This document shows positions 1 to 64,000 of a DNA stretch of 64,000 bases, in pieces. Source of the stretch: Nitrososphaeria archaeon (lineage in GTDB: Archaea > Thermoproteota > Nitrososphaeria > Geothermarchaeales > JDFR-13); the NCBI GenBank assembly GCA_027078545.1, contig JALWXN010000004.1:206737-270736 (forward strand), written 5' to 3'. The position numbers were made by a program, and so were the translations under genes. Each line of letters begins with the position of its first letter. Within the stretch, counting starts at the first letter, position 1. The notes below the pieces were generated by a model. The model worked only from the letters and a program-made list of their open reading frames with translations, was not told the origin of the DNA and did not search any database.

Positions 1-427
1 CACCCTCCTCTACGTGTAGTGAGGCCTCTACACCGCTCCTCCTAGGGTCGTGTAGCGGTAGGTCTAGGTAGGCCTCTAGGAATCTGTAGAGCTCTCCCCC
101 TCCCTCCCCTGATAGTGTGGAGACTATCCTCCTCTCCCTGTTCTTCTGGTCTACTAGGAGCTTCACCCCTCCTATGTATGCCTCTCCAAGTATGGAGAGT
201 GTTTTGTAGCCCGGCTCTGTGAATAGGATCTTGCCCGGGTTGCCCTTCCAGGTCTCGATTATGATGACCTTTGAATATCCCTTTGTAACCGCGTATTCCC
301 ATAGGTCTCGTAGGCTCTTCTTCCCCCTGTTTATCTTCGTCGATGTCGGGATGACCCAGCTGAGCTCCTTAGCTAGTCTGCTCACCCTCCTAGTCGGGCG
401 TCTGGAGGTCGTTATGAGGATGGCTAT
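1..427 (-). CDS. Brix-domain (Imp4-like) ribosome biogenesis protein, C-terminus cut by window edge
   Basis: Reading the minus strand from 427 gives an open frame that runs off the window, with an N-terminus ILITTSRRPTRR followed by INRGKKSL, the signature of archaeal Brix/Imp4-like proteins that act in pre-rRNA assembly. It lies 17 bases downstream of the eL43 stop, as the last visible gene of the exosome cluster. There is no ATG, GTG or TTG between the in-frame upstream stop and the conserved N-terminus; the best start is ATA at 425-427, preceded by GGAGGGG with 7-nt spacing. The first canonical start (a GTG 14 codons in) would delete the conserved first strand. The ORF track misses this gene because of the start. 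Family call is strong, the start is inferred. Confidence 0.82.
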   Translation of the reverse strand, partial: MAILITTSRRPTRRVSRLAKELSWVIPTSTKINRGKKSLRDLWEYAVTKGYSKVIIIETWKGNPGKILFTEPGYKTLSILGEAYIGGVKLLVDQKNRERRIVSTLSGEGGGELYRFLEAYLDLPLHDPRRSGVEASLHVEEG

Positions 428-434
428 TTTGGAG

Positions 435-441
435 CCCCTCC
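435..441 (-). promoter_or_regulatory. Shine-Dalgarno that fixes the non-canonical Brix start
   Basis: GGAGGGG on the minus strand sits 7 nt before an ATA codon and inside the 17-base gap after the eL43 stop. No canonical start codon is at a usable distance, so the site supports initiation at ATA. Confidence 0.55.
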
Positions 442-444
442 GGG

Positions 445-678
445 CTACCTCACCTTATGGGTTAGGAAGGGCTCGTAGGCGCCTCCGGCGAAGGTGTATC
501 CACACTTCCTACATCTCCATATCCCTACTGATACCCACTCCACCTTCTTGTGCATGCACTGGGGGCATTCATACTTGGAGAGCTTCTTCAGCATGACTAG
601 GTTCCAACGCTTCCTTAGTGAGGCTCCGTAGCGAGGCCCGAATCTGGCGGCTATATTTGGTATCTTCTTCTTGGCCAT
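445..678 (-). CDS. rpl37ae: Large ribosomal subunit protein eL43 (L37Ae)
   Basis: A 77-residue basic protein with a four-cysteine zinc ribbon, CPQC near residue 38 and CRKC near residue 56, in the pattern of eL43. Length is normal for archaea. It lies between Rrp42 and the Brix gene in the exosome superoperon, a conserved archaeal neighbourhood. The start ATG gives the usual MAKKK-type basic N-terminus. Confidence 0.95.
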   Translation of the reverse strand: MAKKKIPNIAARFGPRYGASLRKRWNLVMLKKLSKYECPQCMHKKVEWVSVGIWRCRKCGYTFAGGAYEPFLTHKVR

Positions 679-722
679 GGCTTATTACCTCCCTCTACAC
701 CCACTATACTCTGGTTATCCCG

Positions 723-1568
723 CTAGCCACTTATAATTCCACGTTCCCTCAATATATTCCGTATCTCTATGCTCTTCTCATATGCCAGGTCTAGGGCCTT
801 GAAGACGTCTTCATAGGATAGGCTGCCCTTTAGGAGTTGTATGCTGCATATCTCCCCTGTCGATAGGTGTGTATATGTTATCAGGGCGTCGGCCACCTCC
901 TCCTCGGAGGCTGTGGGGTCTACGAACATCTTGTCTCCATACATGGCTATGGTGTTTGCTATCGGGACCTCCTCTATCTGGAAGGGCTTCCTCGGCACCT
1001 CCTTGATATTGTTGTTATTAACGTTCTCGAGGTTCTCCCGTATATAGTCTAGATCCGGCATCTCCGCAGTGGCTAGGGCTGCTACAGCACCGATGACGGC
1101 TGCGTCTATGATGTTTCCATCGTCGTTTAGGATGTTGAAGTCGACGAATATCTTTAGGACTGCTTCTCCAGGGACTATCACGTATTTCTTGAAGTCTATT
1201 ATCCCGCTCTCCCTGAGGCTTCTATCGACGACCCTACTCATCTCTATCTCGTACTCGTCTGGTGGGCCTGCCTCGGCCTCGAATGAGGCTGTGGGTAGGA
1301 TCTCGCCCTCCACGAGGAGTATCGCGCTGTCTGGCGAGTCGGTGAATGGTGTGCCTATCTCGAAGTTTACGCCGGTAACCACTATCGTGTCTCCTAGATA
1401 GACTGTGGCGGAGCCGAAGGCCTTCTCTATGGTGCCCACCTTGATGTCTATGGGTCTGTACTGGGTGAGCTCCCTACCGTCCTCCCTCATCCCCTTCCCG
1501 AGGAAGTTTCTAGCCTGCTCCATCCGTAGGATCTCGGATAGGGTTTTACCCTTATACTCCTTGCTCAT
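723..1568 (-). CDS. rrp42: Exosome complex RNase PH-like subunit Rrp42
   Basis: RNase PH fold protein of 281 residues when started at ATG 1568, which has GGAGG nine bases upstream; the longer track start at 1595 lies well inside rrp41. Rrp42 alternates with Rrp41 in the hexameric archaeal exosome ring and is itself non-catalytic but needed for RNA binding. Motifs include REDGR near the N-terminus and a conserved DFNILNDDGN segment. It overlaps the end of rrp41 by 17 bases, so the two are likely translationally coupled. Confidence 0.95.
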   Translation of the reverse strand: MSKEYKGKTLSEILRMEQARNFLGKGMREDGRELTQYRPIDIKVGTIEKAFGSATVYLGDTIVVTGVNFEIGTPFTDSPDSAILLVEGEILPTASFEAEAGPPDEYEIEMSRVVDRSLRESGIIDFKKYVIVPGEAVLKIFVDFNILNDDGNIIDAAVIGAVAALATAEMPDLDYIRENLENVNNNNIKEVPRKPFQIEEVPIANTIAMYGDKMFVDPTASEEEVADALITYTHLSTGEICSIQLLKGSLSYEDVFKALDLAYEKSIEIRNILRERGIISG

Positions 1569-2292
1569 TACCATCTCCCTCCGATGGTATCTCACTCATC
1601 TTCTCGATCAGTCCCTTAAGGGCCCTCTTCTGCTCCTCATACAGCTCCAGGGCTCCTGCCAAGGCCTTCTCGAAGGCCTCTTTAAACTCCTCATGTGTAA
1701 GCTTGCCATCCATCTGTAGGAGTACTACCCTCTTCAGGTTGGGCATGATGGCTATGGGGAGGTCCGCCTCACCCTCCTTATCCTCCTCCTCCCCCACGTC
1801 GACCACTATCTTGCCACTGACCTTACCAGCTGAACATCCCACGACCATGTCTCTAAGGGGTATACCCGCCTCGGCCAGTGCCACTGATGCTGCTGTTATG
1901 CTGGCTACCCTGGTGCTCCCCTCGGCCTGGAGGACCTCTATGAAGATGTCTATACTCATCTCGGGGAACTTCTCGAGTATCACCGCCTGTTCGAGGGCGG
2001 TTCTTATAACCTTGGATAGCTCTATCTCCCTCCTCGAGGGTTTGGGCGACTTCCTCTCGGTAGTGCTGTATGGAGCCATGTGGTATCTACAGTTTATTAT
2101 CGCCCTGTCCTGTAGGGCCTCGAACTTTGGGAAGTGTTCCTTCGGCCCATATACACCTACTACTATCCAGTTCTTACCCAGCCTGATCTCGGCCGATCCA
2201 TCCGCGTTTTTCAGGATACCCGCGTTGATAGAGTATTTCCTAAGTTCATCCGGCTTTCTACCGTCTACCCTTATGAACTCCTCCTTACTCAT
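1552..2292 (-). CDS. rrp41: Exosome complex catalytic subunit Rrp41
   Basis: RNase PH family, 246 residues. It carries out phosphorolytic 3'-5' RNA degradation and tailing within the exosome. Seen motifs are VDGRKPDELR at the N-terminus, RREIELSK, the LQAEGSTRVASI block and DLPIA, which holds the catalytic aspartate of this family. The C-terminus is a charged helix. It sits between rrp4 and rrp42 as in most archaea. Confidence 0.96.
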   Translation of the reverse strand: MSKEEFIRVDGRKPDELRKYSINAGILKNADGSAEIRLGKNWIVVGVYGPKEHFPKFEALQDRAIINCRYHMAPYSTTERKSPKPSRREIELSKVIRTALEQAVILEKFPEMSIDIFIEVLQAEGSTRVASITAASVALAEAGIPLRDMVVGCSAGKVSGKIVVDVGEEEDKEGEADLPIAIMPNLKRVVLLQMDGKLTHEEFKEAFEKALAGALELYEEQKRALKGLIEKMSEIPSEGDGNEQGV

Positions 2293-2312
2293 ATCCTATA
2301 AACACCTCCTCA

Positions 2313-3083
2313 TCAAGACGTGTCGTTCTCCCCGTCTTCGAGGGTCGTCCCGAGCATGGAGGCTATCTTGCCCGTCAACCCTGGGGCGAATGTACGGGAT
2401 ATAATCGTGTTTATAATCCTCTTGAGTAGGAGATACTTCTCATATTCTCCCTTGAAGAGTATCACGCCGTTCTGGCCTATCACGATGTCCCCATCTATAT
2501 TCTCCTTGATCATCTTTATCATGCTCCCCTTCTTACCGATGATCCTCGGGATCTTTGTTGTGTGGACCTTGATGACGAAGTAGCCCCTCAGCTTACCGAT
2601 GTGGCGTGGGGAGACCGTGGTCTTCTCCGGGTTTAGGGAGAGGATTGCGTGGGACTGTGCATTTATGTCGTAGATCACGGCTCCTATCAGGTCGCCTATG
2701 GAGAACTGCTGTGTCAGGTCATAGGTCTTGGGGTCGAAGCGCCTCTCGCCTCCCTGCCTCCTAATCAGCTCCTGGGCCGCTAGGAAGGCCTTTGTGGATG
2801 CTCCTATATCGACTATCCAGCCGTTGGGGGCGTATGCTGTCACCACTCCTACCACGTAGTCCCCCTTCCTGGGGGTGTATACATTCTTATATGGTATTAG
2901 GTCTAGCCCCCTACCAGTCTTCTTTATCACTCCGAGGTGGGTCGCTACGTAGCCTATCGGCGTCTTTATGAAGTAGGCCTCCCCCGAGTTTGTATCTCCA
3001 TATCTAGGCCTCTTTGGGACCTTCTCGCCTGGGGTCACTATCCACATCTTCTTGTTGGTATCCCTCTCTTCCTGGTTCTCCAT
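2313..3083 (-). CDS. rrp4: Exosome RNA-binding cap subunit Rrp4
   Basis: A 256-residue protein with an N-terminal beta domain (about 15-60), an S1 domain (about 70-155) and a KH domain with the GKKG loop near residue 190. It forms the trimeric cap that feeds RNA into the Rrp41/Rrp42 ring. The gene ends 20 bases before rrp41. A short charged N-terminal extension precedes the conserved IVTPGEKV segment. Confidence 0.95.
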   Translation of the reverse strand: MENQEERDTNKKMWIVTPGEKVPKRPRYGDTNSGEAYFIKTPIGYVATHLGVIKKTGRGLDLIPYKNVYTPRKGDYVVGVVTAYAPNGWIVDIGASTKAFLAAQELIRRQGGERRFDPKTYDLTQQFSIGDLIGAVIYDINAQSHAILSLNPEKTTVSPRHIGKLRGYFVIKVHTTKIPRIIGKKGSMIKMIKENIDGDIVIGQNGVILFKGEYEKYLLLKRIINTIISRTFAPGLTGKIASMLGTTLEDGENDTS

Positions 3084-3102
3084 AGTGCTCCACCCTCGCC
3101 CT

Positions 3103-3810
3103 CTATACCGTCTTCTCCTCCACTATCTCCACGTATGCTACTCCGCCGGTCATCCTCGATATCTTCTCCATGAAGTCCACCTTCATGCCGGAGGGTATCG
3201 AGACGGTGACGTCTAGGGAACCGTCGTTTAGCCAGTCCTCCTTTATAATGTCGCTGGCATTCCTGATGTAGCCATATACCTTGCCCACGTAGGCAGGCGG
3301 TATCTTGATAGAGAGGATCGATATCTGCTTCTTGATCGGTATGTATTTGGAGAGGTCTGATATGACCTGGTTTATCTGTTCCTCGACGGGCTTGAAGGGG
3401 TCTATCTTTACACCCCCCTCTTCTAGGGCGGTCTCTATCCTCAGGGGTGGTATGGGGGCTGATGTCCTGGCGTCTACACAGTACCTAGAGATGTAGTCTA
3501 TTATCTGCCTCTTCTTCTCCTCTATAAGCCTCCTCCTCTGGTCAGCCCTTATCTGGAGCTCCCCCTCCCTAACTATCTTCTCAGCTATCTTCTCCACATC
3601 CGTGGTTCCGAATACTGACATGAGGTCTGACTTGGATGCCCTTAGACCCTTGTTGGCATCTGTATATACCTCGTCGAATACGAGGACGTTGGTGAAGTCC
3701 TTCCGCCTCCCCAGCTTGTATTCAAGTGCCTTGTCGGGGTCTACGAGTACCTCGAACTTCTTACCACCTTTTTTGTACCTCGCTATGGTGTAATTCGTCA
3801 ATTTAACCAC
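3103..3810 (-). CDS. SBDS/Sdo1 ribosome maturation protein
   Basis: A 235-residue SBDS family protein: N-terminal domain with the YKKGGKKFEVLV segment, central helical domain and a C-terminal ferredoxin-like domain. The family helps release aIF6 from the 50S subunit; aIF6 itself is encoded at 43095. The start is a GTG (GTG GTT AAA) without an obvious Shine-Dalgarno; an AT-rich TAAATTA element about 30 bases upstream suggests a nearly leaderless transcript. It heads the exosome part of the cluster. Confidence 0.95.
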   Translation of the reverse strand: MVKLTNYTIARYKKGGKKFEVLVDPDKALEYKLGRRKDFTNVLVFDEVYTDANKGLRASKSDLMSVFGTTDVEKIAEKIVREGELQIRADQRRRLIEEKKRQIIDYISRYCVDARTSAPIPPLRIETALEEGGVKIDPFKPVEEQINQVISDLSKYIPIKKQISILSIKIPPAYVGKVYGYIRNASDIIKEDWLNDGSLDVTVSIPSGMKVDFMEKISRMTGGVAYVEIVEEKTV

Positions 3811-3899
3811 CGGTTGTTATCTGGGGATGGATCGATATGTAATTTATGGATTATTGTTCCACCACCGTCTCTAGAAAATGATTATTCACCCTGGATTCC
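3811..3899 (-). promoter_or_regulatory. Probable promoter region upstream of SBDS-exosome genes
   Basis: An 89-base gap between psmA and the SBDS gene contains a TATA-like ATAAATTA on the minus strand about 30 bases before the GTG start. This suggests that SBDS, rrp4, rrp41, rrp42, eL43 and Brix can be transcribed separately from psmA. Confidence 0.4.
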
Positions 3900-4646
3900 T
3901 TATAACTCCTCATACTTCTGCTTAGCCATCTCGATATACTTCTTCGCCTCGTCCACCCCTATGAACTTGGCGTCCATGTCCTTGACGCTTATCTCTAGGA
4001 ACCTGATCTCTATCGACTCCTTCTTACCGATGTTCTTCTTCCTACTGGCGTATAGTATGGCCCCAGCGGCTAGCACCTTCAGCTCCTCGAGGTCGGCCTC
4101 TGGGTTGTAGTACTTCTCTATGAAGTCTAGGGCTGAGTCTGAGTCGGCCCCTATGGCTGCGGCTACGTATTTGATGAAGGAGCCGCTTGGGTCTGTTACA
4201 TAGATGGCTGGTGTGCCGTCCGGGTTTATACCGCCGAATATTATGGCTACTCCGAAGGGCCTTATCCCGCCCTGCTGTGTGAAGCCCTGCTTGATATTCC
4301 CTATACGCCTAGCCACTACGTCTACATATGGTGGCTCGTCGTAGAGGATCCTCTGATACTGGCAGAACTCCCTTGCATAGTCGATGAGGACTCTTCCATC
4401 CGGTACGTAGCCGGAGATGGCTCCACCTATATTCCTATCTATTATGAATAGCTTCCTACTGTGGTTCTTGTCCTGGAACCTTGCGAAGGGCTCCTCAGCC
4501 GCTAGGACCACCCCGTGTTTAGACTGGATCCCTAGGGAGATGGTCCCCCTCTTAACGGTCTCGAGGGCATACTCTACCTGGAAGATACGGCCGTCTGGGG
4601 AGAATACGGTTATGGCCCTGTCATAAGCCGCCTGTGTAGGTATCAT
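3900..4646 (-). CDS. psmA: 20S proteasome alpha subunit
   Basis: A 248-residue alpha-type subunit with the diagnostic N-terminal block YDRAITVFSPDGRIFQVEYA that forms the gate, then the NTN hydrolase fold. Alpha rings flank the catalytic beta rings in the cytoplasmic proteasome. The gene lies within the archaeal exosome superoperon, as is common. No beta subunit gene is in this window; the partner unfoldase candidate Cdc48/VAT is at 15928. Confidence 0.96.
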   Translation of the reverse strand: MIPTQAAYDRAITVFSPDGRIFQVEYALETVKRGTISLGIQSKHGVVLAAEEPFARFQDKNHSRKLFIIDRNIGGAISGYVPDGRVLIDYAREFCQYQRILYDEPPYVDVVARRIGNIKQGFTQQGGIRPFGVAIIFGGINPDGTPAIYVTDPSGSFIKYVAAAIGADSDSALDFIEKYYNPEADLEELKVLAAGAILYASRKKNIGKKESIEIRFLEISVKDMDAKFIGVDEAKKYIEMAKQKYEEL

Positions 4647-4714
4647 TCTCTATGTACACCCCACGCCAACTACATTAACAGTTGGATGACCTAATTAAAA
4701 ATTGGCTGTTGATA

Positions 4715-5044
4715 CTACTCAGGCTTCCTGATGGGCCATGGCCTGGTTTCCTCAACACTCTTCCTACGCACCTGCCTCAACGTGTTGGCCACGATTATAT
4801 ATTTAGGCCTAGTCCCACTCTCCTCCATGGCTTTCCATAGGGCGTATATAGTCTTGTCTAGATATTCCTGGAGCACCCGGTATATGAACTCCTCCTGATC
4901 CGTGTGTATAAGCTTCACCCTTGCTAGGCAGTAGTCGTGTGGCCCGTATAGCTTTAGATACTTCTTCAGCATTCGATAGGCTATCCTGTGTGGGGGGAGC
5001 ACTGTCCCCACCCTGACGTATCGATACCTATATATCTTTACCAT
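4715..5044 (-). CDS. rnp2: RNase P protein Pop5 (Rnp2)
   Basis: A small basic protein of 109 residues (from ATG 5044) that matches archaeal Pop5 in layout, with RYRYVRVGTVLPP at the N-terminus. It pairs with Rpp30, encoded immediately upstream, to activate the RNase P catalytic domain. A GTG at 5059 is an alternative start, but it lies inside rnp3. The call rests on overall pattern plus its neighbour. Confidence 0.85.
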   Translation of the reverse strand: MVKIYRYRYVRVGTVLPPHRIAYRMLKKYLKLYGPHDYCLARVKLIHTDQEEFIYRVLQEYLDKTIYALWKAMEESGTRPKYIIVANTLRQVRRKSVEETRPWPIRKPE

Positions 5045-5661
5045 AGGGCTCTCCACCACCGGTTCAGGCTCCTGGTGACCATGGCCTCAAGGGTCTTGGG
5101 TACTTCATGTAGGTCTCTAACCCTGTACTCGTCGGCCTCTGTGGAGACTGTTAGTACCCCTCTCTTGTCGAATGTCTGCGCCATCCTCAGGTATTCACAC
5201 CAGTCGCCGGTGAAGTCTAGTATGGGGTCTATATTGATCTCTATGGTGAATCTATGCCTAGAGAGTTCTATGGCTTCTCTAGTCGAGATCTTGTCCTGCA
5301 TATTGATGGTGGTTACGCCTAGTTTGTAGAGGATGTTTACATCCATCTTCTCCAGCGTCTTGGAGCTGGCTATGTAGACCCCTATGTATCCCCTCCTCTT
5401 CAGTTCGCGCATGATGTCGCTGTATCTCTCCAGCTCCTTCCTCCTCCTAGCCTCTGTGGCGTCGAGTCTGATCATCGGTCCTCTCCGCCTCTCCCCGATG
5501 TTTTCTATGGTTATGAAGGGCTCCCCCATGGTCAGCTCTAGCTGGTCAACCTCTTCCAGGCTCTTGATCTGGATGAATATGTATCTAAAGCCCATTCCGT
5601 ATATCCTCCTAAGTGTCCATGGCTGGATTATCCTTGATGGTAGGTATGAGTAGAACTGCAT
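5038..5661 (-). CDS. rnp3: RNase P protein Rpp30 (Rnp3)
   Basis: A 207-residue protein with the TIM-barrel style of Rpp30: alternating strands such as RYIFIQIKS, GVYIASSK and TTINMQD, and the basic RLDATEARRRKEL segment. It forms the Pop5-Rpp30 heterotetramer core of archaeal RNase P, which trims tRNA 5' leaders. It overlaps pop5 by a few bases and follows the COG1325 gene by one base. Confidence 0.85.
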   Translation of the reverse strand: MQFYSYLPSRIIQPWTLRRIYGMGFRYIFIQIKSLEEVDQLELTMGEPFITIENIGERRRGPMIRLDATEARRRKELERYSDIMRELKRRGYIGVYIASSKTLEKMDVNILYKLGVTTINMQDKISTREAIELSRHRFTIEINIDPILDFTGDWCEYLRMAQTFDKRGVLTVSTEADEYRVRDLHEVPKTLEAMVTRSLNRWWRALW

Positions 5662-5662
5662 T

Positions 5663-6076
5663 TCAGGGTCTTCCCATCAAACTATCTATCATCTTCCTCA
5701 GCCTATCCGCCTTGACGCCGGATACTACGACCTGTACCGGGTCTACATCGCCTAGCTGGATATTGCCCCCTCTACATATGCTGGACTTGTCGATCCTTAT
5801 GTAGAGCCTATTCCCATGGTAATGCTCATCGAGGTATTCATATAGATAGGCTACATCGCTTCTAGACATGGATCTCAGTATCTTTTCCAGGGTCTCCATC
5901 ACTCTCTCCCTGCCCCTCAGGACTATCCTGTAGTATGTTATCGGGTTTTTGTGGTGGCCTGTGAGGTCGGTCCGCCTAATATCTGTCACGTCGTAATTGA
6001 CGATCCGTTTTAGGGAGTTGAGGATTTTGTCGGGGTTGTCGGTTGCATGTACAATAATGTTTAGCTCTATCCTCAT
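5663..6076 (-). CDS. COG1325-type RNA-binding protein (exosome-cluster associated)
   Basis: A 137-residue protein starting MRIELNIIVHATDN with the ETLEKILRSMS and YLDEHYHGNRLYIRIDKS segments typical of the small archaeal RNA-binding family annotated as a predicted exosome subunit (PF01877/COG1325). It is the first gene of the minus-strand cluster and is divergent from kae1. Its molecular partner is not established from sequence alone. Confidence 0.8.
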   Translation of the reverse strand: MRIELNIIVHATDNPDKILNSLKRIVNYDVTDIRRTDLTGHHKNPITYYRIVLRGRERVMETLEKILRSMSRSDVAYLYEYLDEHYHGNRLYIRIDKSSICRGGNIQLGDVDPVQVVVSGVKADRLRKMIDSLMGRP

Positions 6077-6138
6077 GCCCCCTCAATTTAGAAGTTATCG
6101 AGATGCCTTGATATTTAGTGGGTGGAGGTGGGGGATAG
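6077..6138. promoter_or_regulatory. Divergent promoter region between COG1325 gene and kae1
   Basis: This 62-base gap separates the minus-strand exosome cluster from the plus-strand KEOPS/ribosomal cluster. It is AT-rich (ATTTAGAAG and ATATTTAGTG) and must hold start signals for both directions. A GGTGG/GGTGGGGG Shine-Dalgarno precedes kae1. Confidence 0.4.
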
Positions 6139-7131
6139 ATGATTGTGATGGGTATAGAGTCTACGGCCCACACCTTTGGAGTGGGTATTATCGATGGGGA
6201 GGGTAATATCCTGGCTGATGTGAGGTCTAGATACACGCCTCCTAGGGGGATGGGTATCGAGCCCTTCAACGCTGCGGAGCACCACTCTAAGGAGGCTGTT
6301 AATGTGTTTAGGAAGGCCCTCTCTGAGGCTGGGATTGGAGTTGAGGATATAGATGTCATCGCTTTTAGTAGGGGACCGGGTCTGGGGCCTTGTCTAAGGG
6401 TAGGCGCTTCTCTTGCGAGGTATCTAGCCCTGAGACATGGTAAGCCTCTCTATCCAGTCCATCATGGGGTCGGTCATCTCGAGCTTGTTACGCATTACTA
6501 CTCCCTTAGGAATCCTCTCCACCTGCTGGTGTCGGGGGGCCATACCTCCATCCTAGTCCTGAACGAGTGTAGGTATAGGGTGTTTGGGGAGACGCTGGAC
6601 ATAACGATTGGAAACCTGCTAGACGTTTTGGCTAGGGAGGCGGGCCTAGACTTTCCCGGTGGGCCGGTGATAGAGTCGTTGGCGGAGGGGGGTGGGGAGC
6701 TTCTCGACCTCCCCTATACGATTATAGGTACTAGTTTCCAGTTCTCGGGGATCCTCACGAAGGCTATACAGCTTCTCAGGAGCCATAGGATAGAGGATGT
6801 GGCCTATTCTGTCCAGGAGGTGGCGTTCTCAATAATTGTCGAGGCTGTTGAGAGGGCGTTGAGGGCTGTCCCGTTCGACGTCGACGGCATAGCGATCTCC
6901 GGTGGGGTCGCCTCTAACGACACCCTATACAAGAAGTTGGGTGTAATGGCTGAGAGGTATGGACTCAAGGTTTATAGGCTGCCTAAGAGGCTGAACGGGG
7001 ATAACGGTGTACAGATCGCTGTTGTAGGCCTCAGGATGGCATTGGCGGGGGTGGAGCCGCCTGACCTCTCATCCACCGGTGTGGTGCAGAGGTGGAGGAT
7101 TGACGAGGTAGATATACCGTGGGCCTGCTAG
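6139..7131 (+). CDS. kae1: KEOPS subunit Kae1 (tRNA t6A37 synthesis)
   Basis: A 330-residue ASKHA-fold protein that transfers threonylcarbamoyl to A37 of ANN-decoding tRNAs within KEOPS. Visible motifs: GIESTAHTFGVGI, the metal-binding HHGVGHLE, SGGHTS, and GGVASND and GDNG near the C-terminus. Its stop overlaps the bud32 start, so the two are coupled but not fused. Start ATG 6139 has a G-rich Shine-Dalgarno; ATG 6148 is an alternative. Confidence 0.96.
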   Translation: MIVMGIESTAHTFGVGIIDGEGNILADVRSRYTPPRGMGIEPFNAAEHHSKEAVNVFRKALSEAGIGVEDIDVIAFSRGPGLGPCLRVGASLARYLALRHGKPLYPVHHGVGHLELVTHYYSLRNPLHLLVSGGHTSILVLNECRYRVFGETLDITIGNLLDVLAREAGLDFPGGPVIESLAEGGGELLDLPYTIIGTSFQFSGILTKAIQLLRSHRIEDVAYSVQEVAFSIIVEAVERALRAVPFDVDGIAISGGVASNDTLYKKLGVMAERYGLKVYRLPKRLNGDNGVQIAVVGLRMALAGVEPPDLSSTGVVQRWRIDEVDIPWAC

Positions 7132-7778
7132 ACCGGCTGGTGGAGTCCTCAACCTTGATCTCTAGGAATGCAGAGGCAGATGTATATCTCGTTGACGGAT
7201 TCCTGGGTAGGCCCGCAATACTTAAGATAAGGGTTCCAAAGGGGTATAGGGATGAGAGGCTTGATAGGCGGCTTAGACAGCTCCGTAGCTATAGGGAGGC
7301 TGTGATACTCCATAGGCTTAGGGATAGGGGTCTCCCGGTGCCGATGCTCTACTTCGCCTCGCTTAGGGAGGGCGTCTTGATAATGGAGTATATAGAGGGT
7401 ATAGCCCTGGCCCAGGCATTATCCAGCCTCGAGGTAGATGAGGCGGTGAGATACTTCTCCATACTTGGTGGTGTGGCTAGGGAGATGCATGGAGCAGGTG
7501 TTATACATGGGGATCTAAACCTGAACAACGTCTTGGTAAGGGGTGGCGACTTATGGCTGATCGACTTCGGCCTGTCATACTGGTCCGAGTCTCCGAAGGA
7601 CATGGCGATAGATCTGGATAGTCTTAGACGGTCACTAGACTCTACAGTCCCCAGCCTGGCGGACAAGCTATTCAGTGTGTTCTTGAATAGCTATAGGGAG
7701 GGTAATAACTACTATGATGAGGTGCTCAGGTTCTATTCACGTCTGAGGAGGATGGGGAGGTACTATGCGGAGAGGTAG
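7119..7778 (+). CDS. bud32: KEOPS kinase/ATPase Bud32
   Basis: A 219-residue small RIO-like kinase. The catalytic loop IHGDLNLNNVLV and metal-binding DFG (LIDFGLSY) are present. In KEOPS it binds Kae1 and hydrolyses ATP. It starts with GTG inside the kae1 end (13-base overlap) and overlaps the next gene by 14 bases. Confidence 0.95.
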   Translation: MGLLDRLVESSTLISRNAEADVYLVDGFLGRPAILKIRVPKGYRDERLDRRLRQLRSYREAVILHRLRDRGLPVPMLYFASLREGVLIMEYIEGIALAQALSSLEVDEAVRYFSILGGVAREMHGAGVIHGDLNLNNVLVRGGDLWLIDFGLSYWSESPKDMAIDLDSLRRSLDSTVPSLADKLFSVFLNSYREGNNYYDEVLRFYSRLRRMGRYYAER

Positions 7779-8409
7779 CCAGGTTATCCGGCTGGTAACC
7801 ACTAATAGGCATAAGTTCCTCGAGGCCTCCGAGATCCTTTCACGGTATGGTGTGGAGGCTGAATGGGTTAGGTATAAGCCCCAGGAGATCCAGAGCGATT
7901 CTCTCCTAGAGGTTGTTATATGGAAGGGCTTCGACGCTAAGAAGGTTGTGCCGCCCCCCTTCGTGGTGGAGGATACCGGTCTGTTTATAGATGCGCTTGG
8001 AGGCTTCCCAGGGGTGTATAGCTCCTACGTATTATCAACACTTGGTATAAGGGGTGTCTTGAAGGCCTTGGAGGGTGTGGAGGATAGGGGTGCGAGGTTC
8101 GTCTCCTATGGCCTCCTATACCTTGGGGACAACATGTTTAAGGTCTTCAGGGCTGTGGTGGAGGGTAGGATAGCCATGTCGCCGAGGGGGGAGGGTGGGT
8201 TCGGCTACGACCCTATATTCATCCCCCTAGGGGGTGTTAAGACTTTTGGGGAGATGTCTCTCGAGGAGAAGAATAGGTATTCCCATAGGGCGGGATTATT
8301 TAATAAGATTGGGCGTTATCTAACTAGTCTGAGCATAGGGGAGACAGTTATAAGTATGTTGGTCAGGGGTGGAGACGATGGCGAGGATGCATATCAGGAG
8401 GAAGGGTAA
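7765..8409 (+). CDS. XTP/dITP diphosphatase (Ham1/RdgB family)
   Basis: House-cleaning pyrophosphatase that removes non-canonical purine NTPs. The N-terminal TTNRHKFLEA, the VEDTGLFID active-site block and the GFGYDPIF motif are all present in 214 residues. The C-terminal tail runs into the uS15 coding start. It sits in a compact run with Bud32 and uS15. Confidence 0.93.
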   Translation: MRRGSQVIRLVTTNRHKFLEASEILSRYGVEAEWVRYKPQEIQSDSLLEVVIWKGFDAKKVVPPPFVVEDTGLFIDALGGFPGVYSSYVLSTLGIRGVLKALEGVEDRGARFVSYGLLYLGDNMFKVFRAVVEGRIAMSPRGEGGFGYDPIFIPLGGVKTFGEMSLEEKNRYSHRAGLFNKIGRYLTSLSIGETVISMLVRGGDDGEDAYQEEG

Positions 8410-8827
8410 GTCCCACTCTAAGCGGCCCGTAACTATGGCTAAGCCGGACTGGGTAGAGATGTCTAGGGAGGAGATCGCCGAGCTTGTTATAAAGCTTGCC
8501 AGGGAGGGTAAGAGGCCCTCCGAGATAGGTATGATCCTTAGGGATCAGTATGGGATACCCACCTTCAAGCAGGTCATGGGTGTGAAGCTGACTAAGTTCC
8601 TGGAGATGAATGGGGTCACCTATGACCTGCCTGAGGATCTGGCTATGCTTATTGAGAAGGCTAAGAGGCTTATGAACCATCTGAAGTATCATAAGAAGGA
8701 TTATAAGAATAAGCATTCGCTGGAGCTTATCGAGGCTAAGATACACCACCTGGCCAAGTATTATAAGAGGATTGGTAAGCTCCCTAAGGACTGGAAGTAT
8801 AAGACGTACGTGGCCCAGGTGGAGTGA
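8378..8827 (+). CDS. rps15: Small ribosomal subunit protein uS15
   Basis: A 149-residue archaeal S15 with N-terminal MARMHIRRKGKSHSKRP extension and the conserved LNxHLKYHKKDYKNKHSL-like rRNA-binding helix. ATG 8378 has GGTGG five bases upstream; the track start is nine bases earlier. The start overlaps the Ham1-type gene by 32 bases. Confidence 0.96.
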   Translation: MARMHIRRKGKSHSKRPVTMAKPDWVEMSREEIAELVIKLAREGKRPSEIGMILRDQYGIPTFKQVMGVKLTKFLEMNGVTYDLPEDLAMLIEKAKRLMNHLKYHKKDYKNKHSLELIEAKIHHLAKYYKRIGKLPKDWKYKTYVAQVE

Positions 8828-10224
8828 TGGCCAGTAGTAGTCTAGCCCCGGGTATCCAGGGGCTCACCAGTGATGTTGAGAGGGTTGCGGAGCGTCTACA
8901 TAGCCATGGGGGGATCATCAACATACTCACCCATTATGATGCGGATGGCCTAGTAGCGGGTGGATTGGTAGCCAGGTTTCTATCCTCCATCGGTAGAGAA
9001 TTCCTGTTGAGGACCACGGTCGACCTTACTGATGACGTCCTATCAGGCTTCCTGGGTCTAGGGGGACGTCTAAACGTCTTTGTAGACCTGGGGTCTGGGG
9101 ATCTCGACAGGATTATCGATATGCGTGGGGATAGGGAGGTAGTGATTATTGACCATCACAAGCTGAGTAGGGAGCCGGATGGCGTCACGATTCTAAATCC
9201 GGAGCTACATGGATTTGACGGCGGCGCTACTGGGTGTGCATCGATCCTCTCAGGCCTCCTGGGGTATCAGCTTACTGGTGATCCATACTTCCTCGGGGTC
9301 TCGTTAGTGGGTGCCGCTGGGGATATGCAGCTGGCCAACCCTGTGGATGTTACTAAGATGGTTCTGGATAAGGCTGTCGAGATGGGTGTAGCGGAGGTTA
9401 GGAAGGATTTCATATTCTTCTCTAGCCATAGCCTCCCTCTCCATAAGGCTATTACATGGAGCTTCAACCCCTACATCCCCCACTTCACGGGTAGGGATGA
9501 TGTTGGTCTGATGCTTGTGAAGAGGTCGGGTATTGATTATGACCCTAGTGAGGGGAGGACGGTTGATAGTCTAAACGACCTTGAGAGGAATAGGCTCCTC
9601 GAGGTTATAGTCCAGTATATAGCTGGCCTCGGGATTAAGGATCTCAGGCCTGGGGATCTCATCCGTAACTTTGTCGTCCTTAGGTTTGAGGAGCATCCAC
9701 TACTTAGGCATGTAGATGAGTTTGCTAATCTGGTTAATACTACTGGGCGGATGGGCGAGGAGCGGCTCGGCCTGCTCCTAGCGTATGGCGTTAGGGGTGG
9801 GGTGGTGGATAGGGCTATAGAGCTGTATATGGAGCGTAGGAGGTTTATCGCGAAGTATCTCGAGATGGCTGACAGGTCTGCGAAGATATATGACGATATG
9901 GTTGCGATCGTGGATCTCAGGGGCCATGACTTCAACCCGAGGTTTAGCGGCACGATCTCAACGATACTGTCTAGGTCGTTGAAGTATCAGGATAAGGTCG
10001 TCATCCTCCTGGCTAGGTCGGAGAGGGGTGTTAAGCTATCTGCTAGGGCGCCTAGACACCTGGTTGAGAGGGGCTTCAACCTGGCGGAGATTATGAGGGA
10101 TCTCTCCAAGAGGTTCTCCGGTATAGGTGGTGGGCATAACGTGGCTGCCGGTGCCACTCTTGAGGGCTCTACAGACACGCTTGTGAAGGAGATTGTGGAG
10201 GCTGTTAAGTCGCGTCTAGGCTAG
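8827..10224 (+). CDS. RecJ-like DHH-family nuclease (GAN type)
   Basis: A 465-residue DHH/DHHA1 protein. Motif I HYDADGLVAGG (about residue 37), DHH motif III near residue 108 and the C-terminal GGGHNVAAGA RNA/DNA-binding motif are intact, so catalysis is likely. Archaeal relatives associate with GINS and MCM or act on RNA. The neighbourhood uS15, RecJ-like, Pcc1, eS1 is conserved in archaea. ATG 8827 overlaps the uS15 stop; GTG 8824 is an alternative. Confidence 0.88.
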   Translation: MASSSLAPGIQGLTSDVERVAERLHSHGGIINILTHYDADGLVAGGLVARFLSSIGREFLLRTTVDLTDDVLSGFLGLGGRLNVFVDLGSGDLDRIIDMRGDREVVIIDHHKLSREPDGVTILNPELHGFDGGATGCASILSGLLGYQLTGDPYFLGVSLVGAAGDMQLANPVDVTKMVLDKAVEMGVAEVRKDFIFFSSHSLPLHKAITWSFNPYIPHFTGRDDVGLMLVKRSGIDYDPSEGRTVDSLNDLERNRLLEVIVQYIAGLGIKDLRPGDLIRNFVVLRFEEHPLLRHVDEFANLVNTTGRMGEERLGLLLAYGVRGGVVDRAIELYMERRRFIAKYLEMADRSAKIYDDMVAIVDLRGHDFNPRFSGTISTILSRSLKYQDKVVILLARSERGVKLSARAPRHLVERGFNLAEIMRDLSKRFSGIGGGHNVAAGATLEGSTDTLVKEIVEAVKSRLG

Positions 10225-10240
10225 TGTTGAGGGTATTGAT

Positions 10241-10465
10241 ATGAAGGTTGAGGTGCTTGTTGAGGGTTTGGTGGATGGAGGGATAATTGCTGATGCCCTG
10301 TCCCCAGATAATTCGGCGGAGGGGTTGGAGATACTGGTCAGTGGTGGGGAGGGATATCTCCACATATCTATAGTGGGTAGGCCCAAGTCTGTGAGGGCTG
10401 CTATGAACGATATATTCCGCTCTCTACACCCCATCCTCGACGAGGAGTGTGTGGGTAGGGGGTAG
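10241..10465 (+). CDS. pcc1: KEOPS dimerisation subunit Pcc1
   Basis: A 74-residue protein with the Pcc1 alpha/beta pattern, ending in an amphipathic helix (KSVRAAMNDIFRSL). Pcc1 dimers bridge Kae1 in KEOPS. Its position between the RecJ-like gene and eS1 is a recurring archaeal arrangement, and Kae1 and Bud32 are encoded about 3 kb upstream. Small size makes the sequence evidence moderate. Confidence 0.8.
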   Translation: MKVEVLVEGLVDGGIIADALSPDNSAEGLEILVSGGEGYLHISIVGRPKSVRAAMNDIFRSLHPILDEECVGRG

Positions 10466-10522
10466 GGCCTTTATTAGATATATAGGTCCATAAGTAGACT
10501 AGTTAGCAAGGGTGTGGGGAGT

Positions 10523-11113
10523 ATGCCGACTAGGTATGGTGTGAAGAGGGGTAGGAAGAAGGTATATGTAATGGTGAAGGCCCCGGACTTTCTGGGTGGG
10601 AATGACCTATACTACGTCATTGCAAATTCTCCTGAGAACCTTATAGGTAGGAATATCGAGGTCCTCCTCTCCGATCTGACCGGTGACTTCAACCATCAGT
10701 TCATAAAGGTTAAGCTCAAGATCTATGAGGTGAAGGATTCCTATGCCTATACCAGGTATAATGGGCATGAGTACTTCAGGGAGTATGAGAGGTCTCTAAT
10801 CATGAGGGGCACCAGCTATGTAAAGGCTATCAGGGATGTTGAGACGAAGGATGGTGGGCGTTTCCGTGTCAGGGCCAGCGTATTCACGACGAAGAGGATA
10901 ACCAGCTCTAGGAAGAGCGCTATTAGGAAGCAGGTCTTCAAGGTGATTGATAAGTGGGCTGAGGCCTTGGACTCGAAGTCCTTTATAAGGGAGATCTTGA
11001 TGGGTAAGGTGAATGACGAGATCGCCGAGGCTGCTAGGAAGGTCTATCCTATTAGGGAGGGGTCGGGGGTATTCAAGGTAAAGGTTCTCCACTGGCCTGG
11101 GACGCCTATCTAG
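10523..11113 (+). CDS. rps3ae: Small ribosomal subunit protein eS1 (S3Ae)
   Basis: A 196-residue eS1 with the conserved ENLIGRNIEVLLSDLTGDFNHQ core and TSSRKSAIRKQV segment. Start ATG 10523 (MPTRYGVKRG) is preferred over the track start three codons upstream because GGTGTGGGG precedes it. It closes the plus-strand run that began at kae1. Confidence 0.95.
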   Translation: MPTRYGVKRGRKKVYVMVKAPDFLGGNDLYYVIANSPENLIGRNIEVLLSDLTGDFNHQFIKVKLKIYEVKDSYAYTRYNGHEYFREYERSLIMRGTSYVKAIRDVETKDGGRFRVRASVFTTKRITSSRKSAIRKQVFKVIDKWAEALDSKSFIREILMGKVNDEIAEAARKVYPIREGSGVFKVKVLHWPGTPI

Positions 11114-11134
11114 CTTGTCTAGCTGATAGTTGGC

Positions 11135-12319
11135 TCAGTATACCTGTATAGATACTATGTCCCTGTGTCTCAGGACGTAGTCGGGGGAGACCCTCGTCGT
11201 CTTGCCATATACGTAGCCATATTTTATCCTTTCCCCCAGGTCGGAGTGTATCATATATGCCAGCTCCCTAAGCGTGGTGCCCCTGGGGACTAGATAAGTG
11301 TCTGGTAGGACTCTCCCCTCCCCATCGGTCAGTCGGTTGATATCCTTGACTGGGTAGACAGCTATGTATCCAAGCATGTCTAGAACTACGTGGTCTACAA
11401 GGTTCTGTACACCTGTCCCTCCCCACTCCCCGAATATCTTCTCCCTTATGATGCTTAGTGCCTTCCTCTCCCTATCCGTGAGTTCTCCTGGCTTCAAGAT
11501 ATCGAAGCCTGGCTCTCCTGGTATGTATCTTATCTTCCCCTCTCTATCGAGCGTCTTGAGGAAGTATTCGGATACCGCGCTTATTGGGTGGATCTCTATG
11601 CCCATTGATCTCAGCCTCTCGAGGTTCTCCTTGGAGTGTGGTAGGTCTATCTTGTTCCCAGCTATGGCCATTGGCTTCGCTTCGGAGAGGAGTCTCTCTA
11701 TGAAGGTGTCCATGTTCTCTACTAGTCTGGATAGGTCTTTCAGGCCTAGTGTCTCTATGATGTTGTCTATAGCCTCCTTCCTAACCGCTAGGCCCGATAA
11801 GACCCTGTGTAGCGCCTCTCCAAGCTCGGTCTTGCTATGCTTAACGTCCCTCTCTATAGTCTCATAGTTCTTCTCCAGTATCCCCCTTACCCACATCCTC
11901 AGCTCTCGCTGTATAAACTTGATGTCGTCTAGGGGGTCATACTCGCCTGGCTTTCCAACGTTCCCCTCCATGTCTGTAGCGCCTGAGAGGTCTATGACGT
12001 GGATCCAAGCATCGGCCTCCATGATCTTGGATAGGAACTGGTTGCCCAGTCCCCTGCCTCTCCATGCGTCGGGGACTAGGCCGGCTGTATCGACTATCTT
12101 GATCGGTATGAATCTCCAGCCCTCCCTACATACCGAGTTTACGGGTGTGTCTCTAACCCCGATCTCGCTACATACACATCTTATCTTTACGTATGCTATT
12201 CCCTCGGCCCCCTCTATCGTGGTGAAGGGGTAGTTGCCCGTCTTCTCGGATCCTAGTGTCAGGGCGTTGAACAGGGTCGTCTTTCCCACGTTGGGTTTTC
12301 CGACTATGCCCAGCTTCAT
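11135..12319 (-). CDS. YchF/OLA1-type translation-associated GTPase
   Basis: A 394-residue OBG-family GTPase. G1 GKPNVGKTT, G3 DTAG and a late NKID motif are visible, followed by a C-terminal TGS domain (about 320-394). Archaeal members bind ribosomes. The preferred start is ATG 12319 (MKLGIVGKP); the track start adds seven residues without a ribosome-binding site. Confidence 0.92.
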   Translation of the reverse strand: MKLGIVGKPNVGKTTLFNALTLGSEKTGNYPFTTIEGAEGIAYVKIRCVCSEIGVRDTPVNSVCREGWRFIPIKIVDTAGLVPDAWRGRGLGNQFLSKIMEADAWIHVIDLSGATDMEGNVGKPGEYDPLDDIKFIQRELRMWVRGILEKNYETIERDVKHSKTELGEALHRVLSGLAVRKEAIDNIIETLGLKDLSRLVENMDTFIERLLSEAKPMAIAGNKIDLPHSKENLERLRSMGIEIHPISAVSEYFLKTLDREGKIRYIPGEPGFDILKPGELTDRERKALSIIREKIFGEWGGTGVQNLVDHVVLDMLGYIAVYPVKDINRLTDGEGRVLPDTYLVPRGTTLRELAYMIHSDLGERIKYGYVYGKTTRVSPDYVLRHRDIVSIQVY

Positions 12320-12406
12320 GGAGCTAACTGTTTTTATCATCGGGGGGTTGAATATTTAAGTACTTGTATGTTGATATGGAGAGTCTGAACCGGTGGTGTT
12401 GGAGAT

Positions 12407-12841
12407 ATGTATAAATATATAAATGAGACTTGGAGGCGGCTCTGGTCGGATCCCAAGTATAACCGTTATCTAACCCAGATGCGTATGAAGTGGCGTAGGG
12501 AGCCTGCTATTGTTAGGGTTGAGAGGCCCACTAGGCTTGATAGGGCCCGTGCCCTTGGCTATAGGGCTAAGCAGGGATATGTGGTTGTCCGTGTAAGGGT
12601 TTCTAAGGGTGGGCTCCGTAAGATACCTCCTAAGCTGGGTAGGAGGCAGAAGAGGATGGGTATCTCCAAGATTAAGCGTCAGCTATCTCTCCAGACCATT
12701 GCTGAGCAGAGGGCTAAGAGGAAGTTTAGGAACCTGACTGTGCTTGGGTCCTACTATGTTGGTGAGGATGGTAAGTATAAATGGTTTGAAGTAGTTATGA
12801 GGGATGAGAATCACCCTGCTGTAAAGTCGGTGAGGAGCTAG
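12407..12841 (+). CDS. rpl15e: Large ribosomal subunit protein eL15, C-terminally truncated
   Basis: A 144-residue eL15 with the typical [11 protein letters not shown] start, [27 protein letters not shown] core and [17 protein letters not shown]. It stops right after ENHPAVKS; normal archaeal eL15 has roughly 190-215 residues and continues with a conserved HKGRVFRGLTSAGKK-like tail. No such tail is coded downstream in any frame, and truD converges here with a 4-base overlap. The core looks functional; the missing tail is unusual. Confidence 0.92.
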
Positions 12842-13800
12842 AACCCCTGCTGTCTAGGCTTCAGCGGCTTGAATAGCTCTCTTAGGAGGACCGTTGCATA
12901 TTCTCCCCGGCCGAGGGTAAACTCAAGAATTGCTTCACCACTCTCCCTGGATAGGCTTATCTCATCTAATATACGTATATAGGTGTTACGCACCCCTCCG
13001 TAGAAGTCGTATCCAGCGTGTCTCAGCATGAAGAAGCGCTTCTTTAGTCTGAGGGCCTTCTCCCTATCCATCCCCAGTAGGTCTTCCAGCTGTGGGGAGG
13101 GTGTGGCGTATCCCACTAGTGGGAGTGTCTGTGGTGGGTTGGCGCCCCTCTTCACGAGGTTGTTGATGGAGAGGTTGAATAGGTATGCCTGTAGGGCCTC
13201 ATATTTTACTCTCTCGAGTCTCGGCGGTGGATCCTTCTTTATGGCCTTGTATCCATGTATATGGTTGTTCCTCGAGTGGCCGAACCTCTGGTAGCCATAG
13301 TAGTTGAGAATCCTCGTCTCTCCCCTGTTTATCAGCCTTATAGTCTCGAGGACATCGTCTAGGTCTTCCCCCGGCGGTATGAGAACCCTTATCCTGAATC
13401 TGTTTCCTATGTGGATATCTTCTGGCTTGTATGTCTCGTCGATCCTCCCTACTAGGGTGTATCCCTCCCTATATATCCTGGTCCTAGAGACTATGTGTAT
13501 CCATGCATCTGAGTATTTATCCTTCCTCCCTATCAGCCTGGCGCCATACTTCTTGATACTCTCCTCCACATCTCTGCTGGAGACTCCCCATGGCTTGAAT
13601 ATTCTGTAGAGGTACCACCCCCTATCGCCGAGCATGTCTCTACGTATTATCTCCTCTACCTGGAAGCTGCCCACTCCGTGTTTTATCCTACATTCTATGT
13701 GCCTGCCTCTAGTGGTGTAGTAGCATAGGCCTATGGCTACATCCTCATTTACATGGCTGCGACGGTACTCCATAGTCACCAGTCTCTCGGCTCTATACAC
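12838..13800 (-). CDS. truD: tRNA pseudouridine-13 synthase TruD family
   Basis: A 320-residue TruD-family protein. The diagnostic [12 protein letters not shown] motif is near residue 190 and the GRKDKYSD segment near residue 90 contains the candidate catalytic aspartate. Archaeal TruD/Pus7 modifies U13 of tRNAs. It is shorter than many archaeal homologues (about 400), mostly in the insertion domain. It overlaps eL15 by 4 bases tail to tail. Confidence 0.88.
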
Positions 13801-13801
13801 C

Positions 13802-14152
13802 CTATAGGAGTTTCAAGTCGCCCGTGATCCTGTCGATCAGCTCCTCCTTGTCTGGGCCTATGCCTACACATGTGACGGTCCCTGGCTGTAGCTGTGTGAG
13901 GCCTGCATCCCTGACTATCGATACTATTAATCCGTGTTCGGATGCCTTCTCCGCCTTCTCGAGAAGCTCTGATACGCTCTTCACCTTAAGAACGACCTTC
14001 TTCTGGCCTTCCTGGAGCCATGCCAATGCCTTCTCAGGCCTAGACCTAAGGGTTTTGTAGAAGGAGTCTACCGCTGCGTGTGCCACCTGCGCGGCGAGCT
14101 TCCCCCTACCCATCTCTAGGTCTGTCCTCACTATGATGGCCTGTTTATACAT
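13802..14152 (-). CDS. pth2: Peptidyl-tRNA hydrolase, archaeal type
   Basis: A 116-residue Pth2 starting MYKQAIIVRTDLEMGRGK, followed by AAQVAHAAVDS and RDAGLTQLQPGT, all family hallmarks. It frees tRNA from stalled peptidyl-tRNA. The longer track ORF is a spurious N-terminal extension; ATG 14152 fits the family start, with ATG 14170 as a near alternative. It ends one base upstream of truD. Confidence 0.95.
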   Translation of the reverse strand: MYKQAIIVRTDLEMGRGKLAAQVAHAAVDSFYKTLRSRPEKALAWLQEGQKKVVLKVKSVSELLEKAEKASEHGLIVSIVRDAGLTQLQPGTVTCVGIGPDKEELIDRITGDLKLL

Positions 14153-14216
14153 CTCCCAATCCCTATACATCACCTGTCGGGGGATAATATTAGGCCTGTG
14201 GGGATGTGTATTGGTG

Positions 14217-15290
14217 ATGAGTGATGACTCCATACCCATCCTAGGCGCCGGCCCGGCAGGGCTCCTAGCAGGTATAGAGCTGGCTAGGAGGGGGTATCGG
14301 ACAGTTATATATGACCCTAAGAGGGTTATCGGCCGTCCCCAGCACTGCACCGGTGTCGTCAGCCCCTCCTTCATAAACTTCACTGGTCTGCCTGGGGAGC
14401 TGATCCTTTCCAGGTTTAGGGGGGTGGTTCTGGAGGTTGCTGGTGAGGTTTTCCACGCCTCTACGACTACGCCTAAGGCATATGCTATTGACAGGGTGGG
14501 CTATGAGGAGTGGCTCTATAGGGTCTATGTGGATCAGGGTGGAGAGGCTAGGCTGGGTACGGGCGCCGCGCCCCAGGGTATCCATATAGACGCTACTGGT
14601 GCCGCCACCTATATCCGGGATGGGGTGGGGGAGACTCTCCCTGCTTTGCAGCTGATCGTGAGGGCCTCATCCCCACTAGAGGATGGCCATGTATTGATAT
14701 GGTGGGATAGGGAGGTTAATCCATACTTCTTCTCATGGATAGTCCCCCTCTCCCATGATAGGTTTAAGGTGGGTACCGCTGGGAGGACTGGGCTATGGAG
14801 GGTTTTGACTAGACTCATGGATGGTAGGCTGGGTAGCTACGAGGTTCTCAGGAGGATGTATGGCTTCGTCGTCCTAGGTGGTCCTAGGGAGCGGTTCAGG
14901 AGTGGTGATAAGATATATATAGGCGACTCGGCTGGCCAGGTTAAGCCCTCTACTGGCGGCGGCTTGATGTACCATGCCCTGGCCGCTAAGATGCTGGCGG
15001 AGAGGATTGGTGGGGCTATGGAGTATTCAGACCTCTTCTACTCCATGCTTGGTAGGGAGATCACACTACAGAAGATCCTCAGGAAGATGTTTCTCCTCAT
15101 GTCTAACGAGGAGACTAGGCAGATCTTCACAGTCCTCTCCCGGAAGGAGGTTCTAAACATGGCGTTGATGTATGGGGATATGGATTTCCACGCCTCTATA
15201 CTGGTTAAGATGGTTATGGATATGGATCTTATGAGGCTTCTAGGGAGGCTTGGTATACGGGTCTTTGCAGAGCTGTTTAGAGGCTTATAA
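14217..15290 (+). CDS. Geranylgeranyl reductase-family FAD flavoprotein
   Basis: A 357-residue flavoprotein with an N-terminal dinucleotide fold (GAGPAGLLAGIELARRG), the PQHCTGVVSP block and GDSAGQVKPSTGGG, typical of archaeal digeranylgeranylglycerophospholipid reductases, which saturate lipid isoprenoid chains. The substrate is inferred from family only. ATG 14217 is preferred; the longer track ORF runs back across the divergent pth2 start. Confidence 0.85.
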   Translation: MSDDSIPILGAGPAGLLAGIELARRGYRTVIYDPKRVIGRPQHCTGVVSPSFINFTGLPGELILSRFRGVVLEVAGEVFHASTTTPKAYAIDRVGYEEWLYRVYVDQGGEARLGTGAAPQGIHIDATGAATYIRDGVGETLPALQLIVRASSPLEDGHVLIWWDREVNPYFFSWIVPLSHDRFKVGTAGRTGLWRVLTRLMDGRLGSYEVLRRMYGFVVLGGPRERFRSGDKIYIGDSAGQVKPSTGGGLMYHALAAKMLAERIGGAMEYSDLFYSMLGREITLQKILRKMFLLMSNEETRQIFTVLSRKEVLNMALMYGDMDFHASILVKMVMDMDLMRLLGRLGIRVFAELFRGL

Positions 15291-15325
15291 AGACTTTTAT
15301 AGTGGCTATGTATTATGGTGTGGAT

Positions 15326-15511
15326 ATGAGCTTCGAGATAGAGTATGAGCCGCAGAAATGTATATCGTGTAACAAGAACATACTCTACTTCGAGTCATCC
15401 GTATACTTCCCATGCCCCTCCTGTGGAGAGGTAATTATATGGAGATGTGAGAAGTGTAGGAGGTTCGCCAGGGAGTATACATGCCCCAACTGTGGCTTCA
15501 AGGGTCCATAG
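15326..15511 (+). CDS. Small archaeal zinc-ribbon protein (DUF1610-like)
   Basis: A 61-residue protein with four CxxC pairs (CISC, CPSC, CEKC, CPNC), enough for two zinc sites. This family is commonly encoded next to EF-1beta in archaea, as here, and is thought to bind RNA; its exact role is not known. ATG 15326 is preceded by GGTG and gives the family N-terminus. Confidence 0.85.
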   Translation: MSFEIEYEPQKCISCNKNILYFESSVYFPCPSCGEVIIWRCEKCRRFAREYTCPNCGFKGP

Positions 15512-15521
15512 GTGTATAGGC

Positions 15522-15797
15522 ATGGCCAAGGTTGGCGTTGTATATAGAGTCATGCCTGACAAGCCTGGGAAGGAGGCTCTGGACGGGGTTGTCAGTCGTC
15601 TTAGGGAGGCCTTGTCAAGCATTGGTGTGGAGATACAGGATGTCCAGGTGGAGCCTGTAGCCTTCGGCCTATATAGTGCCAAGATCCTCATAGTGGTGGA
15701 TGAGGAGGATGAGGATATCCTAAACAGGGTTGAGGAGCTGATCCCGAGCGTCGAGGGTATTGGAAGCGTGGAGAACGTGGGTATGACTAGGCTCTAG
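15522..15797 (+). CDS. ef1b: Elongation factor 1-beta (aEF1B)
   Basis: A 91-residue guanine nucleotide exchange factor for EF-1alpha: ferredoxin-like fold with VGVVYRVMPDKPG at the start and VEPVAFGLYSAKILIVVDE in the core. The track ORF begins 25 codons too early, inside the zinc-ribbon gene. It lies 10 bases after that gene, likely in one transcript with it. Confidence 0.94.
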   Translation: MAKVGVVYRVMPDKPGKEALDGVVSRLREALSSIGVEIQDVQVEPVAFGLYSAKILIVVDEEDEDILNRVEELIPSVEGIGSVENVGMTRL

Positions 15798-15927
15798 GGG
15801 TTAGCCGGGCTAGACATATTTTATTTATCAGTGGCCATTACTGTATGCCTCTTGGACATACCTCTCTTTAAATGACTACCAGGGAGTAGAATATTTTTTG
15901 GATATAAACGTGGGGGAGTAGTATAAG
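15798..15927 (+). promoter_or_regulatory. Promoter region of cdc48
   Basis: A 130-base gap with several AT-rich elements; the closest is GATATAAAC at 15901-15909, about 20 bases before the ATG. GGGGGAG lies nine bases before the start. A short inverted repeat GTATG/CATAC (15843-15861) is a possible operator but could be chance. Confidence 0.4.
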
Positions 15928-18096
15928 ATGGAGAGAAAGGTAGAGTTGGTTGTAAAGGATGCATATCCTAGGGATATTGATAGGGGTATAATCAGGATCC
16001 ACAGGCTTGTGATGGAGCGTCTAGGTATACATGAGCGTAGCTCTGTCTTGGTGGAGAAGAAGGGACGTGTAGTTGGCTGGGTTGCCTCGCTGTCCATGGA
16101 GGAGCCGGAGAACATTATAAGGCTCGACGATGAGATGAAGCGTAACCTAGGGGTGACCGATAATGATACTGTGATCGTTAGGCCGGTGAAGCTCTTCCCA
16201 GCCAAGAAGGTTGTCCTAGTCCCGATAGACAGGATCGAGAATATAGATAGGAACTTTGAGAAGACTATCCATAACAGATTGATTAACAGGCCTATACTCA
16301 GGGGGAACATCATAACTATAAAGCTTTTCGGGTCGCCTATCTCGCTGAGGGTGAAGAAGGTCACTCCGGACGTGCCTGTATACATCACGGATACTACCAG
16401 GCTTGTAATTACCAGTGACTTCTCAGAGCAGATCGAGGATACCGAGGTTAGGTACGAGGATATTGGTGGTCTTGAGAAGGAGATTGAGAAGATCAGGGAG
16501 ATGGTTGAACTCCCCCTTAGATTCCCCAAGCTGTTTAAGCACCTAGGTATAGATCCGCCGAAGGGTGTCATCCTATATGGGCCTCCAGGGTGTGGAAAGA
16601 CTCTGCTGGCGAAGGCCGTGGCGAATGAGAGTGAGGCCAGCTTCTTCGCGATAAATGGTCCGGAGATTACTAGTAAGTATTACGGAGAGTCGGAGGCGAA
16701 GCTTAGGGAGATATTCAGGAAGGCTGAGGAGAATGCCCCCTCAATAATATTCATTGATGAGTTGGACTCGATAGCGCCTAAGAGGGAGGATGTATCTGGC
16801 GAGGCTGAGAAGAGGGTTGTGGCCCAGCTCCTGACGCTGATGGATGGTTTGAAGGGTAGGGGGCAGGTAATCGTCATAGGAGCCACTAATAGGATCGACG
16901 CTATAGACCCTGCCCTTAGGAGGCCTGGTAGGTTTGATAGGGAGATTGAGATACGTATACCTGATGAGAAGGGGCGTTACGAGATATTCAAGATACATAC
17001 TAGGGGTATGCCCCTGGCTGATGATGTGGATATCCGTAAGCTCGCCAGTATAACGCATGGATATACTGGTGCCGATATCCAGGCTATCTGCCGTGAAGCT
17101 GCTATGAAGGCCTTGAAGAGGAATCTGCCGCTGATTGAGGAGTATTCAGATACTGGTGAGATACCTGATGAGGTGCTGAGTAAGATCCAGGTGACGATGA
17201 AGGACTTTATCGACGCGTATAAGGAGATAGTGCCGACAGCTCTTAGGGAGGTTGAGGTCTCGATACCTAAGATAACCTGGGACGATATCGGTGGGCTGAA
17301 AGAGGTTAAGAGGATGTTGAAGGAGAATGTGGAGTGGCCCCTGAAGTATCCAGATAAGTTTAAGAAGCTGGGTATTGATCCGCCTAAGGGTATCCTGCTC
17401 TATGGCCCGCCAGGCACTGGTAAGACCTTGTTGGCCCAGGCGATAGCCAGCGAGACGAATATGAACTTCATCGTTGTTAAGGGCCCGGAGCTCCTGAGTA
17501 AGTGGGTCGGCGAGTCTGAGAAGGGTATTAGGAAGGTGTTTAAGAGGGCTAGGGACGCAGCTCCTTCAATCATATTCTTCGATGAGATTGAGGCGTTGGT
17601 GCCTATGAGGGGTAGCGACGCTGGCTCTAGGGTTACGGATAGGGTTATTAGCCAGTTCCTCACGGAGCTGGATGGTATAACGAGGCTTGAAGATGTTATC
17701 GTGATAGGGGCTACCAATAGGCCGGACATGATTGATCAGGCTCTGCTTAGGCCTGGTAGGATAGACCTCATGATATATGTCCCGCCTCCCAACAAGGAGG
17801 ATAGGTATAGTATATTGAAGATCCACACAGCCAATGTCCCGTTGGATGAGGATGTCTCGCTCTATGAGATTGCTGAGGCTACCGAGTTCTACTCAGGTGC
17901 AGATCTAAAGGCGCTGGTCAGGGAGGCCGCCCTCACTGCTCTTAGGGAGGGTAGGGAGGTAGTGAAGCATAGCGACTTCCTGAAGGCTATGGAGAGGGTG
18001 CCGCCATCCCTTAATGAGAGTATTATAGAGTGGTATGAGAACTACGGGAAGGCGATCTATAAGAAGCAGATGAGGCTGCCCGCGGCATTCACGTAG
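15928..18096 (+). CDS. Cdc48/VAT AAA+ unfoldase
   Basis: A 722-residue p97-type ATPase: N-domain (about 1-180), then two AAA modules. Walker A GPPGCGKT near 220 and GPPGTGKT near 495; Walker B FIDELDS and FFDEIEA follow, with arginine-finger regions RRPGRFDRE and LRPGRID. It unfolds proteins and can feed the proteasome, whose alpha subunit is at 3900. The C-terminus lacks the long acidic tail of eukaryotic p97. Confidence 0.96.
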
Positions 18097-18107
18097 CATG
18101 GGTAGAT

Positions 18108-18380
18108 ATGATGTCGAACGACTATTGGCATGGTAGGCCGGTGACTAACACGGTCTACCAGGAGCTTAGGAGGATGTTTAGGGAGCTGGCTAAGGGTAGG
18201 GAGGAGGCTAATGAGAAGATTGTTATCCAGTATGACTCCTTCATATACTATATGAGGGATGCCTACCCCAACATCAGTGAGGAGGAGATTAGGAAGGCTC
18301 TGCTCAGGCTTGAGCTCTGGGGGAAGATTAGTGTCGAGAATAATGGTAATACACTGGAGATCCGTCTCCTGGAGGAGTGA
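18108..18380 (+). CDS. Unrecognised 90-residue protein, probable winged-helix fold
   Basis: I do not recognise the family. The protein is mostly helical and charged, with a C-terminal ISEEEIRKALLRLELWGKISVE segment that resembles helix-turn-helix plus wing. It is placed tightly between cdc48 (11 bases) and fen1 (9 bases), so it is probably co-transcribed with them. The tandem ATGs at 18108 and 18111 leave the start open by one codon. A DNA- or protein-binding adaptor role is only a guess. Confidence 0.7.
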   Translation: MMSNDYWHGRPVTNTVYQELRRMFRELAKGREEANEKIVIQYDSFIYYMRDAYPNISEEEIRKALLRLELWGKISVENNGNTLEIRLLEE

Positions 18381-18389
18381 GGTGGTGGG

Positions 18390-19409
18390 ATGGGGGTCAA
18401 CGTAGCACCCCTCATATCGGAGTATAAGGAGAAGACTGATTTCCCTAGGCTGAGGGGCTGGGTAATAGTTATCGATGGCTTCAACACCCTCTACCAGTTC
18501 TTAACGACTATAAGGGATAAGACTGGCCGTCCACTTAGGGATAGCAGTGGAAGGGTGACTAGTCATCTAAGCGGCCTCTTCTACCGGAATGTAAACCTAC
18601 TTAAGTTCGGGATTAAGCCCGCCTATGTGTTCGACGGCCCACCGCCCCGTCTAAAGATGCTTGAGCTTGAGAGGCGTAACAAGATCAAGGCTGAGAGTAG
18701 GCAGAAGTTTGAGGAGGCCCTTGCTAGGAAGGATTTCGAGGCGGCTAGAAAATATGCAGCCATGGCTGCACAGCTGGAGGAGTATATGGTCACAGATGCG
18801 AAGGAGCTGTTGAGGTTGATGGGTATACCCGTCATTGATGCTCCGCAGGAGGGTGAGGCCCAGGCGGCCTATATAGCGATGAAGGGTGATGCCGATGCTG
18901 TGGGGTCTCAGGACTACGACTCACTCCTCTTCGGAGCCCCCAAGGTAGTCAGGAATATAACGTTGACCGGAACCGTGAAGTATCCTAGTAAAGGTATAGA
19001 GGTGAGGATGGAGCCTGAGGTCATAAAGCTGGACAAGGTTCTTGATAAGCTTGGGATTACTAGGCAGCAGCTGGTGGATATCGCCATCCTGATAGGGACG
19101 GATTATAACGAGGGTGTCAGGGGGATAGGGCCTAAGAAGGCGTATGACCTTGTGAGGAGGTATGGCAGTATAGAGAACATACCCGATGTGAGGGGGAAGC
19201 TGGATATGGATCTGGTGAGGGAGGTTAGGAAGATATTCCTCTCCCCTGAGGTGACGGATGAGTATGACCTTACCTTCAGTACACCGGATTATGAGGGGAT
19301 AATGCGTTTCCTCTGTGATGAGCATGACTTTAGTAGGGAGCGTGTGAAGAAGGCCCTTGACGAGCTTAGGAAGGCCCTATCGGTTAAGAGTCTCGACCAG
19401 TGGTTCTAA
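18390..19409 (+). CDS. fen1: Flap endonuclease 1
   Basis: A 339-residue FEN1: N-region DGFNTLYQFL, VFDGPPP, EGEAQAAYIA and SQDYDSLLFG acidic residues, and GTDYNEGVRGIGPKKA (H3TH). It cleaves 5' flaps in Okazaki fragment maturation and repair. The C-terminal SLDQWF is a PCNA-interaction (PIP) motif. Confidence 0.96.
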   Translation: MGVNVAPLISEYKEKTDFPRLRGWVIVIDGFNTLYQFLTTIRDKTGRPLRDSSGRVTSHLSGLFYRNVNLLKFGIKPAYVFDGPPPRLKMLELERRNKIKAESRQKFEEALARKDFEAARKYAAMAAQLEEYMVTDAKELLRLMGIPVIDAPQEGEAQAAYIAMKGDADAVGSQDYDSLLFGAPKVVRNITLTGTVKYPSKGIEVRMEPEVIKLDKVLDKLGITRQQLVDIAILIGTDYNEGVRGIGPKKAYDLVRRYGSIENIPDVRGKLDMDLVREVRKIFLSPEVTDEYDLTFSTPDYEGIMRFLCDEHDFSRERVKKALDELRKALSVKSLDQWF

Positions 19410-19459
19410 TAAGCTCCAAATCTTTAATTAGGGTCTATTCTAATGAAATATGGTGGTGT

Positions 19460-19536
<77 letters not shown>

Positions 19537-19550
19537 AACTCTTCTTAGGA

Positions 19551-19644
19551 GGGGCCGTGGTGTAGCTTGGCTAGAACCGAGTTTGGTGGCCAGCATGCGG
19601 GCCTCGGGAGCCCGTGGTCGCCGGTTCAAATCCGGCCGGCCCCA
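19551..19644 (+). tRNA. tRNA-Pro(CGG) with a 19-nt intron in the D-arm
   Basis: Acceptor GGGGCCG/CGGCCCC, anticodon stem CGGGC/GCCCG enclosing CTCGGGA, T-arm GCCGG/CCGGC. Compared with the intact tRNA-Pro(TGG) at 23698, 19 extra bases occur at about 19575-19593, corresponding to tRNA position 22/23 (the boundary can slide by two bases). Removing them gives a sequence identical to tRNA-Pro(TGG) except at position 34. CCA is not encoded (CCT follows). Confidence 0.93.
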
Positions 19645-19659
19645 CCTGAAGATGCCTGG

Positions 19660-20892
19660 TCATATCCTGATCATGCCTGAGAAGTATTCCGCCAAGGCTA
19701 TGGGAGTCTCTTCACCGTCTTCTTCATAGACTATTAAAGCCCTTCCACGTATCTCGCTATCCGCCTCGTGCCTGACTACCCCTCTCCTGATTAGTTGGGC
19801 TATCTCCTTCGACGACTGGATTTTTAGTGTGGGTATCGTCCTCTCGCTGCATATCCCACTGTAGATACATGAGGCGTATCTGCAGGTCTCTCTCGCTAGC
19901 TCGTAGACTGGTCTATATGCGCCGGGCGGCTTGGTATATCCATCCTCTATCTCGGGGCCGTCTATCTTCCTGAATATCGCTATGTACATCAGCCCCGTGT
20001 TGCCCTTATATCTATCGATGTTTAGGCTTGGGAGTATGAAGAAGGACCCTGGCGCGTCGTCGGGTGAAAAGGTCTCTAGGGGGAGTCGAAGATCCCTATT
20101 GATAGGTTCCCATCCATTCTTGAGGGCCTCATGATATACGTCTATCGTCTCCTCCCTGGTCAGGGTGCATGTCAAGTATACTAGGTATCCACCCCTCCTC
20201 ACCATCTGGGATATGTGTTTTACAATGGATCTCTGGAGGGAGGAGTATGCCTCTCTATGTTTTAGGTTGGTGACCACCTCCTGTACCCTTTTATATAGTA
20301 GATCGAGGCCGGTGCATGGAGCGTCGAATATGACTAGGTCGTAGGGCCCGGATGAGGGGAGCTTCTCACCCCTGTGCCTAGAAGTCCAAACATTCCGGAG
20401 GCAGTGTCTAACTATGTTGTTCACCAGTCTCCTGTGACGGGCTCTGTTGGGCTCGTTGGCCACGATGGCTGAGTCTGGATATGTGTTTGCCGCTATAAAT
20501 GTCTTCCCTCCAGGGGCAGCCGCCACGTCTAGGATGTGATCCATCTCCTCTCCCCTCCCTATTGTTTCGAGGATTATGTGTAGGGCTGCGCTGGCCAACT
20601 CCATGATGTAGTACCCCCCATTCCTGTGTATAGCGTTGTCCAGGAGTTCATACCCGTCTAGGACGACTCCAACCCTCCTCTCTAGGCCCTTTAGGGGGGA
20701 TATGTCTATCCCTGCCTCACCCAGTATTTTGAAGATATAATCGCCTCTATATCCCGCTAATGTGTTTATCGATATGGTCTTGATCGGGCGTCTAGCGAGG
20801 ATCTCCGCCTCCTTCAGCGGGTCTATACCCTCTATAGATGATTCTAGTAGGAGTCTCCCTAGTATACTGGGCAGCTCCATCCTATTCCCCAT
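19660..20892 (-). CDS. NOL1/NOP2/Sun family RNA m5C methyltransferase
   Basis: A 410-residue SAM-dependent methyltransferase. The motif I-like DVAAAPGGKTF, DAPCTG (motif IV cysteine) and LTCTLTREE (motif VI catalytic cysteine) are all present. A C-terminal region of about 120 residues with extra cysteines resembles a PUA-type RNA-binding domain. Target (tRNA or rRNA) cannot be told. It lies between two tRNA genes and starts with GGGAG just before the ATG. Confidence 0.88.
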   Translation of the reverse strand: MGNRMELPSILGRLLLESSIEGIDPLKEAEILARRPIKTISINTLAGYRGDYIFKILGEAGIDISPLKGLERRVGVVLDGYELLDNAIHRNGGYYIMELASAALHIILETIGRGEEMDHILDVAAAPGGKTFIAANTYPDSAIVANEPNRARHRRLVNNIVRHCLRNVWTSRHRGEKLPSSGPYDLVIFDAPCTGLDLLYKRVQEVVTNLKHREAYSSLQRSIVKHISQMVRRGGYLVYLTCTLTREETIDVYHEALKNGWEPINRDLRLPLETFSPDDAPGSFFILPSLNIDRYKGNTGLMYIAIFRKIDGPEIEDGYTKPPGAYRPVYELARETCRYASCIYSGICSERTIPTLKIQSSKEIAQLIRRGVVRHEADSEIRGRALIVYEEDGEETPIALAEYFSGMIRI

Positions 20893-20955
20893 GTCTCCCT
20901 TGTTAATTTTTAATATGGGTAGGTGAAACCAAATATTCTTGATGCTATAGTGCTT

Positions 20956-21088
20956 GGGGCCGTGGCCCAGCCAGGAAGGGCGGCCGACAATATCGTTGGC
21001 TGAGGCTCCAGATCCCGGTATTAGGACCCTCTGGGGATGACTGGTGGATACCGGTCGGTCGTGGGTTCAAATCCCACCGGCCCCACCA
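20956..21088 (+). tRNA. tRNA-Trp(CCA) with two introns, CCA encoded
   Basis: Acceptor GGGGCCG/CGGCCCC, D-stem GCCC/GGGC, T-arm GTGGG/CCCAC. A 7-base loop CTCCAGA closed by GCCGG/CCGGT only forms after removing an 18-nt intron at 20987-21004 (position 29/30 or 30/31) and a 38-nt intron at 21012-21049 (37/38). The first intron makes a GCCGAC/GTTGGC hairpin with the exon. The mature molecule is a regular tRNA-Trp. Confidence 0.88.
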
Positions 21089-21223
21089 CCCTCCTCACAG
21101 GTATAACCACCCCCAAAAATCGGGAAGTGTATAGATTACTGCATAGAGAATTTATATTATGCCGATATTATGTCAAGTAGTGATACTCAATGGGTTAGAC
21201 GGCTCTCGGGAGGTGTGGATTAA
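21089..21223 (+). promoter_or_regulatory. Promoter region of the Rieske-cytochrome b operon
   Basis: A 135-base gap with a TATA-like TTTATATTA at 21151-21159, about 70 bases before the GTG start, and a strong GGGAGGTG Shine-Dalgarno eight bases before it. This predicts a leader of about 40 bases. Confidence 0.45.
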
Positions 21224-21718
21224 GTGCCTAATAGGCGTGATGTAATAAAGGCGTTGGCTGCCGCTTCTGGTCTAGCCTGCCTAGCCCCATTCATACCTCT
21301 GGGCAAGTTCCTTACCCCTGAGTCTGGAACCGCCCCTCCACGTCAGAAAATAGCTAATATCGAGGATATCCCGATTGGTACTGAGAGATTTGTTGTATAT
21401 CCCCGTAGTGGTGATCCCGCGAGGGATAAGGATCCTTTTAGGCAGTTCACCGTGGTCAGGACTGGTGAGCGTGAGGTAGTTGGGTATAGTAGGGTCTGTA
21501 TCCATCTATGGTGTCTCATATCCCTAGATAAGGAGACTGGAAACACGTTCCAGTGTCCATGCCACGGAAGTATTTATACTGTGGAGGATGGCTTTGCAAT
21601 TGCGGGTCCCGCAGCTAAGCAGCCCAACAGATATCTACCTAAGCTCCTCCTCGAGATAGACGAGGCGGGCGATATATACGCTGTTGGTGTGGAGGGTGAG
21701 ATTGGATATGGCAGGTGA
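21224..21718 (+). CDS. Rieske iron-sulfur protein
   Basis: A 164-residue Rieske protein: CIHLWC and CPCHGS supply the two Cys and two His ligands of the 2Fe-2S cluster, plus the disulfide cysteines. The N-terminus NRRDVIKALAAASG followed by a hydrophobic stretch looks like an uncleaved Tat signal-anchor, placing the cluster outside the membrane. It starts with GTG and overlaps cytochrome b by 11 bases, so both probably form one quinol-oxidising complex. Confidence 0.93.
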   Translation: MPNRRDVIKALAAASGLACLAPFIPLGKFLTPESGTAPPRQKIANIEDIPIGTERFVVYPRSGDPARDKDPFRQFTVVRTGEREVVGYSRVCIHLWCLISLDKETGNTFQCPCHGSIYTVEDGFAIAGPAAKQPNRYLPKLLLEIDEAGDIYAVGVEGEIGYGR

Positions 21719-23048
21719 GGAGCAGCAGAAGAAGTCTCTAGTAGATAGGGCCATAGAGGCCTATGACTGGACTATTAAGAGGCTAGAGAGGACCATCCTA
21801 TTCGGTATCCGCTTCGTAGTTCCAAATAGGATCGTGAGTCCCCATGGATTTCTAGGTATGCTCACCTTCATAACCTTCATAGTCCTAGGTATTACAGGAG
21901 GCCTCTTAATGTTCTACTACCGCCCAACTCTTGACCAGGCATATCCCAGTGTAGAGATGATTAACAATGAGGTGGACTTCGGGATAATTATTAGGAATAT
22001 CCATTACCACGCCTCTAACCTTATGATCTTCCTGGCCATTTACCACCTGTTCTACCAGTTGTTCTCAGGGAGGTATAAAATTAGGAATGAGGTTATATGG
22101 GTAACTGGGGTCATACTCGGTACACTTACAATCATCGAGGCCTACATAGGATACGACTTGATAATGAATGAGAGGGCTGTTCTAGCCATCAATATTGGTG
22201 CTGCCCTGGCTTATTCAACCCCTGTTATAGGACCTGTAATAGCCGATATAGTGATAGGCACGGGCTTCAACGACCTAGTCCTTAGAATATATGCTCTACA
22301 CGTCTTTATACTCCCCTTGACGATGCTCCTACTAATCACGTTACACTTCCCTAGGAACCTGGTCTTCGACCCAGGTATGGCTGGTATTGTGGTGGGTACC
22401 CTGTTCATCACTTCGGCTCTATATCCAGTTCCACTTGGTAATCAGTACGATCCGTTTAGACCACTCCCCATAACGATCCCAGAGTGGTATATCAACCCGC
22501 TATACGCACTGTTGAGAACAGGTATAGATAAGTTTGTTGCTGGCGTACTCCTCCCCACACTGTTCATCATGATGTTTATGATAGTTCCGTTTGTTGACAG
22601 GTCTAAAGGGATGAGGCTCGCGGATAGGCCTGTGGCCCTGGGTATTGGGCTAGCTGGCGTTTCTCAGAGCATCGTCACCACAGTCTGGGGGTTCTATGTA
22701 GACCCGGATCCAACAAAGGGTTATAATGCCCGTCTAGAGATCGACCCAGTGCTCTTCTTCGGTGTACTTATACTTCTAAACGTGGCGTCATTCGGCGCTG
22801 CATATGCCTACTCCAAGTATAGCAAGGGTAGAAAGCCAGAGCCTGTAAGGAGGGCTACTCAGCAGTTTAAACTATCTGATGAGGAGTTGACGGCCCTCTT
22901 CTACCTGCTATTAGCTGCAGAGATAGCCGTGGTTATACTCTCCCTTGTATCCTACTACATGGGTAACCTGATCTTCGGAATGCTTATGACGGGGGCGTCG
23001 CTGATCGCCTTCGGATTCATTACATATGTCATTAGGTTGATGTCGTGA
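21708..23048 (+). CDS. Cytochrome b of a bc1/b6f-like complex
   Basis: A 446-residue multi-spanning protein. Helix B has His pairs 14 apart (IHYH...IYH) and helix D His pairs 15 apart (LHVF...LHF), the b6-like spacing. PEWY of the quinol-oxidation site is present (IPEWYINPLY). The C-terminal half adds about four more membrane segments, including a loop with charged KGRKPEPVRR. ATG 21708 is preferred over the track start. Exact TM number was not computed. Confidence 0.93.
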   Translation: MAGEEQQKKSLVDRAIEAYDWTIKRLERTILFGIRFVVPNRIVSPHGFLGMLTFITFIVLGITGGLLMFYYRPTLDQAYPSVEMINNEVDFGIIIRNIHYHASNLMIFLAIYHLFYQLFSGRYKIRNEVIWVTGVILGTLTIIEAYIGYDLIMNERAVLAINIGAALAYSTPVIGPVIADIVIGTGFNDLVLRIYALHVFILPLTMLLLITLHFPRNLVFDPGMAGIVVGTLFITSALYPVPLGNQYDPFRPLPITIPEWYINPLYALLRTGIDKFVAGVLLPTLFIMMFMIVPFVDRSKGMRLADRPVALGIGLAGVSQSIVTTVWGFYVDPDPTKGYNARLEIDPVLFFGVLILLNVASFGAAYAYSKYSKGRKPEPVRRATQQFKLSDEELTALFYLLLAAEIAVVILSLVSYYMGNLIFGMLMTGASLIAFGFITYVIRLMS

Positions 23049-23057
23049 GGTGGGATT

Positions 23058-23660
23058 ATGGATCGTGGCCTCTATTTGGCTAGCGTCTTCCTAATAACAA
23101 TAGGTCTGCTCGGGGTTTGGCTCGGCTCCTTTGCAGGCGTCTCTGAGTCGTTTGTCGAGATGACTCCCCCCTCATTAGCAGTCTTCCTTCTAGGGCTATT
23201 CCTACTACCCATAGCTCTCTTCAAGGGTGGGCCTCCCACTGCTGATGCATATGTACCCATAGCCTTCCTCTTTGTACTTGGATTTCTATTGATTGGCTGG
23301 GGATTCATGTTCGGAGGTGAGGGTGAGACAGTCATCCTAGGCACTCAGGAAATGTATCTAGTGATGACCGAGTACGCTTTTAACTACACCAACCCAGATA
23401 TCGAGGTTTATCAGAACTATTTGGTAAGGGTGATACTCGATAATAAAGGAGAGGTTCAGCACTCGTTCATGGTCCTCGGGGTCTCGGAGGACAGTGGGTA
23501 TATCGACCCTGAGCAGGTATACACCATGGAGTTCGTGATAAACCAAGACCCTGGGGTGTATGAGTATCTATGTACCGTCCCTGGTCATAGAGAGGCAGGG
23601 ATGTACGGAACCTGGATTATTCAAGAGCCTCCTGAGAACGCTACAGCCACTGGTGAATAG
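23058..23660 (+). CDS. Membrane-anchored blue copper protein (cupredoxin)
   Basis: A 200-residue protein with three predicted membrane segments (about 5-27, 36-55, 66-86) followed by a cupredoxin domain. Type 1 copper ligands are visible: His in VQHSF, then CTVPGHREAGM giving Cys, His and Met in C-x4-H-x4-M. Co-transcription with Rieske and cytochrome b suggests it takes electrons from that complex. It lacks the CxxxC of a CuA centre, so it is not a normal oxidase subunit II. Confidence 0.85.
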   Translation: MDRGLYLASVFLITIGLLGVWLGSFAGVSESFVEMTPPSLAVFLLGLFLLPIALFKGGPPTADAYVPIAFLFVLGFLLIGWGFMFGGEGETVILGTQEMYLVMTEYAFNYTNPDIEVYQNYLVRVILDNKGEVQHSFMVLGVSEDSGYIDPEQVYTMEFVINQDPGVYEYLCTVPGHREAGMYGTWIIQEPPENATATGE

Positions 23661-23676
23661 CTTCCACAGAAACCCA

Positions 23677-23697
23677 AAATTTTTATTTTTTGATTTT
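23677..23697 (+). terminator. T-rich terminator after the cupredoxin gene
   Basis: Runs of five to six T (TTTTTATTTTTTGATTTTT) begin about 18 bases after the cupredoxin stop, in the form used for archaeal termination. The run ends against the 3' end of the converging tRNA-Pro(TGG). Confidence 0.65.
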
Positions 23698-23775
23698 TGG
23701 TGGGGCCGGCCGGATTTGAACCGGCGACCACGGGCTCCCAAGGCCCGCATGCTAGCCAAGCTACACCACGGCCCC
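23698..23775 (-). tRNA. tRNA-Pro(TGG), no intron, CCA encoded
   Basis: Acceptor GGGGCCG/CGGCCCC, anticodon loop CTTGGGA in stem CGGGC/GCCCG, T-arm GCCGG/CCGGC. It is identical to the spliced form of tRNA-Pro(CGG) at 19551 except for the wobble base. TGG at 23698-23700 encodes CCA. Confidence 0.95.
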
Positions 23776-23784
23776 TACTCCATT

Positions 23785-24141
23785 TTAATCTGATAACCCT
23801 CCTTCTTTAAGAGCTATTATAGCCGCTGCTATATCTCCCTGGGTAAGCTCCAGGGCTTTTATCGCCAGCTCCCTATCCACGTTCGCCTGCTCCATGACTA
23901 TGGCGATGTCCTCCTCGGAGAACTCAGTCTTACCCTCTTCCTCATACTCCTCCTCGTTGCCTATTACCTGGTATATCGTGGTCTCGCCCATGGCGATCTT
24001 GCTGACGTTCGGGTCTACTATCCGGGTCTTCCTACCATCTCTATATATAAATATGACCTCCTCTACATCCAGGTTCTCCATACGCTCTATACCCATCTTC
24101 TTCATCATTCTCCTTAGTTCCCTAGATCCTATCCGCCTCAT
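23785..24141 (-). CDS. nac: Nascent polypeptide-associated complex protein (NAC)
   Basis: A 118-residue archaeal NAC: NAC beta-barrel domain (about 20-75) followed by an acidic linker and a C-terminal UBA domain (EEDIAIVMEQANVDRELAIKAL). It forms homodimers at the ribosome exit tunnel. It lies 9 bases from tRNA-Pro and is divergent from MBF1. Confidence 0.94.
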   Translation of the reverse strand: MRRIGSRELRRMMKKMGIERMENLDVEEVIFIYRDGRKTRIVDPNVSKIAMGETTIYQVIGNEEEYEEEGKTEFSEEDIAIVMEQANVDRELAIKALELTQGDIAAAIIALKEGGLSD

Positions 24142-24220
24142 CCCCCATCCTCAAAATAGTTTGTCATGGGCAGTCTCAATAAATATTTGGGGGTATTGGG
24201 AGTAGAATTATTGTAGCAAA

Positions 24221-24700
24221 ATGTCTTGTGAACTGTGTGGATCCAAGTCGGATGAGTTACATCTCGTCATCTTCTCTGGGAGCCGTGTACTGGCCTGCCA
24301 ATCCTGTATCAGGAAGTATGGCTTGGTCGTTATACGTAGGTCTGGTGAGCCTAGGAAGAGGCCCATCGCTAGGCAGACTAGGCAGCAGCGGAGTGTCAGG
24401 CCACCATCCCCTGAGTATGATGTCGTGGAGGACTATGGCCAGATTATTAAGAGGGCTAGGGAGGAGCGGGGCTTGACCCAGGAGGACCTGGCTAGACTGG
24501 TTGGTGTGAAGCTTAGCTACATAAGGAAGGTTGAGCAGGGGAAGATGGTTCCGGAACTCCCTGTTCTTAGGAAGCTTGAGAAGCTGCTCTCCGTGAAGCT
24601 GGTCGAGGAGGCTGTGCCTAGGGAGGAGAAAGCTATATATTCATCTGGAGGGGATGACTCTATTACCTTGGGAGACCTTCTAGGTAGGGAGGAGCCGTAG
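24221..24700 (+). CDS. Multiprotein bridging factor 1 (aMBF1)
   Basis: A 159-residue protein with an N-terminal zinc ribbon (CELCG and CQSC) and a Cro-type helix-turn-helix (EERGLTQEDLARLVGVKLSYIRKVEQGK, about residues 75-125). Archaeal MBF1 binds the small ribosomal subunit and may act in transcription. It is followed closely by hflX. Confidence 0.93.
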   Translation: MSCELCGSKSDELHLVIFSGSRVLACQSCIRKYGLVVIRRSGEPRKRPIARQTRQQRSVRPPSPEYDVVEDYGQIIKRAREERGLTQEDLARLVGVKLSYIRKVEQGKMVPELPVLRKLEKLLSVKLVEEAVPREEKAIYSSGGDDSITLGDLLGREEP

Positions 24701-24708
24701 GGTGGGTG

Positions 24709-25971
24709 ATGCTCATAAGGGCCGTAGCCATCGTGACGGATAGGAGTAACTTTAGGGAGTTTAGGGTCTTGGCGGAGGAGGCTGGCTATAGAATCGTCGA
24801 CACGGTATATGTACGTAGGCTCACGCCACGTGGATTGAGCGAGGCGAAGCTTGAAGAGGTGAAGGAGGCTGTTAGGCGTAGCCTGGCTGAGGTTGTTCTC
24901 TTCGACAAGGAGTTGAAGCCTAAGCATATGTATAACCTGTGGAAACACGTCAATGTCCAGGTTAGGGATCGTGTGGAGGTGATCCTAGAGATCTTCAGGA
25001 GGCATAGCCCCTCTAAGGAGGCTGATCTCCAGATTAAGCTGGCTAGTCTGAACTACGAGCTGGCTAGGGCTAGGGAGAAGGTTCTCCTAGCCAAGGCTGG
25101 TGAGCAGCCGGCCCTCATCATGGGTCCTGGTCAGTACGAGGTGGATAAGTATTACCTCGAGATTAAGAGGAGGATACAGACTATAAAGAGGAAGCTTGAG
25201 GAGGAGCGTAGGAAACGATCTGTACATAGGGATATGAGGAGGCGGCGGGGATATAAGACCATAGCGATAACTGGCTATACATGCTCGGGGAAGACCACAC
25301 TATTCAACTATCTCTCCGGGATGTCTATGAAGACTGGTGATGAGCCCTTCACAACACTCTCAACGAAGTACTCCCTGTTAAGGATAGGTCTGTGGAAAGT
25401 CTATCTCATCGACACCATAGGCTTCATCCAGGATCTTCCCCCATTCGTCATATCCGCATTCTACTCAACGTTGGAGGAGGTCTCTGAGGCTGATATTGTA
25501 TATCTAGTGGTGGACGTCTCCGAGGAGCTGGATAAGGTCTCGGCTAAGCTGGAAACCTCTCTAGATATCCTCGACAAGCTTGGGTTTAGGGGTAAGGTCA
25601 TCATTGTGGGCAACAAGGTTGACCAGATCAATAATATGGAGGCGTTGAAACCGGTTAAGAGCCTATTTGACGCGACCGGCCACCCATCCATCTTTATCTC
25701 GGCCGCTACTGGTGAGGGGGTTGATAAGCTACTCAGACTGACTGAGGAGCTTCTGGGGACAGGTGTGGAGATGAGGGTGGAGATCCCATATACGAGGAGG
25801 GACTTCTTCGAGATAGTTGGTATGGTGAAGGAGGAGGGTCTCGGCGGCTTCGAGGAGCTGGATGATAGGATGGTTTTTAGGGGTAGGCTTCCAGAGCATA
25901 TCGTGGATAAGCTTATCCATAAAGGTGTTAAGGTCTATGCGGAGGGCCTCCGTTCTACGTCTGGGGCATAG
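24709..25971 (+). CDS. hflX: HflX-type ribosome-associated GTPase
   Basis: A 420-residue GTPase: HflX N-domain (1-110), charged coiled-coil linker (110-180), then the G domain with GYTCSGKTT, DTIGF and NKVD motifs and FTTLSTKYS as switch I. HflX splits or rescues ribosomes. ATG 24709 fits the GGTGG site; GTG 24706 is also possible. Its end overlaps trm56 by 35 bases. Confidence 0.92.
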   Translation: MLIRAVAIVTDRSNFREFRVLAEEAGYRIVDTVYVRRLTPRGLSEAKLEEVKEAVRRSLAEVVLFDKELKPKHMYNLWKHVNVQVRDRVEVILEIFRRHSPSKEADLQIKLASLNYELARAREKVLLAKAGEQPALIMGPGQYEVDKYYLEIKRRIQTIKRKLEEERRKRSVHRDMRRRRGYKTIAITGYTCSGKTTLFNYLSGMSMKTGDEPFTTLSTKYSLLRIGLWKVYLIDTIGFIQDLPPFVISAFYSTLEEVSEADIVYLVVDVSEELDKVSAKLETSLDILDKLGFRGKVIIVGNKVDQINNMEALKPVKSLFDATGHPSIFISAATGEGVDKLLRLTEELLGTGVEMRVEIPYTRRDFFEIVGMVKEEGLGGFEELDDRMVFRGRLPEHIVDKLIHKGVKVYAEGLRSTSGA

Positions 25972-26482
25972 GGTGCCTAGGGATGAGAGGGCATCCACCC
26001 ACCTAGCCCTGGCGGCACGGGCCCTTGGCGCTGAGGAGCTGATATACTCTGGGGATAGGGATCCGGAGCTGGAGGCTAAGATCAGGGATGTGGTTGAGAG
26101 GTGGGGCGGGGGCTTCAGAATAACATATACCGATAGACCCCTGGAGATCCTTAGGAGATATTCGGGACAGGGCTATGCCACGGTCCACCTCACGATGTAT
26201 GGAGTGGGTATAAACGACGTGATGGACTCTATACTCCGGAGGGAGAAGGTACTGGTCATTGTGGGTGGTGAGAAGGTGCCCCGGATATATTTCGAGGAGG
26301 CGGATTATAACGTCGCTGTGGGGTGGCAGCCCCATTCAGAGATAGCCGCCCTAGCAATCTTCCTAGACCGCTACTTCCAGGGGTGGGAGGTGGATACCGT
26401 GGATCCACATCCCCCCACCATCATCCCGATGAAGAGGGGTAAGCTGGTCATAAGGCCTGAGCCGGGAGGCTCTGATACATAG
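25937..26482 (+). CDS. trm56: tRNA cytidine-56 2'-O-methyltransferase aTrm56
   Basis: A 181-residue archaea-specific SPOUT enzyme that methylates C56 in the T-loop of tRNAs. It begins SVLRLGHRVPRDERASTHLALAARALGA, the family signature, and contains VIVGGEKVP and NVAVGWQPHSE from the knot. The correct start (ATG 25937) is internal to the track ORF and overlaps hflX. Confidence 0.94.
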   Translation: MRRASVLRLGHRVPRDERASTHLALAARALGAEELIYSGDRDPELEAKIRDVVERWGGGFRITYTDRPLEILRRYSGQGYATVHLTMYGVGINDVMDSILRREKVLVIVGGEKVPRIYFEEADYNVAVGWQPHSEIAALAIFLDRYFQGWEVDTVDPHPPTIIPMKRGKLVIRPEPGGSDT

Positions 26483-26530
26483 GCACTATTTAATCAATCA
26501 TGGCCGCCTGATGATTATTGGGTGGAGTAG

Positions 26531-27079
26531 GTGGAGGAGTGGAACGATAAGAACTCGGCTGTATACGTCTATAAGAAGATTGTAGAGGCGTATAAGGGCC
26601 CCCTCGCTGGGAAGATAATCGAGGTCTTGGCTGAGCATGGAGAGCTCACGGAGGATGAGCTGGCTGAGAAGGTGGGGGCTGACGAGGCCGAGGTTAGGAG
26701 GGTTATATGGGTCCTCGCCAGTGAGGGCCTCATAGTTTCGAAGAAGGTTGTCAACGAGACTGGATGGATCACCTTCTACTGGCAGCTCCCACTAGACCAG
26801 GTGGACGGCCTTGTACTAGGCCTATATAGACATATTATCGATAGGCTGGAGGAGAAGCTCCGGTATGAGACGGAGAACATCTTCTACTGGTGTATGGATC
26901 CTAACCATAGTAGGCTGACCTTCTCCGAGGCTACTGAGAACATGTTTAGATGCCCCGTCTGTGGGAAGACTCTGATGCCCTATGACAATAGCGAGTTAAT
27001 AGCCGCGATCAAGTACTGTATCTCCGAGATGAGGAAGATTATGAAGGACTATTTCGTGGAGGAGAAGGCTGAGGAGTAG
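26531..27079 (+). CDS. tfe: Transcription factor E alpha (TFE)
   Basis: A 182-residue TFE: N-terminal winged helix (about 20-80) with GELTEDELAEKVG, then a coiled region and a C-terminal zinc ribbon. The second knuckle is a normal CPVC; the first appears as CMDPNH (C-x4-H) instead of CxxC, so zinc binding may be Cys3His. TFE stabilises the melted promoter complex. The start is GTG inside a repeated GGTGGAG context. Confidence 0.9.
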   Translation: MEEWNDKNSAVYVYKKIVEAYKGPLAGKIIEVLAEHGELTEDELAEKVGADEAEVRRVIWVLASEGLIVSKKVVNETGWITFYWQLPLDQVDGLVLGLYRHIIDRLEEKLRYETENIFYWCMDPNHSRLTFSEATENMFRCPVCGKTLMPYDNSELIAAIKYCISEMRKIMKDYFVEEKAEE

Positions 27080-27140
27080 GTCCCAACGTCTCTCCACCCC
27101 TGTATATAGCTCCAGACCCTGGATAATCCTCCTCTGTTCC

Positions 27141-27148
27141 TTTATTTA
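27141..27148 (+). promoter_or_regulatory. TATA-like element before the ribosomal-protein cluster
   Basis: TTTATTTA lies about 40 bases before the uL22 ATG in a 108-base gap after tfe; this would give a leader of roughly 18 bases containing GAGGTG and GAGGGGG. Confidence 0.4.
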
Positions 27149-27187
27149 GACCTCTCAAAATAGATAATATGAGGTGTCGAGGGGGAA

Positions 27188-27655
27188 ATGCCTACATGGG
27201 GATATAGTTTCAGGATACCGGAGGAGGAGAAGGAGAAATATGTGAAGGCTAGTTTAAGGGAGGTCTCCATATCGCCTAAACACGCCGTGGAGATCGCCCG
27301 GGAGATTAGGGGTATGTATCTAGAGGAGGCTAGGCGTTTCCTAGAGGATGTCGTTGCGATGAGGAGGCCGGTGGCCTTCAAGAGATATAAGAAGAAGGTT
27401 CCCCATAGGAGGGGGCTTAACAAGTGGTATGCTGGTAGATACCCTGTTAAGGCGGCGAAGTACTTCCTGAGGCTCCTAGACAACCTAGCTAACAACGCTG
27501 AGAATAACGATCTAGATATTGAGAGGCTGAAGATAGTCCACTGCGCAGCCCATAGGGGTAGGAAGATTAGGAAGTATATTCCCCGTGCATTTGGCCGCTC
27601 CTCCCCATACTTCGATAAGCTCGTCCATGTGGAGATTGTAGCTAAGGAGGTGTAG
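27188..27655 (+). CDS. rpl22: Large ribosomal subunit protein uL22
   Basis: A 155-residue archaeal uL22 with the HAVEIAREIRGM and VPHRRGLNKWYAGRYPVKAA segments and the C-terminal exit-tunnel loop IVHCAAHRGRKIRKY. It is the first gene of the ribosomal-protein run in the window; genes usually upstream of it (uL3, uL4, uL23, uL2, uS19) are not present here. Confidence 0.95.
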   Translation: MPTWGYSFRIPEEEKEKYVKASLREVSISPKHAVEIAREIRGMYLEEARRFLEDVVAMRRPVAFKRYKKKVPHRRGLNKWYAGRYPVKAAKYFLRLLDNLANNAENNDLDIERLKIVHCAAHRGRKIRKYIPRAFGRSSPYFDKLVHVEIVAKEV

Positions 27656-27659
27656 ACTG

Positions 27660-28316
27660 GTGGCGATGGAGAAGAGTATGGATAGTATTAAGCAGATACT
27701 GAGTAGGAATAGGAAGGCCATGCTCCTGGACGAGTGGCTGGCTAAGGAGCTGGTCAACGCTGGGTATTCACGGGTATCCGTCGTGGCATCGCCTAAGGAG
27801 GGGCTGGGCACTAAGATCACGATCTATGCTGCCAGGCCTAGCCTGGTGATAGGGCGTAGGGGTAGCAGGGTGAGGGAGCTTGTTAAGAAGATCGAGGAGG
27901 TCTTCGGCTATAAGAATGTAAACATTACTGTTCAGGAGGTGGAGGAGCCGGAGCTCGACCCTAGGATAATGGCCTGGCAGATAGAGAGGCAGCTGACTAG
28001 GGGTGTCCGATACAGAAGAGTAGGGATCTGGGCTATCAACGTCATCAAGAATGCTGGTGCATATGCGGCGGAGATCGTCATATCCGGTAAGCTCAGGACT
28101 GTCAGGGCAGCCTATCAGAAGTTTAAGTCTGGGGATATTCTGAAGAGTGGGGAGCTGGCCGAGAGGCTTGTGGAGACGGCTAAGAGGCCGGTCCTAACCA
28201 AATATGGTATAATCGGTGTCAAGGTATCAATTATGAGGCAGTCCTTGAAGGATTATCTCGAGTCTCTAGAGGGTGGTGGTGATGAAGAGTCTGGAGGAGT
28301 TGAGGGAGAAGAGTAA
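27660..28316 (+). CDS. rps3: Small ribosomal subunit protein uS3
   Basis: A 218-residue uS3 with a KH domain (VIGRRGSRVRELVKKIEEVFG) and the C-terminal uS3 fold (TRGVRYRRVGIWAINVIKNAGA). The start is GTG 27660, seven bases after GGAGGTG. The C-terminal tail overlaps uL29 by 35 bases. Confidence 0.95.
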   Translation: MAMEKSMDSIKQILSRNRKAMLLDEWLAKELVNAGYSRVSVVASPKEGLGTKITIYAARPSLVIGRRGSRVRELVKKIEEVFGYKNVNITVQEVEEPELDPRIMAWQIERQLTRGVRYRRVGIWAINVIKNAGAYAAEIVISGKLRTVRAAYQKFKSGDILKSGELAERLVETAKRPVLTKYGIIGVKVSIMRQSLKDYLESLEGGGDEESGGVEGEE

Positions 28317-28482
28317 CGAGGAGTTGATAGAGATCCTGCTTGAGCTGGAGGAGGAGCTCTTCAGGATCAGGAGGGTTATAGCCTCCGGTGGACAGGTGGA
28401 GAAGCCCGGAAGGGTTAAGCATATCCGTCGGCAGAGGGCTAGGATACTAACTATTCTTAGGGAGAGGGGTGTAAAGCTATGA
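28282..28482 (+). CDS. rpl29: Large ribosomal subunit protein uL29
   Basis: A 66-residue two-helix uL29 with LEELREKSNEELIEILLELEEELF at the N-terminus. ATG 28282 is chosen; GGTGGTGGTG precedes it within the uS3 tail. It overlaps rnp1 by four bases. Confidence 0.93.
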   Translation: MKSLEELREKSNEELIEILLELEEELFRIRRVIASGGQVEKPGRVKHIRRQRARILTILRERGVKL

Positions 28483-28733
28483 AGACGCTGTATGAGAAGA
28501 CGCTTACAGGTAGGGAGGTCGAGATAATATCGTCCCCGGATAGGGGGCTGGTAGGGCTGAGAGGGATGGTCCTGCTTGAGCAGGAGAACATGCTCCATAT
28601 CAGGGTTGGGAGTAGGGTTGTGAGGATTCCTAAGAAGGATCTAGTTCTAAAGGTTTATGAGGATAGTTCGTATAGAATCTTGTCGTATCCAGAGTTTGAG
28701 GGTAGCTATATAAGGAGGTTGAAGAGGCTATGA
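28479..28733 (+). CDS. rnp1: RNase P protein Rpp29 (Rnp1)
   Basis: An 84-residue Sm-like barrel protein with LTGREVEIISSPDRGLVGLRGMVL and RVVRIPKKDLVLKV. Rpp29 binds the specificity domain side of RNase P RNA. Its place between uL29 and uS17 is conserved in archaea and couples RNase P supply to ribosome synthesis. Four-base overlaps link it to both neighbours. Confidence 0.92.
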   Translation: MKTLYEKTLTGREVEIISSPDRGLVGLRGMVLLEQENMLHIRVGSRVVRIPKKDLVLKVYEDSSYRILSYPEFEGSYIRRLKRL

Positions 28734-29074
28734 AGGCTGGTAGTAAGGTTCGAGACCCGGGTCTGGGCTTCCCCCTGCCTAAGAAGACGTGTAACGATCC
28801 GAACTGTCCATATCATGGGACGCTTAAGGTCAGGGGTATACTCCTGGAGGGTAGGGTAGTCAGTGCTAAGATGAATAAGGCGGCCGTCATTATGCGTGAA
28901 TATCTCCACTATGTGAAGAAGTATAGGAGGTATGAGCGTAGGAGGAGTAGGATCACGGTATATGTCCCCCCATGTATAGATGTCTTCGAGGGGGATGAGG
29001 TGGTCGCTGGGGAGTGTAGACCGATAAGTAAAACTATATCTTTTGTCGTGGTGTATAACAAGAGCCGAGGGTGA
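28730..29074 (+). CDS. rps17: Small ribosomal subunit protein uS17
   Basis: A 114-residue archaeal uS17 with KTCNDPNCPYHGTLKVRG at the N-terminus and the OB-fold core VSAKMNKAAVIMREYLHYVKKYRRYERRRSRITVYVP. Start ATG overlaps the rnp1 stop. Confidence 0.95.
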   Translation: MKAGSKVRDPGLGFPLPKKTCNDPNCPYHGTLKVRGILLEGRVVSAKMNKAAVIMREYLHYVKKYRRYERRRSRITVYVPPCIDVFEGDEVVAGECRPISKTISFVVVYNKSRG

Positions 29075-29079
29075 TCGTG

Positions 29080-29499
29080 ATGGGGAGGATACTCTATGGT
29101 GTATTGGTTAAGAGGCAGAGGATAACAAGGGCTGTCCCTGTGGGCAGCATAGTCAACTGTGCAGACAATAGTGGTGCCAAGAAGCTTAAGGTTATCCAGG
29201 TGGTTGGGTATAAGGGTAGGCTGAAGAAGAGGCCAGCCGCCTGTGTGGGGGATCATATCAAGGTTAGCGTGTATCAGGGCCCCTATAGGCTGAGGAAGCA
29301 GGTTCTAGACGCTGTTCTGGTTAGGCAGAAGTTCCCGATTAGGAGGCCTGACGGTACTAGGGTTATGTTTGAGGATAATGCTGCGGTATTGATAACGCCT
29401 GAGGGTAATCCGATGGGGACTGAGATAAAAGGTCCGATAGCGAAGGAGGCCGCGGATCTCTGGTCCCGTATAGCTAGTATGGCTACTATCATCGTTTGA
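29080..29499 (+). CDS. rpl14: Large ribosomal subunit protein uL14
   Basis: A 139-residue uL14 with VGSIVNCADNSGAKKLKVIQVVGYKGR and GDHIKVSVYQGP. ATG 29080 follows GAGGGTG by six bases and is preferred to the GTG at 29071. Confidence 0.95.
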   Translation: MGRILYGVLVKRQRITRAVPVGSIVNCADNSGAKKLKVIQVVGYKGRLKKRPAACVGDHIKVSVYQGPYRLRKQVLDAVLVRQKFPIRRPDGTRVMFEDNAAVLITPEGNPMGTEIKGPIAKEAADLWSRIASMATIIV

Positions 29500-29510
29500 C
29501 GGTGGGGTGT

Positions 29511-29885
29511 ATGGCTAGTAAACAGTATAGTAAGAAGCCTTCTAAGCAGAGGAAGCGGTTCTTCAACGCGCCTAACCATAGGAGGGCCAAGATAATGTCT
29601 GTCCACCTATCCCCAGAGCTTAGGGAGAAGTATGGCCGCCGCTCCTTCCCGGTGAGGGTCGGCGACACCGTGAGGATAATGAGGGGTGACCATAAAGGTG
29701 TGGAGGGCAAGGTGATCAGGGTTGATAGGAAGAAGTATAGGGTTTATATCGAGAACGTGTATAGGGAGAATAGCCGTGGTGAGAGGGTGAACATCCCTAT
29801 CCACTACTCCAACGTGATGCTTGTGGATATTGATCTATCTGATGAGTGGAGGCGTAGGAAGCTGGAGGGTGGTGAAGGTGGCTAG
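29511..29885 (+). CDS. rpl24: Large ribosomal subunit protein uL24
   Basis: A 124-residue uL24: basic N-terminus MASKQYSKKPSKQRKRFFNAP, then the KOW segment GDTVRIMRGDHKGVEGKVIRVD. ATG 29511 has GGTGGGG upstream; the track start is five codons too early. Confidence 0.95.
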   Translation: MASKQYSKKPSKQRKRFFNAPNHRRAKIMSVHLSPELREKYGRRSFPVRVGDTVRIMRGDHKGVEGKVIRVDRKKYRVYIENVYRENSRGERVNIPIHYSNVMLVDIDLSDEWRRRKLEGGEGG

Positions 29886-30612
29886 GAAGGGTGGTAGGAG
29901 GGCTCTCAAGAGGCTGGCAGCCCCTATTACATATAGGGTTCCCAGGAAGACTGGTAAGTGGGTTGTTAAGGCGTCTCCCGGCCCTCATCCGGCGGATAAG
30001 TCTATCCCCTTGGCTATACTCCTCAGGGATGTCCTAGGCATAGCTAAGAACCTACGTGAGGTCCGGTATATACTTAGGAAGGGATATGTAAAGGTTGATG
30101 GCCGCCCCATAGCGGATTATAGGTGGCCAGTAGGCCTGATGGATGTTATAGAGCTGACACCTGTCAATAGGTTCTATAGGATCCTACCGGCGAAGAAGTA
30201 TTTGATTCAGCCGGTGGAGATTGGGGCTGAGGAGTCGTCTATAAAGCCTCTCAGGATAAAGGTAAAGACGATGGTTAAGGGTGGTAAGATACAGCTCACG
30301 ATGCATGATGGGAGGAACTTCCTTGTGGAGCCTGATACCGACCTGGCTAAGCTGAAGCCTGGGGACTCCATCATATATGACCTTGTGAAGAGGGAGGTTT
30401 TGGAGACTCTCCCACTCTCAGAGGGCTATCTAGGACTTGTTACTGGTGGTAGTAAGATAGGGGTTGTCGGTGAGATCAAGGGTATTAGGAAGCCAGACCC
30501 GTTGAAGCCTAGGCTTGTGAAGCTGGCTACAGATCTGTATGGAGAGTTTGAGACTGTCTTTGACTATGTCTTCGTGGTTGGTAGGGATAAGCCATACATC
30601 AGTATTCCGTGA
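29878..30612 (+). CDS. rps4e: Small ribosomal subunit protein eS4
   Basis: A 244-residue eS4 with an N-terminal region RRALKRLAAPITYRV, an S4-type RNA-binding motif (RKGYVKVDGRPIADYRWPVGLMD) and a KOW-like C-terminal domain. The family start matches GTG 29878 (GTG GCT AGG AAG), eight bases inside uL24, with GGTGG upstream. The longer track ORF includes uL24 sequence. Confidence 0.94.
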   Translation: MARKGGRRALKRLAAPITYRVPRKTGKWVVKASPGPHPADKSIPLAILLRDVLGIAKNLREVRYILRKGYVKVDGRPIADYRWPVGLMDVIELTPVNRFYRILPAKKYLIQPVEIGAEESSIKPLRIKVKTMVKGGKIQLTMHDGRNFLVEPDTDLAKLKPGDSIIYDLVKREVLETLPLSEGYLGLVTGGSKIGVVGEIKGIRKPDPLKPRLVKLATDLYGEFETVFDYVFVVGRDKPYISIP

Positions 30613-30623
30613 GGTGGTTTGGG

Positions 30624-31163
30624 ATGTCCGTGGAGGGTAGTGTGGAGAAGAAGAGAAATGTGATGGAGGAGGTACGTGTGGAGAAGGTTGTTGTGCATAT
30701 CTCTGTAGGTGGTGACTGGGAGCGTCTCCAGAAGGCTGTCAAGCTCCTCGAGACCCTGACTGGTAGGAAGCCCGTTGTTAGGAGGGCTAAGAAGACTATT
30801 AAGGCATTTGGGATTAGTAGGAAGCAGCCTATATCGACCATGGTTACCCTGAGGGGTGAGGAGGCGGAGGAGTTTCTGAAGAGGGCTTTGGAGGCTGTCG
30901 ATAATAAGATCAAGGCATCGTCCTTCGACGGGATGGGTAATGTGGCCTTCGGGATAAAGGAGCATCTGATGCTTCCAGGCGTAAAGTATGATCCGGAGAT
31001 TGGGGTATTCGGTATGGATGTGATTGTCCACCTAGTCAAGCCGGGCTATAGGGTTAAGCTTAGGAGGTATAGGCGGTCAAGGCTGGGTAAGAGGAACATA
31101 GTTACTAAGGAGGAGGCCATAGAATTTATGCGTAGCCGGTTCGGAGTGGAGGTGGTTGAGTGA
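30624..31163 (+). CDS. rpl5: Large ribosomal subunit protein uL5
   Basis: A 179-residue uL5 that binds 5S rRNA, with [41 protein letters not shown] and the [17 protein letters not shown] loop. ATG 30624 follows GGTGG. Its stop (TGA) overlaps the uS14 start. Confidence 0.95.
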
Positions 31164-31321
31164 TGGGGATTAAACATGTGGAGAGGAGGTATGGAAAGGG
31201 TAGTAGGAGATGTATAAGATGTGGGACCCATGTAGCGGTTATCCAGAAGTATAAATTGATGCTGTGTCGGAGATGTTTTAGGGAGGTTGCATACGAACTC
31301 GGCTTTAAGAAGTATATGTAG
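31163..31321 (+). CDS. rps14: Small ribosomal subunit protein uS14, zinc type
   Basis: Not in the ORF track because of its size. ATG 31163 opens a 52-residue frame with RRCIRCG and [18 protein letters not shown], the zinc-binding uS14 form. It starts at the last base of the uL5 stop and lies between uL5 and uS8 as expected in archaea. Confidence 0.95.
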
Positions 31322-31333
31322 GGTGGTGCCGAG

Positions 31334-31726
31334 ATGGTGCAGCTAGACATCATTAGTAATATGATGTCGGCGATCAAGAATGCGGAGGCTGTTAGGAAGA
31401 AGGAGGTAGTTATATATCCAGCCTCCAAGTTCGCCCTCGAGATTCTTAAGCTGCTCAAGAGGGAGGGGTATATAGAGGATTTCCAGCTGATTGAGGATGG
31501 CCGTGGAAACAAGATCCGAATACTCCTGAACGGCTATATCAACGACTGTAAGGCGATCAAGCCGCGTTTCCCCGTAAGTAAGGATGAGATTCCTGAATAT
31601 GTGAAGCAGTTCCTCCCGTCGAGGGATATAGGGATACTTATAATCTCAACCCCACAGGGTGTGATGACTCATAACGAGTGTCTGGAGAAGGGTATTGGTG
31701 GAGTGTTGGTGGCATATGTATACTGA
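31334..31726 (+). CDS. rps8: Small ribosomal subunit protein uS8
   Basis: A 130-residue uS8: LDIISNMMSAIKNAE at the start, YPASKFALEILKLLKREGYI, and STPQGVMTHNECLEKGIGG near the C-terminus. GGTGGTG precedes the ATG. Confidence 0.95.
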   Translation: MVQLDIISNMMSAIKNAEAVRKKEVVIYPASKFALEILKLLKREGYIEDFQLIEDGRGNKIRILLNGYINDCKAIKPRFPVSKDEIPEYVKQFLPSRDIGILIISTPQGVMTHNECLEKGIGGVLVAYVY

Positions 31727-31739
31727 GGAGGTGGCTGGG

Positions 31740-32300
31740 ATGGCGGAGAAGATACATAGGGATTATATAGAGATACCCGAGGGGATTGAGGTAGAGGTTG
31801 TGGGGGGTAAGAAGGTCGTTGTACGTGGGCCGAAGGGAAGTATTGAGAAGGACTTCTCTAAGACACCTGCATACCTAGGCCTCGAGAATGGTAAGGTTGT
31901 TGTGGAGGTTAGGTGGAAGGGGAAGAGGGGATTCGCCCTGCTAAACACGATTCTGAGCCATCTCAAGAACATGTTTACAGGGGTGACTAAGGGCTATGTC
32001 TATAAGCTGAAGGCCTACTACATCCACTTCCCGATAGATGTCTACGTCGATGGTGATTATGTGGTTATCAAGAACTTCGTGGGTGAGAGGGGTCTTAGAA
32101 AGGCTAGGATACTCCCGGGTGTCAAGGTGGAGGTCGTCAAGAAGGGCGGGGATATAGACCTGATAGTCACCGGGATTGATAAGGAGGCTGTTGGGCAGAC
32201 GGCCGCCAATATAATGCAGGCCACGAAGATTAAGAATAAGGATCCCCGTGTATTCTTGGACGGGATATATCTATATGAGAAGGGTGTCGGCGATGGTTAG
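31740..32300 (+). CDS. rpl6: Large ribosomal subunit protein uL6
   Basis: A 186-residue uL6 with two tandem uL6 folds and GVTKGYVYKLKAYYIHFPI and RKARILPGVKVEV segments. The true start is ATG 31740 (MAEKIHRDYIEIP); the track start includes uS8 sequence. Confidence 0.95.
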   Translation: MAEKIHRDYIEIPEGIEVEVVGGKKVVVRGPKGSIEKDFSKTPAYLGLENGKVVVEVRWKGKRGFALLNTILSHLKNMFTGVTKGYVYKLKAYYIHFPIDVYVDGDYVVIKNFVGERGLRKARILPGVKVEVVKKGGDIDLIVTGIDKEAVGQTAANIMQATKIKNKDPRVFLDGIYLYEKGVGDG

Positions 32301-32697
32301 GAAGAGGCCCAGACTTACGGAGGAGGAGAGGAGGCTTCTCGAGCTTAGGAATGAGATGAATAGGTCGAGGCCTGAGTTTATAAGGCAGGAGAGCTGGCGA
32401 TATGTCCGTGTGAAGGAGAGTTGGCGTAGGCCACGTGGTATAGATAGTAAGATGCGTCTCAAGAAGAAGGGTAAGCCGCCCCTAGTCTCGATAGGCTATA
32501 GGGGGCCTAGGCTTGTGAGGGGGCGCCACCCAACAGGTTTTGAGGAGGTATTGGTGTATAACCCGGATGACCTGGATAAGGTGGATCCTGAGAGGCAGGC
32601 CGTCAGGATAGCCGGCTCTGTAGGTAGGAAGAAGAGGATGGAAATAATAGCCAAGGCAGACTCACTAGGTATTGTGGTTCTGAATAGGAGGTTGTAG
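32293..32697 (+). CDS. rpl32e: Large ribosomal subunit protein eL32
   Basis: A 134-residue eL32 with RPEFIRQESWRYVRVKESWRRPRGIDSKMR and GYRGPRLVRGRHPTGFEEVLV. It overlaps uL6 by eight bases. A normal archaeal order (uL6, eL32, eL19, uL18) is kept. Confidence 0.94.
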   Translation: MVRKRPRLTEEERRLLELRNEMNRSRPEFIRQESWRYVRVKESWRRPRGIDSKMRLKKKGKPPLVSIGYRGPRLVRGRHPTGFEEVLVYNPDDLDKVDPERQAVRIAGSVGRKKRMEIIAKADSLGIVVLNRRL

Positions 32698-32701
32698 GGC
32701 C

Positions 32702-33133
32702 ATGCCTAACCTGAGGAGTAAGAGGGAGCTTATAGCTAGGTATCTAGGCGTGGGTGTGGATAGGGTATGGATAGACCCTGAGAATGCGGAGGAGGTTCTC
32801 GACATCGATACTAGGGAGGATGTGAGGATACTGCTGAGGAGGGGTATTGTAAAGGTTAAGCCGGTGAAGGGGCAGAAGCATGTGGTGGAGAAGAAGAAGC
32901 GTGGATATGGTAGTAAGAAGGGTAAGAAGACTGCTAGGGCTCCTAGGAAGAGGCTCTGGATCGAGAGGGTCCGTGCTCAGAGGAAGCTGCTTAGATACCT
33001 TAGGGATAAGGGGTTGATAACTAGGAGGGAGTACCGCACACTGTATATGCGTGTGAAGGGTGGTATGTTTAGGAGTAAGGTCCACCTCCTAGAGTATATT
33101 AAGGAGCATATCTGGAGGGTTAGGGGTGAGTAG
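32702..33133 (+). CDS. rpl19e: Large ribosomal subunit protein eL19
   Basis: A 143-residue helical, basic eL19 with GVGVDRVWIDPENAEEVLDIDTREDVR near the N-terminus and a lysine/arginine-rich centre, then REYRTLYMRVKGGMFRSKVHL. Spacing to neighbours is 2-4 bases. Confidence 0.94.
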   Translation: MPNLRSKRELIARYLGVGVDRVWIDPENAEEVLDIDTREDVRILLRRGIVKVKPVKGQKHVVEKKKRGYGSKKGKKTARAPRKRLWIERVRAQRKLLRYLRDKGLITRREYRTLYMRVKGGMFRSKVHLLEYIKEHIWRVRGE

Positions 33134-33135
33134 GT

Positions 33136-33747
33136 ATGCCGGGTGCTAAGGGGCCTAACTACGTGGTTAAGTTTAGGCGTTTGAGGGAGAGGAGGACCAA
33201 CTATAGGCTTAGATATAAGCTCCTGAAGAGTGGGCTTCCCTTCTTCATTGTTAGGCGTAGCCTTAGATATGTATATGTATCGATAGCCGAGCCCGCGATA
33301 GGTGGGGATAAGACCCTCTTAACGGTCTCCTCCAAGATACTGCGTAGATATGGCTTCCCAGCCCTGAAGAATACATCAGCAGCATATCTGACGGGCTATA
33401 TAGCTGGGAGGATGGCTCTCCAGAAGGGTGTTGAGAAGGCTATTGTGAACCTGGGCTATGCATGGACGAAGAGGGCCTCCATACCCTTCGCCGCAGCTAT
33501 GGGGGCTATTGATGCTGGTCTGGAGATCCCTCTTGGTGAGGAGAAGGAGGTGGACTGGTCTAGGATTAGGGGTGAGCATATAGCTAGCTATGCTGAGAGG
33601 CTTAGGGAGGAGGATGAGGAGCTGTATAAGAAGAGGTTCTCGAAATATTTGGAGCAGGGCGTTAAGCCTGAGGATCTACCAAAAATATTTGACGAGGTGT
33701 TGGAGAAGATTAAGATGGAGTATGGGGGTGTAGAGGATGGCGAATAG
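33136..33747 (+). CDS. rpl18: Large ribosomal subunit protein uL18
   Basis: A 203-residue archaeal uL18, a 5S rRNA-binding protein: RLRERRTNYRLRYKLLKSGLPFFIVRRSLRYVYV at the N-terminus and a helical archaeal/eukaryal C-terminal extension. Overlaps uS5 by 11 bases. Confidence 0.95.
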   Translation: MPGAKGPNYVVKFRRLRERRTNYRLRYKLLKSGLPFFIVRRSLRYVYVSIAEPAIGGDKTLLTVSSKILRRYGFPALKNTSAAYLTGYIAGRMALQKGVEKAIVNLGYAWTKRASIPFAAAMGAIDAGLEIPLGEEKEVDWSRIRGEHIASYAERLREEDEELYKKRFSKYLEQGVKPEDLPKIFDEVLEKIKMEYGGVEDGE

Positions 33748-34381
33748 GGTTGAGCCGCCTAATCTAGAGGAGTGGGAGCCTAAGACGAAGCTTGGGCAGA
33801 TGGTAAAGTCTCAGATGATCTATTCATACGACTATATCCTGAAGAATGGCTATGTGGTGAAGGAGCCGGAGATTGTTAAGCTACTGGTCCCTAACCTGGA
33901 GTATGAGGTCTTGGAGGTTAGGCTTGTCCAGAAGATGACTGACTCGGGTAGGAGGACGAAGTTCAGGGCTCTGGTAGTGGTGGGTAATAGGGATGGCCTT
34001 ATAGGTGCTGGTGTGGGTAAGGCTCGTGAGGTTCCGGAGGCTATTAACAAGGCGTTGAATAACGCCCTCCTCAACCTGGTCCCGGTTAAGCGTGGATGTG
34101 GCAGCTGGGAGTGTGGATGTGGCACCAACCATTCACTGGCCCATGCCTCCAAGGGTAGCTGGGGTAGTGTGGAGGTCACGCTTAGGCCTGGACCTAGGGG
34201 GCTAGGAATAGTTGCTGGTGAGACTGCGAAGAAGGTTATCCAGCTTGCTGGTGTGGAGGATGTATGGGCGATTGCCTTTGGGGAGACTAGGACGCCTATA
34301 TCATTCGCGATGGCTACCTATGACGCCCTGAGGAATACGTATAAGACTGTTTACCTACCTAGGAAGAAGGAGGTTGAGTAG
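33737..34381 (+). CDS. rps5: Small ribosomal subunit protein uS5
   Basis: A 214-residue uS5 with KFRALVVVGNRDGLIGAGVGKAREVPEAI and the GSWGSVEVTLRPGPRGLGIVAG segment. The extra cysteine-containing RGCGSWECGCG loop is typical of the archaeal/eukaryal form. Confidence 0.95.
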   Translation: MANRVEPPNLEEWEPKTKLGQMVKSQMIYSYDYILKNGYVVKEPEIVKLLVPNLEYEVLEVRLVQKMTDSGRRTKFRALVVVGNRDGLIGAGVGKAREVPEAINKALNNALLNLVPVKRGCGSWECGCGTNHSLAHASKGSWGSVEVTLRPGPRGLGIVAGETAKKVIQLAGVEDVWAIAFGETRTPISFAMATYDALRNTYKTVYLPRKKEVE

Positions 34382-34384
34382 CCC

Positions 34385-34849
34385 ATGCCCTCTCTACTAG
34401 TGATTAGGATTAGGGGCCAGCCTGATGTGAGGTATGACATTAAGGAGACCCTTAGGAGGTTTAGGCTGTTTAAGAAGTTCCACGCAACGATTGTCAGGGA
34501 CACTCCTGAGATCCTAGGGATGTTGAAGAAGGTTGAGAACTATGTTGCATATGGCCCGGTCTCTCCGGAGGTTATTAAGGAGCTCCTGCTTAAGAGGGGG
34601 CGGCTAATAGGGAATAAGCCGTTGACAGAGGAATATGTGAGGGAGAAGCTGGGGATGAGTATTGACGAGTTGGCTGAGAAGATCTATAATGGGGAGCTTA
34701 GCCTGAAGGATATCCCTGGCCTGAAGCCGGTCTTCCGTCTACACCCACCCCGGGGAGGCTTCAAAAGGTCTACCAAGCTCCATGTCAAGATGGGTGGGGA
34801 GCTGGGTAGGAGGGACGATATAGAGAAGCTTGTCGTCAGGATGGTCTGA
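34385..34849 (+). CDS. rpl30: Large ribosomal subunit protein uL30
   Basis: A 154-residue archaeal uL30 with LLVIRIRGQPDVRYDIKETLRRFRLFKKFHATIV and a C-terminal extension LHPPRGGFKRSTKLHVKMGGELG. Three bases after uS5. Confidence 0.95.
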   Translation: MPSLLVIRIRGQPDVRYDIKETLRRFRLFKKFHATIVRDTPEILGMLKKVENYVAYGPVSPEVIKELLLKRGRLIGNKPLTEEYVREKLGMSIDELAEKIYNGELSLKDIPGLKPVFRLHPPRGGFKRSTKLHVKMGGELGRRDDIEKLVVRMV

Positions 34850-34884
34850 ATCGAATTTATTTACCTACTCAGCTCTTTAGGAAA

Positions 34885-34897
34885 TTATAAATAATTA
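34885..34897 (+). promoter_or_regulatory. TATA-like element before uL15-secY
   Basis: TTATAAATAATTA lies about 24 bases before the uL15 ATG, in the only gap longer than 20 bases (63 bases) within the ribosomal-protein run. It would start a near-leaderless message for uL15, SecY and the genes after it. Confidence 0.5.
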
Positions 34898-34912
34898 GAT
34901 GGGTGAGTCGGG

Positions 34913-35323
34913 ATGCCCCATAGGCTTAGGAAGACTAGGTGGAGGCGTGGTAGTAGGACGCATGGTTATGGCCGTGTAGGCCAGCATAGGAAGTCCGGCG
35001 ATAGGGGTGGTTATGGCCTAGCCGGGCTCCGGAAGCATAAAAGATTCTATATGATGAAGTATATGCCTGACCACTTCGGTAAGCATGGCTTCGTATCCAG
35101 GTTCCCTAGGAAGAGGTCTATCTCCGTCTCTGATCTCGAGAGGTTTATAGACATGGGTATGGAGGAGGTGGATCTCACGAAGCTGGGTTTTGACAAGCTG
35201 GTCAGTAAGGGGAGAATATCTAAGCCTATCAAGGTTATTGTTAAGGAGGCTACGGAGAGGGCTATCGAGAAGGTTAGGGAGGCTGGTGGAGAGGTTGTGC
35301 TCAGCGGGGCGGAGGCCGATTGA
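34913..35323 (+). CDS. rpl15: Large ribosomal subunit protein uL15
   Basis: A 136-residue archaeal uL15: MPHRLRKTRWRRGSRTHGYGRVGQHRKSGDRGGYG and the KPIKVIVKEATERAIEKVREAGG C-terminal fold. Its stop overlaps the TTG start of secY (TTGA). Confidence 0.95.
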   Translation: MPHRLRKTRWRRGSRTHGYGRVGQHRKSGDRGGYGLAGLRKHKRFYMMKYMPDHFGKHGFVSRFPRKRSISVSDLERFIDMGMEEVDLTKLGFDKLVSKGRISKPIKVIVKEATERAIEKVREAGGEVVLSGAEAD

Positions 35324-36747
35324 GCACGGTAAAGACATTCTTCAGGAAGGTTGGCTCCGTACTTCCTGAGATTAAGAAGCCTGAGAAGAAGCTCTCCCTG
35401 AGAACTAGGATCCTATGGTCGGTACTGATCCTGGTCCTATACTTCATCATGGGTGGTATACCCCTATATGGTGTTACAAGCTCTCCCAACGACCCCTTCG
35501 CAGCCTTTAGAATAATCTTCGCCGCTACCACTGGTACCCTGCTGGAGCTAGGTATAGGGCCAATAGTCACGGCAGGCCTGATTATGCAGCTTCTGAAGGG
35601 TGCCGAGATAATCAAGTTTGACTTTACAGATCCTGAGGAGAGGGCTATATTCACGGCTGCTACCAAGTTCCTGACAATCATCGTGACTATTGTGCAGGCT
35701 TCCGCCCTCGTCATGAGTAACTATCTCCGCTTTGTATCGACGAGTGTTAGTATAGTTATAATCACGTATCTCCAGCTGGTGATAGCCACGATCTTCGTCA
35801 TGCTTATGGACGAGGCTGTGCAGAAGGGGTGGGGTATCGGGAGTGGTATAAGCCTGTTCATAGCGGCTGGCGTCGCCAAGACGATCTTCGTAAATCTGTT
35901 TAGCCCAATTGTGATAAACTTCGGAGACTTCTCGGAGCCCCTGGGCCTGGTTCCACTCATTATACAGAAGGCCTTCGAGGGGGACTTCACCCGTGTATGG
36001 GTGAGGGAGGGTAACTACCCCAGTATGCTGAGCTTCCTCATGACCATAGCCGTTATAATTATTATCCTCTATGCGGAGGGTGTGAGGATAGAGCTCCCAA
36101 TATCCCATGCTAGGTTCAGGGGTATTAGGAGTGTGTATCCAGTGAAGCTCCTATATGTCTCTAACATCCCGATAATCCTGGCGTCCACACTCATCGCGGA
36201 TCTCAATATATTGGCGAATGTGATATGGAACAACCTGAATCCGGATGGGACCGATCCGCTCCTAAACATGATTGTATATTTCGAGACGGGGGAGAATGGT
36301 ACCCAGGTGTTGAAGGGTGGGATACTCTACTACTTGATCGGCCCCACAGATATTTTCCAGGCTATTGAGGACCCGATTAGAACCGTTGTATTCATCATAT
36401 CCATGACCATAATGGCTGTGATCTTCGCCTATCTCTGGGTAGAGGTCGGTGGCCTCTCATCCGCCAGTGTGTCCCAGCAGTTGATCGACAGTGGTATGCA
36501 GGTACCCGGCTTCAGGAGAAGGGCATACAGCGTAAACCTTATACTAAGCAAGTATATCCCGACCGTGACGCTTATAGGCGGGCTTTTCGTAGGTATAATA
36601 GCGTCGGTCTCACAGATACTGGGCGTCTTCGGGGGAGGCATGGGTATCCTACTCATGATCGATATTATGATGAACCTCTACCAGGCCCTCCTAAGGGAGC
36701 AGCTGGAGGAGTACTACCCAGCGATCACGAGGCTGATAAAGATCTAG
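35320..36747 (+). CDS. secY: Preprotein translocase subunit SecY
   Basis: A 475-residue multi-spanning translocon subunit, with a typical N-terminal KKPEKKLSLRTRILWSVLILVLYF and the cytoplasmic loops GGLSSASVSQQLIDSGMQVPGFRR. It starts with TTG overlapping the uL15 stop. SecE is encoded at 46900; SecG/Sec61beta was not seen. Confidence 0.95.
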   Translation: MSTVKTFFRKVGSVLPEIKKPEKKLSLRTRILWSVLILVLYFIMGGIPLYGVTSSPNDPFAAFRIIFAATTGTLLELGIGPIVTAGLIMQLLKGAEIIKFDFTDPEERAIFTAATKFLTIIVTIVQASALVMSNYLRFVSTSVSIVIITYLQLVIATIFVMLMDEAVQKGWGIGSGISLFIAAGVAKTIFVNLFSPIVINFGDFSEPLGLVPLIIQKAFEGDFTRVWVREGNYPSMLSFLMTIAVIIIILYAEGVRIELPISHARFRGIRSVYPVKLLYVSNIPIILASTLIADLNILANVIWNNLNPDGTDPLLNMIVYFETGENGTQVLKGGILYYLIGPTDIFQAIEDPIRTVVFIISMTIMAVIFAYLWVEVGGLSSASVSQQLIDSGMQVPGFRRRAYSVNLILSKYIPTVTLIGGLFVGIIASVSQILGVFGGGMGILLMIDIMMNLYQALLREQLEEYYPAITRLIKI

Positions 36748-36758
36748 GGGTGGTTAGG

Positions 36759-37355
36759 ATGGGGATAGCGATCATCGTGGGTGTGCCCGGGGTGGGGAAG
36801 ACCACGGTGCTTAACGGCGCTGTGAAACGTCTCAGCGAGAAGTATAACATAAAGCTGGTGAACTATGGGGATGTGATGCTGGAGATAGCCAGGGCGGAGG
36901 GGCTGGTCAATAATAGGGATGAGATGAGGCTTCTCTCTATCGAGGATCAGTTGAGGCTTCAGCGAGAGGCGGCGGCGAAGATCAGTGGGGATGCTAAGAA
37001 GGTGGACCTCCTGATACTTGATACCCATCTCTTCATAAAGACTCCTAGGGGCAGGTGGCCGGGGCTGAGTGAGAACAACCTCCCATATCTAGAGGGTGTT
37101 AAGCAGCTCATCCTTGTGGAGGCCGATCCGAGGGACATAGTTAGTAGGAGGGAGAGGGATAGGTCTAGACGCCGATCCGACTATGGAGGGGCGGAGGAGG
37201 TTGCGGAGGATCAGATGTATAATAGGTTGATGGCGGCGAACATCTCGATAAGATATGGCTGTCCAGTATATATCCTCAGGAATGAGGAGGGGGCTGTTGA
37301 GTCGGCTATCGAGGAGCTGTATCAACTCCTTGGCTCCGTGGTTTCTGAGGGGTGA
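36759..37355 (+). CDS. adkA: Archaeal adenylate kinase (AdkA type)
   Basis: A 198-residue nucleoside monophosphate kinase with P-loop GVPGVGKTT at the start and RRERDRSRRR in the lid-like region. It makes ADP from AMP and ATP. The order SecY, adenylate kinase, DUF106 is widely conserved in archaea. ATG 36759 is preferred over the track start. Confidence 0.92.
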   Translation: MGIAIIVGVPGVGKTTVLNGAVKRLSEKYNIKLVNYGDVMLEIARAEGLVNNRDEMRLLSIEDQLRLQREAAAKISGDAKKVDLLILDTHLFIKTPRGRWPGLSENNLPYLEGVKQLILVEADPRDIVSRRERDRSRRRSDYGGAEEVAEDQMYNRLMAANISIRYGCPVYILRNEEGAVESAIEELYQLLGSVVSEG

Positions 37356-37364
37356 CCCCGTGAA

Positions 37365-37814
37365 ATGTCTCCGGAGCTGGTGGCTATAGGGGTTATAACC
37401 GTCTTCGCAGTCATCACGAATATACTCAACACCCTCGTTACCATTAGGTTCGTATATACCCCTGATTTCATAGAGAAGAGGAGGCAGGTCCAGAAGGTGA
37501 GGGAGGAGTATAGGAAGGCTCTGATGTCTAAGGATGAGAAGCAGATAAAGAAGTTGGAGCAGAGGATCAATGCCATCAAGAAGATCGAGTCTGAGCTGAC
37601 TATGAAGACCTTCAGGATCATGCCCCTCTCACTTGGGATATTCTACATATTCTGGTGGCTCATGAGTGGATGGTACTCTGAGCTGGGGAACTTTGTCTAT
37701 CTCCCCTATATACTGCCCTTCGTGGGCACTAATATGAACTTCCTCTCATGGTATATCTTCGCATCTATAGTCTTCGGCGCCCTATTTAGACGCCTATTCT
37801 ACCCTAAGATGTGA
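37365..37814 (+). CDS. DUF106 membrane protein (EMC3/YidC-like insertase family)
   Basis: A 149-residue protein with an N-terminal membrane segment (about 5-25), a cytoplasmic coiled coil rich in charged residues (30-80) and two further membrane segments. This layout matches archaeal DUF106 proteins, which resemble Oxa1/EMC3 membrane insertases. Its genetic link to secY fits a role in membrane protein insertion. Confidence 0.85.
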   Translation: MSPELVAIGVITVFAVITNILNTLVTIRFVYTPDFIEKRRQVQKVREEYRKALMSKDEKQIKKLEQRINAIKKIESELTMKTFRIMPLSLGIFYIFWWLMSGWYSELGNFVYLPYILPFVGTNMNFLSWYIFASIVFGALFRRLFYPKM

Positions 37815-37842
37815 ATATTTGTCTAGGCGGCGTGATGTGGGG

Positions 37843-38397
37843 ATGGGGGATATAATAATAACGATATCCGGCTTCCATGGTGTGGGTAAGTCGACCCTCG
37901 CACGATACATATCCGAGAAGTATGGGTTGTGGAGGGTCTCCTCGGGGGAGATTTTTAGGAGGCTGGCTAGGGAGAAGGGATATACCCTGGAGGAGTTCTC
38001 CAGGATCGCTGAGAAGGAGGAGTGGGTGGATAGGCTGATCGACAATACCGTGGTGGAGGAGTGTAGGAGGGGTGGGTGTGTAGCGGATGGCCTATTGACC
38101 GGCTTCTTCCTCAGGGATGTTGCTAGTCTAAAGATATGGCTGAAATGCCCCCTGGAGATAAGGGTTAGGAGGATCGCGGAGAGGGAGGGTAGGCCTATAG
38201 AGGAGGTTTATAGGGAGACTCTTGCTAGGGAGGAGAGTGAGGTAAAGAGGTTTAGGGAGATGTATGGGATAGATGTGACGGATCTATCGATATACGACCT
38301 TGTGATAGATACCTCTAGAATATCCCTGGAGGGGCTCTATAGGATTGTAGACGCAGCGTTGATGGATATCCTTGATAGGGTGGGCCGTGATGGGTAG
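37843..38397 (+). CDS. cmk: Cytidylate kinase, archaeal type
   Basis: A 184-residue kinase with P-loop SGFHGVGKST near residue 10 and a GEIFRRLAREKGYTLEEFSRIAE motif typical of archaeal Cmk. It phosphorylates CMP/dCMP. ATG 37843 gives the family N-terminus; the TTG at 37819 is an alternative. It overlaps cbf5 by eight bases. Confidence 0.88.
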   Translation: MGDIIITISGFHGVGKSTLARYISEKYGLWRVSSGEIFRRLAREKGYTLEEFSRIAEKEEWVDRLIDNTVVEECRRGGCVADGLLTGFFLRDVASLKIWLKCPLEIRVRRIAEREGRPIEEVYRETLAREESEVKRFREMYGIDVTDLSIYDLVIDTSRISLEGLYRIVDAALMDILDRVGRDG

Positions 38398-39397
38398 CCT
38401 GGACGAGGCCTTTAGATGGATGGGTCTGAGGGAGGGTTTCAGGGTTATTGATGAGGATGTTGATCTAGGTGCTGGTATACATCCCTTGGAGAGGAGTGGT
38501 AGGGAATATATCTCCAAGGGTGTTGTAAATCTGGATAAGCCTAGGGGGCCCACTAGTCACCAGGTAGCTACCTGGGTACGTAGGTTATTGGAGGTTGATA
38601 AGACTGGTCATGGGGGGACCCTAGACCCAGCCGTGTCGGGTGTTCTCCCCATAGGTATTGAGAAGGCGACGCCTGCGATCAGGTATGTTGTGGGTTCGGC
38701 GAAGGAGTATGTAGGGATTATTAAGCTTCATGGCGATGTGGATGATGAGGAGCTGGACCGTGTTCTTAGGATGTTTAGGAGGGGTAGGATATACCAGAAG
38801 CCGCCCTTTAGGAGCTCTGTGAGGAGGAAGCTCCGCACTAGGGAGATCTATAGCTTCGAGGTTTTGGAGAGGGAGGGTAGGGATCTACTGTTCAGGATAA
38901 GGTGTGAGTCTGGCTTCTATGTTAGGAAGCTGGCGCATGACATTGGGCTTATCCTTGGTGTTGGTGCCCATCTAGATGAGCTTAGACGTACCGCTGCGGG
39001 CCCGTTCGACGAGTCGACTATCGTAAGTTTCTATGAGCTCTACGCTGCTTACAAGCTTTTTAGAGAGGGTGTTGAGAAGGCTGTTAAGAAGACTATTCTC
39101 CCCTACGAGTACATCTTCAGGGACTATCCCAAGATAGTTGTTAAGGACTCCGCGGTGGCGTCTATAGCCTATGGTGCTCAGCTCAAGAGGCCGGGGATAT
39201 ACGCTGTATCGGGGAGTTTTAAGGCGGGTGATATAGTCGCCCTATTCACCAAGAAGAGCGAGTTGGTGGCTACTATTAGGGCGTTGGTATCGCTGGATGA
39301 GTTGTTGGGGATGGAGCGTGGACAGGTGGGTGAGACGGAGAGGGTCTTCATAGAGCGTGACCTATACCCGAAGATGTGGATAAGGAGGGAGGGCTAG
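38390..39397 (+). CDS. cbf5: tRNA/rRNA pseudouridine synthase Cbf5 (H/ACA RNP)
   Basis: A 335-residue TruB-family enzyme: NLDKPRGPTSHQV, GHGGTLDPAVSGVLPI with the catalytic aspartate, and a C-terminal PUA domain (about 245-320). It works alone on tRNA U55 or with H/ACA guide RNAs, Nop10, Gar1 and L7Ae on rRNA. It ends the cluster that began at uL22. Confidence 0.95.
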   Translation: MGSLDEAFRWMGLREGFRVIDEDVDLGAGIHPLERSGREYISKGVVNLDKPRGPTSHQVATWVRRLLEVDKTGHGGTLDPAVSGVLPIGIEKATPAIRYVVGSAKEYVGIIKLHGDVDDEELDRVLRMFRRGRIYQKPPFRSSVRRKLRTREIYSFEVLEREGRDLLFRIRCESGFYVRKLAHDIGLILGVGAHLDELRRTAAGPFDESTIVSFYELYAAYKLFREGVEKAVKKTILPYEYIFRDYPKIVVKDSAVASIAYGAQLKRPGIYAVSGSFKAGDIVALFTKKSELVATIRALVSLDELLGMERGQVGETERVFIERDLYPKMWIRREG

Positions 39398-39459
39398 AGA
39401 GCTGGTTAGAGAGGGTTAATCATTATTAGGGGCCGGCCTCCATACTGATTTTTAGCTGG

Positions 39460-39572
39460 GCCGGGATGCCCGAGTGGACCAAGGGGTCGCCGCATCGGCC
39501 TAGGCCTGGAGATGCTCGGGATAGCCGATGGGGCTCTGCCCCGCGTGGGTTCGAATCCCACTCCCGGCGCCA
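39460..39572 (+). tRNA. tRNA-Ser(GGA) with two introns, CCA encoded
   Basis: Class II tRNA: acceptor GCCGGGA/TCCCGGC, long variable arm GGGGC/GCCCC, T-arm GTGGG/CCCAC. The Ser loop CTGGAGA closed by TCGGC/GCCGA appears only after removing a 14-nt intron (39490-39503, position 29/30, may slide one base) and an 11-nt intron (39512-39522, position 37/38). Read unspliced, the anticodon arm gives no sensible anticodon. CCA ends at the base before the converging galU stop. Confidence 0.85.
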
Positions 39573-40424
39573 CTACCCTAATATCTCCCTAGCCATCCTG
39601 GTGAATCCATCTATATAGGTCTCGGGCCTCCCCACATCTACCCTGTCCTCACTATCTATCTCTATCGCTATTCCCCTGGTCCATTCCCTGATCATGTCTC
39701 TTATGGGGTCTACCAATTCCCACTTTGTCCCTTCCTCCTCGTATCTCGCCATGTAGCGGAATAATTCTCTAGGGACTCTGTATATAGCTATTACCGCCAG
39801 GTTGGATGGGGGGTTTCGAGGTTTCTCAACTATATCGCTGATCAGGTATATCCCAGTATCTATCTCCTCCCCAGTGATTACCCCGTAGTGCCTGGGATCC
39901 TCAACCTTCTCAACATATGTTGATATTGGGGCTTGGTTCTCAATGGCCTTATTTATAAGCCTAGAGACATAGTTCTCCCCCTCTCGATCCAGTATGTAGT
40001 CGTCCCCAGTATGTATGATGAAGTCTCCATCAACGTATTCCCTGGCTAGGTATACTGCTGGGCCGAATCCCCTCGGAGTTTCTTGGTATGCGGTCACAAT
40101 ATCCATCTCGTCCAGCATCCTATGGAGATCCTCGAGTATATCCGCCTCTCCAGTCTTCCCCTCTCGATATAGGGTCTCTAGTAGATCCTCGTCCCTGGAT
40201 AGGTATCTCTCTATAGCGGTCTTTTTGGGGGAGGATATTATAACCAGGTGTCTGATACCGGCCCCGTAGAGCTTGGACAGGACTGCATGTATAACGGGTA
40301 TAACGGCTGTCCTGCCCCTGTATCTCACCGGTAGTGGGAGGAGTTCCTTTGGGACGGCCTTTGTTATCGGGGTCATCCTGGTACCTATACCTGCTATGGG
40401 GAGGACCGCGGTCTCCACATTCAT
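39573..40424 (-). CDS. galU: UTP-glucose-1-phosphate uridylyltransferase family
   Basis: A 283-residue nucleotidyltransferase: GIGTRMTPITKAVPKELLPL is the nucleotide-binding loop, TGDDYILD binds metal/sugar, and EKPRNPPSNLA fits GalU/RmlA-type enzymes. It supplies NDP-glucose for glycans. ATG 40424 is preferred; the track ORF extends into tRNA-Thr. Its stop codon begins at the base after the tRNA-Ser CCA. Confidence 0.88.
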   Translation of the reverse strand: MNVETAVLPIAGIGTRMTPITKAVPKELLPLPVRYRGRTAVIPVIHAVLSKLYGAGIRHLVIISSPKKTAIERYLSRDEDLLETLYREGKTGEADILEDLHRMLDEMDIVTAYQETPRGFGPAVYLAREYVDGDFIIHTGDDYILDREGENYVSRLINKAIENQAPISTYVEKVEDPRHYGVITGEEIDTGIYLISDIVEKPRNPPSNLAVIAIYRVPRELFRYMARYEEEGTKWELVDPIRDMIREWTRGIAIEIDSEDRVDVGRPETYIDGFTRMAREILG

Positions 40425-40478
40425 CTCACATCTCCAATGAATTGGGCGCTGATCTGAAAAAATACTTGGCGTATTTCT

Positions 40479-40553
40479 TGGAGCCCCGGGCGGGATTTGA
40501 ACCCGCGTCCTCCGGCTTACCAAGCCGGCGCTCTACCACTAAGCTACCGGGGC
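40479..40553 (-). tRNA. tRNA-Thr(GGT), no intron, CCA encoded
   Basis: Acceptor GCCCCGG/CCGGGGC, anticodon loop TTGGTAA in stem CCGGC/GCCGG, T-arm GCGGG/CCCGC, CCA at 40479-40481. An AT-rich GATAAAATATTC lies just upstream on the minus strand. Confidence 0.95.
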
Positions 40554-40603
40554 ATGCGCTAGAATATTTTATCCCCAGAATCTTTTTATTGGTTTTGCTA
40601 TAT

Positions 40604-41071
40604 TCATAGGTTTCTAACCGTTCTCCACAGCTTGTCCCCCTTGTAATGGAGGTTCTTCACTATCTTTCCCTTCTCACCGATGTCGGATTGGTTGAGTAGG
40701 GCCTGGCCGATGGCTATGGGTGTCCCCTGGAATTTTATGAGGACTAGCCTATCCTTCACCAGGTTCTCGTGGCTAGTGATGCCGGGGGCCATGAGGTCAG
40801 CCCCTCTAAGGACTGCCTCGGCGGCGCCTCTATCAACCTCTACCCAGCCCTCTATATCTACGCAGCCTATGGTCTCTAGGAAGGGGTATAGCAGCCTATC
40901 CCTCTGTATAACGACTAGTCTACACTCGTCTTCAAATATGTAGATCTTGTTGTCGTCTATGCTTGTTGTGAAACCCCTCCTAAACTCTGTCTTGGGCTTG
41001 GCCCCGGCCATTGTGAGGAATGTGAGGATCTTCTCCATCTTCTTATGGCTGAGTGGCTGGATCGTCGGCAT
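40604..41071 (-). CDS. PUA-domain RNA-binding protein (MCT1-like)
   Basis: A 155-residue archaeal protein with an N-terminal alpha/beta domain and a C-terminal PUA domain (about 75-150) containing GADLMAPGITSHENLVKDRLVLIKF. Related archaeal and eukaryal proteins (MCT-1 type) bind ribosomes or tRNA. It lies between tRNA-Thr and tRNA-Phe. Confidence 0.82.
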   Translation of the reverse strand: MPTIQPLSHKKMEKILTFLTMAGAKPKTEFRRGFTTSIDDNKIYIFEDECRLVVIQRDRLLYPFLETIGCVDIEGWVEVDRGAAEAVLRGADLMAPGITSHENLVKDRLVLIKFQGTPIAIGQALLNQSDIGEKGKIVKNLHYKGDKLWRTVRNL

Positions 41072-41104
41072 CGCTACATGTCCACCAGTTCCTTGTAGAT
41101 ATTA

Positions 41105-41193
41105 TGGTGGGGCCGGTGGGATTTGAACCCACGACACCCCGGTTTCTGTTGTTTTCTTCAGCCGGGTGCTCTCCCAGGCTGAGCTACGGCCCC
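41105..41193 (-). tRNA. tRNA-Phe(GAA) with a 12-nt intron, CCA encoded
   Basis: Acceptor GGGGCCG/CGGCCCC, D-stem and T-arm (GTGGG/CCCAC) are regular. Loop CTGAAGA in stem CCCGG/CCGGG forms after removing 12 A-rich bases at 41144-41155 (position 37/38). CCA is encoded at 41105-41107. Confidence 0.93.
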
Positions 41194-41312
41194 TCTAGTC
41201 AAAATTAGTCTTACACACCCCTTAAAATAGTTATGTCGCGGTGTACCGACTATGACTGTAGCTACTCTCCAGTAATGTTAAATAGAGGGGGTATCGAATC
41301 TCTAATTTAGTT
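41194..41312. promoter_or_regulatory. Divergent promoter region of tRNA-Phe and tRNA-Met
   Basis: A 119-base gap. On the plus strand GTTAAATAG lies about 30 bases before tRNA-Met; on the minus strand ATTTTAAGGG lies about 35 bases before tRNA-Phe. Nothing coding was seen. Confidence 0.45.
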
Positions 41313-41432
41313 GCCGCCGTAGCTCAAAGGTGGAGCGCCCGGCTCATAACTAGGATGTTATGAGCTATGACCCTATGGGGGATGATGTGGGAGACCGGGA
41401 GGTCGCGGGTTCGAATCCCGCCGGCGGCACCA
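41313..41432 (+). tRNA. Elongator tRNA-Met(CAT) with a 45-nt intron, CCA encoded
   Basis: Acceptor GCCGCCG/CGGCGGC, anticodon stem CCCGG/CCGGG, T-arm GCGGG/CCCGC. Removing 45 bases (41349-41393, position 37/38) gives loop CTCATAA. The 5' half of the anticodon loop pairs perfectly over eight bases with the intron (CTCATAAC/GTTATGAG), hiding the anticodon in the precursor. An Ile2-type CAT tRNA is less likely given the acceptor sequence. Confidence 0.9.
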
Positions 41433-41459
41433 GAGAATTATTCCTCCTATATTTCCTGT

Positions 41460-41507
41460 ATGCCTCTGAGGGCTCAGGGATAAGTAGATCCCTTAGTGGT
41501 CAGGCAT
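41460..41507. other. Imperfect hairpin between tRNA-Met and tRNA-Ala
   Basis: ATGCC/GGCAT and TGA/TCA form an outer stem with a two-base bulge, then a 3x3 internal loop, then CTCAGGGAT/ATCCCTTAG (eight of nine paired) with loop AAGTAG. It lies in the 114-base gap between two converging tRNA genes. No T-run follows, so it is not a simple terminator; it may be a small RNA or processing structure. Confidence 0.4.
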
Positions 41508-41546
41508 AGTAGTGGCTTCTCAATTATGTTGTGGCTGGTAGGATTC

Positions 41547-41620
41547 TGGTGGACCCGGGGGGATTTGAACCCCCGCCACCCGCGTGCGAGGCGGGCGTTC
41601 TACCATTAAACTACGGGCCC
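41547..41620 (-). tRNA. tRNA-Ala(CGC), no intron, CCA encoded
   Basis: Acceptor GGGCCCG with CGGGTCC places the G3:U70 identity pair of tRNA-Ala. Anticodon loop CTCGCAC in stem CCCGC/GCGGG; T-arm uses TTCAAAT. CCA is encoded at 41547-41549. Confidence 0.95.
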
Positions 41621-41754
41621 TTCAAAGATGTTTCTCTCTCCTCCCTACCTATAAAGTATACATTGTCTAGATGGCGTTTCCATCTATCTATGGTTTCTTA
41701 TTTTATTAAGTGCTGCTGAGGTGTCTAAGTATTAGTGTCAAGGGTGTTGGTAAG

Positions 41755-42222
41755 ATGGTTAGTGTTAAGGACGTCCCATACGACGTTCTTATAGACAGGT
41801 TGGCCAAGTATATCAAGGAGAATGTTGAGGAGGTCTCTCCTCCGGAGTGGGCCCTGTATGTGAAGACTGGGCCTTCTAGGCAACGCCCACCTGATAACCC
41901 GGACTGGTGGTATGTGAGGGCTGCATCCATGCTGAGGAAGATCTATCTCTATGGCCCTCTAAGCATCAATGATCTTAGGAGGATGTATGGTGGTAGGAAG
42001 GATAGGGGCGTCAAGCCTGAGCATTTCTACCCCGCCGGAGGAGCTATAATAAGGAATATCCTGAAGCAGTTGGAGGCGGCGGGGCTGGTTAGTAAGACGA
42101 AGGAGGGGAGGGTGCTTACTCCCAAGGGGAGGTCTCTTCTAGACAAGCTCTCCGCCGAGATCAGTAGGGAGCTTGGGTTGAAGAAGTGGTATGAGCTCTA
42201 CTCGCTCGACGAGGGTGAGTAG
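41755..42222 (+). CDS. rps19e: Small ribosomal subunit protein eS19
   Basis: A 155-residue eS19: VSVKDVPYDVLIDRLAKYIKEN start, then PEWALYVKTG, DWWYVRAASMLRKIYL and YGGRKDRGVKPEHF. ATG 41755 is the family start; the track adds 15 residues. It leads a conserved archaeal run through FtsY. Confidence 0.95.
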   Translation: MVSVKDVPYDVLIDRLAKYIKENVEEVSPPEWALYVKTGPSRQRPPDNPDWWYVRAASMLRKIYLYGPLSINDLRRMYGGRKDRGVKPEHFYPAGGAIIRNILKQLEAAGLVSKTKEGRVLTPKGRSLLDKLSAEISRELGLKKWYELYSLDEGE

Positions 42223-42223
42223 T

Positions 42224-42502
42224 ATGCAGGAGCCTGTTAAGAGTGATGATGAGGCTAAGCGTAGGGAGGAGGCGTTGAAGGAGGCTGTCCTACGAAGATT
42301 CCTGGAGCCTAAGGCTAGGGAGAGGCTGAGTAATCTCAGACTGGTTAATCCGGATCTGGTGGTGGAGATCCGAGAATTTATTTATAACCTGGCTGTCTCA
42401 GGTAGATTGAAGAAGCCCCTCTCAGATGAGGAGCTTAAATCTCTGCTCCATAAGATCCAGAGTAGCCGTAGGCGGGAGTATAGGTTTAGGGGGTTGTGGT
42501 GA
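42224..42502 (+). CDS. PDCD5-like DNA-binding protein
   Basis: A 92-residue helical protein of the archaeal PDCD5/TFAR19 family, with [32 protein letters not shown]. It follows eS19 directly, the usual archaeal arrangement. The biochemical role in archaea is not well defined. Confidence 0.9.
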
Positions 42503-42503
42503 G

Positions 42504-42683
42504 ATGGCGAGGTATAAGGATCCGGCGTTTAAGAATAGGCTGGCTAAAGCCTACAAGAGTAATAGGGCCCCACCAGTCTGGGTAATTGCTAGGACTAATG
42601 GAAGGGTTAGGACCAATCCTAAGAGGCGGCACTGGAGGAGGAATAAGCTCAAGCTTAGGACTAAGGAGGGTTTCTTCGACTGA
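42504..42683 (+). CDS. rpl39e: Large ribosomal subunit protein eL39
   Basis: A 59-residue eL39 with VPWVI-like [13 protein letters not shown] and [13 protein letters not shown] near the C-terminus. It extends about eight residues (RTKEGFFD) beyond the usual end of 51 residues. ATG 42504 is one base after the PDCD5 stop; the long track start is wrong. Confidence 0.93.
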
Positions 42684-42694
42684 GGTGATAGGCC

Positions 42695-43102
42695 ATGTCG
42701 GAGGAGGAGAGGATGGATAAGGCTGAGGAGCCTGGCGAGGCTGTTGAGGAGGTTGTGGAGGCTGAGGCCAAGGAGCTGGAGGAGAGTGTCGAGCTGGGTA
42801 GGGATATCATACCTGAGGATGTGACGATACGCTTGGAGAGGGTGTATATCGTTCCGCTGTGGCGGTCATGGGTAAGGAAGAGGGGGATTAGGAGGGCGAA
42901 GAAGGCTGTAAACTATCTACGTAGATTCGTCTCTAGGCATATGAAGACGCCTGATGTGAAGATCTCTGAGGAGGTTAATAGATATATCTGGAGGAACGGT
43001 ATTAGGAACCCGCCTAGACGTATAAAGGTGAGGGTCCTCCTCGGGGATGACCAGGTGGCCTATGTCTTCCTAGAGAAGGGTGGCAATGAGGTAGATGCTT
43101 AG
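42695..43102 (+). CDS. rpl31e: Large ribosomal subunit protein eL31 with acidic N-terminal extension
   Basis: A 135-residue protein: residues 45-135 match eL31 (RLERVYIVPLWRSWVRKRGIRRAKKAVNYLRRFVSRHM), while the first 40 residues are almost all Glu, Ala and Val. Archaeal eL31 is normally about 85-100 residues. No internal Met gives a better start, and the extension is in frame from a good ATG. Confidence 0.92.
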   Translation: MSEEERMDKAEEPGEAVEEVVEAEAKELEESVELGRDIIPEDVTIRLERVYIVPLWRSWVRKRGIRRAKKAVNYLRRFVSRHMKTPDVKISEEVNRYIWRNGIRNPPRRIKVRVLLGDDQVAYVFLEKGGNEVDA

Positions 43103-43805
43103 GCTGAAAGTCTTCGGCTCCCCCAATATAGGCCTCTATCTAGCGGCTACTAACAGGTATTTCCTCTACCACTCCCAGATCCCTAGACATAAGGTGGAGA
43201 TGATCTCCAAGGAGTTGGATGTCGAGGGTATTCAGATACCCCTGATCGATACCGTGATAACCTCGCCCTTCCTGGTATGTAACAGTAATGGTGTCGTTGT
43301 GCCAGACCTGTTTGAAGAGTATGCGTATAGGGCGCTTAGGGAGGCTTTGGAGGCTAGGGGTGTCTCCCTAGGGGTTGTTGATCATAAGTATAATGCTCTT
43401 GGCAACACGATAGTGGCCAATGATAAGGGGGCTGTAGTCTCGCCAGTTATTCCTCTCCATATAAAGAGGCTGATAAGTGATGTCTTGGACGTGGAGGTAT
43501 CCACCTCTACTGTGGGGAGGTTCAGCTATACAGGCTCCCTAGTCGTGGTTAACAATAGGGCTGGCCTGGTGGCCCCAGTAATCCATGAGGATGAGAAGCT
43601 CCTCATGGAGGATGTGCTTGGTGTTAAGCTCTACGAGGGGACTGTCAACGGTGGTGTGGAGTTTATTAAACTAGGCCTTGTTGTTAATGATTATGGCGTG
43701 CTTGTGGGCGACTCGTCACAGGGTCCAGAGCTGATGAATATCTCCACAATATTCGAGGGTGTAGAGTATGTCCCTGGAGGAGAGGATATCGAGTCTAATC
43801 GTTGA
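43095..43805 (+). CDS. eif6: Translation initiation factor 6 (aIF6)
   Basis: A 236-residue aIF6 (pentein fold), anti-association factor on the 50S subunit. Repeats such as NSNGVVVPDLF, NDKGAVVSPVI, NNRAGLVAPVI and NDYGVLVGDS mark the five-fold pseudo-symmetry. SBDS at 3103 is its release factor. The C-terminus overlaps the prefoldin gene by 38 bases. Confidence 0.95.
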   Translation: MLRLKVFGSPNIGLYLAATNRYFLYHSQIPRHKVEMISKELDVEGIQIPLIDTVITSPFLVCNSNGVVVPDLFEEYAYRALREALEARGVSLGVVDHKYNALGNTIVANDKGAVVSPVIPLHIKRLISDVLDVEVSTSTVGRFSYTGSLVVVNNRAGLVAPVIHEDEKLLMEDVLGVKLYEGTVNGGVEFIKLGLVVNDYGVLVGDSSQGPELMNISTIFEGVEYVPGGEDIESNR

Positions 43806-44202
43806 GCAGAGGAATATAACTAGGATCATGGAGAGCCTCTACAACGAGGTGGTGACTCTACAGACCTCCCTCGAGGATAGGAGGAACGCCCTCCGCTTTC
43901 TTGAGAAGTATGGCTCTGTGGAGGAGGATATGGATGTTCTCTTCCCAGTCGGTGGCGGATTATATCTAAGGGCTGTTATACAGCCGAAGTCAAAGATATT
44001 CAGGTCTGTAGGTGCCGGTGTATATCTCACAGACGATGTCTCCAAGGTCATCGATGTTCTGAAGAAGAATATTGAGGATCTTGAGAAGGCTCTTGAGGAG
44101 AGGAATGAGTTGTTGGAGAGGTATAGGGCTAGGTATGACGAGATAACCGCCGAGTTGTCGGAGCTATATTTCAAGCTGCAGGGTGGGGAGAGGAGGAAGT
44201 AG
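43768..44202 (+). CDS. pfdA: Prefoldin alpha subunit (GimA)
   Basis: A 144-residue coiled coil-beta hairpin-coiled coil protein: helix 1 about 1-50, beta region VLFPVGGGLYLRAVI and GAGVYLTDDVSKVIDVL, helix 2 about 95-140. It passes unfolded chains to the thermosome. eL20 (LX), often found before it, is absent. Confidence 0.92.
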   Translation: MSLEERISSLIVEQRNITRIMESLYNEVVTLQTSLEDRRNALRFLEKYGSVEEDMDVLFPVGGGLYLRAVIQPKSKIFRSVGAGVYLTDDVSKVIDVLKKNIEDLEKALEERNELLERYRARYDEITAELSELYFKLQGGERRK

Positions 44203-44204
44203 GG

Positions 44205-45098
44205 GTGTTTAGGAATTTTAGGGAGGGTCTTAGGAGGATAGTTGATAAGGTTGGTTATACCGAGATAACCTTGGATAGGCTGGAGCGTTTCAGGGATGAT
44301 ATCCTCATGTTCCTACTCGAGAACGATGTGGCGTATGAGGCTGCTGAGCGGTTTATAGAGAGCTTCTTCGAGTATCTGCGGGGGGCTAGGGTCAAGAGGT
44401 TCAGCAATATGGGTGAAGTCGTCTTCAACCATATGAAGACATACTTACTGGAGACCTTCTCGGGACTCGAGTATGGAGACCTCTCAACCATGAGGGGTGG
44501 GGAGGGACCCCTAAAGATACTGGTCGTCGGGGTTAATGGGACGGGGAAGACTACGACCATCGCCAAGATGGCGTATAGATCTAGGCAGGCGGGGCTTAAG
44601 CCCCTACTAGTCTGTGCAGATACGTTTAGGGCTGGGGCGATCGAGCAGCTGAAGTTGCATGGAACCAGGGTCGGTGTGGATGTCTATGCCTCTGAATATG
44701 GTCATGACCCTGCCGCGGTTGCCTATGACGCTGTGCAGCATGCCGTGGCTAGGGGTTATGACCAGGTGATTATAGATACTGCGGGGAGGCAGCACTCGAA
44801 CGTGAATCTGATGGCCGAGTTGGCGAAGATACGCCGTGTCACGGAGCCAGACGTGACCCTACTTGTACTGGATGCGTTGACTGGGTCAGACGCTATTAGG
44901 CAGGCCGAGGAGTTTGATAGGGGGGTCGGTGTAGATACATATGTCTTTACGAAGGTGGATGCTGATGTCAAGGGGGGAGCTATCCTAACCACCGCCTTTG
45001 TGAATCCGAAGCCCATCGTATATCTCGGTGTTGGGCAGGGATACGGCGATTTAATACCTTTCAAGGCTAATCTATTCGTCGATCAGCTTTTCTCATGA
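44205..45098 (+). CDS. ftsY: Signal recognition particle receptor FtsY
   Basis: A 297-residue SRP GTPase: N helical bundle (about 1-90), G domain with GVNGTGKTTTIAKMA, DTFRAGAIEQL, DTAGRQ and TKVDAD. It starts with GTG two bases after prefoldin. A short N-terminus without an acidic A domain is usual in archaea. Confidence 0.95.
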   Translation: MFRNFREGLRRIVDKVGYTEITLDRLERFRDDILMFLLENDVAYEAAERFIESFFEYLRGARVKRFSNMGEVVFNHMKTYLLETFSGLEYGDLSTMRGGEGPLKILVVGVNGTGKTTTIAKMAYRSRQAGLKPLLVCADTFRAGAIEQLKLHGTRVGVDVYASEYGHDPAAVAYDAVQHAVARGYDQVIIDTAGRQHSNVNLMAELAKIRRVTEPDVTLLVLDALTGSDAIRQAEEFDRGVGVDTYVFTKVDADVKGGAILTTAFVNPKPIVYLGVGQGYGDLIPFKANLFVDQLFS

Positions 45099-45108
45099 GG
45101 GGGGATGT

Positions 45109-46029
45109 ATGCATCTACTCTCGATATGGGATCTGTCTAGGGAGGAGATCCTTAAGCTGGTCTTCCTGACTGAGGAGATAAAATATGGATATATCGATGT
45201 GGAGGGCGTCCTAGAGGGCTACACCATGGGCATGATCTTTGAGAAGCCGTCTACCAGGACTAGGGTCTCATTCGAGGTGGCTATGAACCAGCTTGGGGGT
45301 AGGGCTCTATACCTACCCACCTCAACGCTCCAGGTGAGTAGGGGTGAGTCTATAAAGGATACGGTTAAGGTGCTGGAGAGGTATGTCGACATATTGATGG
45401 CTAGGGTCTATAGGCATGAGACTCTTGAGGAGATGGCGGAGCATGCATCTATACCAGTTATAAACGGGTTATCCGACCGTGAGCATCCTGTACAGATAGT
45501 GTCGGACATGTTCACGATCTATGAGAGGTTTGGGAGGCTGTCGAGGCTTAAGATAGCGTTCATAGGGGATGGGGCTAATAATGTGGTTAGATCCCTTGTG
45601 ATCGCCTCTGCTATGCTTGGCCTCAACATGTATGTAGCGGCTCCTAGGGAGTATTGGCTCCCAGAGGAGGAGTTGGAGAGGGTGTCTAGACTGGCTAGTG
45701 AGAATGGAGGCGTGGTGAGATATACTGAGGATCCCTATGAGGCGGTTGAGGATGCGGATGTCGTCTATACAGACACCTTCGTATCTATGGGGATGGAGGA
45801 TGAGGCCACTAGGAGGCGCGAGCTCTTCCTTCCTAAGTACCAGGTGAATATGGACCTCATGTCACACGCCTCTCAGGACGCCGTCTTTATGCACTGCCTA
45901 CCGGCGCATAGGGGGGAGGAGGTGGTTGATGAGGTTATCGACTCTGAGTATAGCATCGTCTATGACCAGGCGGAGAATAGGCTCCATACGCAGAAGACCA
46001 TCATACTCTATCTCCTAGAGATGCTATAA
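45109..46029 (+). CDS. argF: Ornithine carbamoyltransferase
   Basis: A 306-residue transcarbamoylase: carbamoyl phosphate site STRTR, SMG loop (DTFVSMGME) for ornithine and catalytic HCLPAHRG. The usual HPCQ is HPVQ here. It makes citrulline for arginine synthesis. No other arginine gene is nearby, so it is isolated among translation genes. Confidence 0.92.
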   Translation: MHLLSIWDLSREEILKLVFLTEEIKYGYIDVEGVLEGYTMGMIFEKPSTRTRVSFEVAMNQLGGRALYLPTSTLQVSRGESIKDTVKVLERYVDILMARVYRHETLEEMAEHASIPVINGLSDREHPVQIVSDMFTIYERFGRLSRLKIAFIGDGANNVVRSLVIASAMLGLNMYVAAPREYWLPEEELERVSRLASENGGVVRYTEDPYEAVEDADVVYTDTFVSMGMEDEATRRRELFLPKYQVNMDLMSHASQDAVFMHCLPAHRGEEVVDEVIDSEYSIVYDQAENRLHTQKTIILYLLEML

Positions 46030-46043
46030 TCCCCCTAGGCATC

Positions 46044-46838
46044 ATGTCAAGGAAGTATCTCGTCGTCTATACAGATAGGGATGAGGCCAGCCTCAATCTC
46101 TACAGGGCTCTAGAGGAGGTTATGTATAGCCTGGAGGCCAGCATCGACATTGAGTATCTAAAGATTGATGACCACCCGATCTATGCAGATCATGTTGATG
46201 AGGTTATAGGAGTTAGGCCCAGCCTAGTAATATTCCTTTCTAGGCACAGCGCCAAGTCGGACACACCTACTATATCTGCCCATACCCCTGGGAATCCAGG
46301 TGATCAGAACCTCTATGGAGGGCTGCCCAGGTCGTTGCCAATGGCCTCTCCCTGCTTCATAGGGGGCTTCATAAGGAGGGCTTATCAAAACGTCGCTGTT
46401 AGTGGGCTCGACTATGTGGTGACCCTGGAGGTCACCCATCATGGTCCGACAGAATTGTCAGCTCCCGCGGCCTTCGTGGAGATTGGGCCTAGGCAGAGGA
46501 ACTGGAATGATTCCAGCGCTGCCTATGTGGTCGCCAAGTCTCTGGTGGAGACGTTTGAGTCGCTTGATGACCAGACGTGTATACGTGCTGTCGGGTTTGG
46601 AGGGCCCCACTATGCCCCTATATTCACGAGTATGATCCTCAAGTCTAACTATGGTTTCGGGCATATAATCTCTAAGTATGTCCTCGAATCCTGTGACGAG
46701 AATATTATAGAGATGGCTGTTGAGAGGAATGGGGGTGTCGATGTTGCAGTGGTGAACTGGAAGGGTTTGAAGGGCGGTGTCCGTCAATGTGTATATTCAA
46801 AGCTACAGGAGATGGGCTTGGAGACTCTCCGTGTCTAG
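46044..46838 (+). CDS. dtd2: D-aminoacyl-tRNA deacylase DTD2
   Basis: A 264-residue archaeal/plant-type DTD2 (GEK1) that removes D-amino acids from tRNA. Motifs FLSRHSAKSDTPTISAHTPGNPG, THHGPTE and GFGGPHYAPIFT match the family. It follows argF by 14 bases. Confidence 0.93.
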   Translation: MSRKYLVVYTDRDEASLNLYRALEEVMYSLEASIDIEYLKIDDHPIYADHVDEVIGVRPSLVIFLSRHSAKSDTPTISAHTPGNPGDQNLYGGLPRSLPMASPCFIGGFIRRAYQNVAVSGLDYVVTLEVTHHGPTELSAPAAFVEIGPRQRNWNDSSAAYVVAKSLVETFESLDDQTCIRAVGFGGPHYAPIFTSMILKSNYGFGHIISKYVLESCDENIIEMAVERNGGVDVAVVNWKGLKGGVRQCVYSKLQEMGLETLRV

Positions 46839-46899
46839 AGGCGGCGGCATTAATTATATTATCTAGGACTATTAGTAGATGGTGTAGAGGGGGGATACA

Positions 46900-47055
46900 A
46901 TGCTGGACAAGCTGATAAATACGTTGAAGCTGGCTCGTAAACCGAGTTTCACGGAGTTTAAGGAGTATAGTAAGCTTATACTCTTGGGTGTGGCCTTACT
47001 AGGCTCTATAGGATTCGTCATCTACATCGTCTTCGAGGTATTCATAGTCGTGTGA
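46900..47055 (+). CDS. secE: Protein translocase subunit SecE (Sec61 gamma)
   Basis: Missing from the track because it has only 51 residues. ATG 46900 opens an amphipathic N-terminal helix (KPSFTEFKEYSKL) followed by one membrane segment (LGVALLGSIGFVIYIVFEVF). Position just before spt5 is the classic secE place. An AT-rich TTAATTATATTAT lies about 45 bases upstream. Confidence 0.93.
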   Translation: MLDKLINTLKLARKPSFTEFKEYSKLILLGVALLGSIGFVIYIVFEVFIVV

Positions 47056-47070
47056 AGGTGGTGTCCAGGG

Positions 47071-47529
47071 GTGTCTGGGGAGACTGGTAAGAAAAGATTT
47101 TTCCTCGTGAAGACTGTGGGTGGTCAGGAGGAGGATGCTGCTAGGATAGCTGAGATGTATGTAAAGGCGTCCAACGGGAAGATAAAGATATACAGCATCA
47201 TCAAGCCACCCGCGTCCAAGGGTGAGTTGATTGTGGAGGCGGCTAGGTATACGGATGTATACAATGCTTTTGAGGGGATAAAGAGCTTTAAACGTATCCT
47301 CCCTGGCCTGGTCTCCTTCGAGGAGATTAAGGAGTTGTTGGCCGAGGAGGAAGAGGTGGAGCTAAATATTGGTGACGAGGTTGAGATAATCTCTGGGCCT
47401 TTCAAGGGTATGAAGGCTAGGGTTGTGAATATCAAGGATAAGGAGGAGATCGTTATCCATCTGAGCGACGCGTCCGCAGCCCCTATCCCAATTATATTAT
47501 CAAAGGACTATGTTAGAAAGATTAAGTGA
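47071..47529 (+). CDS. spt5: Transcription elongation factor Spt5 (NusG)
   Basis: A 152-residue NGN plus KOW protein: KRFFLVKTVGGQEEDAARI in the NGN domain (about 8-90) and GDEVEIISGPFKGMKARVVNI in the KOW domain. It clamps RNA polymerase together with Spt4. Starts with GTG 47071. Confidence 0.95.
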   Translation: MSGETGKKRFFLVKTVGGQEEDAARIAEMYVKASNGKIKIYSIIKPPASKGELIVEAARYTDVYNAFEGIKSFKRILPGLVSFEEIKELLAEEEEVELNIGDEVEIISGPFKGMKARVVNIKDKEEIVIHLSDASAAPIPIILSKDYVRKIK

Positions 47530-47541
47530 GGTGGTTGGGGT

Positions 47542-48045
47542 ATGGGTGATAAGAAGCAGGTTATAGAGGCCCTCGTCTCGGGAGGTGCGGCTACTGCAGG
47601 GCCTCCACTTGGGCCTCAGCTAGGCCCACTTGGTGTCAATGTGAAGGCTGTGGTGGATAAGATCAATGAGCTGACTGCGGACTTCAAGGGTATGAAGGTC
47701 CCTGTGAAGGTCATAGTTGATGTAGAGACTAAGGAGTTCGAGGTGGAGGTAGGTATTCCCACCGTCTCGGCACTCATAGCTAAGGAGGCTGGTATAGAGA
47801 AGGGTTCTAGTGAGCCTGGCAGGGTATTTGTGGGCAACCTGACTTTTGACCAGGTCCTCAAGATAAGTAGGATTATTAACCAGAAGATTGGGCTTGATAA
47901 CCTCAAGTCTGTTGCTCTCCAGGTTATTGGGACCTGTGTAAGTATGGGGGTTAAGGTGGATGGGAAGGATCCTAAGCAGGTTACTAGGGAGGTTAAGGAG
48001 GGTAAGTACGATAAATACTTTGAAGACGTAAGTATTGAGACTTAG
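47542..48045 (+). CDS. rpl11: Large ribosomal subunit protein uL11
   Basis: A 167-residue uL11 with SGGAATAGPPLGPQLGPLGVNVKAVVDKIN and the helical RNA-binding C-domain. It forms the stalk base with uL10. Follows spt5 by 12 bases. Confidence 0.96.
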   Translation: MGDKKQVIEALVSGGAATAGPPLGPQLGPLGVNVKAVVDKINELTADFKGMKVPVKVIVDVETKEFEVEVGIPTVSALIAKEAGIEKGSSEPGRVFVGNLTFDQVLKISRIINQKIGLDNLKSVALQVIGTCVSMGVKVDGKDPKQVTREVKEGKYDKYFEDVSIET

Positions 48046-48062
48046 TTGGGAGGTGTTGATAC

Positions 48063-48731
48063 ATGTCCCTATCTCTAAGGGCGGTCAAGGTTGTTGATGA
48101 GGAGGCTCTTAGGAAGGCTATAAAGGAGGCGCTTGAGAAGAGTAAGCCTAGACGTTTTAGACAGTCTGTAGATCTTATAGTCTCGCTCTCCGGCCTGGAT
48201 CTGAAGAAGCCGGAGAATAGGATTAGGGCTGCTATAAGGCTTCCCCACGGCCCCTCCAAGCCTAGGAAGATAGCTATGTTTGCCGAGGGTATAATGGCTC
48301 AGAAGGCTGAGGAGGCGGGGGTTGACAGGGTCATCAGTGAGAAGGAATTGTTGGAGCTCCAGGGCCAGAAGAGGGCTATAAAGAAGCTGGCTAATCAGTA
48401 TGACTTCTTCCTGGCGGAGCCTAAGATGATGGCTAATGTTGGTCGTGTAATGGGTTTCGCCCTTGGACCCCGTGGGAAGATCCCGCAGATCGTGCCTCCC
48501 AACGCTGATGTCAAGAGGATGGTCGAGGATCTCCGTAAATCGGTCCTGGTTAATGTGAGGAACAACCCTATGGTTCTAGTCTCTATTGGGCATGAGGAGA
48601 TGGATATTGACCAGCTTGTCGAGAATGCGAAGGCCTTCTTGGAGGCCCTTTCCTCAAAGCTTCCCGAGAAGGCTGTGATAGACAGGATATATGTGAAGAC
48701 TACTATGGGCCCGGCTGTGAGGGTTATCTAG
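48063..48731 (+). CDS. rpl1: Large ribosomal subunit protein uL1
   Basis: A 222-residue uL1 with RRFRQSVDLIVSLSGLDLKKPENRI and the MGFALGPRGKIPQIVPPNADV motif. L1 stalk protein and, in other archaea, a translational repressor of its own operon; no operator was identified here. Confidence 0.95.
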   Translation: MSLSLRAVKVVDEEALRKAIKEALEKSKPRRFRQSVDLIVSLSGLDLKKPENRIRAAIRLPHGPSKPRKIAMFAEGIMAQKAEEAGVDRVISEKELLELQGQKRAIKKLANQYDFFLAEPKMMANVGRVMGFALGPRGKIPQIVPPNADVKRMVEDLRKSVLVNVRNNPMVLVSIGHEEMDIDQLVENAKAFLEALSSKLPEKAVIDRIYVKTTMGPAVRVI

Positions 48732-48746
48732 CGGGGTGTATATGGG

Positions 48747-49625
48747 ATGAGTGTGGCTGCTAAGAGGGAGAGGAGGATCCCTGAGAAGAAGGTTAGGATG
48801 AGGAAGGAGTTTGAGGAGCTGCTTAGGAATAACCGCTACCTACTTGTTGTCGATGCGTATAGGCTGAAGGCCTCTATGGCTAATGAGGTTAGGAGGCTCC
48901 AGCCGAAGCTGGGCTTCAGGATGAAGGGCGGTAAGATGAGGGTTTTGTTGAAGGCTATTGAGAATGTCTATCCGGAGGCTGCTAAGGAGCTTGCCGATAA
49001 GCTTAGTGGCCAGCTGCTATTCATCTTCACCAATGAGAATCCCTTCAGGATAGCGTATGAGCTGGATAAGTTTGAGGTGGCTATGGAGGCCTCTCCGGGT
49101 GACATAGCACCTGAGGACATCATCATACCGGAGGGTAACACTGGTATCCCTCCAGGGCCGGTGATAGGTGTCTTCTCGGCCCTGAGCATCCCGACTAAGA
49201 TCGTGGCCGGGAGCATCTATGTGGCTAAGGATGTCTTGGTTGCTAAGAAGGGTGATAAGATCTCACCCAACTTGGCCAATATACTCTCGAAGCTCGGTAT
49301 AAAGCCTATCAAGTCCAAGGTCTCGATAAAGTTTGCCTATGACTTCGTGGATAACATATTGATACCTAGGGAGCTGCTGATACCCGATATAGAGGCTATC
49401 AAGAGTGATATTGAGAAGGCTGCTCTCAATGCGTTTAAGCTGGCTATGGAGATAGAGTACATCACTAGGAGGACTATAGAGCCACTCCTACTAATGGCTA
49501 TGAATAGGGCTAGGGCGTTGGCTGTCGAGGCTGAGTACATCGACAAGTCTACTATAGAGTACCTCATCACCATGGCTGTGGCCAGGGCTAATAGGCTAGC
49601 CTCGGAGGCTGGTATCGGTGAATAG
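48747..49625 (+). CDS. rpl10: Stalk base protein uL10 (P0) lacking the acidic C-terminal tail
   Basis: A 292-residue archaeal P0: RNA-binding domain, inserted domain with TGIPPGPVIGVFSAL, and the C-terminal spine helices that carry L12 dimers. It ends AGIGE, whereas archaeal P0 proteins usually continue for about 40 residues with a Glu/Lys-rich hinge and a GLxxLF-type end. No acidic coding sequence follows before L12 in any frame. Confidence 0.93.
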   Translation: MSVAAKRERRIPEKKVRMRKEFEELLRNNRYLLVVDAYRLKASMANEVRRLQPKLGFRMKGGKMRVLLKAIENVYPEAAKELADKLSGQLLFIFTNENPFRIAYELDKFEVAMEASPGDIAPEDIIIPEGNTGIPPGPVIGVFSALSIPTKIVAGSIYVAKDVLVAKKGDKISPNLANILSKLGIKPIKSKVSIKFAYDFVDNILIPRELLIPDIEAIKSDIEKAALNAFKLAMEIEYITRRTIEPLLLMAMNRARALAVEAEYIDKSTIEYLITMAVARANRLASEAGIGE

Positions 49626-49628
49626 CAT

Positions 49629-49639
49629 ATTTATATAGC
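49629..49639 (+). promoter_or_regulatory. TATA-like element before rpl12
   Basis: TATTTATATAG lies about 45 bases before the L12 ATG in a 55-base gap. An extra promoter for L12 would fit its need for several copies per ribosome. GGAGGGATCC supplies the ribosome-binding site. Confidence 0.5.
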
Positions 49640-49680
49640 GACTCCCAAGTCTAATTATAAGGTAAAGGAGGGATCCAGCC

Positions 49681-49995
49681 ATGAAATACATATATGCAGC
49701 CCTGCTTCTACACGACGCTGGGAAGGAGATTAATGAGGAGAACCTTAGCAAGATATTCAAGGCTATAGGGGAGGATCCCGACGAGGCTAAGATAAAGAGT
49801 CTGGTTGCTTCGCTGGAGGGTATAAATATAGACGAGGTCTTGGAGAAGGCTGTGGCTATGCCTGTGGCAGCGCCTGCGGCTCCAGCACCTGCTGAGCAGC
49901 CGGCCGAGGAGGAGAAGAAGGAGGAGAAGCCTGCGGAGGAGGAGAAGGAGGAGGAAGAGGAGTCCTTCGAGGGTCTCAGCGCCCTCTTCGGCTAG
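49681..49995 (+). CDS. rpl12: Ribosomal stalk protein P1/aL12
   Basis: A 104-residue archaeal L12: helical dimerisation domain (1-60), Ala/Pro hinge, Glu/Lys-rich stretch and the [11 protein letters not shown] terminus that contacts elongation factors. Unlike P0 here, the tail is complete. Confidence 0.96.
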
Positions 49996-50057
49996 CCCAC
50001 CCACCACACTAATTTTTCCCTCATACTCCCTACATACCTTTTATTGGTGGGCTGCCT

Positions 50058-52802
50058 TTGGAGTATGAGATTGATCCTAAGGAGTTCGACATCAGTTTTA
50101 TGCGTGAGAACGGCTTTGTTAGGCGTCAGTGTAGGTCGTGTGGCTCATTCTTCTGGACGCAGAACCCTGATCAGGAGCTATGTGGGGAGGCTCCATGTGT
50201 AGACTACACGTTCTTCGACTCACCCCCCACTAGGAGGAGCTACTCTATCGGTGAGCTTAGGCGGGAGTTCCTAAGATTCTTCGAGGAGAATGGCCACACC
50301 ATTATTGATCCCTATCCAGTGGTCGCTAGGTGGAGGGATGACCTCCTCATAACTATAGCCTCGATAGCGGATTTCCAGCCCCACGTGACCTCCGGAATGT
50401 CCAGCCCACCGGCTAACCCATTGGTCGTCTCCCAGCCCTGCCTACGCTTCGAGGATATAGATAGGGTGGGCTACACCTCCGGGAGGCATATGACTATCTT
50501 CGAGATGGGTGGGGCCCACGCCTTCAATGATAAGAGGAAGGGTGTGGAGATATACTGGAAGGATAAGACAATAGAGTATCACCACCTCTTCGCAACTGAG
50601 AGGCTGGGTATACCCTCTGAGATGATTACCTATAAGGAGCACTTCTGGATTGGTGGTGGGAACGCGGGGCCTGATGTAGAGGGTATAGTGGCTGGTCTTG
50701 AGGTCTCAACACTGGTCTTCATGAGGTATAGGATCGATGAGGAGGGTAGGCTCCACGACATACCTATATGGACTGTGGATACTGGATATGGTATTGAGAG
50801 GTGGACCTGGCTCTCCCAGGGCACGTACTCGGCCTTCGAGGCTATCTATGGTGAGATTAATGACTGGATCCTCCAGGCCCTGGATATAGATGTGGATAGG
50901 GATACGCTGAGAAGATTCGCCCTTGTCAGTCCTAACCTCAAGGAGGAGGATCTCCCAAGGCTTGGGAGCATTCTCGAGAATGTTGGGCTTGGGGATAGGG
51001 AGCCCGATATCCGTAGACTTATCTATGCCTATAAACTGCTCGACCATAGTAAGGCGGCGGTCTTCCTAATCAGTGACGGTGGGGTTCCATCCAATGTGCG
51101 TGAGGGCTATCTCACACGTATGCTTCTGAGGAGGATCTTCAAGGTTGTTGATGAGCTGGGCCTGGATTACGAAATTGTTTATAAACTGTTTGAGAGGCAG
51201 GTGGGCTACTGGGGTGGGGACTTCCCAAGGGTGGCGGAGGCTGGTAGGATAATTCCTGAGATCCTAGATATCGAGATTAGGAAGTATCGTGAGATCTTGA
51301 GGAATGTCCCTAAATATGTTAAGCAGCTCATGAGGAAGGGCTATAAACCCGGTCTGGAGATGTTGATAGAGCTATACGACTCCTACGGCGTCCATCCAGA
51401 CTATGTCAGGGAGCACCTCTTGAGGGAGTATGGAGTCGATCTAGAGGTTCCCCACAACTTTACAGAGCTGGTGGCTAGGAGGCATCTAGAAAGGTCTGTG
51501 GAGAGGCGTGTAGAGAGGAGGCCGGAGATACCTGACCTGCCTAGGACATCCAAACTCTTCTATACTAACCAGTATATGGATAGGGCGAGTGCCAAGGTGC
51601 TATGGGCCAGTGGTAGGAGGCTTGTGCTTGACAGGACTGTCTTCTACCCCACGGGTGGGGGGCAGATCCATGATACCGGGGTGATAAGGAGTGGTGATCT
51701 GGAGGCCCGTGTAGTAGATGTCCAAGATGTTGATGGGGTTGTCCTCCACATTCTTGATAGAGAGTCTCCCTTCAAGCCTGGTGATGAGGTTTGGCTTGAG
51801 ATTGACTGGCCACGTAGATACAGGATTATGAAGCACCATACATCTACCCATATCCTCCTATCCGCTGCTAGACGGGCTCTAGGCCCCCATATATGGCAGA
51901 CAGGGGTCATTAAGCAGCCTGACTACGCCCATCTGGACATAACTCATTACAGGGGTCTTAGCCAGGAGGAGGTTAGGAGGATTGAGGAGATGGTTAATAG
52001 GATTATCAGGGAGGGGAGGGTGGTACAGGCCAGCTATATGGATCGTGGGGAGGCAGAGCGTAGGTATGGCGTCACCATTTACCAGGGAGGCGTTGTGCCT
52101 GGTGAGAAGCTACGTATAGTGACTGTTGAGGATTGGGATGTGGAGGCGTGTGGAGGTACACATGTTAGGAACACCTCTGAGATAACGCTATTCAAGATAA
52201 TAGGTGTTGAGAAGATCCAAGATGGTGTTCTAAGGATACAGTATGTGGCTGGTGATGCGGCTATAGAGACTCTTGAGAAGGGCTACGAGGCCTTGAAGAG
52301 CCTCTCCGCTAGGCTCTCCACGGGATTAGAGGATGTCCCTAGGAGGGTGGAGGAGCTTCTAGAGGAGATAGAGGATATGGGGAGGAGGTATCGTGGGCTG
52401 AGGGAGGAGCTGGTGAGATGGATATCGGAGAGCCTGGCTGGGAAGGCGGAGAGGGTGGATGGATATAGGTTGGCGGTCTTCTCCTATGACGATGTGGACA
52501 CTGTGATTAAGGTGGGTGAGTATCTAACGGAGAAGTATCCCGACATCATGTTTATCGGGGTGGCCAAGACCGGTAGGGGTGTAAACATAGTTGTTAGGAT
52601 CGGTTCAAGCCTAGTCGGGGTCGTCGAGCCTAGGAGGGTGGCGGAGGCATTGGGTGAGAAGTGTCTAGAGAGGTATGGAGGGAAGGGTGATGAGAGATAC
52701 TACCGTATAGGAGGCGTGATGAGCTGTGGAGACAAAGATATAAACGAGGCTATACGTGAAATCATATATGATGTCTCGGGAGAAGGAAGGCTCTCCTCAT
52801 GA
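50058..52802 (+). CDS. alaS: Alanyl-tRNA synthetase, archaeal type
   Basis: A 914-residue AlaRS. The N-terminus has a zinc-like CRSCGSFFW segment typical of archaeal enzymes, then the class II catalytic domain, the editing domain with HHTSTH and CGGTHV, and a C-terminal oligomerisation domain. The start is TTG with GGTGG seven bases upstream. It overlaps leuS. Confidence 0.95.
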   Translation: MEYEIDPKEFDISFMRENGFVRRQCRSCGSFFWTQNPDQELCGEAPCVDYTFFDSPPTRRSYSIGELRREFLRFFEENGHTIIDPYPVVARWRDDLLITIASIADFQPHVTSGMSSPPANPLVVSQPCLRFEDIDRVGYTSGRHMTIFEMGGAHAFNDKRKGVEIYWKDKTIEYHHLFATERLGIPSEMITYKEHFWIGGGNAGPDVEGIVAGLEVSTLVFMRYRIDEEGRLHDIPIWTVDTGYGIERWTWLSQGTYSAFEAIYGEINDWILQALDIDVDRDTLRRFALVSPNLKEEDLPRLGSILENVGLGDREPDIRRLIYAYKLLDHSKAAVFLISDGGVPSNVREGYLTRMLLRRIFKVVDELGLDYEIVYKLFERQVGYWGGDFPRVAEAGRIIPEILDIEIRKYREILRNVPKYVKQLMRKGYKPGLEMLIELYDSYGVHPDYVREHLLREYGVDLEVPHNFTELVARRHLERSVERRVERRPEIPDLPRTSKLFYTNQYMDRASAKVLWASGRRLVLDRTVFYPTGGGQIHDTGVIRSGDLEARVVDVQDVDGVVLHILDRESPFKPGDEVWLEIDWPRRYRIMKHHTSTHILLSAARRALGPHIWQTGVIKQPDYAHLDITHYRGLSQEEVRRIEEMVNRIIREGRVVQASYMDRGEAERRYGVTIYQGGVVPGEKLRIVTVEDWDVEACGGTHVRNTSEITLFKIIGVEKIQDGVLRIQYVAGDAAIETLEKGYEALKSLSARLSTGLEDVPRRVEELLEEIEDMGRRYRGLREELVRWISESLAGKAERVDGYRLAVFSYDDVDTVIKVGEYLTEKYPDIMFIGVAKTGRGVNIVVRIGSSLVGVVEPRRVAEALGEKCLERYGGKGDERYYRIGGVMSCGDKDINEAIREIIYDVSGEGRLSS

Positions 52803-55656
52803 GGAGTATCTAAGAAGGGTTCTTGAGAGGGAGGAACGCCTCTCTAGGGAGATTGTTGAGGAGGGGGTTTTTGAGGCGGATCCTGATGGGAGGCCTAAGT
52901 TGCTGGTTACCTTTCCATATCCCTATATGAATGGCTCTCTACATCTGGGCCATGCATATACATCTGGTAGGCTGGATGTATATGCTAGGTATAAGAGGCT
53001 GAAGGGCTTCAACGTCCTATATCCCTGGGCGTGGCACTGGACGGGTGAGGCTGTATATGGTACTGTCCATAGGCTGAGGATGGGTGACCAGTCAGTTATA
53101 AGTAGGCTTGTCGACCTAGACGGTGTGGATCCAGAGGATCTTGAGAAGCTCCAGGATCCAGTATACTTCGTCAAGTATTTCACGGAGAAGAATAGGCGTG
53201 TTGTCAAGAGGTATGGCCTATCTATAGACTGGAGGAGGGAGTTCCACACAACTAGTCTTCACGAGCTCTATAACAAGTTTGTGGAGTGGCAGATTAGGCA
53301 GCTCTACAACAAGGGGTACATTGTCCAGGGGAGCCACCCAGTGGTCTGGTGCCCCGTCGACCAGAGCCCCACCGGTGATCATGATAGGCTTGAGGGGGAG
53401 GGTGTCAGGCCCGAGGAATACTACCTGATAAAGTTTAGGTTGGGTGATGCCTACATAGTTGCTGGAACCCTAAGGCCAGAGACGATATATGGGGTTACAA
53501 ATATCTGGGTCAACCCTGAGGCCAAATATGTCCTGGCTGATGTTGATGGGGAGAGGTGGATAGTTAGTAGTGATGCTGCGTATAAGCTTCAGAACCAGCT
53601 GAAACGAGTGGAGGTGTTGGAGGAGTTTGTGGGGAGGGATCTGGTTGGTAAGTGGGCCGAGGCTCCGCTGGTTGGTAGGAAGGTGCCTATCCTACCAGCC
53701 GCATTTGTAGATCCAACCTCGATAACGGGCGTCGTCTATAGTGTACCCGCCCATGCCCCATATGACTACGCAGCTCTTAGGGATGTGGCTAGGGGGGTCT
53801 ATGGGGAGGAGTTAGCGGCTATCGCTAGGGATATCAAGCCTATACAGGTCTTGGTTATCAGGGGTAAGGGATTCGGCCAGTTCCCCGCTGTGGAGATTGT
53901 TGAGAGGATGGGTATTGAGAGTCAGAATGATCCTAGGCTTGAGAAGGCGACGAAGGAGATCTATCACCAGGAGTATGTGAATGGATATATGTTGGAGGAT
54001 AACAGGTTTGTGGGGGGCCTCCCAACTGGTGAGGCTAGGGAGAAGACTTTTGAGATCCTCAGGGATATGGGCCTCGCCGATAAGATGTATGACCTCCCCG
54101 AGCCGGTTATATGTAGATGTACCGCTAGATGTATCGTCAAGATCCTCCCCGATCAATGGTTCTTGAAATACTCTGATCCTGGGTGGAAGAGGCAGGCCCA
54201 TAGGGCTGTCGACGATATGTCGTGCTTCCCTGAGGAGGTGAGGAGTCTCCTCCACCACTATATAGACTGGTATGAGGACTGGCCGTGTACCAGGAGGTCT
54301 GGCCTGGGTACGCCCTTCCCATTTGATAGGGAGTGGATAGTGGAGACCCTGACCGACTCTACCATCTACCCAGCGTTCTACACTGTAGCCAAGTTCTATA
54401 ACCAGGGGTTGTTGAAGGCTGATAGGGTTGGGGATGAGTTCTTCAACTATGTATTCCTTGGGATGGGTAATGTGGACCACGTCTCCGAGTCTAGTGGTGT
54501 GGATAGGGAGGTTCTCGAGAGGATTAGGGAGGAGTTCCTATACTGGTACCCAGTAGATCTCAGGGGGTCTGGGAAGGACTTGATAAGTAATCATCTCACC
54601 TTCTATGTCTTCCACCACGTAGCCATCTTCCCCAGGGATAAGTGGCCAAGGGGGATAACCGCGAATGGATTTACACGTCTAAATGGTAGGCCGATGTCCA
54701 AGTCTAGTGGAAACTACATATCTATGGAGAAGGCTATCGAGACCGTGAGTGCCGATGCTCTCAGGCTCTCGATCCTCATGACTGTAGATGGCCTTGACGA
54801 TCCCGACTGGAGGGTGTCGAGTGGATACGCGGCGTTGCAGAGGATGCAGAGGATAGAGCGCCTAGTTGAAAAGGTGGTTGGTCTGGAGGAGGACGGTGGA
54901 GACGAGTTCTTCGACACCTGGCTAAAGTCGAAGTTCTCCGAGATAGTCAACGAGGTGGAGGAGGCTCTGGAGAAGATGGAGGTTGCCAGGGCTGCGAGGC
55001 TGATCTTCAATGAGCTGTTGAACTCTATTGAGAAGTATATGTCTATTGTCGCCAAGCCTAACAAGGGGCTTGTTATGAGTATTGCTACAGACTTTGTCAA
55101 GCTGATATCGATGTATACCCCCTTCCTAGCCCAGTACCTATGGAGAGATGTCCTGGGCATGGATGGGTATGTATATTTCTCCGAGTATCCTAGGGGCTGG
55201 GAGGTTGATGAGAAGTCTCTATTGATAGATGGGTATATGGAGGAGGTTGTGAGGGATATTAAGGAGCTCGTCAGGGTTCTGGGTGGTGCTAGGGAGATAC
55301 ATGTTGTTGTGGCTGGTGATAAGCTATGGTCGGTCTTCAGCGAGGCTGCTGATCAGGAGCTCGAGGGTGCACGGAGGATTATACGTTCTAGGCTTGGTGA
55401 TGGTAAGGTCTTGGGCAGTGTTATGAAGTTCGTCTCTAGGGAGTGGTATGGTAGGAGGGTGAAGTACCTAGGCCTCCTCAAGTCTATGTCTGCCGAGGAG
55501 GAGTATAATGTTCTTAGGAGTCTCTTGCCAAGGTATTTGAAGATTCACGGGCTAGACGTGGCTGTCAAGGTTTATAGGGAGGGTGAGGAGCTGGCTGTTG
55601 ATGTGAAGAGTAGGAAGATGGCCTTCCCATTATACCCCGCTATATACGTGGCATGA
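52756..55656 (+). CDS. leuS: Leucyl-tRNA synthetase, archaeal type
   Basis: A 966-residue class I synthetase: HIGH-type HLGHAYT near residue 65, CP1 editing domain in the middle and PMSKSSGN as the KMSKS loop near 645, then anticodon-binding and C-terminal domains. GTG 52756 has GAGG upstream; ATG 52768 and 52771 are alternatives. The start lies inside alaS (overlap up to 47 bases). Confidence 0.95.
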   Translation: MKSYMMSREKEGSPHEEYLRRVLEREERLSREIVEEGVFEADPDGRPKLLVTFPYPYMNGSLHLGHAYTSGRLDVYARYKRLKGFNVLYPWAWHWTGEAVYGTVHRLRMGDQSVISRLVDLDGVDPEDLEKLQDPVYFVKYFTEKNRRVVKRYGLSIDWRREFHTTSLHELYNKFVEWQIRQLYNKGYIVQGSHPVVWCPVDQSPTGDHDRLEGEGVRPEEYYLIKFRLGDAYIVAGTLRPETIYGVTNIWVNPEAKYVLADVDGERWIVSSDAAYKLQNQLKRVEVLEEFVGRDLVGKWAEAPLVGRKVPILPAAFVDPTSITGVVYSVPAHAPYDYAALRDVARGVYGEELAAIARDIKPIQVLVIRGKGFGQFPAVEIVERMGIESQNDPRLEKATKEIYHQEYVNGYMLEDNRFVGGLPTGEAREKTFEILRDMGLADKMYDLPEPVICRCTARCIVKILPDQWFLKYSDPGWKRQAHRAVDDMSCFPEEVRSLLHHYIDWYEDWPCTRRSGLGTPFPFDREWIVETLTDSTIYPAFYTVAKFYNQGLLKADRVGDEFFNYVFLGMGNVDHVSESSGVDREVLERIREEFLYWYPVDLRGSGKDLISNHLTFYVFHHVAIFPRDKWPRGITANGFTRLNGRPMSKSSGNYISMEKAIETVSADALRLSILMTVDGLDDPDWRVSSGYAALQRMQRIERLVEKVVGLEEDGGDEFFDTWLKSKFSEIVNEVEEALEKMEVARAARLIFNELLNSIEKYMSIVAKPNKGLVMSIATDFVKLISMYTPFLAQYLWRDVLGMDGYVYFSEYPRGWEVDEKSLLIDGYMEEVVRDIKELVRVLGGAREIHVVVAGDKLWSVFSEAADQELEGARRIIRSRLGDGKVLGSVMKFVSREWYGRRVKYLGLLKSMSAEEEYNVLRSLLPRYLKIHGLDVAVKVYREGEELAVDVKSRKMAFPLYPAIYVA

Positions 55657-55707
55657 GTCTATAGGTGTATATCTAATAAATATTGGGTCGCTGCAGCATC
55701 TCTATAG

Positions 55708-55804
55708 GGGCCCGTGGCCTAGCCTGGACTAGGGCGGCGGCCTTCTAGCTATGTCCATGGTGGATAGCCGCAGATCCCGGGTTCGAATCCCGGCGGGCCC
55801 GCCA
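55708..55804 (+). tRNA. tRNA-Arg(TCT) with an 18-nt intron, CCA encoded
   Basis: Acceptor GGGCCCG/CGGGCCC, anticodon stem GCGGC/GCCGC, T-arm CCGGG/CCCGG. The loop CTTCTAA forms after removal of 55748-55765 (position 37/38). TAATAAATATT about 30 bases upstream is a TATA candidate. Confidence 0.92.
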
Positions 55805-55805
55805 T

Positions 55806-56231
55806 CTAAAGCTCCCTGTATGACTCGGCCAGTGGATGGCCTTTTGTGGAGAGGCTGAAGGCCTTATACCATCCGAAGGGGGCCCTATAAACCTCTACCC
55901 CGTATCCAGAGAGCTTCTTCGCCAGTATCTTTATGAGTCTAAGGGCCTTCCGGGGATCCTCGAGCCTCGATGATAGGTGGGCATATGGATAGATAAGTAT
56001 CTTCTCCGCACCGATCTTTGAGGAGTGGCTAACCAGGTCTTCCAGCCCCTTGAAGATCTCCTCCCTCCTCTCCCAGTCCCCCTCCTCCACGGTGGTGAAG
56101 CATACGAGAATATCTTCATAGGAATTGTCTATAGTGTTCTGATCCACCTCGTCCCTCGCTGGGGATAGTGGGCCGTGTTCTGTCAGGACTCTATAGCTGA
56201 ATCTCTCGGCGTGTATTAGGAGCATCCTCAT
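55806..56231 (-). CDS. Free-standing threonyl-tRNA synthetase editing domain
   Basis: A 141-residue protein starting MRMLLIHAERFSYRV and ending FSLSTKGHPLAESYREL, matching the N-terminal editing domain of archaeal ThrRS, which removes Ser from tRNA-Thr. It has no catalytic domain, so it should act in trans beside a separate catalytic ThrRS, as known in some Thermoproteota. Its stop is two bases from the tRNA-Arg CCA. Confidence 0.88.
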   Translation of the reverse strand: MRMLLIHAERFSYRVLTEHGPLSPARDEVDQNTIDNSYEDILVCFTTVEEGDWERREEIFKGLEDLVSHSSKIGAEKILIYPYAHLSSRLEDPRKALRLIKILAKKLSGYGVEVYRAPFGWYKAFSLSTKGHPLAESYREL

Positions 56232-56272
56232 AGGGCTTCAAATATGTTTCTAGTCCTCGCCATTGTATATAG

Positions 56273-57418
56273 ATGGATATGGAGAGGGTCATCCTCTACC
56301 CTGATAGGGAGTATGAGCCCTTCCTGGCCTATCTCCACATCTATGCTCCTCCACTTGCTTGGAGACTGTTGGGCCCCTCCATCCTAGAGGTATTGTCCCA
56401 GGACTATGAAGTCTCGTATAGGGTGGCTGGTCTGTGGGTTGGATACATACCTAATAAGAGAGTTCCTGTGGAGGTGGTTGGCGATGATGACGACGGATTA
56501 TTCTTAGTAGAGAATATCATGGGCTCCCCGGGAGGGCTCGTGAGGCTGGTGGATGACGTCTTCAACCTAGGGGGGTCGGTTAGGATAGTGTATAATGATA
56601 TCTTGGTGGGTTGGCTGGGGAGTGGTGAGGGGGAGGAGGTGGATATTACTGGCTATGGGCTGACCATTTTCAGGAGGCCTTGGGACTTGGTGGATTTCCT
56701 AGGCAGTAGGCTCTTCCCATCAGTCTTGGCCGAGGTGGCAGAATACCTGGGACTGGAAGAGGTTGTTGAGGGTCTCTATATAGGGAGGGATGTGGAGATA
56801 GACCTTGACAAGACATATGTCGATGTGGATGAGGGGCCGATACTCATCCTGGATGGCTCTGAGGTCATAGGCTTCAACCACCTGGTTGGCCCCCTCATAA
56901 TAGGTGAGTCTTCATGGGTATATGGGGCTAAGCTTAGTAGATCCATAGTAGGCCCTGTATGTAAGCTGGGTGGGGAGGTCTCGGACTCGGTTATCCTTGG
57001 ATATACGAACTCGGCTCACCACTCCTATGTCGGGCATAGTGTACTGGGGTTCTGGGTGAATATCGGTGCCGGCACCGTCCTCAGTGATCTGAAGAATACC
57101 TATGGAGAGGTTAGGGTGAAGTGGGGTGGTGGGGTCTCTACTGGTAGGATTAAGCTAGGCTCGTTCTTAGGTGATCATGTCAAGACTAGTATTAACTCCT
57201 CTGTATATGGCGGGTCGGTGGTGGGGCTTTCTACTCATCTCCATGGCTTGGTGGATAGGAGTGTGTCTCCCTTCAGGATCTTCAGGGATGGTGATGAGGT
57301 CTTGATGGATATTGATAAGGCTATGGAGATTGCCCGGAGGATGTATAGTAGGAGGGGTGTGGAGTGGGAGGATGGTGAGGATGGTCTCTGGCGTAATAGG
57401 TATCTGATGTTTGTCTAG
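56273..57418 (+). CDS. GlmU-like left-handed beta-helix sugar transferase
   Basis: A 381-residue protein: N-terminal part (1-170) resembles a divergent sugar nucleotidyltransferase, and residues 190-340 form hexapeptide repeats ending in NIGAGTVLSDLKN and LGSFLGDHVKTSINSS, as in the acetyltransferase half of GlmU-like enzymes (PF13562 group). The usual N-terminal nucleotide loop is not visible, so it may only acetylate. It is divergent from the ThrRS editing gene. Confidence 0.78.
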   Translation: MDMERVILYPDREYEPFLAYLHIYAPPLAWRLLGPSILEVLSQDYEVSYRVAGLWVGYIPNKRVPVEVVGDDDDGLFLVENIMGSPGGLVRLVDDVFNLGGSVRIVYNDILVGWLGSGEGEEVDITGYGLTIFRRPWDLVDFLGSRLFPSVLAEVAEYLGLEEVVEGLYIGRDVEIDLDKTYVDVDEGPILILDGSEVIGFNHLVGPLIIGESSWVYGAKLSRSIVGPVCKLGGEVSDSVILGYTNSAHHSYVGHSVLGFWVNIGAGTVLSDLKNTYGEVRVKWGGGVSTGRIKLGSFLGDHVKTSINSSVYGGSVVGLSTHLHGLVDRSVSPFRIFRDGDEVLMDIDKAMEIARRMYSRRGVEWEDGEDGLWRNRYLMFV

Positions 57419-57906
57419 TCCCCCTCCTCCCATCTCGTCTTACGTCTCAGATATTCCTCGAGACTGTATCTAGGCTTTGCTGGGTTTCCATATACGACGG
57501 TCTCTGGCGGCACGTCCCTCGTCACTACTGCCCCCATCCCTATGACGGCTCTCCTCCCGATCCTCACCCCAGCCTTTATCATTGCTCCAGCCCCTATCAC
57601 GGCGCCGTCTTCTATCACTGTGCCTATGAGCCTCTTGGAGGGTGGGTATGGGTCATTCGTGATTATGACGCCTGGGCCTATGAAGACGTCGTCGCCTATC
57701 ACTGTTAGGGGGGGTATGTAGACCATGCCCTCTATCATGCATCGGCTACCGATCTTGACGTTGTAGTCGATATGGACTAGCGAGCCTATCTTTGTGTCAT
57801 CCCCGATCTCGGTGTTGTCCCCGATGTAGGTGAAGTGCCATATCTTCACGTTCCTACCAAGCTTGACGTTCCTCCCTATATGGTTTATTGGGTGTCGGCT
57901 ATCCAT
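57415..57906 (-). CDS. Hexapeptide-repeat acyltransferase (WbbJ/NeuD-like)
   Basis: A 163-residue left-handed beta-helix protein of repeats such as LGRNVKIWHFTYIGDNTEIGDD and IGAGAMIKAGVRIGRRAVIGMGAVVTRDVPPETVVYGNPAKPR. That C-terminal block is characteristic of sugar N-acyltransferases acting on nucleotide sugars. It converges with the GlmU-like gene (four-base overlap), suggesting a shared surface-glycan pathway with galU. Confidence 0.85.
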   Translation of the reverse strand: MDSRHPINHIGRNVKLGRNVKIWHFTYIGDNTEIGDDTKIGSLVHIDYNVKIGSRCMIEGMVYIPPLTVIGDDVFIGPGVIITNDPYPPSKRLIGTVIEDGAVIGAGAMIKAGVRIGRRAVIGMGAVVTRDVPPETVVYGNPAKPRYSLEEYLRRKTRWEEGD

Positions 57907-57988
57907 GTCTAATATATTTCCCTTGGCTCTCCGTTAAATCACCGGGGAAAGGGTTAAAAGTCTTGCTTATAGAATCTTTGGCTTGGGT
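57907..57988. promoter_or_regulatory. Divergent promoter region of acyltransferase gene and tRNA-Gln
   Basis: An 82-base gap. GGTTAAAAG lies about 30 bases before tRNA-Gln on the plus strand; GATTTAACG lies about 30 bases before the acyltransferase start on the minus strand. Confidence 0.4.
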
Positions 57989-58111
57989 AGCCCCGTGGTG
58001 TAGCGGCCAAGCATGCCGACCCCTATGTGGGGGCGTAGGGCTTTGGATCCCCGGCTGGTGCCGGGTAGGGGATCCCCGGTGACCCCGGTTCGAATCCGGG
58101 CGGGGCTACCA
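57989..58111 (+). tRNA. tRNA-Gln(TTG) with two introns, CCA encoded
   Basis: Acceptor AGCCCCG/CGGGGCT, D-arm as in the tRNA-Pro genes, T-arm CCCGG/CCGGG. Stem CCGGG/CCCGG with the TTG loop forms after removing a 20-nt intron (58019-58038, position 29/30) and a 27-nt intron (58047-58073, or shifted by one, position 37/38). The second intron is bordered by a direct repeat GGATCCCCGG. Starting A matches archaeal tRNA-Gln. Confidence 0.87.
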
Positions 58112-58116
58112 CTCCT

Positions 58117-59742
58117 CTAGATCTTGGTGAGCTTGTTTAGGAGTATCTCGAACCTGGTTATTAGTTCCTCCCTGTCGCGGCGGTAGGTCTCCTGGTCGAT
58201 AAGCTTCTTCCGCCTAGACTCTTCTAGGTCGTTCAGCTTCTTCCACGTCTCCTCCAGCTCCTCCACATCCCTTATTACCCTGGCTATCTCGTCGTTCTCT
58301 GCGGCTAGTTTCTTCACCCTGTTCCTCAGGCTTGAGAGCCTCCTCCTAACGTCTCTTATCTCCTTGTTGAGCTGGCTCCTCCTCCTGAGGAACTCTCTAT
58401 CCTTCAGCCTTCCCTCGCTATACTCCTTCTCGAGCTCTAGGATCTTCTTCATCAGGTTTGCCTCCTCGAGGTATTGGTCTATGAAGCGTCTCACGTCTTC
58501 TGGTAGGTCCTGTAGCAGTATCTTCCTGATCCTTGTGTAGGTTGCAGCCGCTATCCCGATTATGATGATGGATGAGAGTATGTATGTTAGGCCGTAGTCC
58601 TCGATGATGTCGGTCAGGCTTATTGTTATCTCACCAACCACCTTTATGTCTTCTTCATAGTCTGTGTAGTACTCCACAGACTCCTCGTATCCCGTGTCGG
58701 GTATCGCCACCCTGAATATGTCTGCTGGTATCGTGGTGGGGTTGGGTAGTGAGATGTTGTATTTAATGGTTGGTGTCAGGCCGGGTATGACCTCTATCGA
58801 CTCATTGATCGTGAAGCTTATCTCCATGGTTAGCGTCTCATTTGGCTTTATGTGGTATGGCGTCAAGACCTTGTATACCCTACCTGTAAACTCGTAGTCC
58901 AAGGGCCTGCCCAGCTGGGTCTTCACCTCAACTATGTCATAGGTCTTATTGAGGAATATCTCGGTATTGGAGGGCCATACTATCAGGTCTCTATTGGTTA
59001 TGGATAGGTTCATCACTCCGCGTAGGAATCCCCTGGGATCTGCGTCCAGCGTTATCTCTACAGCTGTATCGGCTATTAGTAGTGATACTCTCTCCTCACT
59101 CACCTGTTGTAGCGGGAAGGTCTCTATCTCCGTCTCATCCATGAGGAGTAGCTCTGTCTCTGTTAGTATGCGTGATATCTGGTACTGCTCCGGGGTCACC
59201 CCCTCAGGTGAGGATCTCACCTGTGAGAAGCCTGGTGGGAGCTCCTCATCAACACCTTTAACGTCCAGCCCAGGCCTGAACTCGAAGTCTTGCTGGTTGG
59301 TCTCGAGGTTCGTCTCGAGATATGTTAGGACCTCTACCGTGTATCTACCCTTTGTATCTGGCTTCACGGCCTCTGGCTTATAGATCTCGATTATAAGGTT
59401 CTCACCTAGTTGGGCGGTGTCTACCTCTAGTACCCCATTACTATATGTGAATTCAACCTCGGCTCTCTCATCATCGGTCCGTGTATATACTTTTAGATAG
59501 TCATTCTCTCCAATGTAGTCCTCGGGTAGGTTTGCAGTTATTGTATCTACAGATTTGAGCCCGTCACCAGCCAGGGTTATCTTTATATACAGGTTACCGC
59601 CTCCAGACTCGACCGAGGCTTCTATAGACTGCCTGACGTCTCCCTGGCTGGCTGCCGGGGGGATTATGAGGATGGTTATGAGTATTGCCAATATAATGAA
59701 TAGGCTGGCTCTAGCCTGGTTAGAAGGTGGCATCTCGACCAC
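58117..59742 (-). CDS. Unrecognised membrane protein with large outer domain and cytoplasmic coiled coil
   Basis: A 541-residue protein I do not recognise. It has an N-terminal signal sequence (about 12-33, ending AAS), a beta-rich external region of about 350 residues with several N-glycosylation sites (NLS, NKT, NET, NES), one membrane helix near 390-410 and a 130-residue highly charged coiled coil at the C-terminus. The layout suggests a surface sensor or scaffold tied to something in the cytoplasm. Starts GTG 59742 or ATG 59733; message probably near leaderless. Confidence 0.75.
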   Translation of the reverse strand: MVEMPPSNQARASLFIILAILITILIIPPAASQGDVRQSIEASVESGGGNLYIKITLAGDGLKSVDTITANLPEDYIGENDYLKVYTRTDDERAEVEFTYSNGVLEVDTAQLGENLIIEIYKPEAVKPDTKGRYTVEVLTYLETNLETNQQDFEFRPGLDVKGVDEELPPGFSQVRSSPEGVTPEQYQISRILTETELLLMDETEIETFPLQQVSEERVSLLIADTAVEITLDADPRGFLRGVMNLSITNRDLIVWPSNTEIFLNKTYDIVEVKTQLGRPLDYEFTGRVYKVLTPYHIKPNETLTMEISFTINESIEVIPGLTPTIKYNISLPNPTTIPADIFRVAIPDTGYEESVEYYTDYEEDIKVVGEITISLTDIIEDYGLTYILSSIIIIGIAAATYTRIRKILLQDLPEDVRRFIDQYLEEANLMKKILELEKEYSEGRLKDREFLRRRSQLNKEIRDVRRRLSSLRNRVKKLAAENDEIARVIRDVEELEETWKKLNDLEESRRKKLIDQETYRRDREELITRFEILLNKLTKI

Positions 59743-59768
59743 TTAATTGTTATTTTCGATTAGATGAG

Positions 59769-59776
59769 TATATAAG
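59769..59776. promoter_or_regulatory. Shared TATA-like element between membrane protein and gcvPA
   Basis: TATATAAG lies in the short divergent gap. It is about 25 bases before the gcvPA ATG (59798) and about 30 bases before the GTG start of the minus-strand gene, so one palindromic TATATA could serve both. Confidence 0.5.
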
Positions 59777-59797
59777 GTTTGGCGGCCGGTGGTCTGG

Positions 59798-61144
59798 ATG
59801 ACATTCCTCCCCAGCCCTAGCGATGTTGAGGCTATTCTGAATGAGCTGGGATTTAAGGATCTCGATAGTTTCATGGAGAGTATACTGGGGGGATTCATCA
59901 CTGAGATCCCGGGTGAGGATCTCCCCTCTATGGATCAGCCCTCTCTCCTCCGATATATGGAGGATCTCTCAAAGAGAAACAGGGTCTATAGTCCTGAGAA
60001 GGTGTATGCTGGGTGGGGTGTGGAGCCTGCCTTTGTGTATCCAGCCACGAAGTATCTAGTCGGTAGGGGGGAGTTCCTCACCTCGTATACCCCGTATCAG
60101 CCCGAGATGAGTCAGGGGATGCTCCAGGCTCTGTATGAGTATCAAAGTGTGATGGCTGAGCTCCTAGGTCTTGAGGTGGTCAACTCTTCCATGTATGATG
60201 GCGCCTCTGCCCTTGCCGAGGCTATATTACTGGCTTACCGTGTTGCTGGCCGTCCCAGGATCCTCCTGCCTAAGACCCTGCCTCCCCACCTGTCCCGTGT
60301 TGTGGATACCTATCTATATGGGGCTGGATTAGAGACCGTCAACTATGAGGACCCAACCATCAACAGTGATTCTCTCTCAATGGTTGAGTCCCTACTCAGG
60401 GAGGGTGTGTCTGCACTGGTATTTGAGTTCCCATCCTCTCTCGGATATCTATATGAGGATGTTGATAAGCTGGCGGATCTTGTCCATAGCTATGGAGCCT
60501 TGTTCATAGTATATACGGATTTATGGTCTACGCCGATAGTGGCTCCCCCAGGTGATATTGGTGCGGATGTGGCGGTGGCTGAGGGACAGCCCATGGGTCT
60601 ATACATGGGTGCTGGAGGTCCACTTCTAGGTGTCTTCGCTGTCAGGGGTGAGCAGAGGCTTATTAGGAATATGCCCGGCAGGCTGATAGGGGAGACTAGA
60701 ACCATGGATGGGGATAAGGCATACACCATGATTCTACAGACTAGGGAGCAGCATATACGTAGGGCCAACGCCACATCCAACATATGTACCAATGAGGCGT
60801 TGAGCGCTGTCCAGGTTCTAATCAATATGCTTATCATGGGTAGGGGCGGACTGGTTAGTAAGTCTCTCGAGATGATGGAGCTGGCCCATAGGCTGGCTGA
60901 CATGCTTGAGAGATATGGGGGCTCGCAGCCCTCGTCATCACCGTTCCATAGGAGATTCACAATGGTCTTTGACGATGTGGATCTGAATAAGCTGTATGAT
61001 CGGCTTAGGGGGCTGGGTTATCTCCCGGGTAACCTATCGGGCTATGGCCTTAGCATGAATATCAACTTCTTCCACACGGTGGAGGCTATAGAGGAGTTTG
61101 CATCTAGTGTGGGGGTGGTTATAGAGGATGTTCAGACAGGCTAG
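59798..61144 (+). CDS. gcvPA: Glycine dehydrogenase (decarboxylating) subunit 1
   Basis: A 448-residue fold-type I PLP protein, the N-terminal half of the two-subunit P protein. Motifs: YTPYQPEMSQGMLQALYEYQ, SMYDGASALAEA and GRLIGETRTMDG. It has no PLP lysine, which is in subunit 2. GGTGG lies five bases before ATG 59798. It overlaps gcvPB by 17 bases. GcvT and GcvH are not in the window. Confidence 0.94.
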   Translation: MTFLPSPSDVEAILNELGFKDLDSFMESILGGFITEIPGEDLPSMDQPSLLRYMEDLSKRNRVYSPEKVYAGWGVEPAFVYPATKYLVGRGEFLTSYTPYQPEMSQGMLQALYEYQSVMAELLGLEVVNSSMYDGASALAEAILLAYRVAGRPRILLPKTLPPHLSRVVDTYLYGAGLETVNYEDPTINSDSLSMVESLLREGVSALVFEFPSSLGYLYEDVDKLADLVHSYGALFIVYTDLWSTPIVAPPGDIGADVAVAEGQPMGLYMGAGGPLLGVFAVRGEQRLIRNMPGRLIGETRTMDGDKAYTMILQTREQHIRRANATSNICTNEALSAVQVLINMLIMGRGGLVSKSLEMMELAHRLADMLERYGGSQPSSSPFHRRFTMVFDDVDLNKLYDRLRGLGYLPGNLSGYGLSMNINFFHTVEAIEEFASSVGVVIEDVQTG

Positions 61145-62615
61145 GTGGAGGGAGCCAACTGTATTCGAGCTTGGCGAGATTGGCGATGGGGTATTAGATG
61201 GGGATGAGTATCGCCGGGCTCTTAAATACCTGCCTGAGAAGCTTGTGAGGAGGAGTGGTCTAAGGATTCCGGACCTCCCAGAGTTCCAGGTTGTAAGGCA
61301 CTTCACTAGGCTGTCTCAGGAGAATTATGGCGTGGATCTTGGGATCTATCCCCTGGGCAGCTGTACCATGAAGTATAACCCTAGGATCTCTGAGGAGGTA
61401 GCGGCTTTGGAGGGTCTTAGGGATATCTCTCCTCATCAGGATGAGGAGGAGATCCAGGGTGTATTGGAGGTTATGTATCGTTTATCGAGGATTTTGTCGC
61501 TCCTCACGGGTATGGATGAGTTTAGTCTCCAGCCTGCGGCTGGTGCCCAGGGAGAGTTTGTCGGCGTCTTGATTATGAAGAAGTATTTCGAGGTTAGGGG
61601 GGAGGAGAGGGATGAGATTATAGTGCCCGACACGGCTCACGGCACTAATCCGGCGTCAGCCAAGATGGGAGGGTTCAAGGTGGTCGAGATTCCTAGTGAT
61701 GAGAGGGGGATGGTCAACCCTAGACTGTTGAGGGAGGTTGTCAATGAGAGGACCGCGGGCCTCATGTTGACCAATCCTAATACCCTGGGCCTCTTCGAGG
61801 AGAATATCCTGGAGATTGCTGATATCCTCCATGAGAATGGTTCCCTACTGTATTATGACGGTGCTAATCTCAACGCTATAGTGGGGTGGGCGCGGCCTGG
61901 GGATATGGGCTTCGACATTGTACACACTAATCTCCATAAGACATTCTCCACGCCGCATGGGGGTGGGGGCCCTGGTAGTGGGCCTGTGGGTGTAAAGAGT
62001 TTTCTGAGAGACTTCCTTCCGGTGCCTATAGTGGTTTATAGGGATGGGATGTACCGATGGGAGTGGGGTTTGAAACATAGTATTGGGAAGGTCCACATGT
62101 TCTATGGGAACTTCCTAGTGGCTCTGAGGGCCTATACATATATACTCTCAATGGGTCTAGAGGGGCTTAGGAGGGCCTCCTCGATAGCTGTTATGAACTC
62201 TAACTACTTGTTTAGGAAGGTCTCTAGGCTTAGGGGGGTTGAGCCTTATCCAAGGGATTCTAGGATGAGGATGCATGAGTTTGTGGTGTCCCTAGAGTCT
62301 TTAAGGAGGGAGACGGGGGTCTCGGCTAGGGATGTTGCTAAGAGGATACTTGACTACGGAGTATATGCCCCCACCACATACTTCCCCATAATAGTTCCTG
62401 AGGCCTTGATGGTGGAGCCTACCGAGACTGTTGGTAAGAGGGATCTAGATCATTATGCATCGGTTGTGGAGAGGGTTGTTGAGGAGGCGTATAACGAGCC
62501 TGATAAGATTATTAATTCCCCCGTCAATACAACTGTGGGTAGGCTTGACGAGGCGTATGGGTCTAGGCCTAGGACTATGAAGCCTAGTGAGAGGTGGGGT
62601 AGGAGAGATGGGTAG
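61128..62615 (+). CDS. gcvPB: Glycine dehydrogenase (decarboxylating) subunit 2
   Basis: A 495-residue PLP subunit: GSCTMKYNPRISEEVA, AAGAQGEFVG, DTAHGTNPASAKMGGF and NLHKTFSTPHGGGGPG, the last with the PLP-binding lysine. Together with GcvPA it decarboxylates glycine and loads the H protein lipoyl arm. The stop overlaps the next gene by eight bases. Confidence 0.95.
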   Translation: MFRQARWREPTVFELGEIGDGVLDGDEYRRALKYLPEKLVRRSGLRIPDLPEFQVVRHFTRLSQENYGVDLGIYPLGSCTMKYNPRISEEVAALEGLRDISPHQDEEEIQGVLEVMYRLSRILSLLTGMDEFSLQPAAGAQGEFVGVLIMKKYFEVRGEERDEIIVPDTAHGTNPASAKMGGFKVVEIPSDERGMVNPRLLREVVNERTAGLMLTNPNTLGLFEENILEIADILHENGSLLYYDGANLNAIVGWARPGDMGFDIVHTNLHKTFSTPHGGGGPGSGPVGVKSFLRDFLPVPIVVYRDGMYRWEWGLKHSIGKVHMFYGNFLVALRAYTYILSMGLEGLRRASSIAVMNSNYLFRKVSRLRGVEPYPRDSRMRMHEFVVSLESLRRETGVSARDVAKRILDYGVYAPTTYFPIIVPEALMVEPTETVGKRDLDHYASVVERVVEEAYNEPDKIINSPVNTTVGRLDEAYGSRPRTMKPSERWGRRDG

Positions 62616-63939
62616 GGTATATCTAGAGACGTTTGGCTGTACCCTGAATAGGTATGACTCTGAGGTTATGGAGTCGTATCTGAGGACAGCTGGTTACGAG
62701 GTTGTGGATAGGGTTGAGGAGTCTGATGTGGTTGTCATCAATACCTGTGGGGTTAAGAAGCAGACGGAGGATAAGATGGTCTCACATATCAGGAAGCTAA
62801 GGAAGAGGTATGGGGATAAGAAGATCGTTCTTACTGGATGCCTAACCATGATTAATCTCCCCAGGCTTAGGAGGGAGTGTAGCTTCGATGCAGTCCTTGG
62901 CCCATCTCCTGGGAAGTACGTGGTAGAGGCTGTGGAGGCCGTCCTCAGGGGGGAGGAGTATGTACGTCTTGACACCGAGTCTCTGGATGTGCCGCTGAGT
63001 ATCGGTGGCTCGGTTACTAAGTCGATAGGTGTCTCCACTGGATGCCTGGATAACTGTGCGTTCTGCGGCACTAAGCTGGCTAGGGGTACTGTTAAGAGCC
63101 TAGAGCCGGAGAAGGTTGTCAGGCTTGTAGAGTCCTATGTGAGGAGTGGTGCCAAGGAGATACTCCTAACCTCTGTGGATATCGGTGCGTATGGGTTTGA
63201 TCTTAGGCCTAGGGTACCGATTACTAAGCTCCTTAGGATGGTCTCTGAGGTTGAGGGTAACTTTATCGTTAGGATTGGGATGATGAATCCTCGCTGGGCG
63301 TATCTCTATCTAGATGAGCTTATAGAGATATTTAGGTCCTCCACCAGGTTCTACCACTTCCTACATATTCCTGTCCAGACTGGGAGTCCCGAGCTGCTCC
63401 GTATAATGGATAGGGGGCATGGTGTGGAGGAGTATCTAGAGGCTGTTAGGCGTCTCAGGAGGGAGGTGGGTAGGCACTTCTCGATAATGACGGATATAAT
63501 AGTGGGTCATCCCGGTGAGAGGGAGGTTGACCATGAGATGACGATAGAGGTTCTTAGGGAGTCTGAGCCCGACTTTGTCAATATATCCCAGTTCTTCCCT
63601 AGGCCCGGCACAAAGGCCGCACGTATGAAGAAGGTTGATACAAGGATTGTGAAGCGGAGGAGTAGGGAGGTTAGTAGGGTGGCTGACGAGGTCCTCTCTA
63701 GGAGGAACCAGATGTGGCGTGACTGGGAGGGGCCGGTCCTGATCAACGAGTATGGTAAGGGACGCTTCCTAGGTAGGAACTATGCCTATAAGATCTTCGC
63801 TGTCGATGGTGGGGTCTCTATTGGCGATGTTGTCCTGGTCAGGGGGGTGAGGGCCTATACAACCTGGCTTTATGCAGAGCTTCTAGGAAGAGCTTCTTCA
63901 CTCTCTGACGGCCTGTTACAGTTCGGAAGAGTATCCTGA
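62608..63939 (+). CDS. tRNA ms2t6A methylthiotransferase (archaeal MtaB/Cdkal1 type)
   Basis: A 443-residue radical SAM enzyme: UPF0004 domain with cysteines in FGCTLN, NTCGVKK and LTGCLTM; radical SAM CLDNCAFC near residue 140; C-terminal TRAM domain (about 375-440). It adds a methylthio group to t6A37, the product of KEOPS encoded at 6139. ATG 62608 has AGGAGAG upstream. Confidence 0.93.
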   Translation: MGRVYLETFGCTLNRYDSEVMESYLRTAGYEVVDRVEESDVVVINTCGVKKQTEDKMVSHIRKLRKRYGDKKIVLTGCLTMINLPRLRRECSFDAVLGPSPGKYVVEAVEAVLRGEEYVRLDTESLDVPLSIGGSVTKSIGVSTGCLDNCAFCGTKLARGTVKSLEPEKVVRLVESYVRSGAKEILLTSVDIGAYGFDLRPRVPITKLLRMVSEVEGNFIVRIGMMNPRWAYLYLDELIEIFRSSTRFYHFLHIPVQTGSPELLRIMDRGHGVEEYLEAVRRLRREVGRHFSIMTDIIVGHPGEREVDHEMTIEVLRESEPDFVNISQFFPRPGTKAARMKKVDTRIVKRRSREVSRVADEVLSRRNQMWRDWEGPVLINEYGKGRFLGRNYAYKIFAVDGGVSIGDVVLVRGVRAYTTWLYAELLGRASSLSDGLLQFGRVS

Positions 63940-64000
63940 CCTCTCTCCTCATAATCTTCTCGAGGAGTTGTTCCACGTCCTCGGCGTCGGTGTATATGTG
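63940..64000. other. Window edge, possible end of a minus-strand gene
   Basis: Sixty-one bases after the methylthiotransferase. The minus strand is open here with a protein-like stretch (EDVEQLLEKIMRR) that would run into the methylthiotransferase 3' end; too short to assign. Confidence 0.25.

Follow-up and report, generated by a model that had tools for sequence, protein, structure and literature searches.

The Brix/Imp4-like gene at the left end of the 64,000-nucleotide window analysed here (positions 206737-270736 of contig C4 of the host genome, G000, an assembly of 11 contigs that probably derives from a metagenome and belongs to a heat-loving archaeon not yet in culture) very probably starts at an AUA codon (425-427, minus strand). 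This codon would be read by the ordinary CAU initiator tRNA with the help of a strong, well-spaced Shine-Dalgarno (SD) sequence, and the same device seems to serve a few other genes of the family, likely with low output. Judged from the genomes compared, AUA, though rare, appears to act as a genuine start signal in this archaeal family, one that current gene finders miss.

The Brix gene has 175 codons in all. The first 142 lie in the window (1-427, minus strand), and the remainder extends past its left edge to a stop codon at 206636-206638 of contig C4. Upstream, the frame is closed by an in-frame TAA (455-457, minus strand), and from this codon down to the GTG at 383-385, the first canonical in-frame start, the minus-strand Brix frame contains no ATG, GTG or TTG. 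It reads CCA TAA(457-455) GGT GAG GTA GCC CGG AGG GGC TCC AAA ATA(427-425) GCC ATC CTC ATA ACG ACC TCC AGA CGC. The SD sequence, GGAGGGG (435-441, minus strand), is separated from the ATA by a spacer of exactly 7 nt (434-428), and its duplex with the 3′ end of 16S rRNA (GGATCACCTCC) has an energy of −11.6. In the host genome the 16S 3′ end reads GGCTGGATCACCTCC, so that the GGAGG upstream of Brix is able to pair with it. Measured from the end of GGAGG, the distance to the start is 9 nt, the modal value among long-SD ATG, GTG and TTG starts of the host genome (37 of 158). The gene preceding Brix, eL43 (L37Ae; 445-678, minus strand), has an ATG start and a TAG stop (447-445) located 17 nt before the ATA. 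Both genes belong to the archaeal exosome operon, which comprises proteasome alpha, SBDS-like, rrp4, rrp41, rrp42, eL43, Brix, a Pcc1-like ORF and a prefoldin-like ORF; names other than eL43 and Brix were assigned by reading the ORF translations.

The encoded protein carries the N-terminal (I/L)TTSR motif as well as the RG and GNP motifs, and in the alignment of relatives (A2) the residues T6, S8, R9, R10, R34, G35, G62, N63 and P64 are invariant. A profile of the family matched PDB chains with E-values of 8e-23 (2CXH) and 4e-14 (human IMP4). In the solved Brix/IMP4 chains (2CXH, 1W94 and human IMP4) the profile matches begin at the LITTSRRP block, and in 1W94 they do so from residue 2. The LITTSRRP block and the GNP motif are shared with archaeal Brix proteins (Mth680, 1W94; Aeropyrum, 2CXH) and eukaryotic IMP4. 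The window protein differs from them in its AUA start and in scoring under the cut-offs of the domain libraries, with E=7e-21 against NCBIfam NF003053 (under its equivalog cut-off) and E=0.21 against Pfam PF04427.

Alignment of the Brix 5′ end with its relatives, as proposed in the earlier note, placed the ATA in the Met column of the family, where ATG is found in G007, G010 and G006, TTG in G001 and GTG in G005. The sister species G002, a separate assembly (WAKB01000010.1, MAG of Candidatus Geothermarchaeota archaeon isolate S012_44_esom; Ca. Geothermarchaeota sits within Thermoproteati in the NCBI taxonomy), has a Brix protein 97% identical to that of the host and a gene with 94.5% nucleotide identity (29 differences). 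It conserves the ATA, and its start region is the same as in the host, with 0 differences from the TAA to the start, which speaks against a chance arrangement. G003, a member of the host's genus, likewise has a Brix frame without a canonical start; here an ATT occupies the Met column and a G-rich run ends 6 nt upstream of it. Across the four species of the host genus with a Brix copy, the start codons are ATA, ATA, ATT and TTG, and ATG is found in none; the three species with ATG at the Brix start all belong to other genera. No Brix relatives beyond the order were found in our search. All the compared genomes look like assemblies from metagenomes, several of them fragmented. G003 (C45) and G004 (C121) match letter for letter in the eL43-Brix start region and in the Brix ORF, even though these genomes are assigned to different genera; this is probably one contig binned twice, that is, cross-contamination, and the two Brix copies were counted once. 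The observations of the earlier note on this site stand: no canonical start occurs between the TAA and the ILITTSRRP segment, GGAGGGG lies exactly 7 nt before the ATA, and the ATA falls where relatives have their initiator codon. Together with the conserved ATA in G002, the strong SD and the other AUA genes described below, they make initiation at AUA, which the note had proposed, the best-supported reading.

To look for further cases, a homology screen for similarity reaching upstream of the first canonical start was applied to C4 of the host (1.14 Mb) and to C1 of G006 (1.58 Mb), a representative of another genus of the family; strand filtering was needed, as antisense ORFs swamped the unfiltered version. 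Besides Brix, it gave two clear AUA cases, a class-III aminotransferase (PF00202) and an ABC-2 permease (PF12698). The aminotransferase has ATA in six genomes from three genera (G000, G002, G003, G010, G006 and G009), always 6-7 nt behind GGAGGTG, and in more distant family members (G008 and another copy in G010) ATG takes its place. Canonical codons nearby have unworkable spacing: the in-frame GTG of G003 and G009 is part of the SD itself, and the TTG that G010 has two codons upstream of the ATA is only 3 nt past GGAGG. Between the host and G002, the ratio of synonymous to nonsynonymous changes is 13:0 from the ATA to the first ATG and 1:3 over the 14 codons that precede the ATA. The permease has ATA behind GAGGTGATC in G006 and G009 and ATG instead in G004, G010, G008, G003, G002 and G000; in the codons that follow the ATA the ratio is 15:0.

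The strength of the SD sequences was assessed by their duplex energy with the 16S tail relative to 146 ATG starts matched between G000 and G006. The Brix SD lies at the 4.8th percentile, i.e. it surpasses those of 95% of the ATG starts sampled, the aminotransferase SD at the 0.7th percentile in G000 and the 0th in G006, and the permease SD at the 0th. This strength is no selection effect, because the SD played no part in finding these three genes, which were recognised by homology. The weaker near-cognate cases, namely the ATT of Brix in G003 and an ATT at C4:912626 of the host, have ordinary SDs.

A second screen, based on the SD, gave different results in the two genomes. Of the 9 codons in G006 that follow an SD and lie upstream of the first canonical start, 5 are ATA, against 210 of the 4127 codons scanned (Fisher p=3.5e-5), two of the five cases being weaker (orf 2595, with a GTG four codons downstream, and orf 632, with a TTG seven codons downstream). 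In G000, which is more G+C-rich than G006 and in which the SD-only screen is noisy, there was no ATA enrichment (1 of 27), and Brix was not counted there because its SD match is only 5 nt long. For the two genomes pooled, p=0.004. This screen also identified an uncharacterised protein of 215 residues with ATA in G006 and G009 and ATG in other genera. Several further genes may use other near-cognate starts. In the host, an uncharacterised 141-residue protein conserved with G006 (C4:912626-912201; L068:12201-12626, minus strand) lacks ATG, GTG or TTG before its conserved N-terminus and has a candidate AUU start, the ATT behind GGGAGGGGAGGGG. Ahead of its conserved N-terminus, lipoyl synthase (NF004019; C4:1124232-1123339; L079:3339-4232, minus strand) likewise lacks a canonical start, and the near-cognate choice is not clear-cut (ATC at 1124229 behind GGTGAT, or CTG). 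In G006, TruD (C1:1437256-1436063, minus strand) has a possible ATT start behind GAGGTGA, and a bifunctional-nuclease-like protein (C1:971835-971284, minus strand) a possible ACG start behind AGGTGA.

How AUA would be decoded was considered from the initiator tRNA and the initiation factors. The initiator tRNA gene of the host (C4:509179-509268) contains an intron and has the anticodon CAU, an A1-U72 pair and a GGG/CCC anticodon stem, so an altered initiator anticodon was rejected as an explanation. Among the resolved tRNA genes there is no tRNA with a UAU anticodon, including an A1-U72 initiator; a few multi-intron tRNAs were only partly resolved, and for about 0.1 Mb in other contigs coverage came from the family search only. 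Many tRNA genes have introns, some of them long or apparently multiple (window positions 20956-21085, 41313-41429 and 55708-55801; elsewhere on C4 of the host, 187123-187276, 292081-292230 and 395379-395489), and several are therefore misnamed by standard tRNA finders. The gene for aIF1 is present and its sequence looks normal, hence a missing aIF1 was likewise rejected as the cause. Since aIF1 is reported to disfavour non-canonical start codons in Sulfolobus (PMC6237735), the use of AUA must overcome this factor.

These data bear on the possibility that AUA is decoded as Met by a dedicated mechanism, such as a modified C34 on the initiator (as with mitochondrial f5C), an additional initiator or A-to-I mRNA editing. 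Mitochondrial tRNA-Met does read AUA through f5C34 (PMC5372736, PMC10033821), and tRNA modifications are invisible in DNA. However, a single CAU initiator was identified, with no UAU initiator among the resolved tRNA genes; AUA is common as an Ile codon inside these very genes; and dedicated decoding is expected to free AUA from the need for very strong SDs. We consider such a mechanism quite unlikely. Somewhat less probable still is initiation of Brix at a neighbouring near-cognate codon such as the ATC at 421-419. The tolerance in spacing is several nucleotides wide, yet the ATA is the codon that has the modal spacing and that aligns with the Met column of five relatives, and in the aminotransferase and the permease, which have the same geometry, the codon is always ATA.

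If translation began further downstream, at GTG 385-383, which is the first codon that a gene finder would take as a start, a shorter protein would result. This protein would lose 14 conserved residues, including the LITTSRRP block with the invariant T6, S8, R9 and R10, which are common to all relatives and to the solved Brix/Imp4 chains. The AGGAGG preceding this GTG abuts it with a spacer of zero. Moreover, the 14 codons from the ATA to the GTG evolve as coding sequence, with 3 synonymous and 0 nonsynonymous changes between the host and G002, few as these are. On these grounds the shorter protein is highly improbable. In this stretch (383-391, minus strand, including the GTG) the AGGAGG consists of two Arg codons, AGG AGG, that form an SD-like run at the internal GTG and could mislead gene finders toward GTG 385.

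Equally improbable in our view is that ribosomes reach the Brix frame from eL43 through a −1 frameshift and not by independent initiation. The frame is indeed open from the TAA (457-455) across the eL43 stop (447-445), which leaves a slippage window of 7 bases, but these 7 bases contain no slippery heptamer, and frameshifting leaves the strong SD at modal spacing unexplained. In addition, G003 has a TAG in the Brix frame beyond the end of eL43, and the aminotransferase and the permease lack such geometry altogether. Least probable of all is the base-call error that the earlier note had named as its main alternative: the host is probably metagenome-assembled and ATA is one base away from ATG, but this explanation was rejected because the separately assembled G002 shares the block with its ATA letter for letter despite the 29 other base differences in the gene, a canonical start is absent from G003 as well, the aminotransferase starts with ATA in six genomes, and there are more AUA-start genes in the family.

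With initiation at AUA as the preferred reading, the strong and correctly spaced SD would position the 30S subunit at the Brix AUA, where the ordinary CAU initiator Met-tRNA would be accepted despite the mismatch at the third codon position, and the protein would presumably begin with Met in the normal place. Initiation is likely to be of low efficiency, judging by analogy with known AUA starts, so that Brix output would be low compared with that of eL43, its highly expressed neighbour in the operon. Such a weak start may set the ratio of Brix to eL43, Brix presumably being needed in smaller amounts. Regulation through the Brix AUA start is possible, and AUA use may have been selected instead of tolerated. 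A potential hairpin (AGCCC-GGAG-GGGCU; 433-446, minus strand) spans the eL43 stop and the SD, and one may speculate that it couples translation of Brix to that of eL43. Alone, it has a predicted energy of −12.3 kcal/mol with a z-score of −1.04, no better than shuffled sequence, and it is absent from the longer fold. The earlier note called ribosome-assembly genes interesting places for start-codon control; a control specific to ribosome assembly is unsupported as stated, the aminotransferase, the ABC permease and the uncharacterised gene also starting with AUA. That a transporter and an aminotransferase use this codon too speaks against a device peculiar to ribosome assembly. It is a more far-reaching and, in our estimate, unlikely proposition that AUA serves the family as a permanent fourth start codon, maintained by selection as a low setting at certain genes in several genera, and that on Brix it ties the supply of an assembly factor to eL43 translation or to aIF1 fidelity and makes the gene an archaeal counterpart of infC.

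In E. coli, infC starts with AUU and is autoregulated by IF3, which itself senses the codon. It resembles Brix in having a non-canonical AU-N start and in being a gene of the translation apparatus; it differs in that its product is the fidelity factor IF3, whereas Brix is an assembly factor. To our knowledge, IF3 is absent from archaea. Archaeal GUG and UUG starts are also near-cognate, read by the CAU initiator tRNA and assisted by the SD, but their mismatch is at the first codon position and that of AUA is at the third. Closer in codon identity are infC, ccpN and citZ of S. aureus, which start with AUA, infC and ccpN having an extended SD (PMC13009471). Reporters with the AUA starts of ccpN and citZ yielded ~10-30% of the AUG output, the start and SD of ccpN are conserved between species, and infC is thought to be autoregulated (PMC13009471). 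The archaeal cases are similar in combining an AUA start with a strong SD. They differ in that the S. aureus genes are bacterial, with discrimination by IF3, whereas the archaeal ones involve different genes and would depend on aIF1, aIF1A and aIF2. A review of archaeal initiation names AUG, GUG and UUG (PMC7531240), and in a survey of 260 prokaryotes AUA, AUU and AUC were allowed as starts where so annotated, with no discussion of archaeal cases in the sections consulted (PMC5397173). Bacterial AUA starts are already known (PMC4611024; PMC13009471), and no description of an archaeal AUA-start gene was found in the open-access literature searched. The AUA genes described above would represent near-cognate initiation rescued by a strong SD, in this case archaeal and shared by several genera.

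Common gene finders use AUG, GUG and UUG only, and as a result AUA genes are annotated with wrong starts or without their conserved N-termini; gene searches in these genomes should therefore admit ATA and ATT where the SD is strong. A weak start of Brix beside a highly expressed ribosomal-protein gene would offer a simple means of setting stoichiometry within one operon. More generally, a family in which AUA has been kept at one gene across genera provides a natural test of how aIF1 and SD strength determine the fidelity of archaeal start selection, without IF3.

Follow-up and report, generated by a model that had tools for sequence, protein, structure and literature searches.

A Rieske, cytochrome b and three-helix cupredoxin cassette in a Geothermarchaeales archaeon, a probable quinol:cupredoxin oxidoreductase

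Gene layout and encoded proteins

We present here a three-gene cassette from a Geothermarchaeales archaeon, found in a 64,000-nucleotide stretch of DNA (the window; GenBank assembly GCA_027078545.1, contig JALWXN010000004.1, positions 206,737 to 270,736). The genes for a Rieske protein (21224-21718; 164 aa; Pfam Rieske, 4.2e-9), a cytochrome b (21708-23048; 446 aa) and a membrane cupredoxin (23058-23660; 200 aa) all lie on the forward strand, and the open reading frame list, Pfam and NCBIfam bear out the order, positions and close or overlapping spacing given in an earlier note made from the sequence. The Rieske gene starts with GTG (21224). For cytochrome b the most likely start is ATG 21708, at which its gene overlaps the end of the Rieske gene by 11 nt (TTG 21684 would give the longest frame), and the cupredoxin ATG (23058) follows the cytochrome b stop by 9 nt. 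By sequence inspection, GGAGG-like sites precede all three starts, including a GGAGGTG ribosome-binding site for the Rieske gene (21209-21215, forward strand). The promoter and terminator that the earlier note assigned to the cassette correspond, by inspection only, to a TATA-like box, TTTATATT (21151-21158, forward strand), a possible archaeal operon promoter, and to a T-rich tract (23680-23698, forward strand) that separates the cupredoxin gene from a convergent tRNA-Pro gene and may act as an archaeal-type terminator; a consensus scan called no stem-loop terminator in that tract.

The neighboring genes encode FEN1/XPG, an RsmB/NOL1-type methyltransferase, NAC, an HTH protein, an HflX-like GTPase, aTrm56, TFE and tRNAs, with roles in translation, tRNA modification and transcription, an annotation that confirms the isolated placement of the cassette among tRNA and translation genes. 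An intron-bearing tRNA gene directly upstream (20956-21085, forward strand) was detected by Rfam (44.8 bits) and missed by ARAGORN. A further tRNA call (19551-19646), of uncertain status, came from ARAGORN and is absent from the Rfam results.

The Rieske protein carries the cluster motifs CIHLWC and CPCHGS. It had been described as Tat-type; its N terminus, MPNRRDVIK, resembles a Tat signal, although its score with the NCBIfam Tat model, 15.7, is slightly below the cut-off of 16.7. In cytochrome b, the N-terminal and C-terminal parts (Pfam Cytochrome_B, 4e-30; Cytochrom_B_C, 4e-8) fall within a single reading frame, giving a one-piece protein equivalent to b6 plus a subunit IV-like part, and b6 and subunit IV are its best sequence matches in the PDB. 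The b6-like histidine spacing and PEWY motif noted earlier hold: 13 residues separate H99 and H113, 14 separate H198 and H213 (helix D), and PEWY stands at residue 258. Phe occupies the position of b6 Cys35 (haem ci).

The cupredoxin is matched by Pfam Cu-oxidase domains at about 1e-4 and contains an intact type 1 copper motif, CTVPGHREAGM (loop pattern CxxPGHxxxGM), and the ligands H135, C172, H177 and M182 are invariant in six cupredoxins of the family. An AlphaFold model based on a 14-sequence alignment (pLDDT 87.5; an earlier model from six sequences reached 75, with weak fold matches) predicts three long helices followed by a cupredoxin fold. The helices, at residues 3-24, 36-55 and 62-85, make up an anchor (about residues 3-85; 23064-23312, forward strand) already recognized in the earlier note, and three hydrophobic helices are found in all seven relatives. 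Over the cupredoxin domain (residues 95-189; 23340-23624, forward strand), the pLDDT is mostly above 90, and Foldseek aligns the modelled domain with copper-bound 4hcf_A (rmsd 1.6; TM 0.90 on target). With H, C, H and M ligands on a predicted cupredoxin fold, the protein is classed as a type 1 cupredoxin and would be expected to bind copper.

Relatives of the cassette

Cytochrome b orthologues were found in 39 of the 61 relatives of the first search, a count that includes weak paralogue matches, and most families of the class contain strong orthologues. In a tree of 47 cytochrome b sequences, 39 rows, the window's included, form one Nitrososphaerota-type clade (support 100/100), which comprises ammonia-oxidising and related archaea and stands apart from other cytochrome b types of the same class. 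In the same tree, the window's family (f1) and G593, a genome from outside the class, form one group (99/100). The window's cytochrome b shares 99% identity with that of a Candidatus Geothermarchaeota metagenome-assembled genome (MAG), 72% with that of another Geothermarchaeota MAG, 56% with that of Ca. Scotarchaeum otlingeri JdFR-13, which belongs to the order Geothermarchaeales (PMC9635834), and 45-49% with those of Thaumarchaeota; across the six family loci with a complete cytochrome b, identities are 52-99%.

All Rieske proteins retrieved for the Nitrososphaerota-type clade carry CxHLWC; the paralogues examined lack it and have CxHxGC or similar. Trp thus replaces the usual Gly in all Nitrososphaerota-type Rieske proteins compared; it likely affects the potential of the cluster, and it provides a simple, sharp sequence marker for the whole archaeal family. 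Elsewhere, a Rieske-like protein adjoining a cytochrome b (L185, 2126-2815) has no detected standard CxHxxC or CxCHxS cluster motif.

The order Rieske, cytochrome b, cupredoxin is present at six of six family loci with a complete cytochrome b and in G593, and all six family loci encode a partner with three helices and the CxxPGHxxxGM loop. Among 400 sampled genomes of the class and 398 of the phylum, full-length matches to the cupredoxin are confined to the window's family and G593. Since no other genome among the 61 searched around G593 has so strong a match, the G593 operon may have been acquired by transfer. At 17 of 22 class loci examined, the Rieske and cytochrome b pair is instead close to a cupredoxin that has a single helix and a short copper loop, in most cases CxPHPWM (12 of the 17 were aligned); the other five loci have no adjacent cupredoxin of this kind. 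The one-helix CxPHPWM partner is therefore typical without being universal, and the three-helix partner is counted as a family variant.

Three-helix cupredoxins also occur in two families of the same phylum, f37 and f52 (likely Caldarchaeales; f4 is presumably Nitrosopumilaceae). Their anchor is homologous to that of the window's protein (hhalign E, 1.2e-18), their copper domain is of the CxPHPWM type, and their genes lie away from Rieske and cytochrome b, although nearly all f37 and f52 genomes checked have an orthologous cytochrome b. These genes (L165-L172) stand alone among unrelated genes. We found no published description of this membrane cupredoxin family, nor, in the open-access literature, of the cassette in Geothermarchaeota.

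Electron acceptors and haem c

The earlier note recorded no oxidase gene, which is true locally; the genome search it proposed shows two haem-copper oxidase-family proteins and a nitrous oxide reductase (NosZ) elsewhere. An aa3-type oxidase operon about 74 kb downstream of the cassette encodes a CuA subunit II, a fused CoxI/III, a small subunit, a single-helix cupredoxin and an SCO-like protein. NosZ (NCBIfam TIGR04246, above the curated cut-off) is followed by NosL-like and NosD-like genes (L157, G000:C4, about 683 kb; G000 is the window's genome). The second haem-copper oxidase-family protein (L035, 4271-6365; G000:C4, about 723 kb) has a subunit II that lacks the CuA cysteines and may be a NO reductase-like enzyme; HPEVY is not recognizable in it, but the alignment is too poor in that helix for the missing motif to mark the protein as a gNOR. 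A separate CuA-motif protein (FVCYVVCGYGHSFM) is encoded about 4 kb upstream of it. Within the family, the cassette and the aa3-type oxidase are both present in G000, G002, G003, G004 and G008, and G001 has the oxidase and a partial cytochrome b at a contig end. The cassette occurs with no aa3-type oxidase match in G005 (Ca. Scotarchaeum; 88% complete) and the oxidase without the cassette in G009 and G010 (74-75% complete); G006 has neither, and G007 yielded no match to either.

On this gene content, the cassette probably encodes a quinol:cupredoxin oxidoreductase (complex III) that feeds CuA enzymes. Complex III is reversible in principle and cupredoxins are versatile carriers. With several cupredoxins encoded in the window's genome, the complex could work mainly backwards or as a side branch, with electrons from a copper protein charged by another enzyme passing through Rieske and cytochrome b to the quinone pool; the CuA oxidase and NosZ, natural electron sinks in the same genome, make this unlikely, and no cupredoxin-reducing dehydrogenase was met among the proteins examined. 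We hold it slightly less likely again that the three-helix protein serves the oxidase or NosZ in copper handling or assembly, being co-transcribed with complex III but carrying no electrons. NCBIfam does find the copper domain weakly similar to CopI copper-resistance proteins, but the type 1 H-C-H-M set is fully conserved, the gene occupies the operon position of the relatives' carrier-type cupredoxin, and the two copper domains, the only alignable parts, are related by profile comparison (E, 1.4e-7).

As the earlier note stated, the cassette encodes no cytochrome c1 or f: CxxCH is absent from all three proteins. A family search found no CcmC/CcmF/CcsA-type gene (PF01578) in the window's genome, where the absence of haem c is judged from PF01578 alone, as gene absences here are generally judged from family searches; the assembly (1.24 Mb) is about 92% complete, so a c-type protein may have been missed. 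Among 11 family members searched, PF01578 is lacking in G000, G002, G005 and G007 and present in the other seven, the congeners G001 and G003 included. In G003, CcmC/CcmF-like genes lie beside multihaem c proteins with 8 and 3 CxxCH motifs (L138, G003:C19, 4298-12823), of which the 8-haem protein is NapC/NrfH-like by appearance and not c1-like. The congeners' genes speak for a reading in which the true partner is a c-type cytochrome encoded elsewhere and the cupredoxin is secondary; we hold this very unlikely, since no maturation gene was found in the window's genome or in G002 and the G003 proteins are multihaem and unlike c1. A haem-c-free complex is thus well supported by the sequences; a haem-c-free lineage is not, because seven family members have PF01578 and G003 has multihaem c proteins, and the term perhaps holds for the complex and not for the lineage. 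Because no haem-c maturation gene was found in the genome, the electron donor of NosZ is also probably a cupredoxin.

Proposed electron path and comparison with known systems

Gene content and order, conserved ligands and haem histidines, the cytochrome b clade, the acceptor enzymes and the absence of haem-c maturation genes from this assembly, all as read from the sequences, are consistent with a quinol:cupredoxin oxidoreductase, from which we infer that the three proteins form a proton-pumping complex, that the cupredoxin binds copper and that electrons take the following path. Quinol would bind near PEWY of cytochrome b; one of its electrons would go to the Rieske cluster, and the second would cross the membrane by way of the pair of b haems. 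The head of the Rieske protein would then reduce the copper center of the three-helix cupredoxin, at the position held elsewhere by cytochrome c1 or f. From there, electrons would reach CuA of the aa3-type oxidase, directly or through the single-helix cupredoxin of the oxidase operon, and possibly CuA of nitrous oxide reductase. With the oxidase about 74 kb away, the gene order indicates no supercomplex.

The earlier note proposed a haem c-free quinol:cupredoxin oxidoreductase in which copper replaces haem c. The gene order, ligands, lack of CxxCH, lack of b6-type Cys35 and lack of PF01578 in the genome favor that proposal, but the cassette is not an isolated oddity: the cytochrome b clade, CxHLWC, the nearby cupredoxins and published proposals show it to be the form that a known, class-wide archaeal complex III takes in Geothermarchaeales. 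For ammonia-oxidising and related archaea, a plastocyanin-like protein has been proposed to replace cytochrome c after complex III (PMC9038741, PMC7300363). The central idea is accordingly well supported and not new; the novelty lies in the type of copper protein. We tentatively suggest, at somewhat less than even confidence, that the three-helix cupredoxin belongs permanently to complex III as an integral subunit, the copper equivalent of cytochrome c1 or f, and that it combines a different cupredoxin head with an anchor that in relatives bears a free-standing CxPHPWM cupredoxin. If so, copper would have replaced haem inside complex III itself, beyond the mobile carrier; the alternative would be a tethered carrier. 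The combination of the same cytochrome b and Rieske protein with another copper head and anchor suggests that complex III can exchange its electron-accepting subunit, and cytochrome c-free copper respiration would reach beyond ammonia-oxidising archaea into a deep-branching hydrothermal lineage.

Among known systems, cytochrome bc1 is distinguished by its c1 and its 13/13 histidine spacing; the window's operon has no c1, helix D has a spacing of 14, and the genome has no PF01578 match. The 13/14 spacing, PEWY and the best PDB matches (b6 and subunit IV) are shared with cytochrome b6f, from which the window's system differs in its fused 446-aa cytochrome b, the lack of cytochrome f and the lack of Cys35 for haem ci. 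In the Sulfolobus SoxM supercomplex (SoxE sulfocyanin, SoxF Rieske, SoxG cytochrome b; PMC3062577), a blue copper protein likewise stands in place of cytochrome c between a bc1-like complex and an oxidase; there, however, oxidase and complex form one supercomplex, whereas here the oxidase operon is about 74 kb off, and with the SoxC-family model the window's cytochrome b scores far below the cut-off. The stand-alone cupredoxin of f37 and f52 resembles the window's protein in its homologous three-helix anchor and overall layout and differs in its CxPHPWM head and in the separation of its gene from Rieske and cytochrome b. The closest counterpart is the Nitrososphaeria complex III of Rieske, cytochrome b/b6 and plastocyanin-like protein (PMC7785015, PMC9038741, PMC7300363). 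Both have an orthologous cytochrome b (about 44-53% identity), a CxHLWC Rieske protein, a cupredoxin gene nearby (in the Nitrososphaeria at most loci) and no c1 or f, but the Nitrososphaeria cupredoxin has one helix and CxPHPWM, while that of the window has three helices and CxxPGHxxxGM.
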